From assembly GCA_963281255.1 (NCBI GenBank), contig OY725494.1, positions 2,245,934-2,309,933 on the forward strand: a DNA stretch of 64,000 nucleotides, in the 5' to 3' direction. Source of the DNA: Aphrocallistes beatrix. Taxonomy: Eukaryota > Porifera > Hexactinellida > Sceptrulophora > Aphrocallistidae. This document shows, piece by piece, positions 1 through 64,000 of this stretch; position 1 is the stretch's first letter, and each line of letters opens with the position of its first letter. A program made the translations under genes and the position numbers. The notes under the pieces were generated by a model. That model searched no databases. It worked only from the letters and a program-made list of their open reading frames with translations, and was not told the origin of the DNA.

Positions 1-344
1 GAGGCGCCCACAGGCGCCTGGGGTCACATTGATTAATTATAAGGGAGATAACATCCCTAAATACGCCTGTACTACTGTTATAATCGATATCGCACGAAAA
101 ATCACAAATTTGTCAATTTTTTAAATTATGATTCGTATTGATGACTTCATAACAGGGTGATGAGTTATCATTTTTTGATGATAGTTGTGTCATATGTGAG
201 ATATATTAATATACATAATCTATTAAAATCGTCTGAGCTCAGAACTTACTGGAGCCATAGCCAAAATATTCCCACATGCCAAAAATCAGCTTTCTGTGCC
301 TAGTAGCTTCTATAATCACGTTACATATATATATATATATATAC

Positions 345-743
345 AGTCGACTCAGCTTAATAGGGCCACATCGGTCAGAGGACATTTTGCCCCGATTAAG
401 CGGAGGACCCTATTAACCGAAAATATTTTGTATTAGCTTCTATGTGTGAGAGCTATTCCGGTCCTGCCAAAAGTGGCCCGATTAAGCGGCTGACCCGATT
501 AAACAGTGGACCTATTAAGTGGAGTCGACTGCAGGGTTTCATCCGGCTTTCCAAAGTTATACGCCTAAATGGACGTCACCATTTTTTGACACGCCTAGAC
601 TCATTTTTATATATGTTTTGTGCCACGCGGCCAAGTAGGCGTATGCCGCGCGCCCAAAAATTATACGCCTAATTATTTTTCATGGGATGAAATACGCGCC
701 TCTAGGCGCGCCCAGTACGCCTGGATGAAAGCCTGGTCGACTG
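345..743. mobile_element. pogo-like TIR element (MITE) inserted in (TA)n, itself carrying a hAT-type insert
   Basis: It starts with CAGTCGACTCAGCTTAATAG inside a TA repeat and ends with a matching inverted end, GTCGACTG, next to TA repeats. Related copies lie at 8510-8696 and, in part, at 57528-57650. The right terminal 8 bp is duplicated by a later insertion at 532-735. It is non-coding. The TA target and CAGT ends fit the pogo/Tc1 superfamily. Confidence 0.75.
532..735. mobile_element. hAT-type MITE with 8-bp target duplication
   Basis: A 204-bp insert with inverted ends CAGGGTTTCATCC and GGATGAAAGCCTG, flanked by perfect 8-bp direct repeats GTCGACTG at 524-531 and 736-743. An 8-bp duplication is the hAT signature. 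The interior is GC-rich with ACGCCT motifs and has no coding capacity. Confidence 0.85.
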
Positions 744-763
744 TATATATATATATATATATA

Positions 764-1265
764 CACTCGAACCTCTCTTATCCGGACCTCCGATATCCGG
801 GCACCTCTCTCAACCGGGCAACCCTTTCGACATTTAGTCATTATGCATTGTCCTATTTTCAAGTCAATTATTAACCACAATTCCAGCAATCATTATCATG
901 TAATATTATTTAATGAACTTTGAAAATGAATTTGGAAGATAATTGCGACATCTAATATATTCAGGGGTAAATACTGCTTAAAATGTATTAATCAATCGCA
1001 ATGGATTAGTTTCTTTTCCTTTATAGAATATCTATTTTACAATCACCTCTCTTTTCCGGAACTCCAATTTTGATAACCTCTAAGTTCCGGGCACTAGATA
1101 TTAATTAAACTCGCCCATTATACAAATTGACAGTTTTAACACTATAAACTGCTATTCAAGTCGATTTCTGAGTTACGGGCACCTCTCTTATCCGGACCTC
1201 CGATATCCGGGAAAATTCTGGGCACCCTCCGGTCCGGCACTGCCCGGATAAGAGAGGTTCGAGTG
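764..1265. mobile_element. TA-flanked MITE with Tigger-like ends
   Basis: TIRs start CACTCGAACCTCTCTTATCC on both sides and the element sits in a (TA)n tract on both sides. The interior (840-1150) is AT-rich and non-coding. End sequence and TA target suggest mobilisation by a pogo/Tigger-type transposase. Confidence 0.8.
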
Positions 1266-1313
1266 TATATATATATATATACATTAATCGAGTTTTAATA
1301 CGAGTAGTAAGGA

Positions 1314-2981
1314 TATTTACTAGTAACATACCAAAATTCAAGACAATACAAATTATCTAGTGAAACTATTGTTATTTAAAAATGTAGCAGAACTTAAGCA
1401 CCATCCTGTATTTGTTATGAAAATAGCTTTTAACATTTATATGCAATTCGTATATTGTTTTGCACTTGGTTCTGCGTTATACATAATATCAAAATCTGTC
1501 AGTTCTTGCTACAGCCTTAGCAAGATAACTAACAGATTTAGGGACCACTTAAGGATTAAAGTTGCCCGGCAGCGCTTTAGTATATTGAAAGAAAGCAATA
1601 GCTATGGCTAAGGTTATATAATACGTTATATATAGGCTGCGGTTCGTATATAGAGTGCAGTTCGTGATACCTTAGAAAGATATAATTATCTTAGCATTCG
1701 TAACGTATTCACCTTTAGATATTAAATTTGTAATGGCGATGCGTTCAAATTTCTACAACAAACAATTTAGCGTAGGAATTTTCGATGAAATCTAGAGTGA
1801 AATAGGTTATAGATGATGTTACAATCTACATATGGTATGAATATGGAATTGTGCTAGGTTTTATAGTAGTATTCTAGTTATTTTAAAAAAATACAAATTA
1901 CAAAATGCTACGTATTCATAATGATTTAGCAGATATCAAAAAGGTTAGGTGCAAGTTTTCATATACTAGACCACCTTCACAAAAAACCTTAAGCCAATAT
2001 CTTCAAAACTCTTGCTATGGGAGGAATTACGGCAGGCCAGACATCAATACTCAATTTATAACTGTGCACTTTCCATTATATAGGACATGACGGGGCTCCC
2101 CAATCTGTGGCCCGCGGCCTAAAGTTGGGCCACGAATAATTTATTTTGGCCTGCGAAGCAATTCGACTTCGGGAAAAAGTCCAAGATATTATTTGATTTG
2201 TGAAAAAGCGCCTCACAGACGGGTTAGAAGTGTGCTTCCACATTCTTTGGATGATGACACAATACATGTCATCCAAGGAATTTGGAAGCACACTTCTAGC
2301 CCGTCTGTGAGGGGTTTTTCTTACATCAATTAAAGTTTGTAGGATTAAAATTGTGGATGTAAATTTTGGCAGTGTCATCATGATGACGTCAGCATAATTA
2401 ATTAAGATAATTTTGTTGAGACATCTATATTGAACACTTTATTGAACAATTGTTTATCTCAAACTATTAAAATTTGAGCTCTAATAGGCATTTATCATTA
2501 AAATTAGGCGATGATGACTCGACAAAGTTCCGCATATTGCTCAGAGGTCCTATGTCCAATGGATCTAGGAATGAAATAGGTTTTAGAGGGCCTCATACTT
2601 CACCAGTGTTACCAATCTCAAGTTTCTAGCTCTTCTAGTTTTTGTGCAATAAGCAAAAGAATGAAATCACAAAATGCTACGTAATGATAATGATGTAGCA
2701 TATATTGAAAATCGTATGAGTAGATGCACATCTACATATATGTCCGCAGCTTCACAAAAGATTTCAGGGCGATATCTTTTAAACTCTGGTCTGTGCACCA
2801 CTTACGGCCGGTCGGACACCAGCACTAATTTTAGTACTGTGTTACTATATTATTATATTGGATCATAGATCCAATATAATAATATAGGAAGCACACTAAA
2901 AATTACATTAGTGCACCTCTAAAATGTAGGGAAACACTGATCACAGGTGTAAATTCTTAAAAATGTAAAATTTAGAAAACA
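1314..2981. other. AT-rich repeat-derived spacer with hairpins
   Basis: No gene seen. Segments at about 1895-2090 and 2660-2870 are diverged copies of each other (both contain AAATGCTACGTA followed by similar spacing). A strong hairpin lies at 2213-2320, with arms built on CAGACGGG...GAAGTGTGCTTCCA and its complement. A perfect short palindrome spans 2846-2883, centred on GGATCATAGATCC. Confidence 0.6.
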
Positions 2982-3359
2982 GTCATTATCTCAAGTAACT
3001 AGCTTATTGGTAGTGTCAGAGTCCGTTTTTGATTTGATCAAGGCTGGTTACGTTAGAATTTTTCAGAAATTTGATTTTCTTCATTCCATATTGCATTTTA
3101 CAGGTAAATTGTAATCTGTCCGTCGCTTTGATATGTCGCTACGTTTCCACACTGAGTATGGTATCAGTCAATTAAATTGATAAAGTCGCTTTGTAATTAC
3201 CAGATTATACGGTATATGTCACACTAAATGATATTTAAGGTTGAAACATCGATAAATCCTGAAAATGTAGGGTTTTGTATTATGTCATTTTTAGTGTCCC
3301 ACTTTAAATTGCTATTTTATATGTTTGCGTTTTTACCAAAGCCCTTAGAATTAACAGTA

Positions 3360-3690
3360 CAGTACATCCTCGCTAGTCCGAACCTCGCCAATCCGAACCC
3401 TCGCTAATCCGAACACTTCATTCTAAAATCCGAACACCAAAAATATATTTTTTTTTGCCTCTATGATTTGAATAAACGTTTATAAACTTAAATTTATCAT
3501 TAAGATTGAGAAACCTCGTTAAATACGCAATCATAGCGAAATAATATCCTTAATATTCTAACAATACTAATTTATTATAATTAATGCCCTATTGAATTAG
3601 TGTTATTTCACTAATCGGAGCAAATTCACTATTCCGAACGATTTTTTCGAACATTGGAACAGAGCTGTTCGGATTAGCGAGGGTGTACTG
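3360..3690. mobile_element. pogo-like MITE (CGCTAGTCCGAAC family)
   Basis: 331 bp flanked by TA on both sides. The left end contains CTCGCTAGTCCGAACC and the right end GGATTAGCGAGGGTGTACTG. A second copy is at 42707-44949 and a half copy at 27190-27308. Confidence 0.85.
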
Positions 3691-3795
3691 TATCAGTTTA
3701 GAACCTGTGACTATTTTAAACTATTTATAGATCATATAAACTAAGGACTATCATGCCTGGACATTATGAAATCTTATCAATAAAAAGAATCTAAA

Positions 3796-4021
3796 TACCA
3801 TAAACTGGGGCGACTTTGGCCCTAAGAGTAATAGCAATTTTAATAAAATATACTCAAACTTATGAATCAATGTAATCACATTGCTAATATGTTGAATGTA
3901 ACTCTCAATATATCCAAAGGTACTTAAACTGCAGTATTTCTAAGTTGGAGTATATTTTATTAAAATTGCTATTGTGAGACAAAGTCACCTCATAGGGCCA
4001 AAGTCGCCCCAGTTTACGGTA
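3796..4021. mobile_element. short foldback MITE
   Basis: About 226 bp with terminal inverted repeats of roughly 60 bp; both ends read AAACTGGGGCGACTTTGGCC on opposite strands. It lies between the arms of the larger 2982-4890 element. Confidence 0.8.
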
Positions 4022-4217
4022 CATCAGAATTATAAATAATATATAATTACTATAAAACACATTAAGAAAAGGTACACAAATTCAAGTAGGCAAAATATTT
4101 TTGTGAAGTTTATTGTTCACTTCTATAGTACAAATTCTTATCAGTTTTACTCACAATCTAAACCCATTATAAAATCTAATTAATTTTAAATACACAATGT
4201 TCATAATATACATCTCT

Positions 4218-4490
4218 ATCATAGGTGTCGGACCCACCCGGCATGGGCCGGGCGGCCGCTGCCCGGCTCTACCCGGACTATGCCCGGTTCTACCCGGCAT
4301 CGTCGGTTATGGGCCGGATAGGCCCGGAGGGCCTACCTGGCTGGGTAAAAGCTTACCCGATACATTCCCAAAGTCCTAGAACCATGTATCAGGCAGTATT
4401 ATGTATTATGCCATGAATGTAGCGGCCCCGGAATCGATTGGGCCGACCCCGGAGCCTTGGGGCCGGGCGGGCCCATTTCCGACGCCTATG
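4218..4490. mobile_element. GC-rich foldback repeat
   Basis: A GC-rich island (CCCGGC-type repeats) in AT-rich DNA, with ends GGTGTCGGACCC and the complement of GGCGTCGGAAAT. An inverted related copy is at about 19797-20110. The short ORFs it contains are compositional artefacts. Confidence 0.65.
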
Positions 4491-4890
4491 ATCTCTATAA
4501 TACTAACTGATACTGTTTATTCAAAGGCTTTGGTAAAAACGCAAACATATAAAATAGCATTATAAAATCTATGTTGACAGTCAAGTGGGACACTAAAAAA
4601 TGACATAATACAAAACCCTACATTTTGACAAGATTTATCGATGTTTCATCCTTAAATATCATTTAGTGTGACATTAACCTGTATAATATGTGTGGAAACA
4701 TAGCGACATATCATAGCGACAGACAAATTACAATTTACGTGTAAAATGCAATATGAAATGAAGAAAATCGTATTTCTGAAAAATTCTGACGGCACCAGAT
4801 CAAATCAAAAACGGATTCCGACACTACCAATAAGCTAGTGACTTAAGATAATAACCGTTTTCGTTGGTAATTTTTCTAAATTGTTCGTAG

Positions 4891-6044
4891 AGAATTTACA
4901 CCTGTGTGATATAGGATCTAAGATCAAATATAACATAGGTCAGTCAATAAGTCCTAATCCCATCACTGAATGTAAATGAGTAATAGGGAATGGGATAGAC
5001 TTGATTTTATTAACCTAATTTACTGAATTCCTTAGAGGATCATCTGATTGATAAATAAAATTGTTGTAGGACTAAAATTTAGTGCCTACTGCGGTCAATC
5101 ATAAACAAATCAGTGGAAGATGCATTGCCAAAAATAATATTTCCTAATGAAAGTGAATACAAAATATTTTTGTAGGCAACTCCGTTTATGGTCGTAAAGG
5201 AAAATATTCAATCTAAAATGTTAAAAAACAATGTAAAGATGCGAACGAGGTGTTCAGTCAAATCCCTTGGATAAACAAATATCATGCTACTAATAGCGGT
5301 GGAGAGTGGCAATATACCTAATTGAATAAAAAACTAGTATTCATAAACCGTATAAATATATTATCCAAAATAATCACTTTATTGGTCACTTGCTGCGTAA
5401 AATTCAATGAAATATTCATTTTTAATGTGTACTCAAAACTGAATGGTATAAGAGCAAACTTTAGGTAAATCCTATCGCAGAATGAGTGGATTAAACAATT
5501 TTATATTTTTAAGTTTCATAACTATACTAATGTAGATGTCATATAATGATTTTCTTCTGTGAGAGTGGGATTAGACATAATACGGTTTTAACTATCGCAC
5601 CAACAATAGCCTACTGCATATAAGGCCAGTAACTTGCGGATTTGGGAGGCCGTTTAAGGGCCCTTCTAAGTGTTTTATCATAAAGTTCTTTGCATAGAAT
5701 TGAGATATGAATGGGTTAATATGAAAAAAGTACGAATGCAGAGTGCTGATATTTGGTTGACAACCTTTCATTTTCAAGCTCTAAAAATTAAAAAATTAAA
5801 TTACATTTTGGATAAAGAATTGGGCCTGGAACTAACTGAATGCCCTACCAATTGCTCACAAACAAATTTGAATTGTCTAAAAACTAATACAAGTCAAACA
5901 ATTTAATCATAACAAATTTGTTATTCTTTTCACTAATTTTGCTAGACGTTAAACTAATTTGGTAGAGGTGATTTCACAAATTACCAAGCACAATAAAACG
6001 CTATTGATATTTAATATGTACAAGCGCGGGTCGTGGCTGGCTCG
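4891..6044. other. AT-rich spacer, no gene recognised
   Basis: Mostly unremarkable AT-rich DNA. A fragment at about 5605-5720 matches the CATAGCCTACT foldback family seen at 17326 and 53135. No ORF has codon structure or family similarity I can support. Confidence 0.5.
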
Positions 6045-6766
6045 CATTAATTATTTATAAGGTAGATAACATCACGAATCACGTCTATATTGCTATAATC
6101 GTTATCAGTAAATTTGTCAATTTTTAATGAGTAATGATGACGTCATAAGAGTGATGACCTATCAATTTTGACAAATAGTTGTATCATATGTGAGATCTAT
6201 TAATATACACATTCTATTAAAATTTCAGCCTTTTATCACCTAAAATGGCTGAGTTATAGCCGAAAAACTGAAATTTCTAATGATAAAAAAGGTGACAATT
6301 ACGTCATAATTCCATGATGAGTCGACATTTTCGTATGAGGTCAGAACTTAGTGGAACCATAGCCAAAATACTCCCACATGCCAAAACTCAACTTTCTGTA
6401 ACTGGTAGTTTCTTCAATAAATTCGTTACAGATATATATATACGTATATATATACACCTACATGCTACATCCTTACTATTAAAACTCGATTAATGTTTGC
6501 TTATATATTTATAAGCGTGCTTCACTTGCTTTGGCTGCGCGGCTGGCGGAAACAAAGTATCTGCCGGAGGCGCCCTTTGGGCGCCTGGGCTCACATTGAT
6601 TAATTATAAGGGAGATAACATCTCTAAATATGTCTGTCTTATTGCTAAAATCGATATCACTTGAAAAATCACAAAATTTGTCAATTTTTGATGCACAATG
6701 ATGACGTCATAACAGAGTGAGGAGTAATCATTTTTTGATGATAGTTTTATAGTAATTTCAACTTTC
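6045..6766 (-). mobile_element. rearranged Helitron-like fragments (family A)
   Basis: Minus-oriented body pieces at 6045-6460 and 6525-6766 surround a plus-oriented 5' stub at 6470 (TCCTTACTATTAAAACTCG). The 3' hairpin region near 6525-6590 is in inverted order relative to the stub. I read this as fusion of broken copies rather than one intact element. Confidence 0.65.
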
Positions 6767-6768
6767 TA

Positions 6769-7332
6769 TCCTTACAATTAAAACTCGATTAATGTGTATG
6801 TGTGTATGTGTGTATGTGTGTATGCGTGTATATATATATATATATATATATATATCTGTAACGAATTGATTGAAGAAACTGCTGGGTGGAGAAAGCTGAT
6901 TTTTGGCATGTGGGAGTTTTTTGGCGATGACTCCAGTAAGTTCTGAGCTCAGACGAAAATGTCGACTCATCATGGAATTATGACGTCATTGTCACATTTT
7001 TAAAAGTTAAGCAACACAGTTATTCGGGCATAACTCAGCCATTATAGAAGATAGAAGGCTGAAATTTTAATAGAATCTGTATACTAACATACTTCACATA
7101 TGATGCCACTATCATCAAAAAATGCTGACTCATCACTTTGTTATGACGTCATCATTACGCATCGAAATTTTGTGATATTTCTTCTGATATCGATTATAAT
7201 AGTCGGACAGACGTATTTAGAGATGTTATTTCCCTTACAATTAACTAGTGTTATCCCAGGCGACAGAAGGGAGCCTCCGGCGGACACAAAGTGTCCGCCA
7301 GCCGCGCAGCGCAAGCAAGCGAAGCGCGCTTG
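6769..7332 (+). mobile_element. full-length Helitron-like element, family A
   Basis: 564 bp. It starts TCCTTACAATTAAAACTCG, preceded by host A, then has a (TG/TA)n tract and the conserved CTGTAACGAATTGATTGAAG block. It ends with a GGCGGACAC...GTGTCCGCC hairpin and GAAGCGCGCTTG, followed by host T. A-to-T placement, TC start and 3' GC-rich hairpin fit a non-autonomous Helitron, although the usual CTRR end is absent. Confidence 0.8.
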
Positions 7333-7928
7333 TCTCATATAAAATGGCAAAACTACGTACGAAGAAAATGGAATTTCTAAAGATATGAACATTTTCATCT
7401 GAAACTTGAACTCGAGGCAGTGACTAAATACTCCAGGGTGCAAAAATCAGCTCTCTGTAATTCATTACATATATACGTATAGATACACACATGAATAAAC
7501 AAGGGTGTGACCTTCGGTACAGAAAGCCATCTCAGGGTTTCAAAATTTCCTTTGGAATATGTTCATTTCAGAAAGAATTATGGACATTGAGCTTGAGTTT
7601 TTTCTTGTACTACTATCACCTGTATACTACTGTTATGATTCATAGACTAGGGTAGAAACATGAGTATTATAGTAGAGGCAAATTTTAATATAAAACAGCC
7701 TGTTAAAAACAGGGTAAATTGCGGAGAGATCAAAATTGCAAAATTGCAAAAAAACCCACTTTCGGACAGGAATGAAGTTGAAATTTGTTGTTTTGCACCC
7801 AAACCCCACCAAGCACCCTTGGATTTACTTTACCTAAAATGCTCACTTAGTTCAATAACTTTGAACTCAAATTTTGACAAAATTCCCACTCAAAGTCATT
7901 GAGTCATTGGAGGAAAAAAAAAAAGCTT
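7333..7928. other. AT-rich spacer, no gene recognised
   Basis: No conserved ORF. The only long open frame (7660-7902) has no recognisable domain and lies in low-complexity sequence. Confidence 0.5.
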
Positions 7929-8357
7929 TCAAGGGGTACTCTAGGGGTCCGAATAAACGGGGGGGGGGGGGGGGTTGGAATAGACAGGAGGGATGGAAAA
8001 TTCTCAATAATTAATAAGCGGGGGGGTGAAATAAGCAGGGGGGTTGGAGTAAGCGGGGGGGTGGAATAAGCGGGGGGTCATGCTAATAGGATTTAATTAT
8101 TATTTAATTATTAAAATCAACAAAAATAAATTCGAGCATATATTTACGCCTACGTAATTAGAATAAAGTACAATATTATAGTAGAGAATTCTAACTGATT
8201 CAGAACATCAAGTCAGAAACTATGGTTTGGTAAAAAGTCAAGTTTCAATTAGTATAAAATTTAATAAACGGGGGGGTTGGAATAGGCGGGGGGTGGAAAC
8301 TTTTTCCAAAATTAATAAGCGGGGGGGCCCGTTTATTCGGACCCCGAGAGTACTTGA
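7929..8357. mobile_element. TIR element with internal GCGGGGGG tandem motifs
   Basis: The TIRs share GGGGTCCGAATAAACGGG with outer ACTCT extensions. Inside are repeated AATAAGCGGGGGG units (7960-8085 and 8262-8330). Non-coding. Confidence 0.75.
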
Positions 8358-8509
8358 TAGGATTTTGTTAGTAAATTACAAATCTTTTCAACAAATTTTA
8401 ATTTTGGCCTCTACACCCTGATTTAACCTTAATTAATTTAAACAACGTACAACATATTGCTTATATACAGTGTTACGGATTAGTTAAAATAAGTGGTGTA
8501 AGTTATATA

Positions 8510-8696
8510 CGGTAGACTCGCATAATAGGGCCACTGTTTAATCGGGTCAACCGCTTAATCTGGTCACTTTTGGCAGGGCCGGAATAGCTCTCACACATAG
8601 AAGCTAATGCAAAATATTTTCGGTTTATAGGGTTCTCCGCTTAATCGGGGTGAAATGTCTTCTGACCGATTTGACCCTATTAAGCGGAGGCGACTG
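8510..8696. mobile_element. pogo-like MITE, second copy of the 345-743 family
   Basis: 187 bp, inverted relative to the first copy. It contains the same TTTTGGCAGGGCCGGAATAG block and ends GCGACTG next to TA. Confidence 0.8.
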
Positions 8697-9157
8697 TAAT
8701 TAATTAGTGAAATATCGATAATGAAATACAATGATTAAAAACTCTAATACATACATACCAATCGTCCCGTTTTGTCTGGACATTCCGCTTTTCTTGGATA
8801 AATGATAATACGTTTGTGTTGTATTTCGCTCTTCCAATTTTATCATGGCTCAGGTTGGCAAGTATGCTATTACTGTATTCCCAGTACATCTGCTAGCGCC
8901 CTCTGCACCATCGGGATTTTCTATCATCCAAACTACTTCTAAACAGAGCTTTTTGCTGCACCTATTCCTCCTATTAACTAATTTTTATTGATTTCCTCAT
9001 TATATGATTTATACGTGTCCTGGACACTTATCATATTGAAGGCGTTCTATATAACCACCTCTCGGATCATTAACTTAATTACTCTCTTTCAAAACGAAAA
9101 TATATTGATGCAAGAAAAGGCTGAATCGATATGATCAATCAAAATAGGGATAACAAA
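8697..9157. other. AT-rich spacer, no gene recognised
   Basis: Nothing beyond ordinary AT-rich sequence was identified. Confidence 0.5.
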
Positions 9158-9360
9158 TCTTATATATTAAAATGCTAGGATTTTTTTGTGTTTGTCCGAA
9201 TTGATTGAAGAATTGGGAAGTCATAGAGATGTGAAAATTGGCATTCAACAGTCTACACCTTGTGTCAAAATATCATTCAACTCACACTTATGGTATTCCC
9301 GAAAAAAACATTATTGAGGAAAATAAAGAAAGGGAGGCACTCATTTCAGAAGTTGGCCAT
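9158..9360 (+). mobile_element. Helitron-like 5' part, family B
   Basis: It starts TCTTATATATTAAAATGC after host A, then GTTTGTCCGAATTGATTGAA. It matches the 5' part of 18882-19538. The 3' end is not contiguous. Confidence 0.7.
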
Positions 9361-10025
9361 TAGGGTGCTCAAAAAATTTTAATCTTTAGATACACACGAT
9401 TCAAATAGTTTACCTTGGTCATAAAATATTCACCATAAAAAATTCAAGCAATTTGGAATTGATTTAGTGGTCGCGCAAGGTAGGCTCCGCCTCGTGCAGA
9501 TTTATAATGGGATCTGTCCGGTTTGGGGCAAAGTTGCAAAAGGCGTACTTCTGACATCCAAAGAAGTTAGTAAATTTATTTTTGAGATATTTGGGTGCGG
9601 TTTTATATCAGCCAATAATACATTTTAATGGGCTACAATATACTGGTTCAGAGATATTGGTAAACAGATGGGACCATTAATAATTTCAATAAGAAGGATG
9701 GTCCCTGTAGGGTTTCAGTTGGGGGGGCCCCCCCATATTTGGGGGGGACCCCCCCATTTCTATCAAATTTTGGATCCCATTTTGGGGGGCCCCTTCAAAT
9801 TGGGGGTACCCCCCCAATTTTTATTATTATTATCCTCGATTTGGGGGAGCCCCCCCAATTGTTTCTATTTTACCAGTCTATATGGGGGGTCCCCTCCAGA
9901 ATTGGGGGAAACCCCCCCAAATTAACGTTTAGATTTCTGCCTAGGGGTACCCCCCAAATTTGGGGGGGCCCCCCCGATTTTATCATTAGTCATATTTTAA
10001 TTTGGGGGGGGTCCCCCCATTTGTA
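9361..10025 (+). mobile_element. repeat element with G-run/C-run palindrome array
   Basis: A unique-looking lead of about 350 bp (matching 24005-24310) is followed at 9720-10022 by about nine successive palindromes in which 5-8 G face 5-8 C across 0-4 bp, spaced by AT-rich linkers. ORFs here are compositional and encode only low-complexity Gly/Pro-rich strings. Confidence 0.75.
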
Positions 10026-11086
10026 TTAATGTAGCGATTTCAAGCTCTAATTATTTCTGGAAACAAGCATTAAACATCGTTAATCTTTAAGATTCTGTAT
10101 TATTTCGTTGTTTTTTTAATTTATCTTTGAGTGTGTCTGGGCGTGTCTGTGTCTTCTATTATAATAATAGAGCATTGAAACCCTATTGATTACGTGTTAT
10201 TTTTCAAGAATGTAAGCAGTGTGATTCAACTTTGATTAATATATAAATATTCTGAATTCGAATTCCGCAGTTTAGATTACCGATATTTATTGTTTAGGCG
10301 AAGTATTGTGTAATACCAAAATAATCGAAGAGGCTTGCTCTCAACGGCTAGTTAGGGTAATCGAGTACGCTCAAAAATCAAATTTAATAAAATAATCCCT
10401 TTGGATTATTTACAAGTTACAACAATTAGTGTGCTTTTGTTAACTAATAAAATACTAACACACACTGCTACGAGTGCTACAGATGATACATAGCAGGGGT
10501 GCTCAAACTTTCAAATCTACAGGCCACTTTAAAAATCAGGCTCCGCCTTACGGGCCACAAATCATAGATCGCCTGTGGCTTTAGTTTAATCAATTTTCAA
10601 GCTATACTATTTGACCTCATATTGCATTAACAATGGATTCTACTTGTAAATTCAGGTTATTGACTTAAATTATAATCTTTTGAATGGATTCGAATCATTT
10701 GATGTCTCTTTTGAACTCAGCTTGTTTTCTAGCAAGTGGACAATAGTACTAAACCTAGATTTGAGGTATGCTATGTACTGTTCATAGTAGAATAACATTG
10801 CAGAAAAATATACCTAAACTACGAAATTTAGCTAATGAGAGTGATAATGTTGCTTGGATTTAACTAAGCTAGAACTCGCCATTTCATTTTATGTTCTGCC
10901 TCCTACGTTATAGTACTTGTGAAGCTCTAACAATTGATAGAATTCGTAAATGCAAACTATCGTTAGCAAATACTGTATTCATACTAGGAACATTGATGCA
11001 TTTGTAGAGTATCTATAATTATTTCTATATGGTGTTTAGAAAAACAATTATTATCTGACGATTGAAGCACGTCAATCTACTGTATA
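10026..11086. other. AT-rich spacer with a hAT-type remnant
   Basis: No gene. At 10494-10570 the start CAGGGGTGCTCAAACTT followed by GGGCCAC motifs resembles one end of a hAT MITE; no matching right end was found. Confidence 0.5.
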
Positions 11087-11170
11087 CAAGCACGCTTCGC
11101 TTGCTTGCGCTGCGCGGCTTGCGGACACTGCGTGTCCGCAGATTTACCCAGTGGGTGCTTGGGAATATAC
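11087..11170 (-). mobile_element. Helitron-like 3' end, family B
   Basis: A minus-oriented terminal fragment. CAAGCACGCTTCGC at 11087 is the complement of the family 3' end, followed by the GCGGACAC hairpin. Confidence 0.7.
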
Positions 11171-11796
11171 GTCGCTTTCTTGTTTCATACTAAGTACGCT
11201 GGATTATCATTTGTCTACGGTTACATTAATGAAATCAGAACTGTAGCCTAAATTTTATTTCTTGATCAATATAATTTACTTCGTATTAAGTCAACTAATC
11301 CCGAATGTAAGCTCAATTTGAATACACAAAGTTCACATTACTAAAGATTATTATACTTAAATAATCAATTCCAGTCCATGAGTCCAAAAAAGTGCACAAT
11401 CTCAGTATTTTGGTATTCTCAATGTTTTCTCGTTATAACACCACCATGATCGATCTGTCACGCCTTAACTAGTACGAGGGGAGCAATTGTGGATGCCATA
11501 ACTGGCCGCCCCTTTCCACAACAGGTCGGGGCCGGACCAGTCATGGCGTAGAAGCCGTCAGGCATTGCACTTTTCAGAATAGTGACCTTTATAAATCGTC
11601 TAAAACTATTCGCAGCGGACGGGGAGAGCAGGGGAGTTTTCTATGGGCTGACCTCGGTCGAACATCTCTTACGGCTCTGAAATACAATTCAATTATAAAT
11701 TGTCAGGTTATATCAGCATTAACTAGTAAACATTAATTGCCAAAACATTAGTAGTAGTAGAAACAAATGGGTAATACTTTTCATAAAATTATAAAT
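11171..11796. other. spacer with a small palindromic GC-rich repeat
   Basis: AT-rich except for 11455-11610, where CATAACTGGCCGCCCC and the roughly complementary GGGGCCGGACCAGTCATGG form an imperfect inverted repeat, probably a MITE. No gene. Confidence 0.45.
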
Positions 11797-12175
11797 GGGG
11801 GGACCCCCCCAAATTTGGGGGGGGGTCCCCCTAGGCAGAAATCTAAATGTTAATTTGGGGGGTTCCCCCCCCCCAATTCTGGAGGGGACCCCCATATAGA
11901 CTGCTAAAATAGAAATAATTGGGGGGTACCCCCCAAATTTGGGGGGGCTCCCCCAAATCGAGGATAATAATAATAAAAATTGGGGGGGGTACCCCCCAAT
12001 TTGAAGGGGCCCCCCCAAAATGGGATCCAAAATTTGATAGAAATGGGGGGGTCCCCCCCAAATATGGGGGAGCCCCCCAACTGAAACCCTACAGGTCCCA
12101 ACTGTTTTTACCAATATCTCTGGACCAGTAGATTTTATAACATTAGAATGTATTATTAGCTGATATAAAACCGCC
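11797..12175 (-). mobile_element. second, inverted copy of the G-run/C-run palindrome element
   Basis: 11797-12082 is the reverse complement of 9720-10022 with several length changes in the G and C runs. 12083-12175 is the complement of the lead sequence near 9600-9720. The two copies face each other about 1.8 kb apart. Confidence 0.75.
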
Positions 12176-12179
12176 AGAA

Positions 12180-12494
12180 AATTCAGTTTTTCGACTATAA
12201 CTCTGTCATTTTAGGTGATAGAAGGCTGAAATTTTAATAGGATATGAGAATAAATATATCACAAATATGATGACTCATCAATCTGTTATAACGTCATCAT
12301 TACGCATCCAAAATTTAAAAATTGACAAATTTTATTATTTTTCGAGTGATATCGATTATAACAGTAAGACATACGTGCTTAGAGATGTTATCTACCTTAT
12401 AATTAATCAATGTGAGCCTAGGTGTCCGAATGGCGCCTCCGGTGGACACAAAGTGTCCGCCAGCCGCGCAGCGCAAGCAAGCGAAGCGCGCTTG
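12180..12494 (+). mobile_element. Helitron-like 3' half, family A
   Basis: It starts inside the family body (CAGTTTTTCGACTATAACTC) and ends GAAGCGCGCTTG before host T, with the GGACAC/GTGTCC hairpin. The 5' half is missing. Confidence 0.75.
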
Positions 12495-12680
12495 TATACT
12501 ATGTACAAATAAATAGAAATTCGAGTTTTCATTTTATGGAAAGATGTTAGTTTTATGAAAGATTGGAACAGGAAAACTTGACAATCTAGAAAGATATATA
12601 TAATCTTTTTGATGATTTTGTACATAAATTCTAAAAAATTAATGTTTCTGAAATAAATTACGCAATTATTAATAACAAAC

Positions 12681-13103
12681 CTTTCCAAGAGAGTGTAGAG
12701 ACCTATTAATATTCTGTCCTTCGCGCAAACGATCTGAATTAGTAAAAGAAGTCTTTACTCTCTCGCTACCAGCTAAATCTACGAGGTTAATTTTGCTCAC
12801 TTTAGTATATTCTTCTCCTTCTAATTCTCTATTTTGGGTCAGCACTAATACGAAACAAGAGTGACTCCTACTAGACCGATCATTCATTCCAGTAGCAGCA
12901 GTAGCTCTGAATCTGTTTCCTAGTGTGAGCCAATGTTCAACATCCTTGTAACCTGCAGCTACATATGTACTGAGATCTTCGATATATGGTCCAAGCACAG
13001 GATGTTCTCTCACACGCAGTTGAGTGCGTTCTTTGCGACTCTTCTGGCTGGCAAGTAAGTCATATATGTGTTCATTATATATTTCATAGAAAGATATTTC
13101 AAC
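12681..13103 (-). CDS. KIF14: KIF14-like kinesin motor domain, single internal exon
   Basis: An open 141-codon exon bounded by an acceptor (ATATTAG before 13103) and a donor (AAG|GTTTGT after 12681). It encodes the central part of a kinesin motor: VEISFYEIYNEHIYDLL, then LRVREHPVLGPY, switch I NDRSSRSHS, switch II DLAGSER, and NINRSLHSLGK. The wording ATAATGMNDRSSRSHS and REHPVLGPYIEDLS best fits the kinesin-3-like KIF14 group, which acts in cytokinesis; this subfamily call is from memory of the family. Upstream motor exons with the P-loop and all downstream exons are not visible. They may lie in the 14511-14710 gap and beyond the window start. Intact frame and splice sites argue for a real gene rather than a processed copy. 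Confidence 0.8.
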
Positions 13104-13764
13104 CTAATATGAGACATAATTCCATAATAGACAATGAAAATTAAAATGAAATGTATTATCTAATAAATAAAGGGTTCTAATCATTGCACTAATAAATTTA
13201 GTTAAAAGTCCACCAACATTTGTTCAAAGTTGTGAAATCCAGGGTTGCTGTGGAAATGGGAATCTGTCTGAATTTAATGTGAAGTCCTATTTATATATTA
13301 TCCATTGTACACATAATTATGTGGTTTATTATTATATTAAACTACTTATTTGTATTTTTCCCCAACCATGATTATCTTAATCGATATCGCACGATTAGAC
13401 TATGTTTGATCTGATTATCGAATCATTTTTACTACACTAGAATGGCAGTAAGTGGCAAAGACAAACTTTTCTCAGCTCAAAACTCAAAATGTTCGAGAAT
13501 TCGAATGATTTCGTAAGATAATTAACTAGATTTACAATTAAATTTGTTAAATCTTAAATTAACTTTGTTAATCTTTTATAACTAATTTTGTTAGTCTCAT
13601 ATTAATTTTGTAAATCCATTCATCTATTTTATTAGATTTGCATTCATTTTGTTAGGCGTTTTATAAATTTTGGTAGAGGTGGTTTGTTAAAGGTTCCACA
13701 AATTTTGTTAGAGTTAAAAAATATTTTGGTAGACATTTAATTAAATATGTTAAAACAAATATTA
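13104..13764. other. intronic AT-rich sequence of the kinesin gene
   Basis: No exon seen. It contains repeated ATTTTGTTAG-like words between 13520 and 13740 on an AT-rich background. Confidence 0.5.
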
Positions 13765-14275
13765 TAAATTCGCTTGGTTGCGCTGCGGGGCTGGCAGACA
13801 CAAAGTGTCAGCCGCGGCGACCTTTGAGCGCCTAGACTCACATTAATTAATTATAAGGGAGATAACATCTCTAAATATGTCTGTCTCAATGTTAAAATCG
13901 ATATCACTAGAAAAATCACCAAATTTGTCAATTTTTAAAGTTTTGATGCGTAATGATGACGTCATAACAGAGTGATGACTCATCATTTTTGATGATAGTT
14001 AAATCACATGTGAGGAATGTTTATATACACATTCAATTAAAATTTCAGCCTTCTATCACCTGAAATGGCTGAGTTATAGCAGAAAAACTGAAATTTATAA
14101 TTATAAAAAAAGGTGACAATGACGTCATAATTCCATGATGAGTCGATATTTTCATCTGAGCTCAGAACTTAGTGGAGCCATAGCCAAAAGAACCCAACAT
14201 GCCAAAAATCAGCTTTATGTGCCTGGCAGTTTCTTCAATCAATTCGTTACAGATATATATATATATATATATATA
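13765..14275 (-). mobile_element. Helitron-like copy, family A, 5' end lost
   Basis: A minus-oriented 3' hairpin region at 13768-13820, then the full family body, ending in a (TA)n tract at 14250-14275. The TCC 5' terminus is absent and the 3' tip is diverged. Confidence 0.75.
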
Positions 14276-14510
14276 TTTGAGTAGACAGTAACGAATTCAA
14301 TAGAAGTCAGAGTTTATTAGCAAAGAACATGAATAATAGCTTTCGACTTAGTTCAGTCTCATCAGAAGAGCATATGGGTAAGTAAGATATAATTTTAGAA
14401 TAAGGGATGGCTCTAATTTTGTGATTGCGGAGTAATAGTCTAGGAGTCTCAGTCCTCAGTTAACTGTATGGGAGCTTCGGCGCTTTTTACGGCGTCGTAA
14501 AGGAGAGTGG

Positions 14511-14710
14511 NNNNNNNNNNNNNNNNNNNNNNNNNNNNNNNNNNNNNNNNNNNNNNNNNNNNNNNNNNNNNNNNNNNNNNNNNNNNNNNNNNNNNNNNNN
14601 NNNNNNNNNNNNNNNNNNNNNNNNNNNNNNNNNNNNNNNNNNNNNNNNNNNNNNNNNNNNNNNNNNNNNNNNNNNNNNNNNNNNNNNNNNNNNNNNNNNN
14701 NNNNNNNNNN
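14511..14710. other. assembly gap (200 N)
   Basis: Exactly 200 N, so probably a placeholder length. Sequence to its right (14711-15000) matches one arm of the foldback element at 25845-27190, so a palindrome may have broken the assembly. Confidence 0.95.
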
Positions 14711-16073
14711 TGAACCTAGCCGAGAAGAACAAGGGGTCACTCGATGTGGTTACTCCAAAATTTGGAGATCGGAATTTTTCAACATTCCTGGCCGTTGCTA
14801 GGAACGGCCAACCTAAACATTCTCCAAATATGGTCAATATATATATCAAATGGCTGGAAATTTAGTACTGGACCCGAATTAAACAATAAAAATATGATCT
14901 GGTGTGATTAAAAGTAGATATTACTGATAGATCCAACTCCGGTGATATCACATTATTAAATGTAAAATTCAAATATTAATAATTCATTCAAAAATTAATA
15001 TTTTAAGTTGAAATTTGAAACACAAAATATACCAAGGCTGAAATAAACGTAGTTTAAAGGAAAAGTTTGTATCATAAATATTTCACGAGATATTAACCAA
15101 AAACTGAGACCGAAATTTGATGTGTCACTGCGAACTCATTTTGTAAAAATTTAAAAATTAAACTTAAAAATGAAATACACCAACTCTCTTCTTTCCACTG
15201 GTATAATTATTTTTGATCTAAAACGAATACTTTTCGAGTTATAAGCGATTAAGTGTGACTTCGAATCCGCCTCTAACACTTGTGTGCGAGCCAAACCAGT
15301 AAAAAATTGAACCGACCACAAATTCACCAAATTTTAACTTATTAGCTTCAAAATTTAACAACACAAACGTCCAGACCTCCTCTACACGTTGGTATCATCA
15401 GATTTCAAATCTGACCTAAATTCATAAAGTTATTAGCATTTAAGTGCGACACGGCGAATCCGCTGCTAAAGTAACACTTATGAACTATGAAAAATTGAAT
15501 CGACCATAAATTCGCTAAATCTTAACTTATCGACTTGAAATTTTAACTACATAAACGTCCAGACCTGGAGCACATATGTGTCTAAGATAGATTCGATAGC
15601 TCGTATAACTTTTGAGATATTCAAGAAAAACTGTGACAAAAATTAAAAGGTAAATTGCTAAGTCATCACTGGATATTTCGGGATTTGAACTGAGATAATG
15701 AAACGTCCAGACCTCCTCTACACGTTGATATCAACAGATTTCAAATCGGACCTAAATTCATAAAGTTATTAACATTTAAGTGCGACACGGCGAATCCGCT
15801 GCTAAAGTAACACCCATCACTACACTATTTTTGTAATATTCCAACTTTGAATTTACAAAATAGTGGAAAATTGAATTCCAAATCCACATGCAAAACCGTG
15901 CAAAACTGGCGCAATACCCAGCTCTTGTTAAATAATAATCCACAAGTCTGTTGCAAAAATATAGAACCTAAATTGTTTACCTACCAAAATAAATGTATTT
16001 GAATATCGTCGAGAAACTCTAATTTACATTAATTATGTATGAATACAAGGCATAGCAACACAATCTATATTAC
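14711..16073. other. foldback-family fragments, no exon recognised
   Basis: 14711-15010 matches 26600-26910. 15130-15830 holds two diverged direct copies of a block with AACGTCCAGACCTCCTCTAC and GGCGAATCCGCTGCTAA. No kinesin P-loop exon could be found by eye here on the minus strand. Confidence 0.55.
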
Positions 16074-16304
16074 CTCTAGGATATCGAAAACTTCTTTAGG
16101 TTTTTTAGGACTTCTCCTGTTTATAAATTTTCCAGATGCAAATAAAACTTTGGAATGCGAATTATCTGAAGAAATATTCGAAATATTCATTGTACTTTGA
16201 GAGTGACTGATCGGAGTTTTTGATTGCTGACTCATCCTACCGAGACCATTAGTATCCAAATCAAGGGCATCAGTATTAGAAGTGAGAAGATAACGTGGCT
16301 CCAT
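16074..16304 (-). CDS. candidate exon of unknown gene (possibly the kinesin N-terminus)
   Basis: 77 open codons from ATG at 16304 to a consensus donor (GAG|GTAATA at 16073). The peptide is Ser/Asn-rich and looks disordered, ending RRSPKKPKEVFDILE. KIF14 proteins have a disordered N-terminal extension before the motor, and strand and order fit. There is no sequence similarity I can claim, however, and no P-loop exon links it to 12681-13103. It could equally be an unrelated exon or a chance ORF. Confidence 0.35.
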
Positions 16305-17325
16305 TTCAATCCAGATGTCTATAGCATTAACTAAAAATAATTAATTCGTTAGAAATACTACTCAATCCAGGCAAAAGCATTTGAACAGTATGTATTACCC
16401 ATCCAATTGCGCTAAGATAATCACTATTCCTGAAGGAATTTTTCCCAAATATAGATTCTTTATATTAGAATTATACACATTCGAATTTCCCATTTTGGAA
16501 GATTTCAAACCAATTTCTCTATCCTATGTATAAAATTATCAGCCAGCGACACCAGATGCCACTCATCGGCAGTCATCGCCATCATATACAGGGTGTTCTG
16601 GCAACAAATTTGTCAATTTTTGATGCGTCATAACAGAGTGATTGGTTATCATTTTTTGTTGAGAGTTGTATCATATTTGAGATATATTAATATACACATT
16701 ATATTAAAATTTCAGCCTATCACTTAAAATGGCTGAGTTATAGCAGAAAAACTGAAAAAAGAGAAAAAGATTTGAGCTCCAACTTATATCTACGACAATT
16801 CTACGTGGATATTTAAGGTATAATCTCGTTAACACGAATACCACGGGATCATAATAATGCCACTTGAAACCTTGGTATAAACAAGAATAATCATCATTTA
16901 TTCGGAGGTCTCGCCCTAGTCATTTGCATTTTGCTCTCAATTGCATCGCTTTGGCAATGTAGAAAGCACTAAGGGTGTCATCTCGTTTACAGGTAAAGTT
17001 AGGTGCTATCTTTTTTGCCTACTGATAAGTTTTTCCAAGTTTTTCTCTGTAAACCCGCCATCATATACACACACATGCTGCATACACCTCTCAGCAACTA
17101 TCAGTAGGTTTAGCATCTCACCCAGATTGTAAACGCCCTGAGAACCAAGGGATTATCTAGGAGAGCGAGCTTATGACAATTTCAAATAAATTTATACTTA
17201 ACTCAAAGGAAATGTGTGGTAATTCAACTTGGGAGGTAAATAAAGAAATTTGATGGTATTAGTACGTAACAAGAGTTTCTTGAGATGGTTTTGAGTAGCT
17301 TCGATATATGCATATTAGTATAAGT
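16305..17325. other. spacer with Helitron fragment
   Basis: 16595-16760 is a minus-oriented internal piece of the family A Helitron-like element, preceded by ATATACAGGGTGTTC, a typical mariner-type end. The rest is AT-rich without a supported gene. Confidence 0.5.
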
Positions 17326-18827
17326 CATAGCCTACTCTAATAATGCCTCACAGTAAAATAACCAAGGATGCGGTAATAGCCGAATGGATTAATACAGGAG
17401 TAGCCTAAAATCGTTAACCATGCAGGATAGCATACTTGCCAACCTATAGCAAGTCTTTAGCGGGACGGACAAGTGCATTTTGGCGGGACATTTAGAAGTT
17501 TGGCGGGACAAAACACATCAGTACATAAATTCAATGTTATATGTTGAGATTACAATATATCAAAGCTGAAAATGTTACTTACGTAAGTATTTTATAAAAT
17601 ATAAGTGGAGAAATAACTAGGAAATAATAATTATTAAACTAGTTGGATAATTCGAATTCATATAGAATTAATGATCAGCGATTGGGGGCTCAGAAATATC
17701 TAGACTTTTCTTCGTAGCAGCCAAAAGTAATACGTAAGTAGTATAGTAATGAAAATGTACGTATCTACATATACTGATGCCATAATGTAATAATTGGATT
17801 ATTTCATGGATCGGGAAGGAACCTTGATCGAAATGCATGCAACGGAACGTCCCGTCAAAAGAACGGAACGTCCCGTCAAAAGAACGGGACGTCCCGCTAA
17901 AAAAACGGGACTCTAGTCAATTCCACAAATTTATTACCCAATTGGAAGAAGCAATGCTTAGATCATTATAATATATTGTTATTATCACAAAAGCGAGATG
18001 CAAGCTTCAAAAAGCGGGACGCGGGACAATCCACAAAATTAGTGCCAAAAAGCGGGACGGTTGGCAAGTATGGGATAGGCATTAAGAATGTATTACCAGC
18101 ATATATATACGTTGCTATGGTAAAGCATTTTGATCAGTTTGAGCCATATCCTGCAAACTGTAAGAACTAGGTCTTCAAATTTGATCGTATTTGATAGGCA
18201 ATTGGCTACTTCCTATTAGGTAATAATACAATTTAAACTTCTAAATTCACAGACTATAGAGTTATGCGACAATTTGGTGTTTTGGTCACATTCTTAAAAT
18301 CAACCCATAACTCAAAACTCGTTGAATTTTGAAGTTCAAGTTGTATTATCACCTAATAGGAAGTAGGCCATTGCCTATCAAACACGATCAAATTTGAAGA
18401 TCTAGTTACTACAATTTGAACGAAATGGCCCAAACTGACCAAATGCTTTACCATAGCAACGCAGGAATGTAACAACATTCCATTGAAAAATTTAGAATTT
18501 TTCAAATCAACTCGTACTAATCTTGGTTCTACACAAAAATCACACCTTAATACCATTTTGAAATAGGGTTAAAACAGCTTAGAAAATCGCTAAAATTGTC
18601 CTTAGAATGACCTGTTGCGCAATGATATGATGACTAATCGAAATTTTTCCAACGGATATACGTATGTACTTTGATACCATGTTTATATATGCTGGTAATA
18701 CATTATTAATGTCTATTCTGCATGGTTAACGATTTTAGGCTAATCGTGTATTAATCCATTCGGCTACTACTTCATCCCTAGTCCATAATTTTCAGTCTAC
18801 TGTGAGGCATTATTAGAGTAGGCTATG
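17326..18827. mobile_element. foldback element (CATAGCCTACT family) with nested insertion
   Basis: Ends CATAGCCTACTCTAATAATG and its complement lie at 17326 and 18827, flanked by near-identical 7-bp repeats TATAAGT/TACAAGT. The arms pair over several hundred bp around 18280. Another element is inserted at 17431-18072. Related copies are at 24455-24893 and 53135-54203. Confidence 0.75.
17431..18072. mobile_element. TIR element with GCGGGAC repeat motifs
   Basis: TIR CATACTTGCCAACC/GGTTGGCAAGTATG with direct repeats GGATAG on both sides. Subterminal regions carry many copies of GCGGGAC, GACGTCCCG or the complement (17458-17512, 17850-17915, 18018-18060). Non-coding. Confidence 0.75.
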
Positions 18828-18881
18828 TACAAGTATATGTTTGATTCAGTATTATTGTATAGAGTGAACAAAACAGTAGAA

Positions 18882-19538
18882 TCTTATATATTAAAACGCT
18901 AGGATTTGTTTGTTTGTTTGTTTATTTATCCGAATTGATTGATGAATTGGCAAGTCGAAGAGATATGAAAATTGGCATTTAGGTGCCAAATAATGAATCT
19001 ACGATTAATTTCGAAGATCTAAGTGATATTTTTACACCTTTGCTATACAATACTATGTACGGCTTCACTCTCACAATAGAAATCATTGTATGACAATACA
19101 GTAGGCTGTCATTGTTATTAATACTTCAAAGCAATAACTTATATAGATGTCTCAATTTTACTATAGTGTATAGCAATAAAAAAGGTTTTGTGTATATTTT
19201 CACACCTTTATATACATTTTAACACCATTTGATGCATTTGGAAAAATACGCCAGAGACTAGCTTCCAACTGTTGACATGGAGTTTTTAGGGGTGCAGATT
19301 TCGAATATTATATTTTCAGATCTGTATGATAAATTATTTGTTTATTTTGTTTACATTATATATATAAAGTAAACAAATATGTTAGAAACTGGCTTTCAAC
19401 GGTTGACCTCTGACTTTAGAGGCATAGATTCCTAATATTGCATTATCGAATCTTTCGATTCTGAATTTGTATCCCCAGCAACTCTGCGAACACAAAGTGT
19501 TCGCTAGCCGCGCTACGCAAGTGCGCTAAGCGTGCTTG
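18882..19538 (+). mobile_element. full-length Helitron-like element, family B
   Basis: 657 bp. It starts TCTTATATATTAAAACGC after host A, then TCCGAATTGATTGATGAATT, and ends GCGCTAAGCGTGCTTG before host T. Its 5' end is alignable with family A (ATTAAAAC, then CGAATTGATTGA), showing the families are related. No ORF of note. Confidence 0.75.
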
Positions 19539-20676
19539 TGATTATTGAAAATATTATATGTTACAAATGACGTGGAATGACCTGAAATGGGGAATGCTGA
19601 AAAAGTATAATATATTCCATATTGGAATAAAGCCGAATTATAATATTCAATCCTGGAATAATGCCGAATTATATTCCATAACGGAACAACTGGAAGAACA
19701 TTAAATTCAGACATATGCTGAATAGGTTCGACTTGTAAACGCATTCCAGTCACAAGATTAATTTAATTCTTCATTCAAAATATCAAATATCACCTCCATA
19801 GGCGTCGGAAATGGGCCCGCCCGGCCCGAAGGCTCCGGGGTCGGCCCAATCGATTTCGGGGCCGCTACATTCACGGCATAAATAAATATCACACTCACAA
19901 TTCACTAACATAACTAAAACTCTATAGAAATCGACTATTATCATAATCTACTCTACTGTATTGCGATAGTGGTTTCCCAAGACGGGAAACTACCTACTGA
20001 GCTACCTGCTCACTTGTTGCATAGTTAAACTGCATGATACACGGTTCTAGGACTTTGGGAATGTATCGGGTAAGCTTGTACCCAGCCAGGTAGTTTTACA
20101 CGGAAAAACGAAGATAATGAATATCTTCAATCAAAACTTTTACTACAATGCGATGTGCTTTCGCCCAACATATCTCACTTTTCAGTTCGCCGACTCAACG
20201 ATGTATAGTGGCGGTTAACTTCTGAAACCCTCCTATCTATATAATTTTTGATTAAAATATCAAAAAGATATCCCAGTTTGCATCTTTCTCATGCAAGAAA
20301 CATCCAGACATCCCACAGATGCGCCCCGCAATACCAAGCGAGTATTATCTGGCATAAAAACCTATAACCTGTTGAAACGAGCAATAATTGCAATAAGTTT
20401 TACTGTGCTGGACTATAATCACTTGGTATTGGTTACTGGATTAAAAAGATAGAGGCAAACTGGGAAATCTTTTTCATATCTTTTTAACTTATTAATAAAA
20501 CGAAACAACAGCGAACAAGTAACTAATACCTTCATGTATTCATTACAGTCAGGGTAGCTTATTATGATAGAAAGACTTAATATTAAGCAGGTTTGAATCA
20601 ATACAAATCCTATGCAAATAAAGAAATTGGAACCAGAATCATCTATAACAAGTAGAATGCTAGTAATTTCAATATG
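19539..20676. other. spacer with inverted copy of GC-rich repeat
   Basis: 19797-19880 is the reverse complement of 4405-4490, and 20040-20100 matches the complement of 4340-4400. The stretch between them contains GGTAGCTCAGTAGGTAG on the minus strand, a pol III box-A-like word, but no box B. No gene. Confidence 0.5.
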
Positions 20677-21891
20677 TTAACAAATGATAAAATGGTTCTT
20701 ATCTTCTCCAATTGAACGAATTCTTTTTAACTTCTTCAGAGCCAATTTTATGAGACTGAGCTGTGAAGCAGATCCAACTTCTTTAGTCATTTCTTGTTCG
20801 CTTAATTGCCCAATAGCTCTTAAGACATTGCATTCTCGAGATCTTTTTGTAAAACGGATCAAAATTCTATTCAGTTCTATATGAGTAATATTCTTTGAAA
20901 TGAAACTTGGCAAATTATTGTACTGGCTTTCAGTGATCGGGTCACAAATGATGGATGGATCCTCTTCTAGCTCATTCGCAAATGAATCGATGCTCTGAGG
21001 GCCTGCTCTAAGTGTATCTACACACATCCCAATCGATCGATTTACAATCTGTTCCGGAGTTAAAGAAAATTTAAATTCCCTAATACATTTGGGGCTCTCA
21101 GATAAAGGAGGTGGAATTTTCCTTTCAGCAGTGATTGGGCCTGCTAAAGTCATCTGTATATTTCGAGTTGGTTCATTTCTAGTAATGTTGATGGTGCTAT
21201 CATTTGTGTTCTGCATGACTGCCTTAACATGTTCCGCTCCAAGCCTAGACTGATGTTTAGACAATTTCCGGAAGATTTCTGGAGTAGCAGCTAACGGTGC
21301 TACCACGTCCCTTTCATCATCTAAAGGGGCTACTGTCTCTGGAGCAGCATCTTCCTGCTCGAAAGATAAATGGAGTATGGGAGAAGGGGGTAGCACTGCA
21401 ATTTCTGTAGCACTAGTTTTCCTATCAATAATGAATGAAGTATTTTCAGGTATGACGATATCGTTTACTCTCCTGTCTGTAAGAATAGGATGCCTAACCT
21501 GAGGCATGTATCCATGCTCGAACATTTTTTCCTCCACTTTCTTATGCTTGGACAGCATATCTTCGTGCATCTTCTTGTAGTGATCAACTTCATTACGAAT
21601 ATTTTCAATTTTCTTTTCAATATCGATATTTCTCAAAACTTCAACCCATTCTCTGAGGTTATGATGCATATTCTGGGATAGCGCCCTACCTGCATCTCTA
21701 TCTTTCTCAGTGCAATAAAGCGTAGGATGTTCCAGTTTATTTTGAATCCGCGAAACTTGATCCTCGATATTAGCAATTGTTTTCAATCCTGGGATCAAAG
21801 GTGATTTTACATCATCATCTAAAATCGATGTGTTGTCTAATGCCGTGCTAGTGCTGCTATTGTGTTGAGGAGATTTCCTGAAAGGAATCAT
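20677..21891 (-). CDS. SKA3: SKA3-like kinetochore protein, single exon
   Basis: 404 codons from ATG at 21891 to a stop, uninterrupted. SKA3 is part of the SKA complex that couples kinetochores to microtubule ends. Visible features: predicted coiled coil at about residues 40-128; HGYMPQVRHPI at 126-136, resembling the conserved segment closing the SKA3 coiled coil; short Pro-rich linear segments with PPSPILHLSF (168-177); and TPEIFRKLSKHQSRL (203-217), resembling the SKA3 LSKYNS region. The C-terminal block around YNNLPSFIS (324-332) resembles a motif of the SKA1 microtubule-binding domain. Length matches SKA3 (about 400). The family call rests on remembered motifs, not a search. Intronless, unlike vertebrate SKA3. 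Divergent, so moderate confidence. Confidence 0.6.
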   Translation of the reverse strand: MIPFRKSPQHNSSTSTALDNTSILDDDVKSPLIPGLKTIANIEDQVSRIQNKLEHPTLYCTEKDRDAGRALSQNMHHNLREWVEVLRNIDIEKKIENIRNEVDHYKKMHEDMLSKHKKVEEKMFEHGYMPQVRHPILTDRRVNDIVIPENTSFIIDRKTSATEIAVLPPSPILHLSFEQEDAAPETVAPLDDERDVVAPLAATPEIFRKLSKHQSRLGAEHVKAVMQNTNDSTINITRNEPTRNIQMTLAGPITAERKIPPPLSESPKCIREFKFSLTPEQIVNRSIGMCVDTLRAGPQSIDSFANELEEDPSIICDPITESQYNNLPSFISKNITHIELNRILIRFTKRSRECNVLRAIGQLSEQEMTKEVGSASQLSLIKLALKKLKRIRSIGEDKNHFIIC

Positions 21892-22526
21892 TCTAGTTTT
21901 AATTTTGAGAATTAGAATAATCTAGAGAAGCAAAATAGATATGGAGCCAGCCAGGATTTTTTCCGTCCACGAGCAGTCATTCTTTTTTTTTCTGGGCTAG
22001 CCTCTACCAAGATTAGGGTGACCTGATGCCCCTTTTCCCTAGACAATTTAGTTTATTTTGTATTCGGGAATTGTCCAGGCTTTGTCCAGTGTACAGGTTT
22101 TTGCCCAGTTTTTTGTACATGAACAGGATAAACATTTTGCTTTATTTTAGCAAGAAACGAGATTTCAGCGATAAAAATAGGGTAATCAATATATAAAAAT
22201 ATGATTTTCGCTTATAGAAATTAAAGATGAGATTTCATGAATTATTAGCAATGTTATACGTACTTGTATACATTTTCACACCTTATAATAAATTTATATC
22301 TTGAGAAAAAATCATTCGGTTTTCGCACTTAGTTATTTTTGGCAGAATAAATTTCAATTTGGTATTCGAATTTATGATAACCCATAGCCTACTACATATA
22401 AGGCCTCACAGTAATTTACGGATTTTGGACTAGGGACGGGGTAGATGGTTGAACAAACATGAGCTGCCTTAAATCATTAACCATGCACAATAGAGCTCAG
22501 GAATATATTACCAGCATAAATAAATA
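21892..22526. other. upstream region of the SKA3-like gene, transposon remnants
   Basis: 22015-22150 has one end of a hAT-like element (AGGGTGACCTGATGCCCC). 22377-22500 is a solo end of the CATAGCCTACT foldback family. No promoter motif can be named. Confidence 0.45.
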
Positions 22527-22992
22527 CAAGCGCGCTTCGCTTGCTTGCGCTGCGCGACTGGCGGACACTCTGCGTCCGCCAAGAGGCGTCTTTAGGGCGC
22601 CTAGGCTCACATTGATTATAAGATAGATAACATTCCAAATACGTACGTCTTAGTGATTATATCATATAACAATCGATATCACTCACAATTTTTCATTTTT
22701 TAATGGGTAATGATGACATTGTAACAGAGTGATGAGTCACTATTTTTTGATGATAGTTTTATATGTGAAGAATGTCAATTTCTATAAAAATGTCAGCCTT
22801 CCATCACTTAAAATGGCTGAGTTATAGTCGAAAAACTGAAATTTCTAATTATTAAAAGGTGACACAATGACGTTATAATTCAATGATGAGTCGATATTTT
22901 CGTCTGAGGTCATACCTTAGTGGAGCCATAGCGAAAAATCTGCATTCTGATAGATATATACACACACATTAATCGAGTTTTAATAGTAAGGA
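22527..22992 (-). mobile_element. full-length Helitron-like element, family A
   Basis: 466 bp between clean termini: CAAGCGCGCTTCGCTTGC at 22527 and the complement of TCCTTACTATTAAAACTCG ending at 22992, flanked by A and T as expected. The internal body is shortened. Confidence 0.8.
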
Positions 22993-23691
22993 TATATATA
23001 TATATACCGGGTGACCAATAAGTTCTGTTACAAGCTTCATTGGGTATATAATTTCTTATACTCAAACAGTCTTAGTTATTATGGTCTTTAGAGATTGTAA
23101 TTCGAATACTTTCAACGATTTAAAAAGATTTTTCGAGTCTGAGACCTCAAACTGTGTTTTGTATGGTGAGTTTGGTGAATAAAAAATGTGTCCTGGTTCG
23201 CAGCGAAAATCGCAAATCAGGTCCCGCTGCTTCTGTATAAATTGTCTACATAATCGATGTTCCATGACGATTTAACACCAGATACCTTTCATTCACCATA
23301 TAAATATTTCACGAATCCACTGAATTCATTTTCAGACATGAGAAAAAGTTATTCATTAGCAGTTCAAATTAGGTATTTTTGCAAAATTCCCTCATTGTTA
23401 TTAATACTTCAAAGCAATAACTTATATAAATGTCTCAATTATACAAGTATTAAAGTGTATAGTAATAAAAATGGTTTTGTGTATATTTTGACACCTTTAA
23501 TACATATTTTAACACCATTTGATGAATTTTTAAAAAATCGCTAGAGACAAGCTTCAAATGGTTGATATGGGATTTTTAGGGGTGAGAGTTCGAATATCGT
23601 ATTTTCGAATCTATGTGATAAATTTTTGTTTACAATAGATGCATAAAACAAACAAATTCTAAAAATAGAAGCGCGGTGGATATAATATATA
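22993..23691. other. AT-rich spacer, mariner-type end
   Basis: 23005-23040 (ACCGGGTGACCAATAAGTTC) resembles a mariner-type terminus. The rest shares words with 19130-19400 and 50640-50850 (family B Helitron body). No gene. Confidence 0.45.
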
Positions 23692-23745
23692 CAAGCGCGC
23701 TTCGCTTGCTTTAAACAACCATTAATCGAGTTTTAATAGTAAGGA
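23692..23745 (-). mobile_element. 54-bp micro-Helitron (termini only), family A
   Basis: The 3' end CAAGCGCGCTTCGCTTGC is joined by a few bases to the complete 5' end (complement of TCCTTACTATTAAAACTCG). Host A and T flank it exactly as in long copies. Nothing else remains of the body. Confidence 0.85.
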
Positions 23746-25456
23746 TATGTAGTATATCCCTGTTTCCCGCCGAGCGCGTTAAGCGCGATATTTAGCACGC
23801 TTAGCTTGTCGAATAACATTATTTTGTTGTTCAATAATGCAATTTACCCGAATAAACCGCACAAAAATTGCAAAAATTAACGCGCTTTCCATTTATCCTG
23901 AGGGAAACACTGATATATATATATACGTTAGGACAAATCTGAGAAATCAACAATTATGCATAATTGTTGATTTCGCAAATTTGTCCTAACAATATATTAG
24001 AGTGCTCCAAAAATTTTGAAAGTTTGAATCTTTAGGTGCACACTATTCAATTAGTTTACCTTGATCACTAAGAATTCACCATAAAATTTCCAAGCAATTT
24101 AGAGATGATTTAGAGGTCGCGCATGGGAGGCCCCTCCTCGTGCAGATTTATAATGGAATATGTCCGGCTTGGACTTACAGTTGTAAAAGGCGTACTTCTG
24201 ATAAAACAGAACTTTATTCTGAGATATTTGGCGGTGGTTTTATATCAGCTAATAATACATTTTAACGACCTATAATCTACCAGTTCGGAGATATTGATAA
24301 AAACAGTTGCGACCAGCTTTCGTACTTGAAATTATTAATGGTCCCAACTGTTTTCATCAACATCTCCGAACCGGTAGATTTCAGTTCATTAAAATGTTTA
24401 ATAGTAAGGATTGTGTCGAAGTACCCATATCCATTATAAAAATTTAGATTAGTCATCAATGACTCATCATATAGTTGCGCAATAGGTTATATTTGTGACA
24501 AATTTAGTGGTTTTCAGAGGCCGTTTAAGGGCGCTTCTAAGTGCTTCTAAGTTAAAGTTGTGCGCATAGAACTGAGCTATGCATGGGTTGATGCGAAAAA
24601 TTTGAATTTTTTTCATTGAATGTTTCTACATTCCAGTGTTGCTATGGAAACGTATTTTGGTCAGTTGGGTTCATATCTTGAAAATCACAAGAACTAGACA
24701 CTCAAATTTAATTCTATTTGATAAAAATAACGAATATACTACTTCTTATTATGCAATAATAATTCGCAACACTGGAATGTAGCAACATTCAATGAAAAAA
24801 TAATTCAAATTTTTCGCACAACCCATGCATAGCTCAGTTCTTTGCGAACAACTTTGTTACTGTGAGGCCTTATATGTAGTAGGCTAAGGATACAATTGTT
24901 CGAAATGTCAATTTTTAGACAATATTATTTGACAGGGGAAAGTCGCTCTTTGGGCTACTGAGGCAGACATTGTCCCAAACACTAGTCAAGTGAGAAAGCA
25001 GCGCATTTGACGTATTTAAAAGTCGAACAGTTAGAATTACAATTATCAAGATGGGACTGATGAGAGGGATTGATGAAATAGCTTTAGATAAGCATTTAGC
25101 TGGCTGATATATGAGTAGGGGTAGCAGAAACGAATATTCGAAATCGTAACGAATGAATATTTGCTAAACGAACGAATAGCCGTTCGTTTAGATGACGTAA
25201 GCATTTTTGCAGCCTACATCGTTTAACCGAACCATATACGTATATGGTTAAAATTATCCCCAAAGTAAAATCCATCTTCACAAAAAGTTAAAAAAAATTT
25301 TTCGACTTAAGAACTCAATAATGCAATTACAGTAGACAATCGATAATTGGCACTGTCATGGGAACAAAATTTGTTCGAATTAATGAATATTCGAATTATT
25401 GAAAGTTGCAATAAATAATATGTAGAACGTCAAAATTGAAGACAAAACGAGGTATT
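23746..25456. other. spacer of repeat fragments
   Basis: It holds a perfect palindrome at 23928-23991 (GTTAGGACAAAT arms), the lead part of the palindrome-array element without its G/C array (24005-24400), and a copy of the CATAGCCTACT foldback family at 24455-24893 with inverted arms around 24720. No gene. Confidence 0.55.
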
Positions 25457-25464
25457 AACTATAT

Positions 25465-25607
25465 CAGCGCTGTCCAACAGGCGGCCCGCGTTGCGTCCAA
25501 AATGCCTCTATCCATACCCATCCTGAGTGCACGCCACTGTATTGCGGTCCGCCACTAAATGGTATGAAGCAGTTGCGGCCCGAAGTAAATATAGTTGGAC
25601 AGCCCTG
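25465..25607. mobile_element. hAT-type MITE with 8-bp target duplication
   Basis: 143 bp with ends CAGCGCTGTCCAAC and GTTGGACAGCCCTG, flanked by perfect AACTATAT at 25457-25464 and 25608-25615. Confidence 0.9.
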
Positions 25608-25844
25608 AACTATATGATTGTACGAGATCTTCATGAGAAATGTAGTTTACTAACTTCAATTGCTTGAAATACCTAGTTCTGATAAATATGGTAATCAGCC
25701 TATAGATATGTTAATATAATACTTATATATAGGTTGATTACCATATTTATCACATGATATCAGTCTTGGGCTAAATACGTTTTTTTTATCAATTACAAAT
25801 ACAATTACACAACTGCTCACTCAAATACAAATACAAATATATAT

Positions 25845-27190
25845 GACGGGTGTGAAGTTAGCAGCGGATTCGCATGTCACAGGAAACACCTTATATCTTA
25901 AAAACTATATAAGCTACATGAAAAAAAATCATATCAGCGTGTAAAGGAGCGTTGGTACACCTATGTGATGATATTTGTTTTTCGATTTTATCCATGATGA
26001 CTCAGCATTTTCACTTTCAATTTTTACTAATGCTTGTCACACATTTTTAATTGTATCTCAGAAGTTATTCGAGATATCAATTTCTCCTTTTATATACTTA
26101 TTACTCTTATTTGGTACACCTTATGTTTCAAATTTCAAATTAAAATATTAATTTTTGAACGAATTATTAATATTTGAATTTTACATTATAATAATGTGAT
26201 ATCACCAGGATTGAATCTATCAAAATATCTTCTTTTGATTACACCAGATCATATTTTGATTGCTAAATTCGTGTCCAGCACTAAATTTCCAGCAATTTGA
26301 TATATATATTGACCATATTTGGAGAATTATTTTGGTTGCCCGTTCCTAGCAACGGCCAGGAATGTTAAAACATTCCGATCTCCAAATTTTGGAGTAACCA
26401 TATCGAGTGACCCCTTGTTCTTCTCGGCTAGGTTCAGCGAGTACGAATATGCTATTTAGAACACTCTGACATATCATATGTGGAATATATGAAAGTTATG
26501 TGCCATGCCTTTGTGGCAGGTATATTTGAATGTGGTAAAACTTTCATGTATTCCACATATGACATGTCAGAGTGTTCTAAATAGCATATTCGTACTCGCT
26601 GAACCTAGCCGAGAAGAACAAGGGGTCACTCGATATGGTTACTCCAAAATTTGGAGATCGGAATGTTTTAACATTCCTGGCCGTTGCTAGGAACGGGCAA
26701 CCAAAATAATTCTCCAAATATGGTCAATATATATATCAAATTGCTGGAAATTTAGTGCTGGACACGAATTCAGCAATCAAAATATGATCTGGTGTAATCA
26801 AAAGAAGATATTTTGATAGATTCAATCCTGGTGATATCACATTATTATAATGTAAAATTCAAATATTAATAATTCGTTCAAAAATTAATATTTTAATTTG
26901 AAATTTGAAACATAAGGTGTACCAAATAAGAGTAATAAGTATATAAAAGGAGAAATTGATATCTCGAATAACTTCTGAGATACAATTAAAAATGTGTGAC
27001 AAGCATTAGTAAAAATTGAAAGTGAAAATGCTGAGTCATCATGGATAAAATCGAAAAACAAATATCGTCACATAGGTGTACCAACGCTCCTTTACACGCT
27101 GATATGATTTTTTTTCATGTAGCTTATATAGTTTTTAAGATATAAGGTGTTTCCTGTGACATGCGAATCCGCTGCTAACTTCACACTCGT
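25845..27190. mobile_element. 1.35-kb palindromic foldback element
   Basis: Left and right arms of about 650 bp are near-perfect inverted copies; both ends read GTGTGAAGTTAGCAGCGG on opposite strands. The centre is at about 26515. Fragments occur at 14711-15830 and 41870-42050. No transposase. Confidence 0.85.
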
Positions 27191-27855
27191 GATTTAAGGC
27201 ATAGAGGCGAATAAGATTATATTTCGGGTGTTCGGATTGTAAGAATGAAGTGTTCGGATTAGCGAGGGTTCGGACTAGCGAGGTTCGGATTAGCGAGGGT
27301 GCACTGTAACTTGACATACTAATATGGAGAATTAATAAAATTTAATTAAGGTACGACTTAAGGGAACTATTACTTAACTGAACTATGTGATTCATGCAAG
27401 AGATTCAAGGGAAAAACAAATTTGTTCCTATTAGTGAAAGTTCGAATCAACGGGCATTCGAATTAACGGTTGTCGACTGTAATTACAATATTCCCATTTA
27501 ACGCAAATGAATATTCGTTTCAGCCCCAGACGAGTGGCAGAACAAGGAGTGACTCGATAGGGTAAAACCTAAATTTGAATGAATATAATTACATTCCAAT
27601 GGTGTCATTCCGTTGCTGGGGATAAATACAGTAATGTGACTGCTATAAATAGGAATGGTGGTAAGTTAGCAAATAGACAATATTTATTAATACGTATTTC
27701 TTTCTTACCTAATCAATTGAATTAAATTATACTAATTTGGACATGCAGTATGCACGAAGATTGAATGCATATCTAAAGGTGGTTTAGTACCACATTAAGA
27801 ACCTTTCTAATCATTTTAACTTCTACTTATTGATTGTCCTAAAATACAAATTAGT
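27191..27855. other. 3' flank of HSP90B1
   Basis: 27190-27308 is half of the CGCTAGTCCGAAC MITE. 27360-27482 ends GTCGACTGTA, another TIR remnant. Nearer the gene, the complement of TTTATT at 27683-27688 gives an AATAAA signal on the minus strand about 170 nt after the HSP90B1 stop, a plausible polyadenylation site. Confidence 0.5.
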
Positions 27856-30800
27856 TCAAAGGTCATCGTGTGTGTGGGTCTCTTCATTGTCATCATCATC
27901 AGATCCTGCCACTTCATCCCTATCGGCTTCCTCTTTGTCAGAAGCGGAATCTTCTGGTTCTGGTTCTGGCTCTGGTTCTACTGCGGCGTCTGGGTCTATA
28001 TCTAGGTTTGCACGCAGCATTCTGTCAATTCGATTTGCAAAATCAGAAGAGTCTGAGAGAGAGTAACCAGATCTGAGTAGGGCTGTGTCAAAGAGGAGAT
28101 GAGCCAGCTCTAAATCACTCTTGCCTACCGATTCGTCCTGCACTCGGCGTAACAGCTCACGAATCACAGGATGGCGAGGATTTATTTCTAGAGTTTTCTT
28201 CTGTTTCCTGTAAGTATCAGCCCCTGGCTGTGCATAAGCCTGAGCGGCTGCAACTCTCTCCATATTGGCAGACCATGCCCACTGAGCAGCGACCAGAACA
28301 CACGGAGAATCAGTTAGTCTATTGCTGACTGTAGCCTTTTCAATCTGCTCTGTGAGCGCTGTATCCTTGAGCCATGTGGTGAGAGGCTTGAACTCCTCCT
28401 GCTGACTCTCTAGCCTCTGTTTTGCAGTTTCTCCTTCATCAGAGAAAGTAAGGCCTTCCTTAGCGATGTCCTGGAATTTTTTACCTTCGTACTCTGGCAT
28501 GGATTGCATTAAGTACTCATCGATAGGATCAATAAAGTACAAAACCTCATAACCCTTCTTAAGTACCCTTTCCACAAATGGTGTGTTCTCTGCCTCTTCG
28601 CGATTTTTAGCAGCAAAGTAGTAGATATGTTCCTGCTGTGATTTCATTCTCTCGATGTATCCCTCTAAACTAGTTAGCTCCTCAGCATGGTGAGAAGATG
28701 AGAAGCGGAGGAGCTTTGCAAGGCGTGTCTTGTTATTTGAATCCTCGATAATGCCATACTTAAGAGAGCTTCCAAACTCCTTCCAGATCTTCTCAAATTC
28801 CTCATTCGGGAGCTTCTTGAGCATCTCTAAAGCCTTTCGAACCAACTTCTTCTTAATCACTTTCAGTAGTTTGTGTTGCTGCAGCGTCTCTCTACTCACA
28901 TTCAGGGGTAAGTCGTCACTGTCCACAACTCCCCAGAGCCAACTCAGATAGCGGGGCATCAAATTATCCAGGTCATCTGTTATAAAAATGCGACGTACGT
29001 ACATCTTGATACGATTACCCAATGACTTTCCGGAATCAGAATAGAAGGCAGGCGGAAGTTTATCAGGTACAAACAAGATAGAGCGAAATGTCAACTCTCC
29101 CTCTGCCGTGAAGTGAATCTTAGCTAGTGGATCTCCGCTCTCCTTAGTTAAGACTTTGTAAAACTCATTATACTCAGACTCTTCAACATCTTTCGCCTTG
29201 CGACGCCATATTGGCTTCGTGTCGTTCATCAATTCCCAGTCCCAGATAGTCTTCTCGACCTTTTTCGTTTTAGGCTTGTCTTCTTTGTCTTCAGTTACCT
29301 CCACGTCATCCTCAGGATGCTAATAAGAAGGATATAAAGGAAACATAAGTATCACTGCTAGTTCTAAAACAGGTCATGTTTTATACAATACCAGAACAAA
29401 AGTAATGCAAAGTTAGATTGAATCATAGATGGATCATAACACAAGGCCGTCAGATAGCGGCGGAAATGGCAGTGCGTGGTTGGGAGACTGATGGGTAAGC
29501 ATCATGGGTTTACCTAGGATTTTCTAATCCAGCACTTTTTTTATAACAGGCTGGCACCTATAAGTGCCGACAGAGCACCTAGATAAACCCCTGGTAAGCA
29601 TGGGCGTCCAATGAAGCGGGTAGACCATGGCTGCCCCACTTTTGAGGAGCTTCCGATGGCCCTGTAACAACTTAACATCATTCACCTTTCACCATTCACC
29701 ATTTATAGAAATCAAAACTTTTTACAAACGATTGAATGATGACGTATTGGCACTCCTCAATATTTTTAATTTATTCCTATAATTATTAAAATCATACCTC
29801 AATGTCTCCGGTAGTCTTGTCTGGATCAGCGTCTGCTTCTTCAGTATCTGATATCTCTTGCTCCTCTTCCTCAATTCTAGACTTCCATAGGTAGATAGGG
29901 AAATTGATGAATTGGGAATACTTATTAACCAGACTCTGTACAGAGCTTTCTTCTAAGAAGTTTTTCGCTTCCTCTTTCATGAACAAGCTGATAGTTGTTC
30001 CTCTTTGCAATGTGGACCCCCTAGGATCTTCCATAATTTTAAATTGAGACCCGTCACTCTCCCAAATGTACTGTTTGTCATCGTTGTGTTTGGTAGTTAC
30101 CACAACAGTGTCCGCCACCAGAAAGCTCGAGTAGAATCCAACTCCGAACTGGCCTATCAAATCCTGACTTACCTACACAATTACAATCCTAATACAATGT
30201 GATTGTTACTTCTCATGCCAACTTGTGCTAGTTAGTTATTGAAATAATGATATTATTTTGAGGAATTCGCTACATTGAGAAATCATACTCATTCCTCATC
30301 AAATTCTTACCACAACAGCCTAGTTTCTACGGTTTTGGATGACGAGCCCTTGGCTCGGTCGCTCCATGACGTGAACTCACCTTTCTTTAGAAAACAATTC
30401 AAGAAGAAAATTGTAGGTACAATAGAACCTTGTCAATAAGATCACCAGGGAACGGTCGAAATTTGTTCGTATCATCCAGAATTCATATCAACTGGAGTGA
30501 TTTACATATATTTTCCTCCGTAGGAGATAAAGTACGTATTAACGAGGTTCAACTATAGAACGATTTTAAATAGAAGTGGTTCTCTACAGTGGATACACCA
30601 TATAGGAACATGCTATATAAGAATATTATTCTTATATAGTTTAATATACCATATAAAAATATCCTTACTATTAAAACTCGATTAATCTATATCCTTACTA
30701 TTAAAACTCGATTATTGTTTGTGTATATATATGTTACAGGGTATCTGTAAAATCAGGGTAATTGTAATTACCCTGACTTTTTCAGGGTAATTGTAATTAC

Positions 30801-33800
30801 AGTATAACCTCCATAAGTGGGGGAGTATGGGACGGGATAAAACTGGTTTATCCCCCATTCCCCGGTTAAAATTCAATTATAATTTTCTAGATGAGAACAT
30901 CTAACAGCCTATTTGAAACTTGTAGAATTTCAGAAAATACATAGTACATAGTACATATAACACACCCATTAATGTACCAGTTGAGTTTTATAAGTTACAC
31001 AATTACATTTAGAAAACTCCACTTCCTAATATGGTACTTAGGTGGTATAATTGTTAACTTATAGTATGGAAGGGGGCGAATTCAGGGGGGGAAATTCAGG
31101 GTGGGCAATGTTACCTGTTACAATGCAACTGTCAATTGAGGAATCCTATTAATAGGACAATTGCTCTTAGGTGAGCTAAATTGTGTTTCCCGTACTTGTG
31201 TATTACAGGCTGAGCAAATCTGGGTGGACATGTGAAAATGGCCCAAGTTGCGCCTATACAAATGATCCACTATACAATGAGTGGTCACTATAATTAACCT
31301 AAAAAAACAAAGTAATTACAATTACCCTGAAAAAAGTCAGGGTAATTACAATTACCCTGATTTTACAGATACCCTGTAACATATATATATCTGTAACGAA
31401 TTGATTGAAGAAACTGCCCGGCACAGAAAGCTGATTTTTGGCATGTGGGAGTCTTTTGGCTATGGCTCCAGTAAGTTCTGAGCTCAGACGAAAATGTCGA
31501 CTCATCATAGAATTATGACGTCATTGTCACATTTTTAAAAGTTAAGCAACACAGTTATTCGGGCATAACTCAGCCATTATAGGAGATAGAAGGCTGAAAT
31601 TTTAATAGAATCTGTATACTAACACGTCTCACATATGATGGAACTATCATCAAAAAATGATGACTCATCACTCTGCTATGACGTCATCATTACTCATCAA
31701 ATTTTTAAAAATTGACAAATTTGGTGTTTTTTCGAGTAATATCGATTTTAAAACTAAGATGGACATATTTAGAGATGATATATCCCGTTTAATTAACCAA
31801 TGTCACCTCCAGGCGACCGAAGGGAGCCTCCGGCGGACACAAAGTGTCCGCCAGCCGCGCACCGCAAGCAAGCGAAGCGAGCTTGTATATGTATATAGTA
31901 GTATATATCTGTAACGAATTGATTGAAGAAACTGCCAATCAGAAAAAGTTGATTTTTGGCAAGTAGGAGTTTTTTGGCTATGGCTCCACTAAGTTCTGAG
32001 CTCAGAGCAAAATGTCGACTCATCGTGGAATTATGACGTCATTGTCACATTTTTAAAAGTTAAGCAACACAGTTATTCGGGCATAACTCAGTCATTATAG
32101 GAGATAGAAGGCTGAAATTTTAATAGAATCTGTATACTAACATATCTCACACATGACGCAACTATCATCAAAAAATGATGACTCATCACTTTGTTATGAC
32201 GTCATCATTACACATCAAAATTTTAAAAATTGATAATTTTCGTGATTTTTCGTGCGATATCGATTCTAACAGTAGGATAGACGTGTTTAGAGTTGTTATT
32301 TCCATTATAATTAACCAATGTTACCCCAGGCGACCGAAGGGAGCCTCTGGCGGACACAAAGTGTCCGCCAGCCGCGCAGCGCAAGCAAGCGAAGCGCGCT
32401 TGTTATTATTATATAGTATAATATACCATATAAGAATATTATTACTATATAGTAGTATAATATGCCATATAAGAATATTTTTCTTATATGGTATATTATA
32501 CAATATAAGAATATACACTACGTATATAAAAATATATTTTCACGGTCCTGACAGTATTCTTATATAGCGTATAACTACTGTATACTGACTAGATTAATTA
32601 GGTCAGAAATGAAGAAGATATTAAACACATCCGGTTGTGATGCCATAATTCCATTATTCAAAAACCAATAGCTCTTTATTGGCGTGGGAAATACCAGGGT
32701 TTCTTTCAGGATTTTATGTAAGGGGGGGGCATGGCCATTTTCAATCATACACTTAAGTCATTTCCAAGGGGGGGCAAACCAGATCGAAGGGGGGGGGGGC
32801 AAATGCCCCCCCTGGAAGAAACCCTGAATACCCCTGTATATTTTCATCTTTCTACGGTGTATGTTTTTGTTTTTGTTCCTATAAATTAGACACAGACAAA
32901 CATCCAACAATTGTGGGTTCTTTCTACAAATTTCAAATATAGATCCCTTGGCGTGATTATAATTAATAGTTATCCAAGGCTATTTTTAAAAGGATTATCT
33001 TAAAAGAAGTACATTGCTACGCTATGTACCATGAGTAGATCATAATAAAATACCACCAGTGGCGAACACTTTTTTGTTACCGAGGTTGTTATTCTATAAT
33101 GACCTTCACCGAATTTCATCCCTGTATCACTTAGAGTTGTTTTTTGATGGAGTTTAACTGTACACTTTCCATTTGCCACAATCGTGCGTGATGTGTCACG
33201 AATGTCTCCAGCCATTTTCTATGGCAGAGAAGCCATAATATGATGGGCAGTGTTGGGATACGGAAAAAGGTGATTTGGTTAGGATAAAAAATAATTGTGG
33301 TAACCTTGATTAATACGAGTATTACGTATAATACGTTCAATACATAACATTCTACGTAATACGTATCGCTCCAAAGATGTATTAAATAACTTAGGTGGTA
33401 ACTTTGTTTAGAATCATTTACTCTATAAGATGGGGCATCGAGTTTGGAAATTTTAAAAAATCGAGTTATAAACAAAAAGATAAAGTGGAACAAATCTGTC
33501 ACAATTTATCGGATTGATAATCGTAGCGTAACTTGTTCTGTTCATGAACATTCTACATCTTGGGTCCCAATTTCATTCGTCTCACACAATCCGTTTCTAG
33601 AAAAAGCTAAACAAGAACCAGAAAATAAGACTATAGTCGGAGAACTAAGAACTCCGCTTAAGAGCTGTTGCCAACTTCACGAAGACAATTTTTGTGTAGA
33701 AGTTTGCAGTAACGGTTTGGCCTTTTGGGACTAATATCTGGGGATCTGTGCCTTTGGCATCAAAGAATATATAGTACTTCGAAGTAACAACTAAACACAT

Positions 33801-34990
33801 ATGTAATTTCCACAGTATTTAGCACTAGAAAATGAACATGTCTATATTTTCACACCTTTATATACGTAATAACTAAGGAGACATTTGACGACTTCATTCT
33901 TCCCCATACAAATAGTACTAAATTGGATCTTTTCTTGATGGGAAATGCATTCAAACTCTAAGAGTACTGTTGCGTGAAATCTTGAGATCGTATTATTTTG
34001 AGATATTGTAGCATTCTGAGATTTTGTTTCGCTTACTCAAATGTATTTGTGGTTAAATCGGTTTCATCGTAATTTGATAACCACAGGCACCAAATTGTGG
34101 CACATGACACAATTTGATGGCACGCGACACAATTAGTGATATGCGACACAATTTACTATGGTAGAACCCCTTATGGACCATAAATAGAAAATATAATTGA
34201 TCCACATGGGGGTTCTACCAAAGTAAATTGTGTCGCGTGCCATCAATCTCAAGAAATCACGGTACTAAATCATCCATGGTTACTTAATACTAGGATCTCA
34301 AAATATTACGATCTCACGCAACAGTACTAAGAATCTGATTTCAAATTCAATCTAAACCTTCGAATTACTAAGTATAGTTTTCTAATAAATTGTTCAAACG
34401 TATTAATAAGATCACCAAGCTGTGCCACTAGGGGTAATCCATCGCAATAAATGTATCCTTACTATTAAAACTCGATTAATGTGAATATACTACTATGTAT
34501 GTGTACATATATATATATATATCTGCAACGAATTGATTGAAGAAACTGCCTGGCGCAGAAAGCTGAATTTTGGCATGTGGGAGTCTTTTGGTTATGGCTC
34601 CATTGTCACATATTAAAAGTAAAGCAATACAGTTATTCGAGCATAACTCAGCCATTATTGGAGATAGAAGGCTGAAATTTTAATAAAATCTGTATACAAA
34701 CATGTCTCACATATGATACAACTATCATTAAAAAAGGATGACTCATCACTTTGTTATGACGTCATCATTACTCATCAAAATTTTAAAATTTGATAAATTT
34801 GGAGATTTTTCGTGCGATATCGATTATAACATGTGGACAGACGTATTTAGAGATGTTATTTCCCTTATGATTAATCAATGTGACTTCAGGCGCCCAAAGG
34901 GCGCCTCCGGCGGACACAAAGTGTCCGCCAGCCGCGCAGCGCAAGCAAGCGAAGCGCGCTTGTCCTTACTATTAAAACTCGATTAATGTG

Positions 34991-35067
<77 letters not shown>

Positions 35068-38000
35068 GAACCTGTATATAACGGCCACCCAAGGGACTGG
35101 GAAAAATTGGCCGTTATACACAGGTGGCCGTTATATACAGGTGATTGTCTTAATCCCCAAAAGGTATCAACATAGCGTTCTTAGAAATCCATTACTTGAA
35201 GTAATTACATGAAACATGTTTATTATTCGTAACAGGTCCTGTAATAAACACATAAAAAGGTGAAAAAGGTGATGGCCGTTATAGACAGGTAGCGGCCGTT
35301 GTACACAGGTGATGGCCGTTATACACAGTTTTAGGGTCAGTAAGGGACTACAAATGGGTGGCCGCTGGCCGCGTTGAGCAGGTGACCGCTATACACAGGT
35401 TCAATATTATGGAATTTCGGACGGGACTGTTCATTGGTGACCGTTATAGACAGGTGACCGTTATATAGAGTGGCCGTTATAGCAGGTTTGACTGTATATA
35501 TATATATATGTAACGAATTGATTGAAGAAACTGCTGGGTGGAGAAAGCTGATTTTTGGCATGTGGGAGTCTTTTGGAGATGGCTCCAGTAAGGTCTGAGC
35601 TCAGACGAAAATGTCAACTCATCATGGAATTATGACGTCATTGTCACATTTTTAAAAGTTAATCAATACAGTTATTCGAGCATAACTCAGCCATTATAGG
35701 AGATAGAAGGCTGAAATTTTAATAGAATATGTATATTAATATATCTCACATATGTTGCAACTATCATCAAAAAATGATGACTCATCACTCTGTTATGACG
35801 TCATCATTACGCATCAAAATTTTAAAATTTGGTGATTTTTCGTGCGATATCGATTATAACAGTAGGACAGACGTATTTAGAGATGTTATCTCCCATATAA
35901 TTAATCAATGGTGACCACAGGCGCCCAAAGGGCGCCTCTGGCGGACACAAAGTGTCCGCCAGCCGCACAGCGCAAGCAAGCGAAGCGCGCTTGTAGTGAT
36001 TAAAATGAGTCGCCAGAATAAGACCTAATTTGAAGTAGGAATTAGACCAAAATCTTCGAAGTAGGAATAAGACCTAAAACATGCGTATTAGGAATAAGAC
36101 CTAAAATATTTTCAAAGTATGAAAAAACCCTAAAACGTGCTAAGTAGGAATAAGACCTAAAAACTGCTAAGTAGGATTAAGACCTAAAAGGCCACACAGT
36201 ACCCTCCTTAAGAATAAAAATGCCACTTTCACACTCAATTGAACACTATTTCAAACCCAAAATGCTCACTTTCACTCTCCTTCCAATTTTAGGTTTTATT
36301 TCTACTTAGAAAATATTTTAATTCTTATTCCTACTTCGCACGTTTTAGGTCTTATTCCTACTTAAACTTTATGTTTTATTCCGATTCCCCATTAAAATGG
36401 ATGTGGCACAAGGTGGCATAGATTAATAATTTGAATAAGTTTGGAATGAATAATCTCTTAGAAATATTATACAATGACTAATTCCAATTTGTATATTCGA
36501 ATCTGAAATCGGACTAAATAGTTTATTCATTACTGTTGAGAAGTATTCGTTTTTATGAATAAACCCATCTTAGTACATAGTAGAACGGTACTAGAACCTC
36601 TAAAAGTGTGGGAGGTCTGGATGTAATAGAGAAATATTTTTATTACAGGGTTGAAAGGAACATTCGAATATTCGTTAGCTCAGATGACGTGGCATCTTTT
36701 CAGTCTACATCGTTTAACTCAAACAATCCTAGTTTTCAAGCAATGAGAAGTAATCCTAGAATCAAATTTTAAGAATTTACGTATAAGGCTAAAATTATCC
36801 CCAAAGTAAATCCATAATTCACAATATTCACAATAAGTACAAAAAAAATTTTTCGGATGAAGAACTCAACAATGCCACAATTAATTGCAACAAGCGCACT
36901 TCGCTTGAATGCGCTGGGCGACTGGCGGACACTTTGTGTTCGCCAGAGGAGTCCAAAGGACGCCTCGGTTGACATTTATTAATTATAAGGTAGCTAATAT
37001 CTCTAAATACATCTATCTTGCTGTTATAATCGATATCACTCGAAAAATCATTAAATTTGTCAATGTTTTAACTTTTAATGAGTAATGATGACGTCATAAC
37101 AGAGTGATGAGTCATTTTTATATAGTTGTATCCTATTTGAGATATATAAATATACACATTCTATTAAAATTTCAGCCTTCTATCCCCTAAAATGGCCGAG
37201 TTATAGTCGAAAAACTGAAATTTCTAATTATAAAAGGTGACAATGACATCATAATTTCATGATGAGTCGACATTTTCGTCTGAGGTCATAACTCAGTGGA
37301 GCCATATATACAAACAAAAATAGAGTTTAATAGTAAAGATATTTTCCATTTAACGCAGATGAATATTCGTTAGGATCATTTCGAACGAATATCCGAATAT
37401 ACGCTGTATTCGCTTCTGCCCTAATGTTTACGTTCCTATTTTAAAGAGTAAGTTTTCAAGTCGTGTAATGGTAGCTATTAAATAGTAAAACGAACTTGAG
37501 ATCCAGTTTCCAAATTCTGAACCTTCTCAAAGAATTCAGATGTCCCGGATTTAGCAATAGTCCCCAGGTTTTTCTCAAGTTCCTCTCTTCTCATCCCTAT
37601 CCCAGTATCGGTGATGTGAAGTACTCCTCCCTCTTTATCTACCTTGATTCGGATGGACAATTCATCTCCGCTATCCAAAGCACTCTTTTCGGTAAGAGAG
37701 AGAAAACGAATCTTGTCCAGAGCATCGGAGCCGTTAGAAATCAGCTCTCGCATGAAGACCTCTTTATTACGGTACAGACTATTTATTATTATTTTCATCA
37801 TCCTAGATGGAATATAGAATGCCAGTGTTAAAGTGATATACAGACTTACAGTAGAACGTCAGTTATCCGAACATAATGGGACCTAAGGGGGTTCGGAAAA
37901 GTGAAATGTTCGGATAACTGAAGCTCAAAAGTTGGAGTTCAGATATGTTATTTTCTACTGTCTGATTTATGTAATGTGGTTGAGTAACACTATTTTAAAA

Positions 38001-38606
38001 GTGCCTCAACGAACCAGGAATTTGATCTGCTACGTTTTTCTATGGATTACATAATTTATTGAGTTCGATTTGCACCATAATATGAGTGTTTCTTATCAGG
38101 AGTGGTTAGAAATTTTGTAGTTTTAATGCATTCATTCTCTTGGTTCAAATAGAACCATTTCCAAATTTATCCACGTACTAGTTTGGTTAACCGAGGGGTT
38201 CGTATAACTGAAGTGCTCGGATAACTGACGTTCCACTGTACGTAAATTTGGAATATACGGTAATATTAAGTTGCGGTGAGAGAGTACTCTGGTTATAACT
38301 TATAGCATTTATCATACTATTGCCTCACCGGTCTACTTCTGCAGCAAACACCTTCTTCTCAGAGCTATCTCGCAGTTGCTTCAACTCGGCTACACTGAGG
38401 CCATCCAACTTAATAGCTTCCTCTTCTCTCTCTACTGCATTCTCATCAGTCCGTCCAGCTTCTTTGTGAGAGCCTAAATCGCTTTCAGCAACAGGAAGAG
38501 TGAAATCTTCCTCCTCATCCTCAGCTCTAACGCCAGGGGGAGTCAGCGTCGAGGCTAGAAACGCGAGTAGGAACAGGACTAGCAATGATCGGCTGACGAT
38601 ACGCAT
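27856..38606 (-). CDS. HSP90B1: endoplasmin (GRP94), ER-resident HSP90, four exons
   Basis: An ATP-dependent ER chaperone for secreted and membrane proteins. Exons: 38606-38329, 37802-37496, 30172-29798, 29319-27856; all introns GT-AG and the joined frame is open, about 807 residues (human 803). Visible features: signal peptide 1-28 (hydrophobic [11 protein letters not shown]); pre-N region; N-domain with ATP-site [12 protein letters not shown] (N116), DTGIGM (D158), GTIAKSG and GQFGVGFYS; acidic linker about 285-335; middle domain with [11 protein letters not shown] (Arg about 463); C-terminal dimer domain; acidic tail. The tail ends THTHDDL rather than KDEL or HDEL. The exon 3 start may instead be 30163 (tcag|GAT), shortening the protein by three residues. 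Start chosen for the signal peptide. No ERSE-type CCAAT-N9-CCACG was seen by eye upstream. Confidence 0.95.
29320..29797 (-). other. HSP90B1 intron 3
   Basis: A 478-bp intron with donor GAG|GTATGA and acceptor TTATTAG. The GC-richer block at 29440-29670 looks like an inserted repeat, but I found no second copy in the window. Confidence 0.75.
30692..31885 (+). mobile_element. Helitron-like element, family A, with nested MITE
   Basis: It starts TCCTTACTATTAAAACTCG at 30692, right after a 30-bp stub of another copy's 5' end (30662-30691). The (TA)n is interrupted by the 30733-31380 element. The body resumes at 31388 (CTGTAACGAATTGATTG) and ends GCGAAGCGAGCTTG before T. Confidence 0.8.
30733..31380. 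mobile_element. TIR element in Helitron (TA)n
   Basis: 648 bp with inverted termini of about 70 bp beginning GTTACAGGGTATCTGTAAAA. Each terminus contains internal CAGGGTAATT/AATTACCCTG palindromes. AT repeats flank both sides. Non-coding. Confidence 0.8.
31906..32402 (+). mobile_element. Helitron-like element, family A
   Basis: It begins at CTGTAACGAATTGATTG after a decayed TA tract, has the whole body and ends GAAGCGCGCTTG before T. It lies directly behind the 30692-31885 copy in the same orientation. Confidence 0.75.
32403..34455. other. intronic spacer with small repeats
   Basis: 32440-32580 has TATAAGAATATT repeats. 32695-32826 is a MITE with ends CAGGGTTTCTTTC and GAAGAAACCCTG plus internal GGGGGGGC runs. 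34085-34260 has inverted ACAATTT/AAATTGTGTCGCGTGCC blocks. Short ORFs at 33000-33215 (minus) and 33444-33734 (plus) have no recognised domain. Confidence 0.5.
34456..34962 (+). mobile_element. Helitron-like element, first unit of a head-to-tail pair
   Basis: It starts TCCTTACTATTAAAACTCG after host A at 34456 and ends GAAGCGCGCTTG at 34962. The next element's TCCTTAC begins at the very next base. Confidence 0.85.
34963..35993 (+). mobile_element. Helitron-like element, second unit of a head-to-tail pair
   Basis: Directly abutting the first unit. Its (TA)n tract (35003-35062) is split by a TIR element. The body resumes at about 35510 and ends GAAGCGCGCTTG at 35993 before host T. Confidence 0.85.
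35063..35494. mobile_element. TIR element inserted in Helitron (TA)n
   Basis: 432 bp with ends AGTGGAACCTGTATATAACG and the complement of CAGTCAAACCTGCTATAACG, flanked by TA. The interior has many GGCCGTTATA/ACAGGTG motifs on both strands. Confidence 0.8.
36004..36385. repeat. array of a 20-bp word in direct and inverted orientation
   Basis: GTAGGAATAAGACCTAAAA and variants occur about six times in 36035-36190. Their complement TTTTAGGTCTTATTCCTAC and variants occur at 36290-36385. The block is thus a foldback with tandem arms. Function unknown. Confidence 0.75.
36891..37338 (-). mobile_element. Helitron-like element, family A, diverged
   Basis: CAAGCGCACTTCGCTTG at 36891 (3' end) runs to a diverged 5' end near 37338 (complement of TCTTTACTATTAAACTC). 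The whole element lies within HSP90B1 intron 2. Confidence 0.75.
37803..38328 (-). other. HSP90B1 intron 1
   Basis: A 526-bp phase-2 intron (CG|GTGAGG ... TCTAG|G). Most of it is the 37849-38238 TIR element; without it the intron would be about 134 bp. Confidence 0.9.
37849..38238. mobile_element. pogo/Tigger-like MITE inside HSP90B1 intron 1
   Basis: 390 bp with ends CAGTAGAACGTCAGTTATCC and the complement of CAGTGGAACGTCAGTTATCC, flanked by TA on both sides. Non-coding. Confidence 0.9.
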
Positions 38607-39599
38607 TGGTTGTACGTGAAGCGAAACAGAGTCTACTATAGACTAATTAGAACCCTGAATTAGCAATTGATATTTAAATTGAAAGGATAAAATCAATTAG
38701 CCAATAGAAATAGTACATTTGTGTACTCAAATTGAGTTCAAACTTGATTTCTGATTGCCTCAGTGAGATTGTTACGTCTCTTTCATTTCATTAATTTACA
38801 ATCTCGCTTTGCTCATTTTTACTGTATGACTGGCGAACAATTACCTTTTAGTTTGCCGACTATACTCCAGTGACCTACTTTTGAAATACAGTTTTCAATT
38901 TTAGGCTTTTTTGTCTGTTTTCAGGAAAACCACAAATGTTAGATGAAATTTTGACATAAAATATTATGGGCAGGCGAAGGTACTAGACGACTTTCGATCC
39001 GACCCTTAGCCATAATTGTGCTACATTGTGTCCTTTTAAAAGTACTATTTATTGTATGACGGTTTACTTACCACCTTTGTTATGGCTTCACACTTTATAC
39101 TTCCTATTACACAACTACATTTTATTAGTATTCACATCGGAAACAATTAATTTCTTAAACCCTGTTAAACAATAGGCATTTTTTTACTGTCAGCATGATG
39201 TATTTGATTTAATTGAAATATAAATAATGAAAAGTATAAATAATCTAAAACATGGATTAAATTGTAATAATATTCTATCACAATCGCATCACTAAAACTA
39301 TATGAATTGGAAAAGAAGAATATCGACAATGTATGAGGTCGATCACTCTGGTTCATAGTGAAAATCAGATTGGTTCGCTAAATAAAGAGCTGGATTGCTG
39401 TACTTGTGTAGTCGGAACAATATCCGTTGAATGACATTCTTTTCTTCTGGGATGAGAGTGGAGATTATGAATATATTGACACCAAGCATTTTAGAAAAAG
39501 TTATTATCTCAACATCTGTACCCCAGATCTTATCCGAATGCATTTGAGAATTATTCAAATAGTAACTAGGTGTAAGTTTTTCAAATTTTGTCTCTAAGT
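38607..39599. other. HSP90B1 5' flank
   Basis: AT-rich, no ORF with support. CCAAT lies at about 38701 on the plus strand without a partner box at the ERSE spacing. Confidence 0.45.
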
Positions 39600-39786
39600 A
39601 TCGGGAAAAATTGAAAAGTTTGGTGATTTTTTGAGTGATATCGATTATAATATCACTAAGACATACGTATTTAGAGATGTTATCTCCCTTATAATTAATC
39701 AATGTGAGCCCAGGCGCCCGAAGGGCACCTCCGGCGGACACTTTGTGTCCGCCAGCCGCGCAGCGCAAGCAAGCGAAGCGGGCTTG
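39600..39786 (+). mobile_element. Helitron-like 3' fragment, family A
   Basis: It ends with GGCGGACAC/GTGTCCGCC hairpin and GCGAAGCGGGCTTG before T. The 5' part is absent. Confidence 0.7.
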
Positions 39787-39913
39787 TAAGATATTAAAAA
39801 GTAAATATTTCTTATATATTAAATTGTTTGTCTTTTATGTGTGGCTCCTATTATGGGAGATGCCGGGCAAGGCATGGACGGTGTGTAACGTCCGTACACG
39901 CGATCCAAATAAT

Positions 39914-41260
39914 CTAGTGGATCTGATTTGTACCAACCCCAGACAAAAAATAACTTATATAATGGAGGGCGCACCTAGGGTAACAATTGTTCATATTTTC
40001 TTTTGGGTTTATGCATATTGTATGATAGAAAAGAGATATCATGTCGAGATATCTACTAAGTTTGCCATTTATAATAGTAACTAAATGGCTGTCTGTAATG
40101 CTGGAGATTTTAAACGGTCCTTTGTAGATTGGTTTGTCTTTCGTGCCAGGCATTTTCTTTCCTTTGGCCTTGTCTAAAACGAGAAACATGTCCCCTTCTT
40201 GAAACAAAGATCTGTTATATAAAGTATAAATTAAAATATAAATAAATTATATAATTTTACAAAAAAAACAATGTCAGAGAACTACTTAGTTGTTTGAACC
40301 TTTTTGTCATATACAACTTTTTCTGTTTAGTTTGTTCTATGATGATATTGCTTCTTGCATCTTCTCGTTGCATGTTTCTGGTGTGCTCAAGGTCTGATGG
40401 CCAATCGGTTGTACATTCTGTGTCGACAGTTAATTCATCATGAATATCGTCAACATCTTCATTAGGTTGTTCAGTCACATCTGGAATTAATCGGCGGAGG
40501 AGAGGCAAATGATCGAAATGACGACCGAACATGAGTTCGAAAGGGCTGTATTTAGTTGCACGTTTCCTGTGTATGTTTGCCAACAAACAAGCAGGGTGAA
40601 GCTTGCATGGCCACTCGGAATATTTAACTTGGCGAGTTTTCTAAATAAATAACAATATCAAATTCTTTTGATAAATAGCAGTTTTTCATTCATACTATTT
40701 AATTATTTTATTGTGGGCTTCGACCAATCCATTCGACTGTGGGTAGTAGGCAGTAGTGGAGCGATCGTCAACATTCAGTCCATTATGGAATTGTTTGAAT
40801 TCCTATGATTAAATAATAGATCGTATTTACCCGAATAGTAACTCCCTCTCGAAAAATCACCCTATGAAAGAGTTGGACAAAAATTTATTAAACCCTCTTT
40901 GAATGAATATTTATAGCTAAGTATTGCTTCTTTCCACTAATCGAATCACTCGGTGGTTAAATTCATTATAAATTCTCTTGTTCCCAAATTAATACTTCTC
41001 CATCAGGAAAGAGGGTGAAAATAAATAATCGCCTCAGCTAAAATTCGAGTAAATATGGTATACGCGTATTCTAAAAAAGCCAAGATTGTCACGATTTCTT
41101 GATATGGTGAGAAAAAGAGGTTTTATTAACTGCTATCAATAAATAGACTCACCTTACTGGTGGATTCTCTACCCTGATCATGCTGTATAATAGCAGGGAC
41201 GCTAAAAAAAGGATAACTCTCAGTCAGGAGATCAATCACTGATCGTGAATATAGGTTGAA
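39914..41260 (-). pseudogene. Ty3/gypsy- or Ginger-type integrase with intron-like interruptions, decayed
   Basis: Integrase core pieces in order on the minus strand. 41260-41153: ...VPAIIQHDQGRESTSK, ending at consensus donor AAG|GTGAGT. 40802-40698: EFKQFHNGL...TAYYPQSNGLVEAHNKIIK, starting after acceptor ATCATAG. Joining them in frame places Asp (HDQG) and Glu (LVE) 35 residues apart, the DD35E spacing. Then 40640-40257: KTRQVKYSEW...SPFELMFGR, then an acidic region. 40210-39914: FQEGDMFLVLDKAKG...KPIYKGPFKI, the integrase C-terminal SH3-like part. The last two junctions do not splice in phase (an IIK stop and a phase mismatch), so the copy seems dead, or my boundaries are off. The first catalytic Asp was not found. 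Intron-bearing integrases are known in Ginger DNA transposons and the GIN genes derived from them. Confidence 0.7.
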
Positions 41261-42706
41261 CTAAATGCAGATAATGATTGTGGTCGATTTTTTGATTCTA
41301 CATTCATTTAATTCAAACTGGTTTGATATAATTCCCTCCCTAGCTCATGAAGCAAGCAAAAATTTTTTTTAGAGTCACCTAATTTGTAAAGGACATTCGA
41401 GAAAATTTCAATACTTTATGTCCCTTTCACTCAATTATTCTTGCTCGAAATGGTTAAATAAATAATAAGAATTGGGCGGAATTTTCAATTTTAATCTATT
41501 TAAATTTTTCTTTCTAGACACAATATTTAGGAACAGATTTTCGTATGGAAAAATATCTTAACATTTTTGATCTTTCCAAACCATCGAGCTTTTTACTCTA
41601 CGACCTTGGAAACTGAAAATACCTCCTGGGTAAATTTGATCTTTTAAATTGTTAAAAACAGGCTACAAAGCAATTTTTTGGGAAAGGAGTATTTCCATTA
41701 TATTTAACTGTATCGAAATTTTAATAACATGCAAACATCCTTATTCAACAACTTATAGCAGTACTTAATTTCAAAATATGGTATATCGAAATTTATCACA
41801 TCATGACACCTTCAAATGTATGAAAGTTGTCAGTCATGACTGTGGATCCAAAAATGACCACGTCCGATAGCACCCGCCGGAATCCTATAACTATAACTTT
41901 ATTTGACCATGCCAGATCATCATTTTAATGCTGAATTCGTGTCTAGGATTGAATTTCCAGCGATTTTATATATAGTATATTGACCATATTTGGAGAATTT
42001 TTGACTGCCAATTCCTAGCAATGGCCAAGAATGTGAAAAAGTTCCTGGTCGTGGCACTGTTAAAAGAAGTTATAGATGTGGGACATTTCGCTTTAAAAAT
42101 GTGTCCTTTTTAGAGCGACACCAGGTGATACTAGTCGCTCTAACTGGCGAAATATTGACATTGGAGAAAAATCGGTATTAATATTTAGAATCCCTATAGC
42201 AGCGGTGGGCAACCTGGGGCCCGCGACTCTTATCAAACACTCTCTTATGGGCCCGCGTGTTAGTGATTGTAATGCAAAAAATGGCCCCGCCTAATTTTGA
42301 TGTGAAATTGATGCTGAATATCACTTAAAATAAACAGTCGAGAGAGCATGCTCGTTAAGTCGAGAGAGAGAGAGAGAGAGAGAGAGAGAGCATGTTCCTT
42401 AGGTCGAAATAGGATGTTCTCACAAATTCATCACATTTATTCAATTCCTAATGCTATTACCGTTACCAGGGTGGTAGATATGCAGTGTTACCAGACGAGT
42501 TGTTTAGCATGTTCATGTCCCACATAGCTTCAAATGTTCATGCCAAGTTCTTGCCATACAGCTTCAAATGTTCATGCCAAGTTCTTGCCATACAGCATTA
42601 AATGTTCATGCCAAGTTCATGCCAAAACTTAAATGTTCATGCCATAGTCATGCCACAACTCAGAAGTTCATGAAAATGCTCAAATCTATGAACTTTGTTC
42701 ATGATA
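41261..42706. other. repeat-derived spacer
   Basis: 41870-42050 is a fragment of the 25845-27190 foldback. 42196-42310 begins CAGCGGTGGGCAACCTGGGG, a hAT-like end. 42364-42390 is (GA)n. 42500-42700 has tandem units of about 35 bp based on TTCATGCCAAGTTC. No gene. Confidence 0.55.
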
Positions 42707-44949
42707 CAGTACACCCTCGCTAGTCCGAACCTCGCCAATCCGAACACTTCATTCTTAAGGATACCGCCCTCGAAAAACATCGCTTGACATTTAAAAAAAT
42801 GGTGAAATTTTTTATTGCTAATTCCATCGGATTATTGAGTAGTCTACTATCTAATCGTACTTGTTGGACGGTATTTAATTTGATATTCTAGAACTGAGCA
42901 CCTAAAGCTCAGTCGTACTAAAAATCGGAAAGTTATTCGTGGTTTTGCGGCGCATTCATCAATTATTTTCTAACTTATCTGATATTTTTTCAATTATATG
43001 AACCTCAAAATGGTTTTGGCCCCTTTAAATATTATAAAACAGATGAATTTAGAAAAAGAGGCACTTAAAATCGAATCAAAAATATCTTTATGAGGGACAT
43101 CATTTCTAAAATGCTCGGGAAATGGCCGTTGTGATATTAGCTATTGTGTATAGAAAAGTATTCTGAACAGTTAAAAAAAATTTGTTCAGATCCGGCCATT
43201 AGTTCGTAAGTTATAGTATATTGTAGGTAAAGTTCGGACATCAAACCTCTCTATGGCCCCGAAAGTGCTCGATGTCAATGCTCAAAAACTATTGAAGATT
43301 TATAATCTATTATAATCTTAAATGAAAGGATATATAGGATAATATATAGGTTCCTCAAACATCTCTTTGTCAAAAAGTAAATATTTCTTGACTTATCATC
43401 GATTTTATTGTAATACAAATTATATGGAGAACTTTGAATATATTAGAAAATGGCGAATCTTGTCATGAAATAAGTTACCAAAAGTAGCTATTATACTCAA
43501 AAAACAATGCAATAGTCACTAGCAATGTATACAGAAATTTTGAAGCACTCCACATGATTATTTTGGAAGTTCAAAGCATTTATCTCCAAAATTCGGTCAA
43601 AGCCCCCCATTTATGGTTCAAAAACAGATTCCTCCATATCTCGGGAAATATACACCCAAATTCTTAGCTCTCAATTCCTAATATACTTTTCAAGACGGTA
43701 TATATTTGATTCTTAAATAATAAGTGTACTACATGAAATGGAATGCTAAGTTTTAAATTTTTATCACGTGATGACGTAGCATTTTTCGAAAATCCTAACT
43801 TGAAAACTAAAAGTCATAGACTCTCGCTCTAACTTCCTAATATACTTTTTAGAAGCTCTTTATTCATTCTAAACCGATAAATTATACTTTGTAGTGCTAG
43901 GAATATTAATTATATTCCCAATTGGTTCAAAATATTCGGGGTTAGAGGCCTCAAGGTAATTTGTGAATTTTCAGTATAATTTTGCTATTTTCACCAAAAT
44001 CTGTTGGAATACATCTAATTCATTAGTATACATGCGATTAAATGCCCATGGATGCTTTTATTTATCGTTAATAGCTCATTTTACATCGTTCTTAACATCA
44101 AAACTTCAAATCCCTATATCTCGGGACTTTAAAATTCCAAAATTGACCGTCTTTCAAAAATTTTAATTCAAAATTGCTTTGAGATAGAGGTTTGAAAATT
44201 TCAGGAGTTGTTCCATATCATTAGCGTAGGACCAATCGATTTTCGATATCTTATAATTTGTGATTTTATTGCTGATTTCCAAAGAAAATCGGGCTTTTTT
44301 CGCCGTTTTTTTGGCAAATTTTTTTCAAACCCCTATAAAATTAACAATTTTGGTTATTTTAACTTTCTTTTGGTTCTATGCGATTGCAAATTTTATCGAC
44401 TATATATGAATAAATTTTCGAAGCATTTGATCCAAACATGTGTTTCAAAAAAATCACAGAGTGGAGGAGGGCTTACCATTAAGATGTGCTAGGGAAAAAC
44501 GGAAAAAACCCTACTTTGAGACGCTGTAACTCAAAAACTAGAAATGCGAACCAAAAACTGTTTGGCATGTCTCAATATTTTTAAATTGCACTACCTGCCC
44601 ACGCTTAACATCTTATATATCTCTATTCTTGATATATGCTGTAAGCCAAACCTATGGATTTTTCACGGGCGGTATCCTTAAAATCCGAACACTCAAAATA
44701 AAATTTAATTTGCCTCTATGCTTTGAATACACGTTTATAAACTCAAATTTATCAATAAGATTGAGAGACCTCGTTAAATAAGCAATCATAGCGAAATAAT
44801 ATCTTTAATTAATATTCTAACATTGCAAATTTATAATAATTAATGCCCTATTGAATTAGTGTTATTTCACTAATCGGAACAAATTCACTAATCCGAACGT
44901 TTTTTTCGAACATTGGAACAGAGCTATTCGGATTAGCGAGGGTGTACTG
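42707..44949. mobile_element. CGCTAGTCCGAAC MITE interrupted by a TTAA element
   Basis: The left part at 42707-42758 and right part at 44678-44949 rebuild the 331-bp element at 3360-3690. TA flanks both outer ends. The interruption is 42759-44677. Confidence 0.9.
42759..44677. mobile_element. 1.9-kb TTAA-flanked element (piggyBac-like target)
   Basis: Ends GGATACCGCCC and GGGCGGTATCC with TTAA on both sides (42755-42758, 44678-44681), of which only one copy is expected before insertion. A second, damaged copy spans 52975-55080. Its AT-rich ORFs (43963-44166, 44208-44492) show no transposase motif; TTAA duplication suggests piggyBac-type mobilisation, but that is inference. Confidence 0.8.
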
Positions 44950-44955
44950 TAGTTA

Positions 44956-45001
44956 CAAGCGCGCTTCTATACAAACATTAATCGAGTTTTAATAGTAAGG
45001 A
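44956..45001 (-). mobile_element. 46-bp micro-Helitron (termini only), family A
   Basis: It begins CAAGCGCGCTTC and ends with the complement of TCCTTACTATTAAAACTCG, flanked by A and T. It sits 5 bp beyond the CGCTAGTCCGAAC MITE. Confidence 0.85.
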
Positions 45002-45221
45002 TTACATATATGAAACATCTCGAAGTAATTTAAACCAATTTTACATCAGTATTTTTAAAGGTGATACTCCGTATGGTAACTTGGTAAATACAGGATCTTG
45101 GACTCATGTAGTAGATTCAAATCAGTAAACCTTTTTTTGAACATAAAGAAGGTAGAAATGTAGGGAGCATGCTCTCTCGACTTTTCAATACGTACCTCGA
45201 ATATCAATATATTTTCTATAA

Positions 45222-45736
45222 TCCTTACTATTAAAACTCGATTAATGTGTATATATATATCTGTAACGAATTGATTGAAGAAACTGCCAGGCGCAGAAAG
45301 CTGATTTTTGGCATGCGGGAGTTTTTTGGCTATGGCTCCACTAAGTTCTGAGTTCAGACGAAAATGTCGACTCATTATGGAATTATGACGTCATTGTCAC
45401 CTTTTTTTAGAATTAAAAATTTCAGTTTTTCGACTATAACTTTAGGTAATAGAAGGCTGAGATTTTAATAGAATATTAATATATCTTACATATAACACAA
45501 CTATTATCAAAAATGATAACTCATCACTGTTATAACGTCATCATTACGCATCAAAATTAAAAAAATTGACAAATGGTGATTTTTCGTGCGATAGCGATTA
45601 TAACAGTAGGACAGACGTATTTAGAGATGTTATCTCTCTTAAAATTAATCAATGTGACCCCAGGCGCCCGAAGGGTGCCTCCGGCGGACAAAAGGTGTCC
45701 GCCAGCCGCGCAGCGAAAGCAAGCGAAGCGCGCTTG
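45222..45736 (+). mobile_element. full-length Helitron-like element, family A
   Basis: 515 bp with clean ends: TCCTTACTATTAAAACTCG after A, and GAAGCGCGCTTG before T. A useful reference copy because nothing is nested in it. Confidence 0.85.
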
Positions 45737-46236
45737 TCATTATATAATGACTCAATTTATTTTACTTAGTTATTTTTGCTCTTATTAGTATAATTTTAGT
45801 TATTATATTGCTACCATATAGGTTTCTAATGCCAGTTCTTGCTATGGCCATGGTGATGTGACCGTACAAGGACTGACAGATTTGGGGGGGCCTTAAGGAT
45901 TAAGGTTGCCCGCCACTGCCCTATAGGGATCTAAAAATGATAAAAAGCACTTTGGGGACATTTTTTATAAAAAACAAATTGCCTATGTGGAACTCTAACC
46001 TTAACTTCAGTAGGAAACGTTGAGAAGATACAGGAATTTTGGATGACATGTATAAGAATAGCTTTCGATGATTTTCTGACATCGGAAAACTTTTCGATCA
46101 AAATCAGGCTAATCCTCTGCAATATCATGCTATTAACATCATCACAATGATGTCATGATGAGTGTGCAAAAATTTGAAAACACGCTCCCATCCCGTCTGT
46201 GAGTTTTTTAAATCTTTCATTTATATATTAGCACAT
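45737..46236. other. 5' flank of STRIP1/2
   Basis: It contains a piece (46160-46210) similar to the CCCGTCTGTGAG block at 2210-2320, so the presumed promoter region is partly repeat-derived. A TTATATATTAG word just before the start codon could be a splice acceptor of a 5' UTR intron. Confidence 0.4.
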
Positions 46237-48729
46237 ATGTCTGATTCAGCAAATGCTAGGTATAATCCAGGGTTTGCGTTTTCTTCTCAGGGAAGACCCG
46301 AAGCTTACTCCTCACTCGATGCAGTTCAGCAGATTGAAGATGTTCCAAGTGAACAGCGGGTGAGAGAAGAAGTTGTAACAAGTATTTCAGATCCTACCAC
46401 TCTGAAGGAGGTGGTGCAGGGCCTTAGAGGAACAGAGGAGCCACAAGTTGATCTAGAGTTCTGCTACGCAGATAGCGAATCGTGCCAGGAAGAGCTTTCT
46501 CAATTCTATGCTTACCTCGAGCGAGATGAAGTGATGGGCTGCAAGGGTATTTTCCTATCTGTTCTCGACCACCACTTCTCCAATCCCGATACTCGGCCAA
46601 TCTTGTGGAGAGACTTGGGTTCAGATAAGAAGAAACGTTTCGTGCAGCTGTCTATGAATAGTCTTGATAACGCTAATAGGTTCAAACGCATTCGCGCCTT
46701 GCAGTCCCTGCTCTATGTGGTTCAGGGCTGTTGGGGGGAGAGTACCAATGAAGAGGAGGTATGCGTGAGTGCGAGAGAGAACTGTGTGAGACTGCTGGGG
46801 TACGGCATCCTGCCGCTCTTGTGCGAACATTTGTCCAGATTAGCAGAACATGACGCGTATGAAATGCACACTGATTCCCACGACAAGTTGGAAGATGAGA
46901 ACTATGGATTCAATGAACTCTCTTTTCAAAGTAATCCTGAGACAAGGATGTGTCTGAATGTCCTCTACCATCTTATTGAGGAGTGCAGGAGAGAGAAGGG
47001 AACGGAGAGGGAGGCGCTAATCAGGGACTGTCTATTCCAAGAATTATCAGACCCTCAGGTAAATGAGGACAATCTTGCTACTCTCCTCTTCTCCATGTTG
47101 TTACGCTTTTGTAACGGGTCTGCACCGTCACTTCCTGTCAAGAAAGTTGTCCTCCTCCTCTGGAAGGTGTTACTCACTTCTCTAGGTGGGACAGAGCACC
47201 TGAGGGAACTGAAGAAAATGGCTAGAACCCGGGTCGGCTTGGTAGGAGAGTTCGATGATAACCGCCCAACAGTCTCTTTCCCAGATTTCATCTTGCAGGC
47301 AAGGGATCCAGAGTTGCGGGCACTCGAGAGAAATCGAGAGAGGAGGGGAGAAGAAGGACCACAATTGATGCCCAAGATTCGCCGCTCTGAGGTTGAGGTG
47401 TTTATAGATATTGTTCAGAGCAGATTCGTGGGGTTTAAGAGCAGTCCTGGCGCTCATGGAGGAGAGCTACTAGCTGACCTACCAGATGCGATACATGAGA
47501 GTCTGAAGGTGCTGGAGCAGCACCTTTATGTTCCTCTCTCTGAGCTACAAATGGAGCATGAGAAATACCAGCAATTAGTCCCCCCTCTTCCTGTCGAACT
47601 CATTCCGAAGCCACACACCCCATACTCCAATAAACAGTTCGACCTCTCTCAATTACAACCCGAGCTTCCTACTCCTACAGAAAAGCTTTACGAGCACCTC
47701 TTGCCTCAACTCCCCCAGTTCATGATCGCGCTCCTCAAAGTGCTACTAGCAGCGACTCCCACCAAGAACAAGACTGATTCTCTCAACATTTACATCGACG
47801 TGTGCCCCAATGAGACTCAGGTGAATGCTATGAGTTCTGCAGAACGCAGACGGGTAGAAATAGACGTGCATCGCTATACTGAAGTTGTAGTTAAAGGAAT
47901 CTCTGCGATACTATTTCTTCTGCTGAAACATTTTAAGCTGAATCACGTTTATCAGTTCGAATTCGTGTGTCACCATCTAGTATTCGCTAATTGCATTCCA
48001 CTTATACTCAAATTTTTTAACCAGAATTTACTGCAGTTCATCCATTCGCGAAGCATGATCCAGTCCCTTGAATATCCAGCCTGCCTTCTCTACTCTACAA
48101 ATCTGGAGCAGGAGCTGGAAACTGAGGTAGGAGATGGAGAAGAATGTGAAGGAGACTACCTCTCATGGAGAAACCTTTTTTCTTGCATCAATTTATTACG
48201 GGTCCTTCAGAAGCTAACAAAATGGAAACCCTCTAGAACAATGGTACTTGTGGCGTTTAAATCTGCTCAGATTTTGAAGAAGGTGCTCAAAGTTAGACAT
48301 CCCCTCATTCAGATATATGCCCTCAAACTCCTCAAGATGCAAACACGATACCTTGGTAGGAATTGGAGACGTAACAACATGAAAATTATGTCATGCATAT
48401 ATCAAAGTGTAAGACACCATCTCCATGATGACTGGGCTTATGGCAACGATCTTAATGCTCGACCTTGTGATTTCCAGAGCCTTGAAATGTCACTGAAGCA
48501 GGCCTGTGATCAGTTTAACCACTGGCACTATGGATTGGGAAATCCTTCTCTACAGAGTGTAGAAGAGCCGACTACTCCTGAGTACTCGCTTGATGACAGC
48601 AATCCGATTAGTGTATTGGCTGAGGCTAGGGTTGAGTTTGATGAAGGGTTTATTGAAAATTGGGAGAAATGGGTGGAGGAAGAAGTTATAAGCGCTGGGC
48701 CTGCATCTCGATGGGACGTCCTTATCTAG
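46237..48729 (+). CDS. STRIP1: striatin-interacting protein STRIP1/2 (FAM40), intronless
   Basis: A core scaffold of the STRIPAK phosphatase-kinase complex, which regulates Hippo signalling, cytoskeleton and endosome dynamics. 830 codons from ATG at 46237 (human paralogues about 834-837). The frame is open further upstream without an ATG, so I chose the first Met, followed by SDSANARYNPGF. Visible blocks: N1221-like domain from about residue 60 (DLEFCYADSESCQEELSQF) through PDFILQARDPELRALERN; then the DUF3402 domain, including QLPQFMIALLKVLLAA, NHVYQFEFVCHHLVF and ALKLLKMQTRYLGRNWRR. Acidic C-terminus. ATTAAA at 48750 and AATAAA at 48994 are possible polyadenylation signals. No premature stop or frameshift. 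Absence of introns is notable because vertebrate STRIP1 has about 20. The single copy cannot be assigned to STRIP1 versus STRIP2, which duplicated in vertebrates. Confidence 0.93.
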   Translation: MSDSANARYNPGFAFSSQGRPEAYSSLDAVQQIEDVPSEQRVREEVVTSISDPTTLKEVVQGLRGTEEPQVDLEFCYADSESCQEELSQFYAYLERDEVMGCKGIFLSVLDHHFSNPDTRPILWRDLGSDKKKRFVQLSMNSLDNANRFKRIRALQSLLYVVQGCWGESTNEEEVCVSARENCVRLLGYGILPLLCEHLSRLAEHDAYEMHTDSHDKLEDENYGFNELSFQSNPETRMCLNVLYHLIEECRREKGTEREALIRDCLFQELSDPQVNEDNLATLLFSMLLRFCNGSAPSLPVKKVVLLLWKVLLTSLGGTEHLRELKKMARTRVGLVGEFDDNRPTVSFPDFILQARDPELRALERNRERRGEEGPQLMPKIRRSEVEVFIDIVQSRFVGFKSSPGAHGGELLADLPDAIHESLKVLEQHLYVPLSELQMEHEKYQQLVPPLPVELIPKPHTPYSNKQFDLSQLQPELPTPTEKLYEHLLPQLPQFMIALLKVLLAATPTKNKTDSLNIYIDVCPNETQVNAMSSAERRRVEIDVHRYTEVVVKGISAILFLLLKHFKLNHVYQFEFVCHHLVFANCIPLILKFFNQNLLQFIHSRSMIQSLEYPACLLYSTNLEQELETEVGDGEECEGDYLSWRNLFSCINLLRVLQKLTKWKPSRTMVLVAFKSAQILKKVLKVRHPLIQIYALKLLKMQTRYLGRNWRRNNMKIMSCIYQSVRHHLHDDWAYGNDLNARPCDFQSLEMSLKQACDQFNHWHYGLGNPSLQSVEEPTTPEYSLDDSNPISVLAEARVEFDEGFIENWEKWVEEEVISAGPASRWDVLI

Positions 48730-49539
48730 TCATTATTAGTTATTCGTCAATTAAACATATAATCAAATATAATAGCATTGTTTGTATCTTTTGTTTGGAG
48801 GTTTGTATCAACATTTACAGAGTATGATTAATCCTTGTACTGATCAATTATTTTATGCAGCTTATTCTAATACCTATTCTTTAAAAATTTGGAGATTTTT
48901 TTCATCCTGCATGACCCAAATTATTAAAAAGTGATACTTTTTAATAAGATTTAGTCAACTCGCAGGATTGTGTCAAATCATTTGAATTATAGAAATAAAC
49001 ATGTTTTGATTTGATATATTTTATTTTATTTTATTGATTGACTACCCCCAATTGATCTAAAAATGTATAAGATTGACTGGTTGAAGACCACTAGACTAGT
49101 CAATACTAGATGTACCAACGAAAATGGGCCTGGTCATCCGTCCGCTGAGAAGGTATCCACTACCTTTTGCATGTTGATGGTCTTGCTCATGTCCTTGTGA
49201 ATGTGGAGAGTCGCGCAATAATTCAGTCTCGCTTCAATAATGGTAGTGAGAAAATAGAAGTGAAAGGACTGCACGTACCCCAAATGTCTATGGCTTCACC
49301 ATATGAAATGACAAAGGTGGAATTGACGAAACGCATCCCTGGTAAACCATAGGTTCAGGAAAAGCCCATATCCACCGAACCCCCATCCCGAAAAGTTGCA
49401 CAGTGGCTGAGATTTATAACCATGGCCAGCATTTTTATGCTAAACCTGTCCACAATCCGCAACAGAAATTATCAGCCCGAAAAATTACGAATTTAAATGA
49501 CCGGTTTTAAGTTAACGACTCGAACAGTATATTTTTTAA
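48730..49539. other. STRIP1/2 3' flank
   Basis: AT-rich. 49130-49350 has an ORF with weak resemblance to retroelement polyprotein (EKIEVKGLHVPQM), not enough for a call. Confidence 0.4.
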
Positions 49540-49931
49540 GATTCAATGGTGTGAAAATATGTATATAGTGGTGTGAAAATATGTATATAAAGGTGTGAAA
49601 ATATGCACATGATCTTTTTTATTGCTATACATTATGATACATTTAAGATATCAAACATAAGTTGTGGCTTTGAAGTATTAATAACAATGACAATATATTG
49701 TTGTGTCGTACAATGATTTCCATTGTGATAGTGTAGTCATATATTTTGTATAGAAAAGGTGTGAAAAATTGTTTTCCATTTTTTTTGTAGAGGTGTGAAA
49801 ATTTCGCTTAGATCTTAGAACTTTATCGTAGTCATATCATTTGACACCTACATGCTAATTTTCATATTCCTACGACTTCTCAATCAATTCGGACAAACAC
49901 ACACACAAAAAATCCTAGCGTTTTAATAAGA
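49540..49931 (-). mobile_element. Helitron-like family B, 5' part
   Basis: The 5' end is the complement of TCTTATTAAAACGC at 49931, then a GTGTGTGTTTGTCCGAATTG block. The body contains repeated GGTGTGAAAATATG words. The 3' end was not found. Confidence 0.65.
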
Positions 49932-49933
49932 TA

Positions 49934-50449
49934 CAAGCGCTTCGCTTGCTTACGCTGCGCGGCTTGCGGACATTGCGTGTCCGCAGAATCGCCCTGCGGG
50001 CGCATGAAGTTACTCAATCTAACCTATTTTGAGAATTTTTTTATTTTATATAAATATTGTGAAAAAAGTTAACGAATAATTTTTCATATAGATCCGAAGA
50101 TATAATATTCGAAATCTACAGCACTAAAAACCCCATGTCAACCGTTGGAAGCTAGTCTATAGCCTATTTTTAATTTGTTTACTTTATGTATCTATTGTAA
50201 ACAAAGGTAAACAAATAATTTATCATATAGATCTGAAAATATGATATTCGAAATCTACACCCCTGATAATTATCGCTCCAACTGCTCCCGAAATAGCAGT
50301 CATAATGCCTGGAGATGGCTACACTGAAGGTGTGGCTACCAGGGATATAGTGCTGCATGCCGTACAGGAGGTTTAAAACAAATCACTGAAACCAATTGTG
50401 CATACGGTAGCCTTCATTATGTTTTATTGTTTCCTTCAGGAGATAACGG

Positions 50450-50487
<38 letters not shown>

Positions 50488-50509
50488 CCTAGCATTTTAA
50501 TATATAAGA
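49934..50509 (-). mobile_element. full-length Helitron-like element, family B
   Basis: 576 bp. The 3' end CAAGCGCTTCGCTTGC is at 49934 and the 5' end (complement of TCTTATATATTAAAATGC) at 50509. It includes (AC)n at 50453-50482. Only two bases separate it from the next family B copy in the same orientation. Confidence 0.8.
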
Positions 50510-51199
50510 TAGCACCTAATGCTAATTAATAAAACGCTCACAATAACCAAGAATATATTAAGTTTGTAAATAATTTTCGGAAAAACTATATATGGCTTCC
50601 GGCTCCATAATGGAAATCATAGTACGAGACCACAATATACTTTTGTTGTTATTAATACTTCAAAGCAATAACTTACTACGTATATAGATATCTTAAATTT
50701 ACCAAGTGTATAGCAGTAAACAATGTTATATGTGCAGTATACCTTTTGGACTATTTGAAAAATACTATGCTAGAGACTAGCTTCCAACTGTTGATCGGGG
50801 TTTTTAAGCGTATAGAATCCGAATATCATATTTTCAAGACGATTAGATAAATATTTTGTCTGTTTAGCACAGTTTAACCCAGTTTAGCCTACAAAATCGG
50901 GTTTAAACCTAGGTTAAACTGGCCAACCCTGTGGTGAATGCTGAGACAATTCGATGAGGTTAAACACGACAGTTAGGTAATGTCTCCCCAGAATGACATC
51001 CCACGCAAGATTGGTACACCGACCCGCGGGCCGATATGGAAATCTGGCCCGTATGCAACTCTGAAACTGAGGGAATCCTCTAAGGTTAATCATGAAGGTT
51101 AGGTAAGCTGTCTTAAACAAGCCATGACGAATCCCACCCTGTCTGCAACTGCCATCCCGACATTTTAGAAACTTGGGTGCCACTGTATCCTATACTATT
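50510..51199. other. spacer, no gene recognised
   Basis: 50630-50860 is similar to the body of family B. 50935-51180 has inverted-repeat-like AGGTTAAACACGACAGTTAGG/AGGTTAATCATGAAGGTTAGG words in direct order. No gene. Confidence 0.4.
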
Positions 51200-51208
51200 A
51201 TATTAGAT

Positions 51209-51763
51209 CAGGGGTTCCCAACCAGGAGTACGCCATTAGGCTAGGGCTTAGGACAAATTCAAATTTATTGTGTGATTCATGAATAATCACAAATCAACTC
51301 TGTGAAAGTAATTTAATTCAATGAGTTAGAAATTGGGTCAATTAGATACTATTAATTCACTCAATTTACATATTAGTTTTTGTCGAGTTGAGGACACTAA
51401 AATGCATGCGAGACCCGTGAAATAACAAATGGATTGATCAAGAGACTTCTATAAAGAAGCCAAAATGTATTGATGGTCAGGATTTATAAATTTAATTATT
51501 ATGTATTCTGTCGTGATTGAACTCAATTTTGCTTCATCTTGTACCCTGTTTATTATCCGTTATCTACATATAATAAATATTTTTATAATTTATAAGTATA
51601 ATATTAAACTTTGTTGCAATATTTTTGAGATAAAATTGATAACATATATCTATTTTTCCTACATTCATGTATGGGAATTTTTCTATGAGGGGTACGCGGG
51701 GGAAGATTTTTTCCTAAGTGGACATGGCCTACAAAAGGTTGGGAACCTCACCTTTTGTAGGTC
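51209..51763. mobile_element. hAT-type element with target duplication
   Basis: 555 bp between direct repeats ATATTAGAT (51200-51208, 51764-51772). It starts CAGGGGTTCCCAACC. The right end contains GGTTGGGAACC inside a hairpin with CCTACAAAAGG/CCTTTTGTAGG arms. Non-coding. Confidence 0.75.
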
Positions 51764-52179
51764 ATATTAGATCATATATTCAATGTAATATAGTATAGGA
51801 AGCACGCTAAAAATGGATCATGCAGTACAATTTTGATTAGTCATGTTAATTTAGATAGGAACAACGGTTGTGCAGGTTCTACTGTACTGAAAATCTGGCT
51901 CATTTTTAAAACTTTTCGTTTCCATTTACTTGTTGGGTATTGTGTATCTGTGGGAATTTTTTTCATACTGACACTACAATCGTTTGTCCACTCAATAACT
52001 TCTTATTTGAAAGATATTAAACTGAATATTTATTAGGAAATGATGGCGCAACGAAATACTTGAGTACGATTGAATCGGCAATGCGATGAAGTCTGATTGA
52101 TTTGTGATTTGGCTAGAGGATAGATAAAATCGTCATTTACACCTTCAATATAGTTTCTAAGAACAAAAGTGCCGAACAT

Positions 52180-52894
52180 GATTTTTGTTGCGCCACTACG
52201 ACCTTCTTGAAGGTAAAAAACATCCGTCCCAATGCCAACAAAATTGGACAACAGAAGAATGGAACAGAGTATTTTCTCAGATGAATGTCCCTTTGAACTG
52301 ATCCATGCACCCAATCGACAGAATGATCGAATTTGGGCACCTGACAAGTCCAATGTTCCACCCATAGAACTGGTAAAACACCCTCCTAAAATTCAGGTGT
52401 GGGGGGTGATCTTACCAGGCTGTCTCCGTTTTGCACATGATAGATCTGGGCAAACAGTAACTGCAGATTACTATGTAAACGAAGTTCTGAAGAAGACTCG
52501 TATTGCCACGTATAAAAAGAAAACGAAAAACAGGATCCACTATCCAGAGAAAGATGGCACTCAACATGTCCAATTCAATTTTCCAACAAGATGGTGCACC
52601 GGCCCATTACTCGAAAAAGTCTCAAGAATGGTAAAATAATAATATACCTTCGTTCGGGAGAAAGATATTTGACCAGGTAACTCGCCAGACCTCAATCCAA
52701 TAGAAAATGTATGGGCAATAATGAAAAGCGATATGGATGCGATGGCTCTTCCACACAACCTGAGAATGCTTGAAAATAACATTAAACTGGCCTGGTCGAG
52801 ACTTTCGCCTGGTATTTTAGAAAATTTATACAATGGGATGCCAAATAGAGTAAATAAGTGCATCAAACTGCATGGTGGTTATATTTCAAAGTGA
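52180..52894 (+). pseudogene. Tc1/mariner-type transposase remnant
   Basis: In-frame pieces: NWTTEEWNRVFS, then after a frameshift FSDECPFELIHAPNRQNDR (first catalytic Asp), PPKIQVWGVI, after another shift FQQDGAPAHYSKKSQEW (second Asp), and after a further shift NSPDLNPIENVWAIM (third acidic residue) to a stop at 52894. At least three frame changes make it inactive. A mariner-like end, GAAACACCCTGTATA, lies at about 52960-52974. The N-terminal DNA-binding part is not recognisable. Confidence 0.8.
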
Positions 52895-52974
52895 ATTCTT
52901 AGATTTTTAGCTGGTAGTGTTGCGTTAATTCATTGTGTGTTATAGGGCATCAATTATGAAACACCCTGTATACG

Positions 52975-55080
52975 ATAATATGTAGGTTCCTCAAACATCT
53001 CTTTATCAAAAAAATATTTCTCGACTTATCATTGACTTTATTGTAATATAAATTCTATGGAGAACTTTGAATAAATTAGAAAATGGCGAATATAATCAAG
53101 AAATATGTGTCCAGGTGAGGCTATTAGGCTAAACCATAGCCTACTGAATATAAGGCCTCAGAGTAACTTGACCAAGGATGCGTTAGAAGATGGTAGAACT
53201 AATACATGAGCTGCCTTAAATCATTAACAAAGCACAATGGAGCTTAGGAATGTATTACCAGCATATATAAATATGGTGTCAAAGTACCCATATCCGTTGT
53301 TAAAATTTAGATTAGTCACCATATGGTTGCGCAATAGGGTATATTTGTGACAAATTTGGTGATTTTCAGAGGTCGTTTAAGGGTACTTCTAAGTGTTTTT
53401 ATTATAAAACTTTCCGCATAGAACTGAGATGTGAATGGGTTAATACGAAAAATTTGGATTTTTTTCATGGAATGTTGCTACATTCCAGTGTTGCTATGGA
53501 AACGTGTTTTGGTCAGTTGGGGTCATATCTTGAAAACCGCAATAGCTAGACATTCAAATATAATTCCATTTGATAGCTAATAGACTATTTCCTATTAAGG
53601 ATAATATAATTTCGACGTCTAAATTCAATGGTTTACGAGATATTCGACAAATTACCGAATGTGACTAATATGATAAATTGTCTAATAACTCGTAAACAAT
53701 TAAATTTAGACAAATAAATTATATTATCACTTAATAGGAAATAGTCTATTGGCTATTAAATGGAATTACTTTCGAATGTTTAGCTATCGCGGTTCTCAAG
53801 ATATGACCCCAACTGACCAAAACACGTTTCCATAGCAACACTGGAATGTAGCAACATTCCATGAAAAAAATCCAAATTTTTCGTATTAACCCATTCACAT
53901 CTCAGTTCTATGCGAAAAGTTTTATAATAAAAACACTTAGAAGTGCCCTTAAACGACCTCTGAAAATCATCAAATTTGTCACAAATATACCCTATTGCGC
54001 AACCATATGGTGACTAATCTAGATTTTAACAACGGATATGGGTACCTTGACACCATATTTATATATGCTGGTAATACATTCCTAAGCTCCATTGTGCTTT
54101 GTTAATGATTTAAGGCAGTTCATGTATTAGTTCAACCATCTTCTACCGCATTCCTAGTCCCAAATTCGCAAGTTACTCTGAGGCCTTATTATAGTAGGCT
54201 ATGGCTAAACAATCAATATAATTGTTGTTAATAATGAAAAATTGAACATTTTTTATAATTATTTTGGAAGTTCTGGCCTTGGACCCTTCCTCTATATTCG
54301 ACCAAAACCCTCCATTTAGGGGCCAAAAAGAGAAATATCTCTCTCTGTTAATATATGCCCAAATTCTTAGTTCTCAATTGCAAATATACTTTTTATAACA
54401 ATATATTATGATTCATTAATAAAGATTGCTCTACATACTATGTAATGTTAAGTTTTATATCTACTGTCATGTGATGATGTAGCATTGTTCAATAATCCTA
54501 ACTTGGAAACTAAAAGTCGTAGACTCTTGTTCTAACCTAATATACTTTTTAGAAGCTCTTTATTCATTATAAACTGATAGATTTTAATATATAGTAGTAG
54601 CAATATGAATTATTATTCACAATTAGCTTAAAATATTCAGGATTAGGGGCCTCAAGGAAATTTGTCGATTTTCAGCGTACTTTTGATATTTTCTCAAAAA
54701 TTTGGTTCGGATATATTCAAATCATTAGTATACTGTAAATCCGGATATGTGCCGAAATGCTTTTATTTATCCTTAATGACTCATTTTACATTGTTTTTAA
54801 TATTTAAACTTAAAATACCTATATCTCGGGACTTTAAAATTTCAAAATGGACCGTCTTTAAAATAAAAAAAGTCAAAATTGGTTTGAGATAGAGGGTCGA
54901 AAATTTTTGTTCCATATCATTATGCGATGAACGATTTTCGATATCTTATAACTTAGTGATTTTATTGCTGATTTTCCAAAAAAACAACGACGTTTTTCGG
55001 GGTTTTTTGCTACTTTTTTTCAGATCCCTATAAAATTTACACTTTTTGTCATTTTCACTTTATTTTGGTGCTAGAAACTT
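52975..55080. mobile_element. damaged second copy of the 42759-44677 element
   Basis: 52975-53130 matches 43320-43450, and 54228-55080 matches about 43500-44400. They are split by the 53135-54203 foldback. It runs to within about 50 bp of the ORF at 55131. Confidence 0.7.
53135..54203. mobile_element. 1.07-kb foldback element (CATAGCCTACT family)
   Basis: Nearly the whole length is an inverted repeat with arms of about 500 bp centred near 53675. Ends CATAGCCTACT and its complement are flanked by direct repeats GCTAAAC (53128-53134, 54204-54210; 8 bp if the preceding G counts). Non-coding. Confidence 0.85.
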
Positions 55081-55130
55081 AATGTTAATTGGATTCTTTC
55101 TATGCATGTAGTTCTTTTTGGAAGTCTAAT

Positions 55131-57266
55131 ATGGATGACATCGTTACCTGCAGTTCTGCTATCGATTCTAAAATGGGATTGACCACGTTAGAGCAGGACT
55201 TTCAATTCAATATAGTCCTTTTAGCTGAAAGGGACAAAGTAATCGAAATGTATCGTTCCTTCTTTAAGCAGCTTTGCGTTATTTTAATAAACGATACCTC
55301 AATCATCAAGCATCCCCAAATAATGGATTTATTTCGTAAAATATTGAAATGCAAAAATTTTTGCACAATTGAACCCCTTCAAACTCTATTCAACGATATT
55401 CTATGCCAGGATTCAACTCACCATTCTGATCCTCCTTACGATGTTAAACCTGAATCAGATTTCAATCAAAATGGTAGCAACGTGAATTGTTCGACTAAAT
55501 TAGATACCGAGTTTATTGACAAATGTACTCAGGTATCAGATTCTGAACTGTGCACTAAGAATGGAATTATAACAGAAATGCATGGTGGCCCCTATGCTTC
55601 TCTCTCACAACAAATTGGAAACAAAGAAATATCGCACTGTAATTCAGAAAATACAGACCGACATAAAAGTTTGTTCGAAGATGTCAAGGATCAAACTATT
55701 TCAACTCTATTGAATAACTTTTCTATCAAAAAGTCTATTTATTACAGCTATTCTAAGGAAAGAGAAAGGATGATCACAGATGCTAAACGTAAATTATCTC
55801 AAACTCAGGATGGTTTATTTGAAGAAATAATTCACCTAAAGAAAGTAATTAGCAAGGCAAAACTAGAATCATTCAGAGTTCAGTATTTTAATCGCAAGTC
55901 CTTTACTTCTATTTTGTCCAAATATTTTTATTTAACAAGAATTCTTATTGCGTGTAAAAATTTTATTCTTCATCAAAAAATATTTTTTTCTAAATCATTG
56001 ATTTCAAAACAATGTCAAATAAATCAACTCAATGCAGATCTTAAGGAAAAGCAAGACCAAATGTCTATCAATTGTCTAGAATTAGAAGCTATGGAGAATA
56101 GATTGCTCCGTTCTAAAACACAAGGTTTGGATTTGGAAAGAGCTGGTAGACAACTTGCTCTAGATTTGCAACACGAATTTGATGAGCAGACAATGTTTTT
56201 TAATTCTTTTGATAAGAGAAGATTGTCAGACATTTGCACTAAATTTAGTACAGTTATAAAAGAATGGAAACACGACCTATCATACCTAGAGCAAAAATTT
56301 GATCTGTTAAAATATTTTACTTGTGAAACTGTCTATGCAATAAAACACCATTCTTGTGTTGAGAATGAAAAAAACACTCGATTGCAGAAAAATATATCTA
56401 ATCTAATGGAAGAAAATAATCTTTTGAAAAATCAGATAAAAGAATTAAAACTTTATCAACCTGACCCAATATCCTCACATGCTCAGGCATTCGTTCCTGA
56501 TATACCCTATCCTGATACTTTCGTTTCTCACAGGGACAGCATTTTGAGTAGGCTGTCACTTCGTAACATGCATAATCCAGGTGATGAAAACAAGAGTGAA
56601 ATATTTAATCTGGATTTCTTTGACGTTTTACAATCTCAAATTGAAGAACAATTAAAGAACACTAAACACATTTTATTTTTAATGAATAATCTTGAATCAA
56701 AACTCAATAGAGATTATGTTGTGACCTGTATGTATGAACAAGGAATTTTTTTGAAATCGATTTCTGCATATATGAATCATATCAAGCAACTCATTCATTC
56801 ACACCAATATCCTCAATTTTTTTCCAAAACTTATCTAAAACAAATAGTAGACAGGATAAAGTCTTTGGTCAAGGAAAAAAAGATTATTCTAGAAGCTAAT
56901 CATAGATTGAGGACAGAAAACAATGCCATTAAAATGTTACATCGCAGTCCAAATGAATCGCAAGTAGCCAAACCTGCAACTATACTTAACTCTTCTGGCA
57001 ATGGTTCTTGCTTCGGTAAGATTTCACCAGTAATGCCAAGAGGGGTTAGCATGCATGTACCAAGAGAGACAGTTGACACTACTCAGAGAGATTCATCTGT
57101 TCATTTTGCAAATCAAAGTTCTCCAGAATTGGTTATTAACTCAGGAGCAGTTTCTTGTTCATTTAATTTGTCAACCGAATTTCCCGGTTGGTATAATGAT
57201 AGCGATTTCCAGAAAGCACTTTACTACGCAGATAACCAAGGTGATATTGATAAAGAATTTCCTTAA
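55131..57266 (+). CDS. long coiled-coil-type protein of unknown function
   Basis: 711 codons from the first ATG at 55131; the frame is open 14 codons further upstream without an ATG, so a 5' exon could exist (TGCATGTAG at about 55110 resembles an acceptor). Not recognised. It is rich in Lys, Glu, Asn and Ser, with predicted helical or coiled-coil stretches around residues 245-345 (SQTQDGLFEEIIHLKKVISK; LNADLKEKQDQMSINCLELE), 415-445 (LQKNISNLMEENNLLKNQIK) and 580-620 (VDRIKSLVKEKKIILEANHR). The composition resembles centrosomal or cytoskeletal coiled-coil proteins, but no family motif is clear. It ends PGWYNDSDFQKALYYADNQG... Codon structure over 2.1 kb without a stop in AT-rich DNA makes a real gene very likely. 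AATAAA at 57412. Confidence 0.75.
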   Translation: MDDIVTCSSAIDSKMGLTTLEQDFQFNIVLLAERDKVIEMYRSFFKQLCVILINDTSIIKHPQIMDLFRKILKCKNFCTIEPLQTLFNDILCQDSTHHSDPPYDVKPESDFNQNGSNVNCSTKLDTEFIDKCTQVSDSELCTKNGIITEMHGGPYASLSQQIGNKEISHCNSENTDRHKSLFEDVKDQTISTLLNNFSIKKSIYYSYSKERERMITDAKRKLSQTQDGLFEEIIHLKKVISKAKLESFRVQYFNRKSFTSILSKYFYLTRILIACKNFILHQKIFFSKSLISKQCQINQLNADLKEKQDQMSINCLELEAMENRLLRSKTQGLDLERAGRQLALDLQHEFDEQTMFFNSFDKRRLSDICTKFSTVIKEWKHDLSYLEQKFDLLKYFTCETVYAIKHHSCVENEKNTRLQKNISNLMEENNLLKNQIKELKLYQPDPISSHAQAFVPDIPYPDTFVSHRDSILSRLSLRNMHNPGDENKSEIFNLDFFDVLQSQIEEQLKNTKHILFLMNNLESKLNRDYVVTCMYEQGIFLKSISAYMNHIKQLIHSHQYPQFFSKTYLKQIVDRIKSLVKEKKIILEANHRLRTENNAIKMLHRSPNESQVAKPATILNSSGNGSCFGKISPVMPRGVSMHVPRETVDTTQRDSSVHFANQSSPELVINSGAVSCSFNLSTEFPGWYNDSDFQKALYYADNQGDIDKEFP

Positions 57267-58429
57267 CATTGAATTTTTCACTTAGACAACGTAATGATAG
57301 GGATTCTTATGCACTTATTTGACAAATACACTTTTACATACTGTATTGTCATATCGATATAGTAATATTTTATAGATTGTTCTAACACAAGGTTACACCC
57401 TTAGATTTTGAAATAAAGTTAGTAATAATTTTGCCCATTATCAAACAAATAGTATAATTTTTTGAGTCATCCTATTTTTCTTTATTATTACGTATGAATA
57501 TTGAAGAAATTGCTAAAATACAAGTAGGTCGACTCCGCTTAATTGGGACAATTCTCCAGGAATGGAATGGTTCCCATACATAGAAACTAATACTAAGTTA
57601 ATTTGGAACTCCACTTAATCGGGACTAAATATCAGAGCCTGATGTACGAATTAATAAGTTTATCATTTAATTTTTGAACAGAAAGGTACTAGATAATATC
57701 ATTTGATGAGATATTTTAATTTTGAATAATAGTAGAGTAAATCTTTTTTCTGCTCCTTCTCCAATTTGGTCATAGCGAATTTTTCTTAGAGTACGTGGGT
57801 ATTAATATCCTTTAAATTTAAATATTTTAATGAGATTTGAGTATTTAATGTAGAATAAGAAATATGAATTAGAAAAATAATGATTATGGTAACTACTCCT
57901 TAATCTAATCCTATATGATGAGCAACTGCACATAGAAGTTCAATCATTGGACGATTGAAGTAGTCCTCAAATAAAGAGAGACAGCATTGCAACATCAAGT
58001 CTGTTCATGGTGTTAACTCTTGTATCGCTTCGCGGGTTCTTCTCCACCTAGAAACTTAGCTTGTTTTGTTTCAACAATTCCTTGTTCCAACTTTAATTAA
58101 TGCTTGGATACATTTCCATATTGTGGGATGTTGACATCCAACAGTGCAATTAAACGAACGATGCCAAGCTTCAACTGAGTTAGTTCAAATTCTATAAACT
58201 ATATTACAATAATGGAAATTATTATAAGCTAGTTAAAAGCTCAAAATCCCTGGATCCCTGGATCATACGTCATTTCCCTGGATAATCCAGGGATCCCTGG
58301 AGGGTTGGTAAGTATGCATGAACCAATGAATTTCAATCACAAATAGTCCTTTGATTGTATGCATAAGTCACTACTGTTTGATGCTAATGTATTTGCATTA
58401 TAAAGAAATGAATTTGATTGGTCAGCACA
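57267..58429. other. spacer, MITE fragments
   Basis: 57528-57650 is a partial copy of the CAGTCGACTCCGCTTAAT MITE. 58245-58312 has CCTGGATCCCTGGA/TCCAGGGATCCCTGGA palindromes ending GGGTTGGTAAGTATG, like the 17431-18072 family end. No gene. Confidence 0.5.
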
Positions 58430-58602
58430 ATTTGTCATCCTATCTCGGCGAGGTGTGAAGATTTCACTTAGATCTTCGAACTTTATTATTTACCTGTGTG
58501 CCAAATTTCACATTTCTATCACCTCCCAGTTCCTCAATCAATTCTGGTCAAACAAAAAAAACACAAAAAAACAACAAAAACATTGCGTTTTAATATATAA
58601 GA
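58430..58602 (-). mobile_element. Helitron-like 5' end, family B
   Basis: It ends with the complement of TCTTATATATTAAAACGC at 58602, preceded by a CAATTCTGGTCAAAC block equivalent to the CCGAATTGA region. Confidence 0.65.
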
Positions 58603-58619
58603 TTTTGTAATCAAAATGA

Positions 58620-58880
58620 CAAGCGCGCTTCTCTTGCTTGTGCTGCATGGCTGGCGGACACTTGTCCGAAGGAGGCGTCCTTTGGGCGCCTAGGTTCACA
58701 TTGATTAATTGTAAGTAAATAACATCTCTAAATATGTCGGTCTTACTGTTATCATCGATATCACTCGAAAAATCATAAAATTTGTCAATTTTAAATTTTT
58801 GATGCGTAATGATGAAGTCATAACCGAGCGATGAGTCATTATTTTGGTTATAGTTGTATCATATTTGAGATATATTAACT
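58620..58880 (-). mobile_element. Helitron-like 3' half, family A
   Basis: CAAGCGCGCTTCTCTTGC at 58620, hairpin, then part of the body. The 5' end is missing. Confidence 0.7.
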
Positions 58881-59149
58881 ATAGACATGCGAATATTCAG
58901 TAACCAATCAATGTCGAGTAGTACAGTAGTCTGAATAAAGAGTAATTTACGTTGATAAAAAATATATCATTCACAGCCAGATATGTTTTCCGTTCAAAAA
59001 AGCTTTAACTCCTGGTCCCGTGCACCCCCGAATTAAGGTCCGCGTACCCCAGGTTGGAAACGCTGCCCTAACCGTTTAGAAGTGTTCGTCGTGACCAATA
59101 GACCCATTTATTTGGAGGTTAGCACGCTCCAAATTATACATGGAGCGTC

Positions 59150-59433
59150 CAATACAGGAAAAAGCCCCATACCAGACTATATCCGAAAGTTAGAGAATTT
59201 TCCCTATCCTTCTTCAATCGTGGACCTACAAATATTTAGGGTACAGTCGACTACTACCGCTGCTATTTAAGGGATTTATCCAAAGTTACAGAACTCTATA
59301 TGTTCTACTAAGGGAAGGAATGGTTTGGCAATGGGATGAAGCATGTCGTGAGGCATTTGATCAATTATGCACACAACTCCTAAATTACCAGATCAAAATT
59401 TTTGAATTTGTTGTAGACATTTGCTCCAGCCAA
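59150..59433 (+). pseudogene. Ty3/gypsy reverse transcriptase fragment
   Basis: Plus-strand pieces read ENFPYPSSIVDLQIFRV and, after a frameshift or stop, GFIQSYRTLYVLLREGMVWQ followed by WDEACREAFDQLCTQLL and FEFVVDICSSQ. This is the RT thumb and the start of RNase H of gypsy-type elements. No LTR or other pol domain was seen around it. Confidence 0.7.
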
Positions 59434-59683
59434 ATGAATATCCAAAATGATCTTTAAGTACAAAATATAAAATGAAATTTCTAGGAGCAAGTCCGCCATT
59501 GGCCGCTCGCTTCTGTTGCCCCCCTTATAAATGGAGTCCAGCCTCTGGAATCCCCCTAAAAAGTCCTAGTCTCCAGAGTAGCTTTCTCAAAAGATGAAAA
59601 GATATTGGTTTGAATTCGACTTTAATATAGAGTATGAATATGTGCAAGGATGATTCTAACCTCATCTTTATTACACCCATGGC

Positions 59684-59825
59684 CATAGGCGCCGAACCCG
59701 GGGGGGCTGGGGGGGCTCGAGCCCCCCCTGGATTCGATGGCCCATAGACGCAATAAAAATTTTAGGGCTGAGCCTCCCTAGAATTCCAAAATGGCCCATA
59801 GATTTCGAAAAGTTCGGCGCCCCTG
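59684..59825. mobile_element. hAT-type MITE with 8-bp target duplication
   Basis: 142 bp with ends CATAGGCGCCGAAC and GTTCGGCGCCCCTG, flanked by perfect CCCATGGC at 59676-59683 and 59826-59833. The interior has G-run/C-run palindromes. Confidence 0.9.
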
Positions 59826-60029
59826 CCCATGGCCCTACTTTTATAACTTCTTACACTCCACACGAATAAAGATCACATACTGAGTATTCAAATACCCAGC
59901 ATACAGCTGCATAGTTTGTAGGACTACGAAACAGTCGTAGAGCAAGACTGAGTTTATAAGTTATCCTCCTTGAGCGGACGCAATTACAAAACGGGAAATC
60001 ATATAATCGAATACAGAAACATCGCTATC

Positions 60030-60253
60030 AAAGGAATCACTCTGCTATGACGTCATCATTACGCATCAAGAAGTGAAAAATTGACAAATTTTGTGCTTTT
60101 TCGAGTGATAACGATTATAACATTAAGACAGACGTATTTAGAGATGTTGTCTACCTTATAATTATCAATTTAAACCTAGGCGCTCAAAGGGTACCTGCGG
60201 CGGACACTTTGTGTCCGCCAGCCGCCGCAGCGCAAGCAAGCGTAGCGCGCTTG
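60030..60253 (+). mobile_element. Helitron-like 3' half, family A, at a tandem junction
   Basis: A body piece beginning near 60030 and ending GCGTAGCGCGCTTG at 60253, immediately followed by the next copy's TCC. Confidence 0.8.
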
Positions 60254-60272
60254 TCCTTACTGTTAAAACTCG

Positions 60273-60333
<61 letters not shown>
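60254..60333 (+). mobile_element. Helitron-like 5' stub with (TA)n
   Basis: TCCTTACTGTTAAAACTCG then about 50 bp of (TA)n, truncated by the Tc1-like element that begins at 60334. Confidence 0.8.
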
Positions 60334-60336
<3 letters not shown>

Positions 60337-61428
60337 TCTGTCAAGTATTTATTTAGAAAATCCACTTTTATAGTAAAACTTTATAGCTGTCCATAGCAGT
60401 TTATTGTACTTATTCCAACAGTTTGAGCTGGAATTTAGAGTATATTATTTAGGCTTTCATAGTATATTAGAGTATTTTGTTAAATTCAGTCTCATTTTCT
60501 TGCTATATTATAGTGACGTCATCATTATTTCTATTTTTAGCTTTCTTGTACTTTATCGGGTGTTTAAACTATTTCTTTCTTAGGATTAGACTGATTTAAT
60601 GTCTCAATTAGCTAAAAGAGAAGAAATCGAGAAATATCTAAGATTCTCTTCGCTTACATGTCCTCAAATTTCAAAAAAAGTTGCTGTCAGCCTTGCCACA
60701 GTGTACAACGTTAAGAGGCGGGTTAAAAATGGGTCAAGTCTTCGCCATAACCTTGGCGCTGGGAGACCACGTACCTACGAAATTCAATAAAAAGGAATAT
60801 TAGTGCCTATATTAGACATAAACCCCACTTATCTCTTCGCTGTATCGCTTCGAATCTTCAACCAAGTGTCTCACATGAGACTGTACGAAGTAGCCTACGG
60901 GATATGAACTACAGTAAACCCTACCCTACTCGATCTCCACTGCTTACGGAGAATCATAAAACAATGCGCGTGAAATGGGCTAAAAAGTTCAGATACCCCA
61001 AGAACCAGTGGGCCAAAACCATTTTTGTTGACGAAATGGCGGTTTGGCTTTCGAAAGGGAAAATTAGGATGTGGACAAAAAAAGGCCAAAAAAGAATCAG
61101 TCCTACCACTAAACATTCCCCGAAGATAAATGTCTGGGCTGCTTTCTGCTCAATGGGAGTTTTCCCAATTTGCATTTTTAAGGAGAATATGGATAGCAGA
61201 TTGTTTATCCAAATAATGGAGGGGTATTTACTAACGCAGGCGAACGTATTTTTTGAGAGCAACTGGAGATTAGTCATGGACAACGATCCAAAGCACACTT
61301 CGCGGCTAACCCGTGATTGGATTGCGTCTAATGTCCCTAAAAGGATACCTTAGCCTTCACAGAGCCCCGATTTAAATCCGATCGAGAATCTGTTTAGTTG
61401 GGTAATAAAATTGAAAATAAACATGTGA
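60334..61428 (+). mobile_element. Tc1-like element inserted in (TA)n, 3' end unclear
   Basis: The left end CAGTCTGTCAAGTATTTATT follows a TA repeat, as expected for a Tc1/mariner insertion. The transposase reading frame lies at 60599-61428. I could not find the matching inverted right terminus, so the element is probably 3'-truncated. Confidence 0.7.
60599..61428 (+). pseudogene. Tc1-like (DD34E) transposase, two lesions
   Basis: Frame one (60599-60790) gives MSQLAKREEIEKYLRFSSLT..., a helix-turn-helix DNA-binding N-terminus with GRP-type motif GAGRPRTYE. A frame change near 60785 leads into RNISAYIRHKPHLSLR... and the catalytic domain: IFVDEMAVW (first Asp), MDNDPKHTS (second Asp), SPDLNPIENLF (Glu). 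The Asp-Glu spacing is 34 residues, counting one in-frame TAG at 61352-61354. One frameshift and one stop make it inactive, but otherwise it is little decayed, so it is fairly young. Confidence 0.88.
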
Positions 61429-62478
61429 ACAGTATTAGTATAATAATATAGGAAGTACTAGATTGCGAATTGAATGGTATAATTTATTAGTGTCTACAAT
61501 TTATACCTTTTGAATTACAGTGGAATTCGCTTATTAGCAATATTGCTCTATTAGCAACCAATCTTCAGGTCCCAGGTGAAGATTTTGTGTTAATTCTGTT
61601 CCCTCATTAGCAACTTCGCGTATTACAACCATTTTATGAGCAAAACTCGAGTTGCTAATAAGCGAATTCCACTGTATGGCTTAAACAGTGAAATTTTTGT
61701 TTCCATAGCAACATACGAATGCTTAGCTATTCCAATAATTAATAAAATCTAACATTAGAAATGCAGATAATGATGTTTAAAATGAGCTTGAATAGCAGCA
61801 TTTTTCGCTCTAAAAAGAGCCTATTGCGCAATCACATGTGACATCTCAACCTTTTGACAGTTGAATTGCATACTCTGATATGATGTTTGTATATGGTACG
61901 TAATACTATATTTCAAAGGTCTATCGTATACAGTTTTATCGGTCTAATTAAACTTTGAACTGTGTACTGTCCTTCTCGGTGATATCCACGGTCGTGTATT
62001 AAGTAGGCCATGGACAATTATTGTCTCGAATACTCCACTTATAAAGATAGGTTGCACTGTATTATGTTCTTTTGACATCTTATTGTAAAGTTTCGTCGAA
62101 TTAAAATCTTACCAACGGAAAATAGTCTTCCTAGAGTTAGAATGCACACTAATAGCATAGAACACTTTGCATACTATATAGATAGAAAAACTTATTATCA
62201 ATTCACAAAGATCAAATTATTCCAACAGATGACTACCAAAAGGGTGAAACTCCAAGAAGCAGACGACCTCTCGGGCAACGGCCTTATTTTTATTCAGCAA
62301 ACTAAGGGACCCTTAATTTGCTCCCAGTATGAATTATATCCATAAAATTCAATTCACATGATTCGGAACCTCACAACAAAGGAAACAAAGCTTGTTTGTA
62401 TTGTTAAAAGTCGTTGTGAAGAAAGTAGCTGTACTGGGAATGGGATATTGTAATGTAATAATGAATTTAAACTCCTTG
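61429..62478. other. spacer with one small MITE
   Basis: 61443-61470 shares TATAATAATATAGGAAG with the palindrome near 2880. No gene is supported; the ORF at 62142-62345 lacks recognisable features. Confidence 0.45.
61518..61674. mobile_element. pogo-like MITE
   Basis: 157 bp with ends CAGTGGAATTCGCTTATTAG and the exact complement, flanked by TA (61516-61517, 61675-61676). Confidence 0.9.
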
Positions 62479-62775
62479 CAGTGGCGTAGCCAAGATTTTA
62501 CTTGTTGTGTTGCGCTGTCACATCGAGGTGATGCATATATCTTTGAAGGTGAAATCGTTTACAAACTTCTCAAACTCTCCAATCTCATCGTGTCACAATT
62601 CAATCAATATTAGACAGACGTTACGATCTCACTACATAATTATCCCTTCAATTCCAAAGACTTGTATCGCACTACGTGTCAATATTTATGTACGCACTAC
62701 CTTAGATGGTCCGCATTTATGAAATGCATACCACCTCATGTGGTGCGTCTGAAATCGACCTTGGCTGCGCCTCTG
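62479..62775. mobile_element. hAT-type MITE, older
   Basis: Ends CAGTGGCGTAGCCAAGA and the complement of CAGAGGCGCAGCCAAGG. The flanks ACTCCTTG/ACTCATCG match at 6 of 8 positions, consistent with a mutated 8-bp duplication. Confidence 0.65.
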
Positions 62776-62853
62776 ACTCATCGTAAATGCATATCCTATG
62801 GTGAACTAAACTTACCATTTATATAGAGCTAGTCGATAAAATCAAACGGTACG

Positions 62854-63130
62854 ATGGCTAGTAACGGAAACATTCTTAGCATGTTCAGTGAAGCAGATAC
62901 AAACACCAAGTTATACCAGTGGATGACGAATCGTCCAAAAGACCCTAGTAGCGATACGTTAAAAGAGGTTTACAACGAACAGGCGTATTACTATGAAGAG
63001 TTTATGTGTTCTAAGTTGGGATGGTTGGGGTGGAAGGTAGGTGCAGAATTCCTCCATAATCAGCTGGAGAAATTTGGATTCCAGAAAGAAATTCATATTT
63101 TAGATGCAGGATCAGGAACTGGACTCGTGG
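62854..63130 (+). CDS. METTL27: METTL27-like methyltransferase, first coding exon (partial gene)
   Basis: ATG at 62854; 92 codons plus one base to a donor at 63131 (GTGG|GTATGA). The peptide has the pattern of METTL27 (WBSCR27) class I SAM-dependent methyltransferases: EVYNEQAYYYEEFMCSKLGW, then GAEFLHNQLEKFGF and the SAM-binding motif I ILDAGSGTGLVG, at the very end of the exon. Substrate of the family is not established. Later exons are not visible before 64000; the frame continues past the donor into a micro-Helitron and stops. The start codon is well placed relative to the family N-terminus. Some other member of the same methyltransferase group is possible. Confidence 0.7.
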
Positions 63131-63140
63131 GTATGATTTA

Positions 63141-63181
63141 TCTTATACGTATATTAAAACGCAAGCCGCGAAGCGCGCTTG
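63141..63181 (+). mobile_element. 41-bp micro-Helitron (termini only), family B
   Basis: It starts TCTTATACGTATATTAAAAC after host A and ends GCCGCGAAGCGCGCTTG before host T. It consists of just the two termini and sits 10 bp inside the METTL27-like intron. Confidence 0.8.
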
Positions 63182-64000
63182 TCTCTAATGAACATATCAT
63201 GGTTGAACCCTCGCAAATTCCAATACTCCTGTAATAAAATTGAAATTTGTTTGCATTGGTGAAAACAACAAATCTTAAATTTACCAAACGTATGGAATTT
63301 AGTAATTACTTCTACATACATGCTACTTGAGCCATGATGAAAGCGTGTCGCGGCGTTGAATTTCGTGGGACATGCTTGGATGCAATAGGAGAGTATTATA
63401 CAGAAGATCCTCGTTAATACGAACATCAGGGCAGGATCAAAATTTCGTATTATCCGTATTCGCATTAACCGATGTGAGTCATGATAAAATATATGTTCGT
63501 ACTATCAGGAGTTTCGCATTATCAGTGTTATTAACGAAGTTCTACTGTACATTTTTAGTATATATTTATGGCTATAATTTGTAAGCAATAACCACGTATC
63601 GCGGCTCGCCGTAGAGTCGCCATATGGGTGCTTGGGGATATCAAAGAATTCAGAGGCGCCTACGGGCGGCTAATATTGATTAAATTCACTAATCCAAGGA
63701 TGCATTGCATAGGTTAAATTGAGAATAAAAGAAAGGCGACAATGACAATGGTGCACTCTATAATTCTAAAATGGTTAGTTGCACAATATGATGATGAGAG
63801 AACACATTTTGACAACACGAATTTGGGTACTCTGATATACGATGCTGTTAATACATTTTAATGTCTACTATACATATACTTCTTAAATGGTCCAAAAATT
63901 ATAGAGTGCACCATTACCTTAGTGTATAGAATGCTCTGTTTAATTTTAGGATATTTTAGTAAACAAGGTTCCTGTTACTTAAAGCTATCAAATCAAATCG
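63182..64000. other. start of the METTL27-like intron, MITE
   Basis: 63401-63547 is listed separately. 63600-63670 carries a worn GAGGCGCCTACGGGCG word like the Helitron subterminal region. No exon seen. Confidence 0.45.
63401..63547. mobile_element. pogo/Tigger-like MITE
   Basis: 147 bp with ends CAGAAGATCCTCGTTAATAC and the complement of CAGTAGAACTTCGTTAATAA, with TA on both sides. Confidence 0.8.

Follow-up and report, generated by a model that had tools for sequence, protein, structure and literature searches.

The window analysed here, a 64,000-nucleotide stretch of Aphrocallistes beatrix DNA, contains the beginning of a predicted methyltransferase gene near its right end. The last letters of exon 1 are ...CTCGTGG at 63130, and the donor GT follows at 63131. 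The second exon would start at about 64177, past the window edge, where ...TTTTAG is followed by GTAAGAGGATG. A gap of 10 bases (GTATGATTTA) lies between the donor-side end of exon 1 and an element of 41 bp, hereafter the 41-mer, whose letters (TCTTATACGTATATTAAAACGCAAGCCGCGAAGCGCGCTTG) were confirmed by an exact position check. The initial annotation had placed this element just within the first intron of a methyltransferase gene, with a host A and a host T on its outer sides. Both statements held: the 41-mer begins 10 bp past the inferred donor, a protein joined from exons 1 and 2 hits Pfam Methyltransf_25 (8.5e-12), and the flanking letters are A and T (Table 1). In the 100.5-Mb genome, the 121 bp spanning the 41-mer were located once, by a procedure that skips very common words.

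The element had further been described as made only of Helitron termini, a 5' end joined to a 3' hairpin end. Both ends are indeed present and recur throughout the genome as real transposon ends. The element is nonetheless more than the sum of 20 and 14 bp, as 7 bp (GCAAGCC) stand between TCTTATACGTATATTAAAAC and GCGAAGCGCGCTTG; these include the 3' hairpin's outer left arm and the junction overlap. The 5' end opens with TC (TCTTATAC...), as Helitrons do, and the minimum-energy fold places a hairpin just before the 3' end (CAAGC-(C)-GCG-AAG-CGC-GCTTG), which is likewise a Helitron trait. This fold reaches -8 kcal/mol as DNA, with a z-score of only -1.57 and 13 of 200 shuffles equally good. The hairpin letters recur across the family. 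No match to Rfam was obtained for the whole window at gathering thresholds. The 3' tetranucleotide is CTTG and thus differs from CTRR, which PMC10095026 gives as the rule for Helitron 3' ends. Since the element ends in CTTG, not CTRR, we assign it by its letters to a Helitron-type family of this genome's own and not to the canonical CTRR Helitrons.

Table 1. Features at the 41-mer locus and related copies (window positions unless a contig is named).
Feature	Position	Strand	Remarks
Methyltransferase exon 1, start codon to splice donor	62854-63130	+	inferred from reading frames and splice letters
Inferred start of intron 1	63131-63140	+	GTATGATTTA; 41-mer directly after
Predicted empty A-T site, intron 1 locus			GTATGATTTA joined to TCTCTAATG
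41-bp termini-only Helitron-type element	63141-63181	+	flanks A (63140) and T (63182)
5' terminal piece, 24 bp	63141-63164	+	TCTTATACGTATATTAAAACGCAA; identical to 5' ends of L002, L003 and L016
CGCAA junction overlap	63160-63164	+	common to 5' and 3' pieces
3' terminal piece, 22 bp	63160-63181	+	CGCAAGCCGCGAAGCGCGCTTG; hairpin fold; identical to 3' ends of e.g. L035 and L037
Termini-only copy, 54 bp	23692-23745	-	other 5' end family (TCCTTACTATTAAAAC...); A...T flanks
Termini-only copy, 46 bp	44956-45001	-	A...T flanks
Termini-only copy L076, 37 bp	elsewhere		
Termini-only copy L077, 42 bp	elsewhere		
Termini-only copy L074, 48 bp	elsewhere		
Termini-only copy L084, 48 bp	elsewhere		
Termini-only copy L069, 58 bp	elsewhere		
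Complete autonomous family-B copy, 9,587 bp	C2:4499201-4508787		open frame of 1,970 codons
Complete autonomous family-B copy, 9,510 bp	C7:513922-523431		open frame of 1,947 codons

Genome-wide, the first 20 bases of the 41-mer were found at 42 places with up to two mismatches, its own locus included, and at 15 places exactly. The reversed control gave 6 places, which rules out a chance origin of this 5' 20-mer. A TC start was seen in 34 of the 42 places, the pattern itself opening with TC and allowing two mismatches. We cut out 30 of these places and, after exclusion of L029 (which starts with TG), counted an A directly before the 5' end in all 29 loci, among them the 41-mer. Most of the loci listed continue behind the 5' end into a shared interior, with variants of CTAGGATTTTTT and GAATTGATTGAAGAA. 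A second and larger 5' end family, TCCTTACTATTAAAACTCGAT (3,988 exact places, control 0), pairs with the same 3' end as the 41-mer, for example within the window.

The 3' end AAGCCGCGAAGCGCGCTTGT occurred at 75 places with at most one mismatch (control 0), and the 41-mer is among the 12 exact ones. Its terminal 15-mer GCGAAGCGCGCTTGT, a pattern that includes the CTTG, was present at 5,263 exact places, again against none for the control. In 29 of 30 loci taken from the 75 places a T directly followed the 3' end, a count biased towards T by a search pattern that ended in T with one mismatch allowed. Within the window, where the expression fixed GCTTG and left the next base free, T followed all 15 of the 3' ends. 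Judged from the flank letters only, insertion appears to have taken place between a host A and a host T without target duplication, as is characteristic of Helitrons. Both end types lie on one strand about 0.6-1.4 kb apart in six loci (L007, L012, L015, L026, L027 and L031), the stretches read from the 5' end reaching 1.5 kb downstream so that longer copies would have been missed. Starting from the 3' end, a family-B type 5' end was located 755-1189 bp upstream in L039, L042, L044 (exact AAGCC form) and L051 (one base different).

The genome also encodes potential partners for such ends. The Helitron Rep domain gave 106 genomic matches, many of them fragmentary, and two complete autonomous family-B copies on C2 and C7 (Table 1) share 98.9% identity over 6.9 kb. 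The C2 frame, the one scanned for domains, comprises Helitron_like_N (PF14214, 2e-58), a PIF1 helicase (PF05970, 1.1e-78) and an OTU domain. Both copies have an A before the 5' end TCTTATATATTAAAAC and close with the 3' end GCGAAGCGCACTTG, that is, with a TC start and a CTTG end. A Rep (HUH) and PIF1-like helicase partner with ends of the same type as those of the 41-mer therefore exists. The ends are not identical: the 5' end of the 41-mer contains a 4-bp insert, and its 3' hairpin departs by a single base. The C2/C7 pair probably reflects recent activity of the family. Because these complete and nearly identical copies carry same-type ends, the ends of the 41-mer belong to a probably recently active Helitron-type family. 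A third copy, L068, has a frame of 1,959 codons and belongs to the other 5' end family; its 3' end was not found within the stretch that we read.

If the 41 bp had been mobilised as a unit, as the initial annotation considered, several copies should share its internal junction at unrelated sites. The search for such copies that it had proposed yielded none: whether the middle was left free or the full 41 bp were sought with three mismatches tolerated, the element itself was the only place found genome-wide, and mobilisation of the unit is left unsupported. This outcome is one of the two observations that the initial annotation had named together as speaking against its idea. As no other place carries this junction, it appears to represent one private internal deletion and not a multiplying unit. 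The first 24 and the last 22 bases of the 41-mer are those of ends of other copies (Table 1) and overlap in the word CGCAA. Simulated junctions between 14 genuine 5' ends and 29 genuine 3' ends overlapped by 5 bp or more in 0.7% of cases. The full 5-bp overlap at the junction of the 41-mer was obtained with only 12 of the 406 parent pairs.

Nor is the 41-mer the only one of its kind. At least eight copies of 37-58 bp consist of termini only. In each, the 5' end belongs to a known family and starts with TC behind an A, and the 3' end is followed by T; all eight junctions differ. The shortest, L076, is with its 37 bp smaller than the 41-mer. To collect them, a 5' core (ATTAAAAC or ATTAAAA) was sought within about 30 bp of a 3' end, which gave 6 and 19 places with a union of 20. 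Of these, 12 were dropped, two only as ambiguous, so that eight is a lower bound. The ambiguous ones have canonical 5' ends, namely L082 with two facing 5' ends and one palindrome, and L085 with an abutting inverted 3' end. L072 and L073 represent a duplicated locus without a canonical 5' end, L080 has a family-B interior but no TC start, and C4:5431097 (L078) with its twin C4:5442844 as well as L075, L079, L081, L083 and L086 were also removed. Selection by an A followed by a TC start resembling a known family, with small differences allowed, means that the A flank of the eight is partly selected; the T was demanded by the 19-place pattern and not by the 6-place one. A regular expression run over 309 kb of gathered sequence gave no further match of the 19-place type, a weak check as much of that sequence had been fetched for those matches.

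Junctions and flanks of these copies were inspected as well. Among the seven other than the 41-mer, three overlap by only 1 bp, one contains 7 unassigned bases, and three mismatch early with every 5' end compared. To look for empty sites within repeats, the flanks of the eight copies (up to 150 + 150 bp) were joined and compared with all the gathered sequence; among the matches listed, only the own locus crossed a joint. To the right of the joint, a repeat begins after 4 bp in the copy at 44956-45001 and after about 24 bp in the copy at 23692-23745. Three of the eight, including the 41-mer, lie inside the window. With 9 of the 5,263 exact 3' ends, the window would be expected in proportion to hold about 0.01 termini-only copies. 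Since the window had been picked for one such copy, the surprise lies in the other two. Random decay does not explain this clustering.

Above the termini-only class, the strict 14-bp hairpin retrieved nine copies with differing interiors, five measuring 78-90 bp and four 100-121 bp. All nine start with TC behind an A in the manner of the known families and are followed by T. Among the 13 strict-hairpin copies, 4 fell into the shortest class against 1.5 expected from uniform breakpoints (P = 0.051). In L093, L094 and L096 (120, 100 and 121 bp) the interior includes an inverted copy of the 3' end, which produces long palindromes.

From its anatomy and from comparison between copies, we consider it probable, at roughly 60%, that the 41-mer is an inserted family-B copy which later lost its interior by internal deletion. 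A non-autonomous Helitron-type copy would first have landed in intron 1 of the methyltransferase gene, at a site between A and T. A deletion running from one CGCAA word, 20-24 bp from the 5' end, to another at the base of the 3' terminal hairpin would then have removed the whole interior; we infer this order of events, and end joining or replication slippage at the microhomology may have served as the repair route. By analogy with Helraiser, the remaining TC end would be where a Rep-helicase starts with a strand nick, and the remaining hairpin with its CTTG would be where it stops. Internal deletion is favoured because both ends match many independent copies, including long ones that have both, because the 5-bp overlap with the best parents is rare (0.7%), and because the absence of a second junction place is accompanied by shortened copies of other sizes (37-121 bp). 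Both ends, the A and T flanks, this overlap and the similar independent products are all observed. Given at least eight termini-only copies, all with different junctions, private internal deletions are judged from these letters to recur in this genome, and the termini-only copies as a class are most likely such recurrent derivatives, formed in place after insertion. Some observations argue against internal deletion: the 5-bp overlap is seen with the best parents only (12 of 406 pairs), the shortest class is somewhat fuller than uniform breakpoints predict, and the clustering of three of the eight in one 64-kb window goes beyond random decay. The junctions of the other seven, three of which overlap by only 1 bp, do not establish a common repair route for all eight either.

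Alternatively, the 41-mer was born short. During rolling-circle transposition of a long copy, the displaced or newly made strand would have switched between the two ends, 5' to 3', at a microhomology, creating a product of about 41 nt that inserted at an A-T site. Its single move as a 41-bp unit would thus have been the one that gave rise to it. The private junctions, each lying between A and T, fit such a single event per locus, and the slight excess of the shortest size class (P = 0.051) points the same way. Helraiser is described to yield truncated insertions ex vivo (PMC4778049), and circle junctions of a maize reporter Helitron lost end sequences, two of the three losses described showing short microhomology and one showing none (PMC10095026); the latter is a loose analogy, as these losses occurred at the circle joint. 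However, a later deletion would leave the same letters and flanks, and nothing positively favours birth as 41 bp. The sizes run from 37 to 121 bp without a clear separate peak, and the terminal sequences given for Helraiser measure about 150 bp (PMC5876387) against 20-30 bp here. We therefore regard birth at this length as unlikely for the 41-mer. The wider proposition, that the 37-58 bp copies in general were born by transposition and that the Rep-helicase needs only a 5' end of about 20-34 bp and a 3' hairpin of about 11-23 bp, seems to us a little more doubtful still. If true, these copies would document in nature which cis sequences eukaryotic rolling-circle transposition minimally needs.

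That the 41 bp form a minimal mobile family, copied by the Rep-helicase with a 20-24 bp 5' end and the hairpin sufficing in cis, is very improbable. Both termini are intact and probably recently active autonomous copies with same-type ends exist, but the junction of the 41-mer has no sibling, nor have those of the other seven in a search that needed exact cores of both ends. The sole repeated two-core junction, L072/L073, is a segmental duplication without a canonical 5' end, the flanks being identical over the 120 bp shown on the left and nearly identical on the right. About as remote, if not slightly more so, is a composite in which separate insertions or rearrangements joined the 5' fragment of one copy to the 3' fragment of another. 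Nested or abutting copies do occur (34962/34963 and 60253/60254 in the window, and L085); against this stand the single genomic place of the 121 bp around the 41-mer (very common words skipped) and the outer letters, A and T as expected. It is also a less simple course of events if two independent truncations have to meet while leaving both outer termini intact.

Among known systems, the 41-mer can be compared with MITEs and other derivatives left by internal deletion of cut-and-paste transposons, which lose the interior and keep the termini, often at microhomology. The 41-mer shares the missing interior and the kept termini; unlike them, it has neither terminal inverted repeats nor a target duplication, and no family amplification was found. 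The transposase associated with bacterial REP elements is of the HUH type. As described in PMC2817692, these elements resemble the 41-mer in being very short palindromic units tied to a (tyrosine) transposase, but usually exceed 100 copies per genome, whereas the junction of the 41-mer is single-copy. Non-autonomous, internally deleted Helitrons of animals and plants are alike in the 5' TC, the 3' hairpin and A/T flanks without target duplication, and presumably in relying on a Rep-helicase that acts in trans. They differ in ending with CTRR in place of CTTG and in length: one survey gives a mean of 441 bp for rice and 718-7847 bp for 23 predicted maize elements (PMC2575219), that is, hundreds to thousands of bp against 41 bp without an interior. 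Helraiser/Helibat1 of bats, according to PMC4778049 and PMC5876387, shares the TC start, the 3' hairpin terminator and the A-T target, and forms precise head-to-tail circle junctions. Its ends measure about 150 bp each (PMC5876387), those of the 41-mer about 20 bp each. The Helraiser palindrome is described as lying 11 nt before the end CTAG, whereas the hairpin of the 41-mer runs to the very 3' end. Among the papers listed in our literature search, neither a title nor the opening of an abstract concerned termini-only Helitrons this small, which does not show their absence from print.

If the termini-only copies are decay products, which we hold to be more likely, they still show how short the fossils of a large, probably recently active Helitron-type family can be, and such fossils may escape searches tuned to longer elements. 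If they were born by transposition, they would set a lower bound for eukaryotic rolling-circle ends of about 25 bp plus a hairpin of 11-20 bp, compared with the Helraiser ends of about 150 bp.

Several other arrangements of the same ends were noted. At 34949-34980 and 60240-60271 of the window, a CTTG 3' end directly abuts the 5' end TCCTTACT of a further copy, without an intervening host base, and at the C7:513922 copy the next 5' end, TCTTATAT, adjoins the CTTG end in the same way. Such head-to-tail joints are of the kind expected from circular intermediates. Two tandem bare 5' ends lie 30 bp apart at 30662-30709, and in L092 (C1:1717900-1718500) a span of about 240 bp holds eight exact 21-mer starts, all on one strand, spaced by 28-40 bp and each preceded by A. 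In L082 (C13:1122270-1122830) a single 12-bp palindrome, CAAGCGCGCTTG, serves both facing 5' ends as the 3' end. At L033/L063 (C3:2119455), no known 5' end was found within 1.5 kb of a bare 3' hairpin end. A reading frame that by eye resembles NHL repeats stops about 250 bp before this end, a possible case of gene-end capture.
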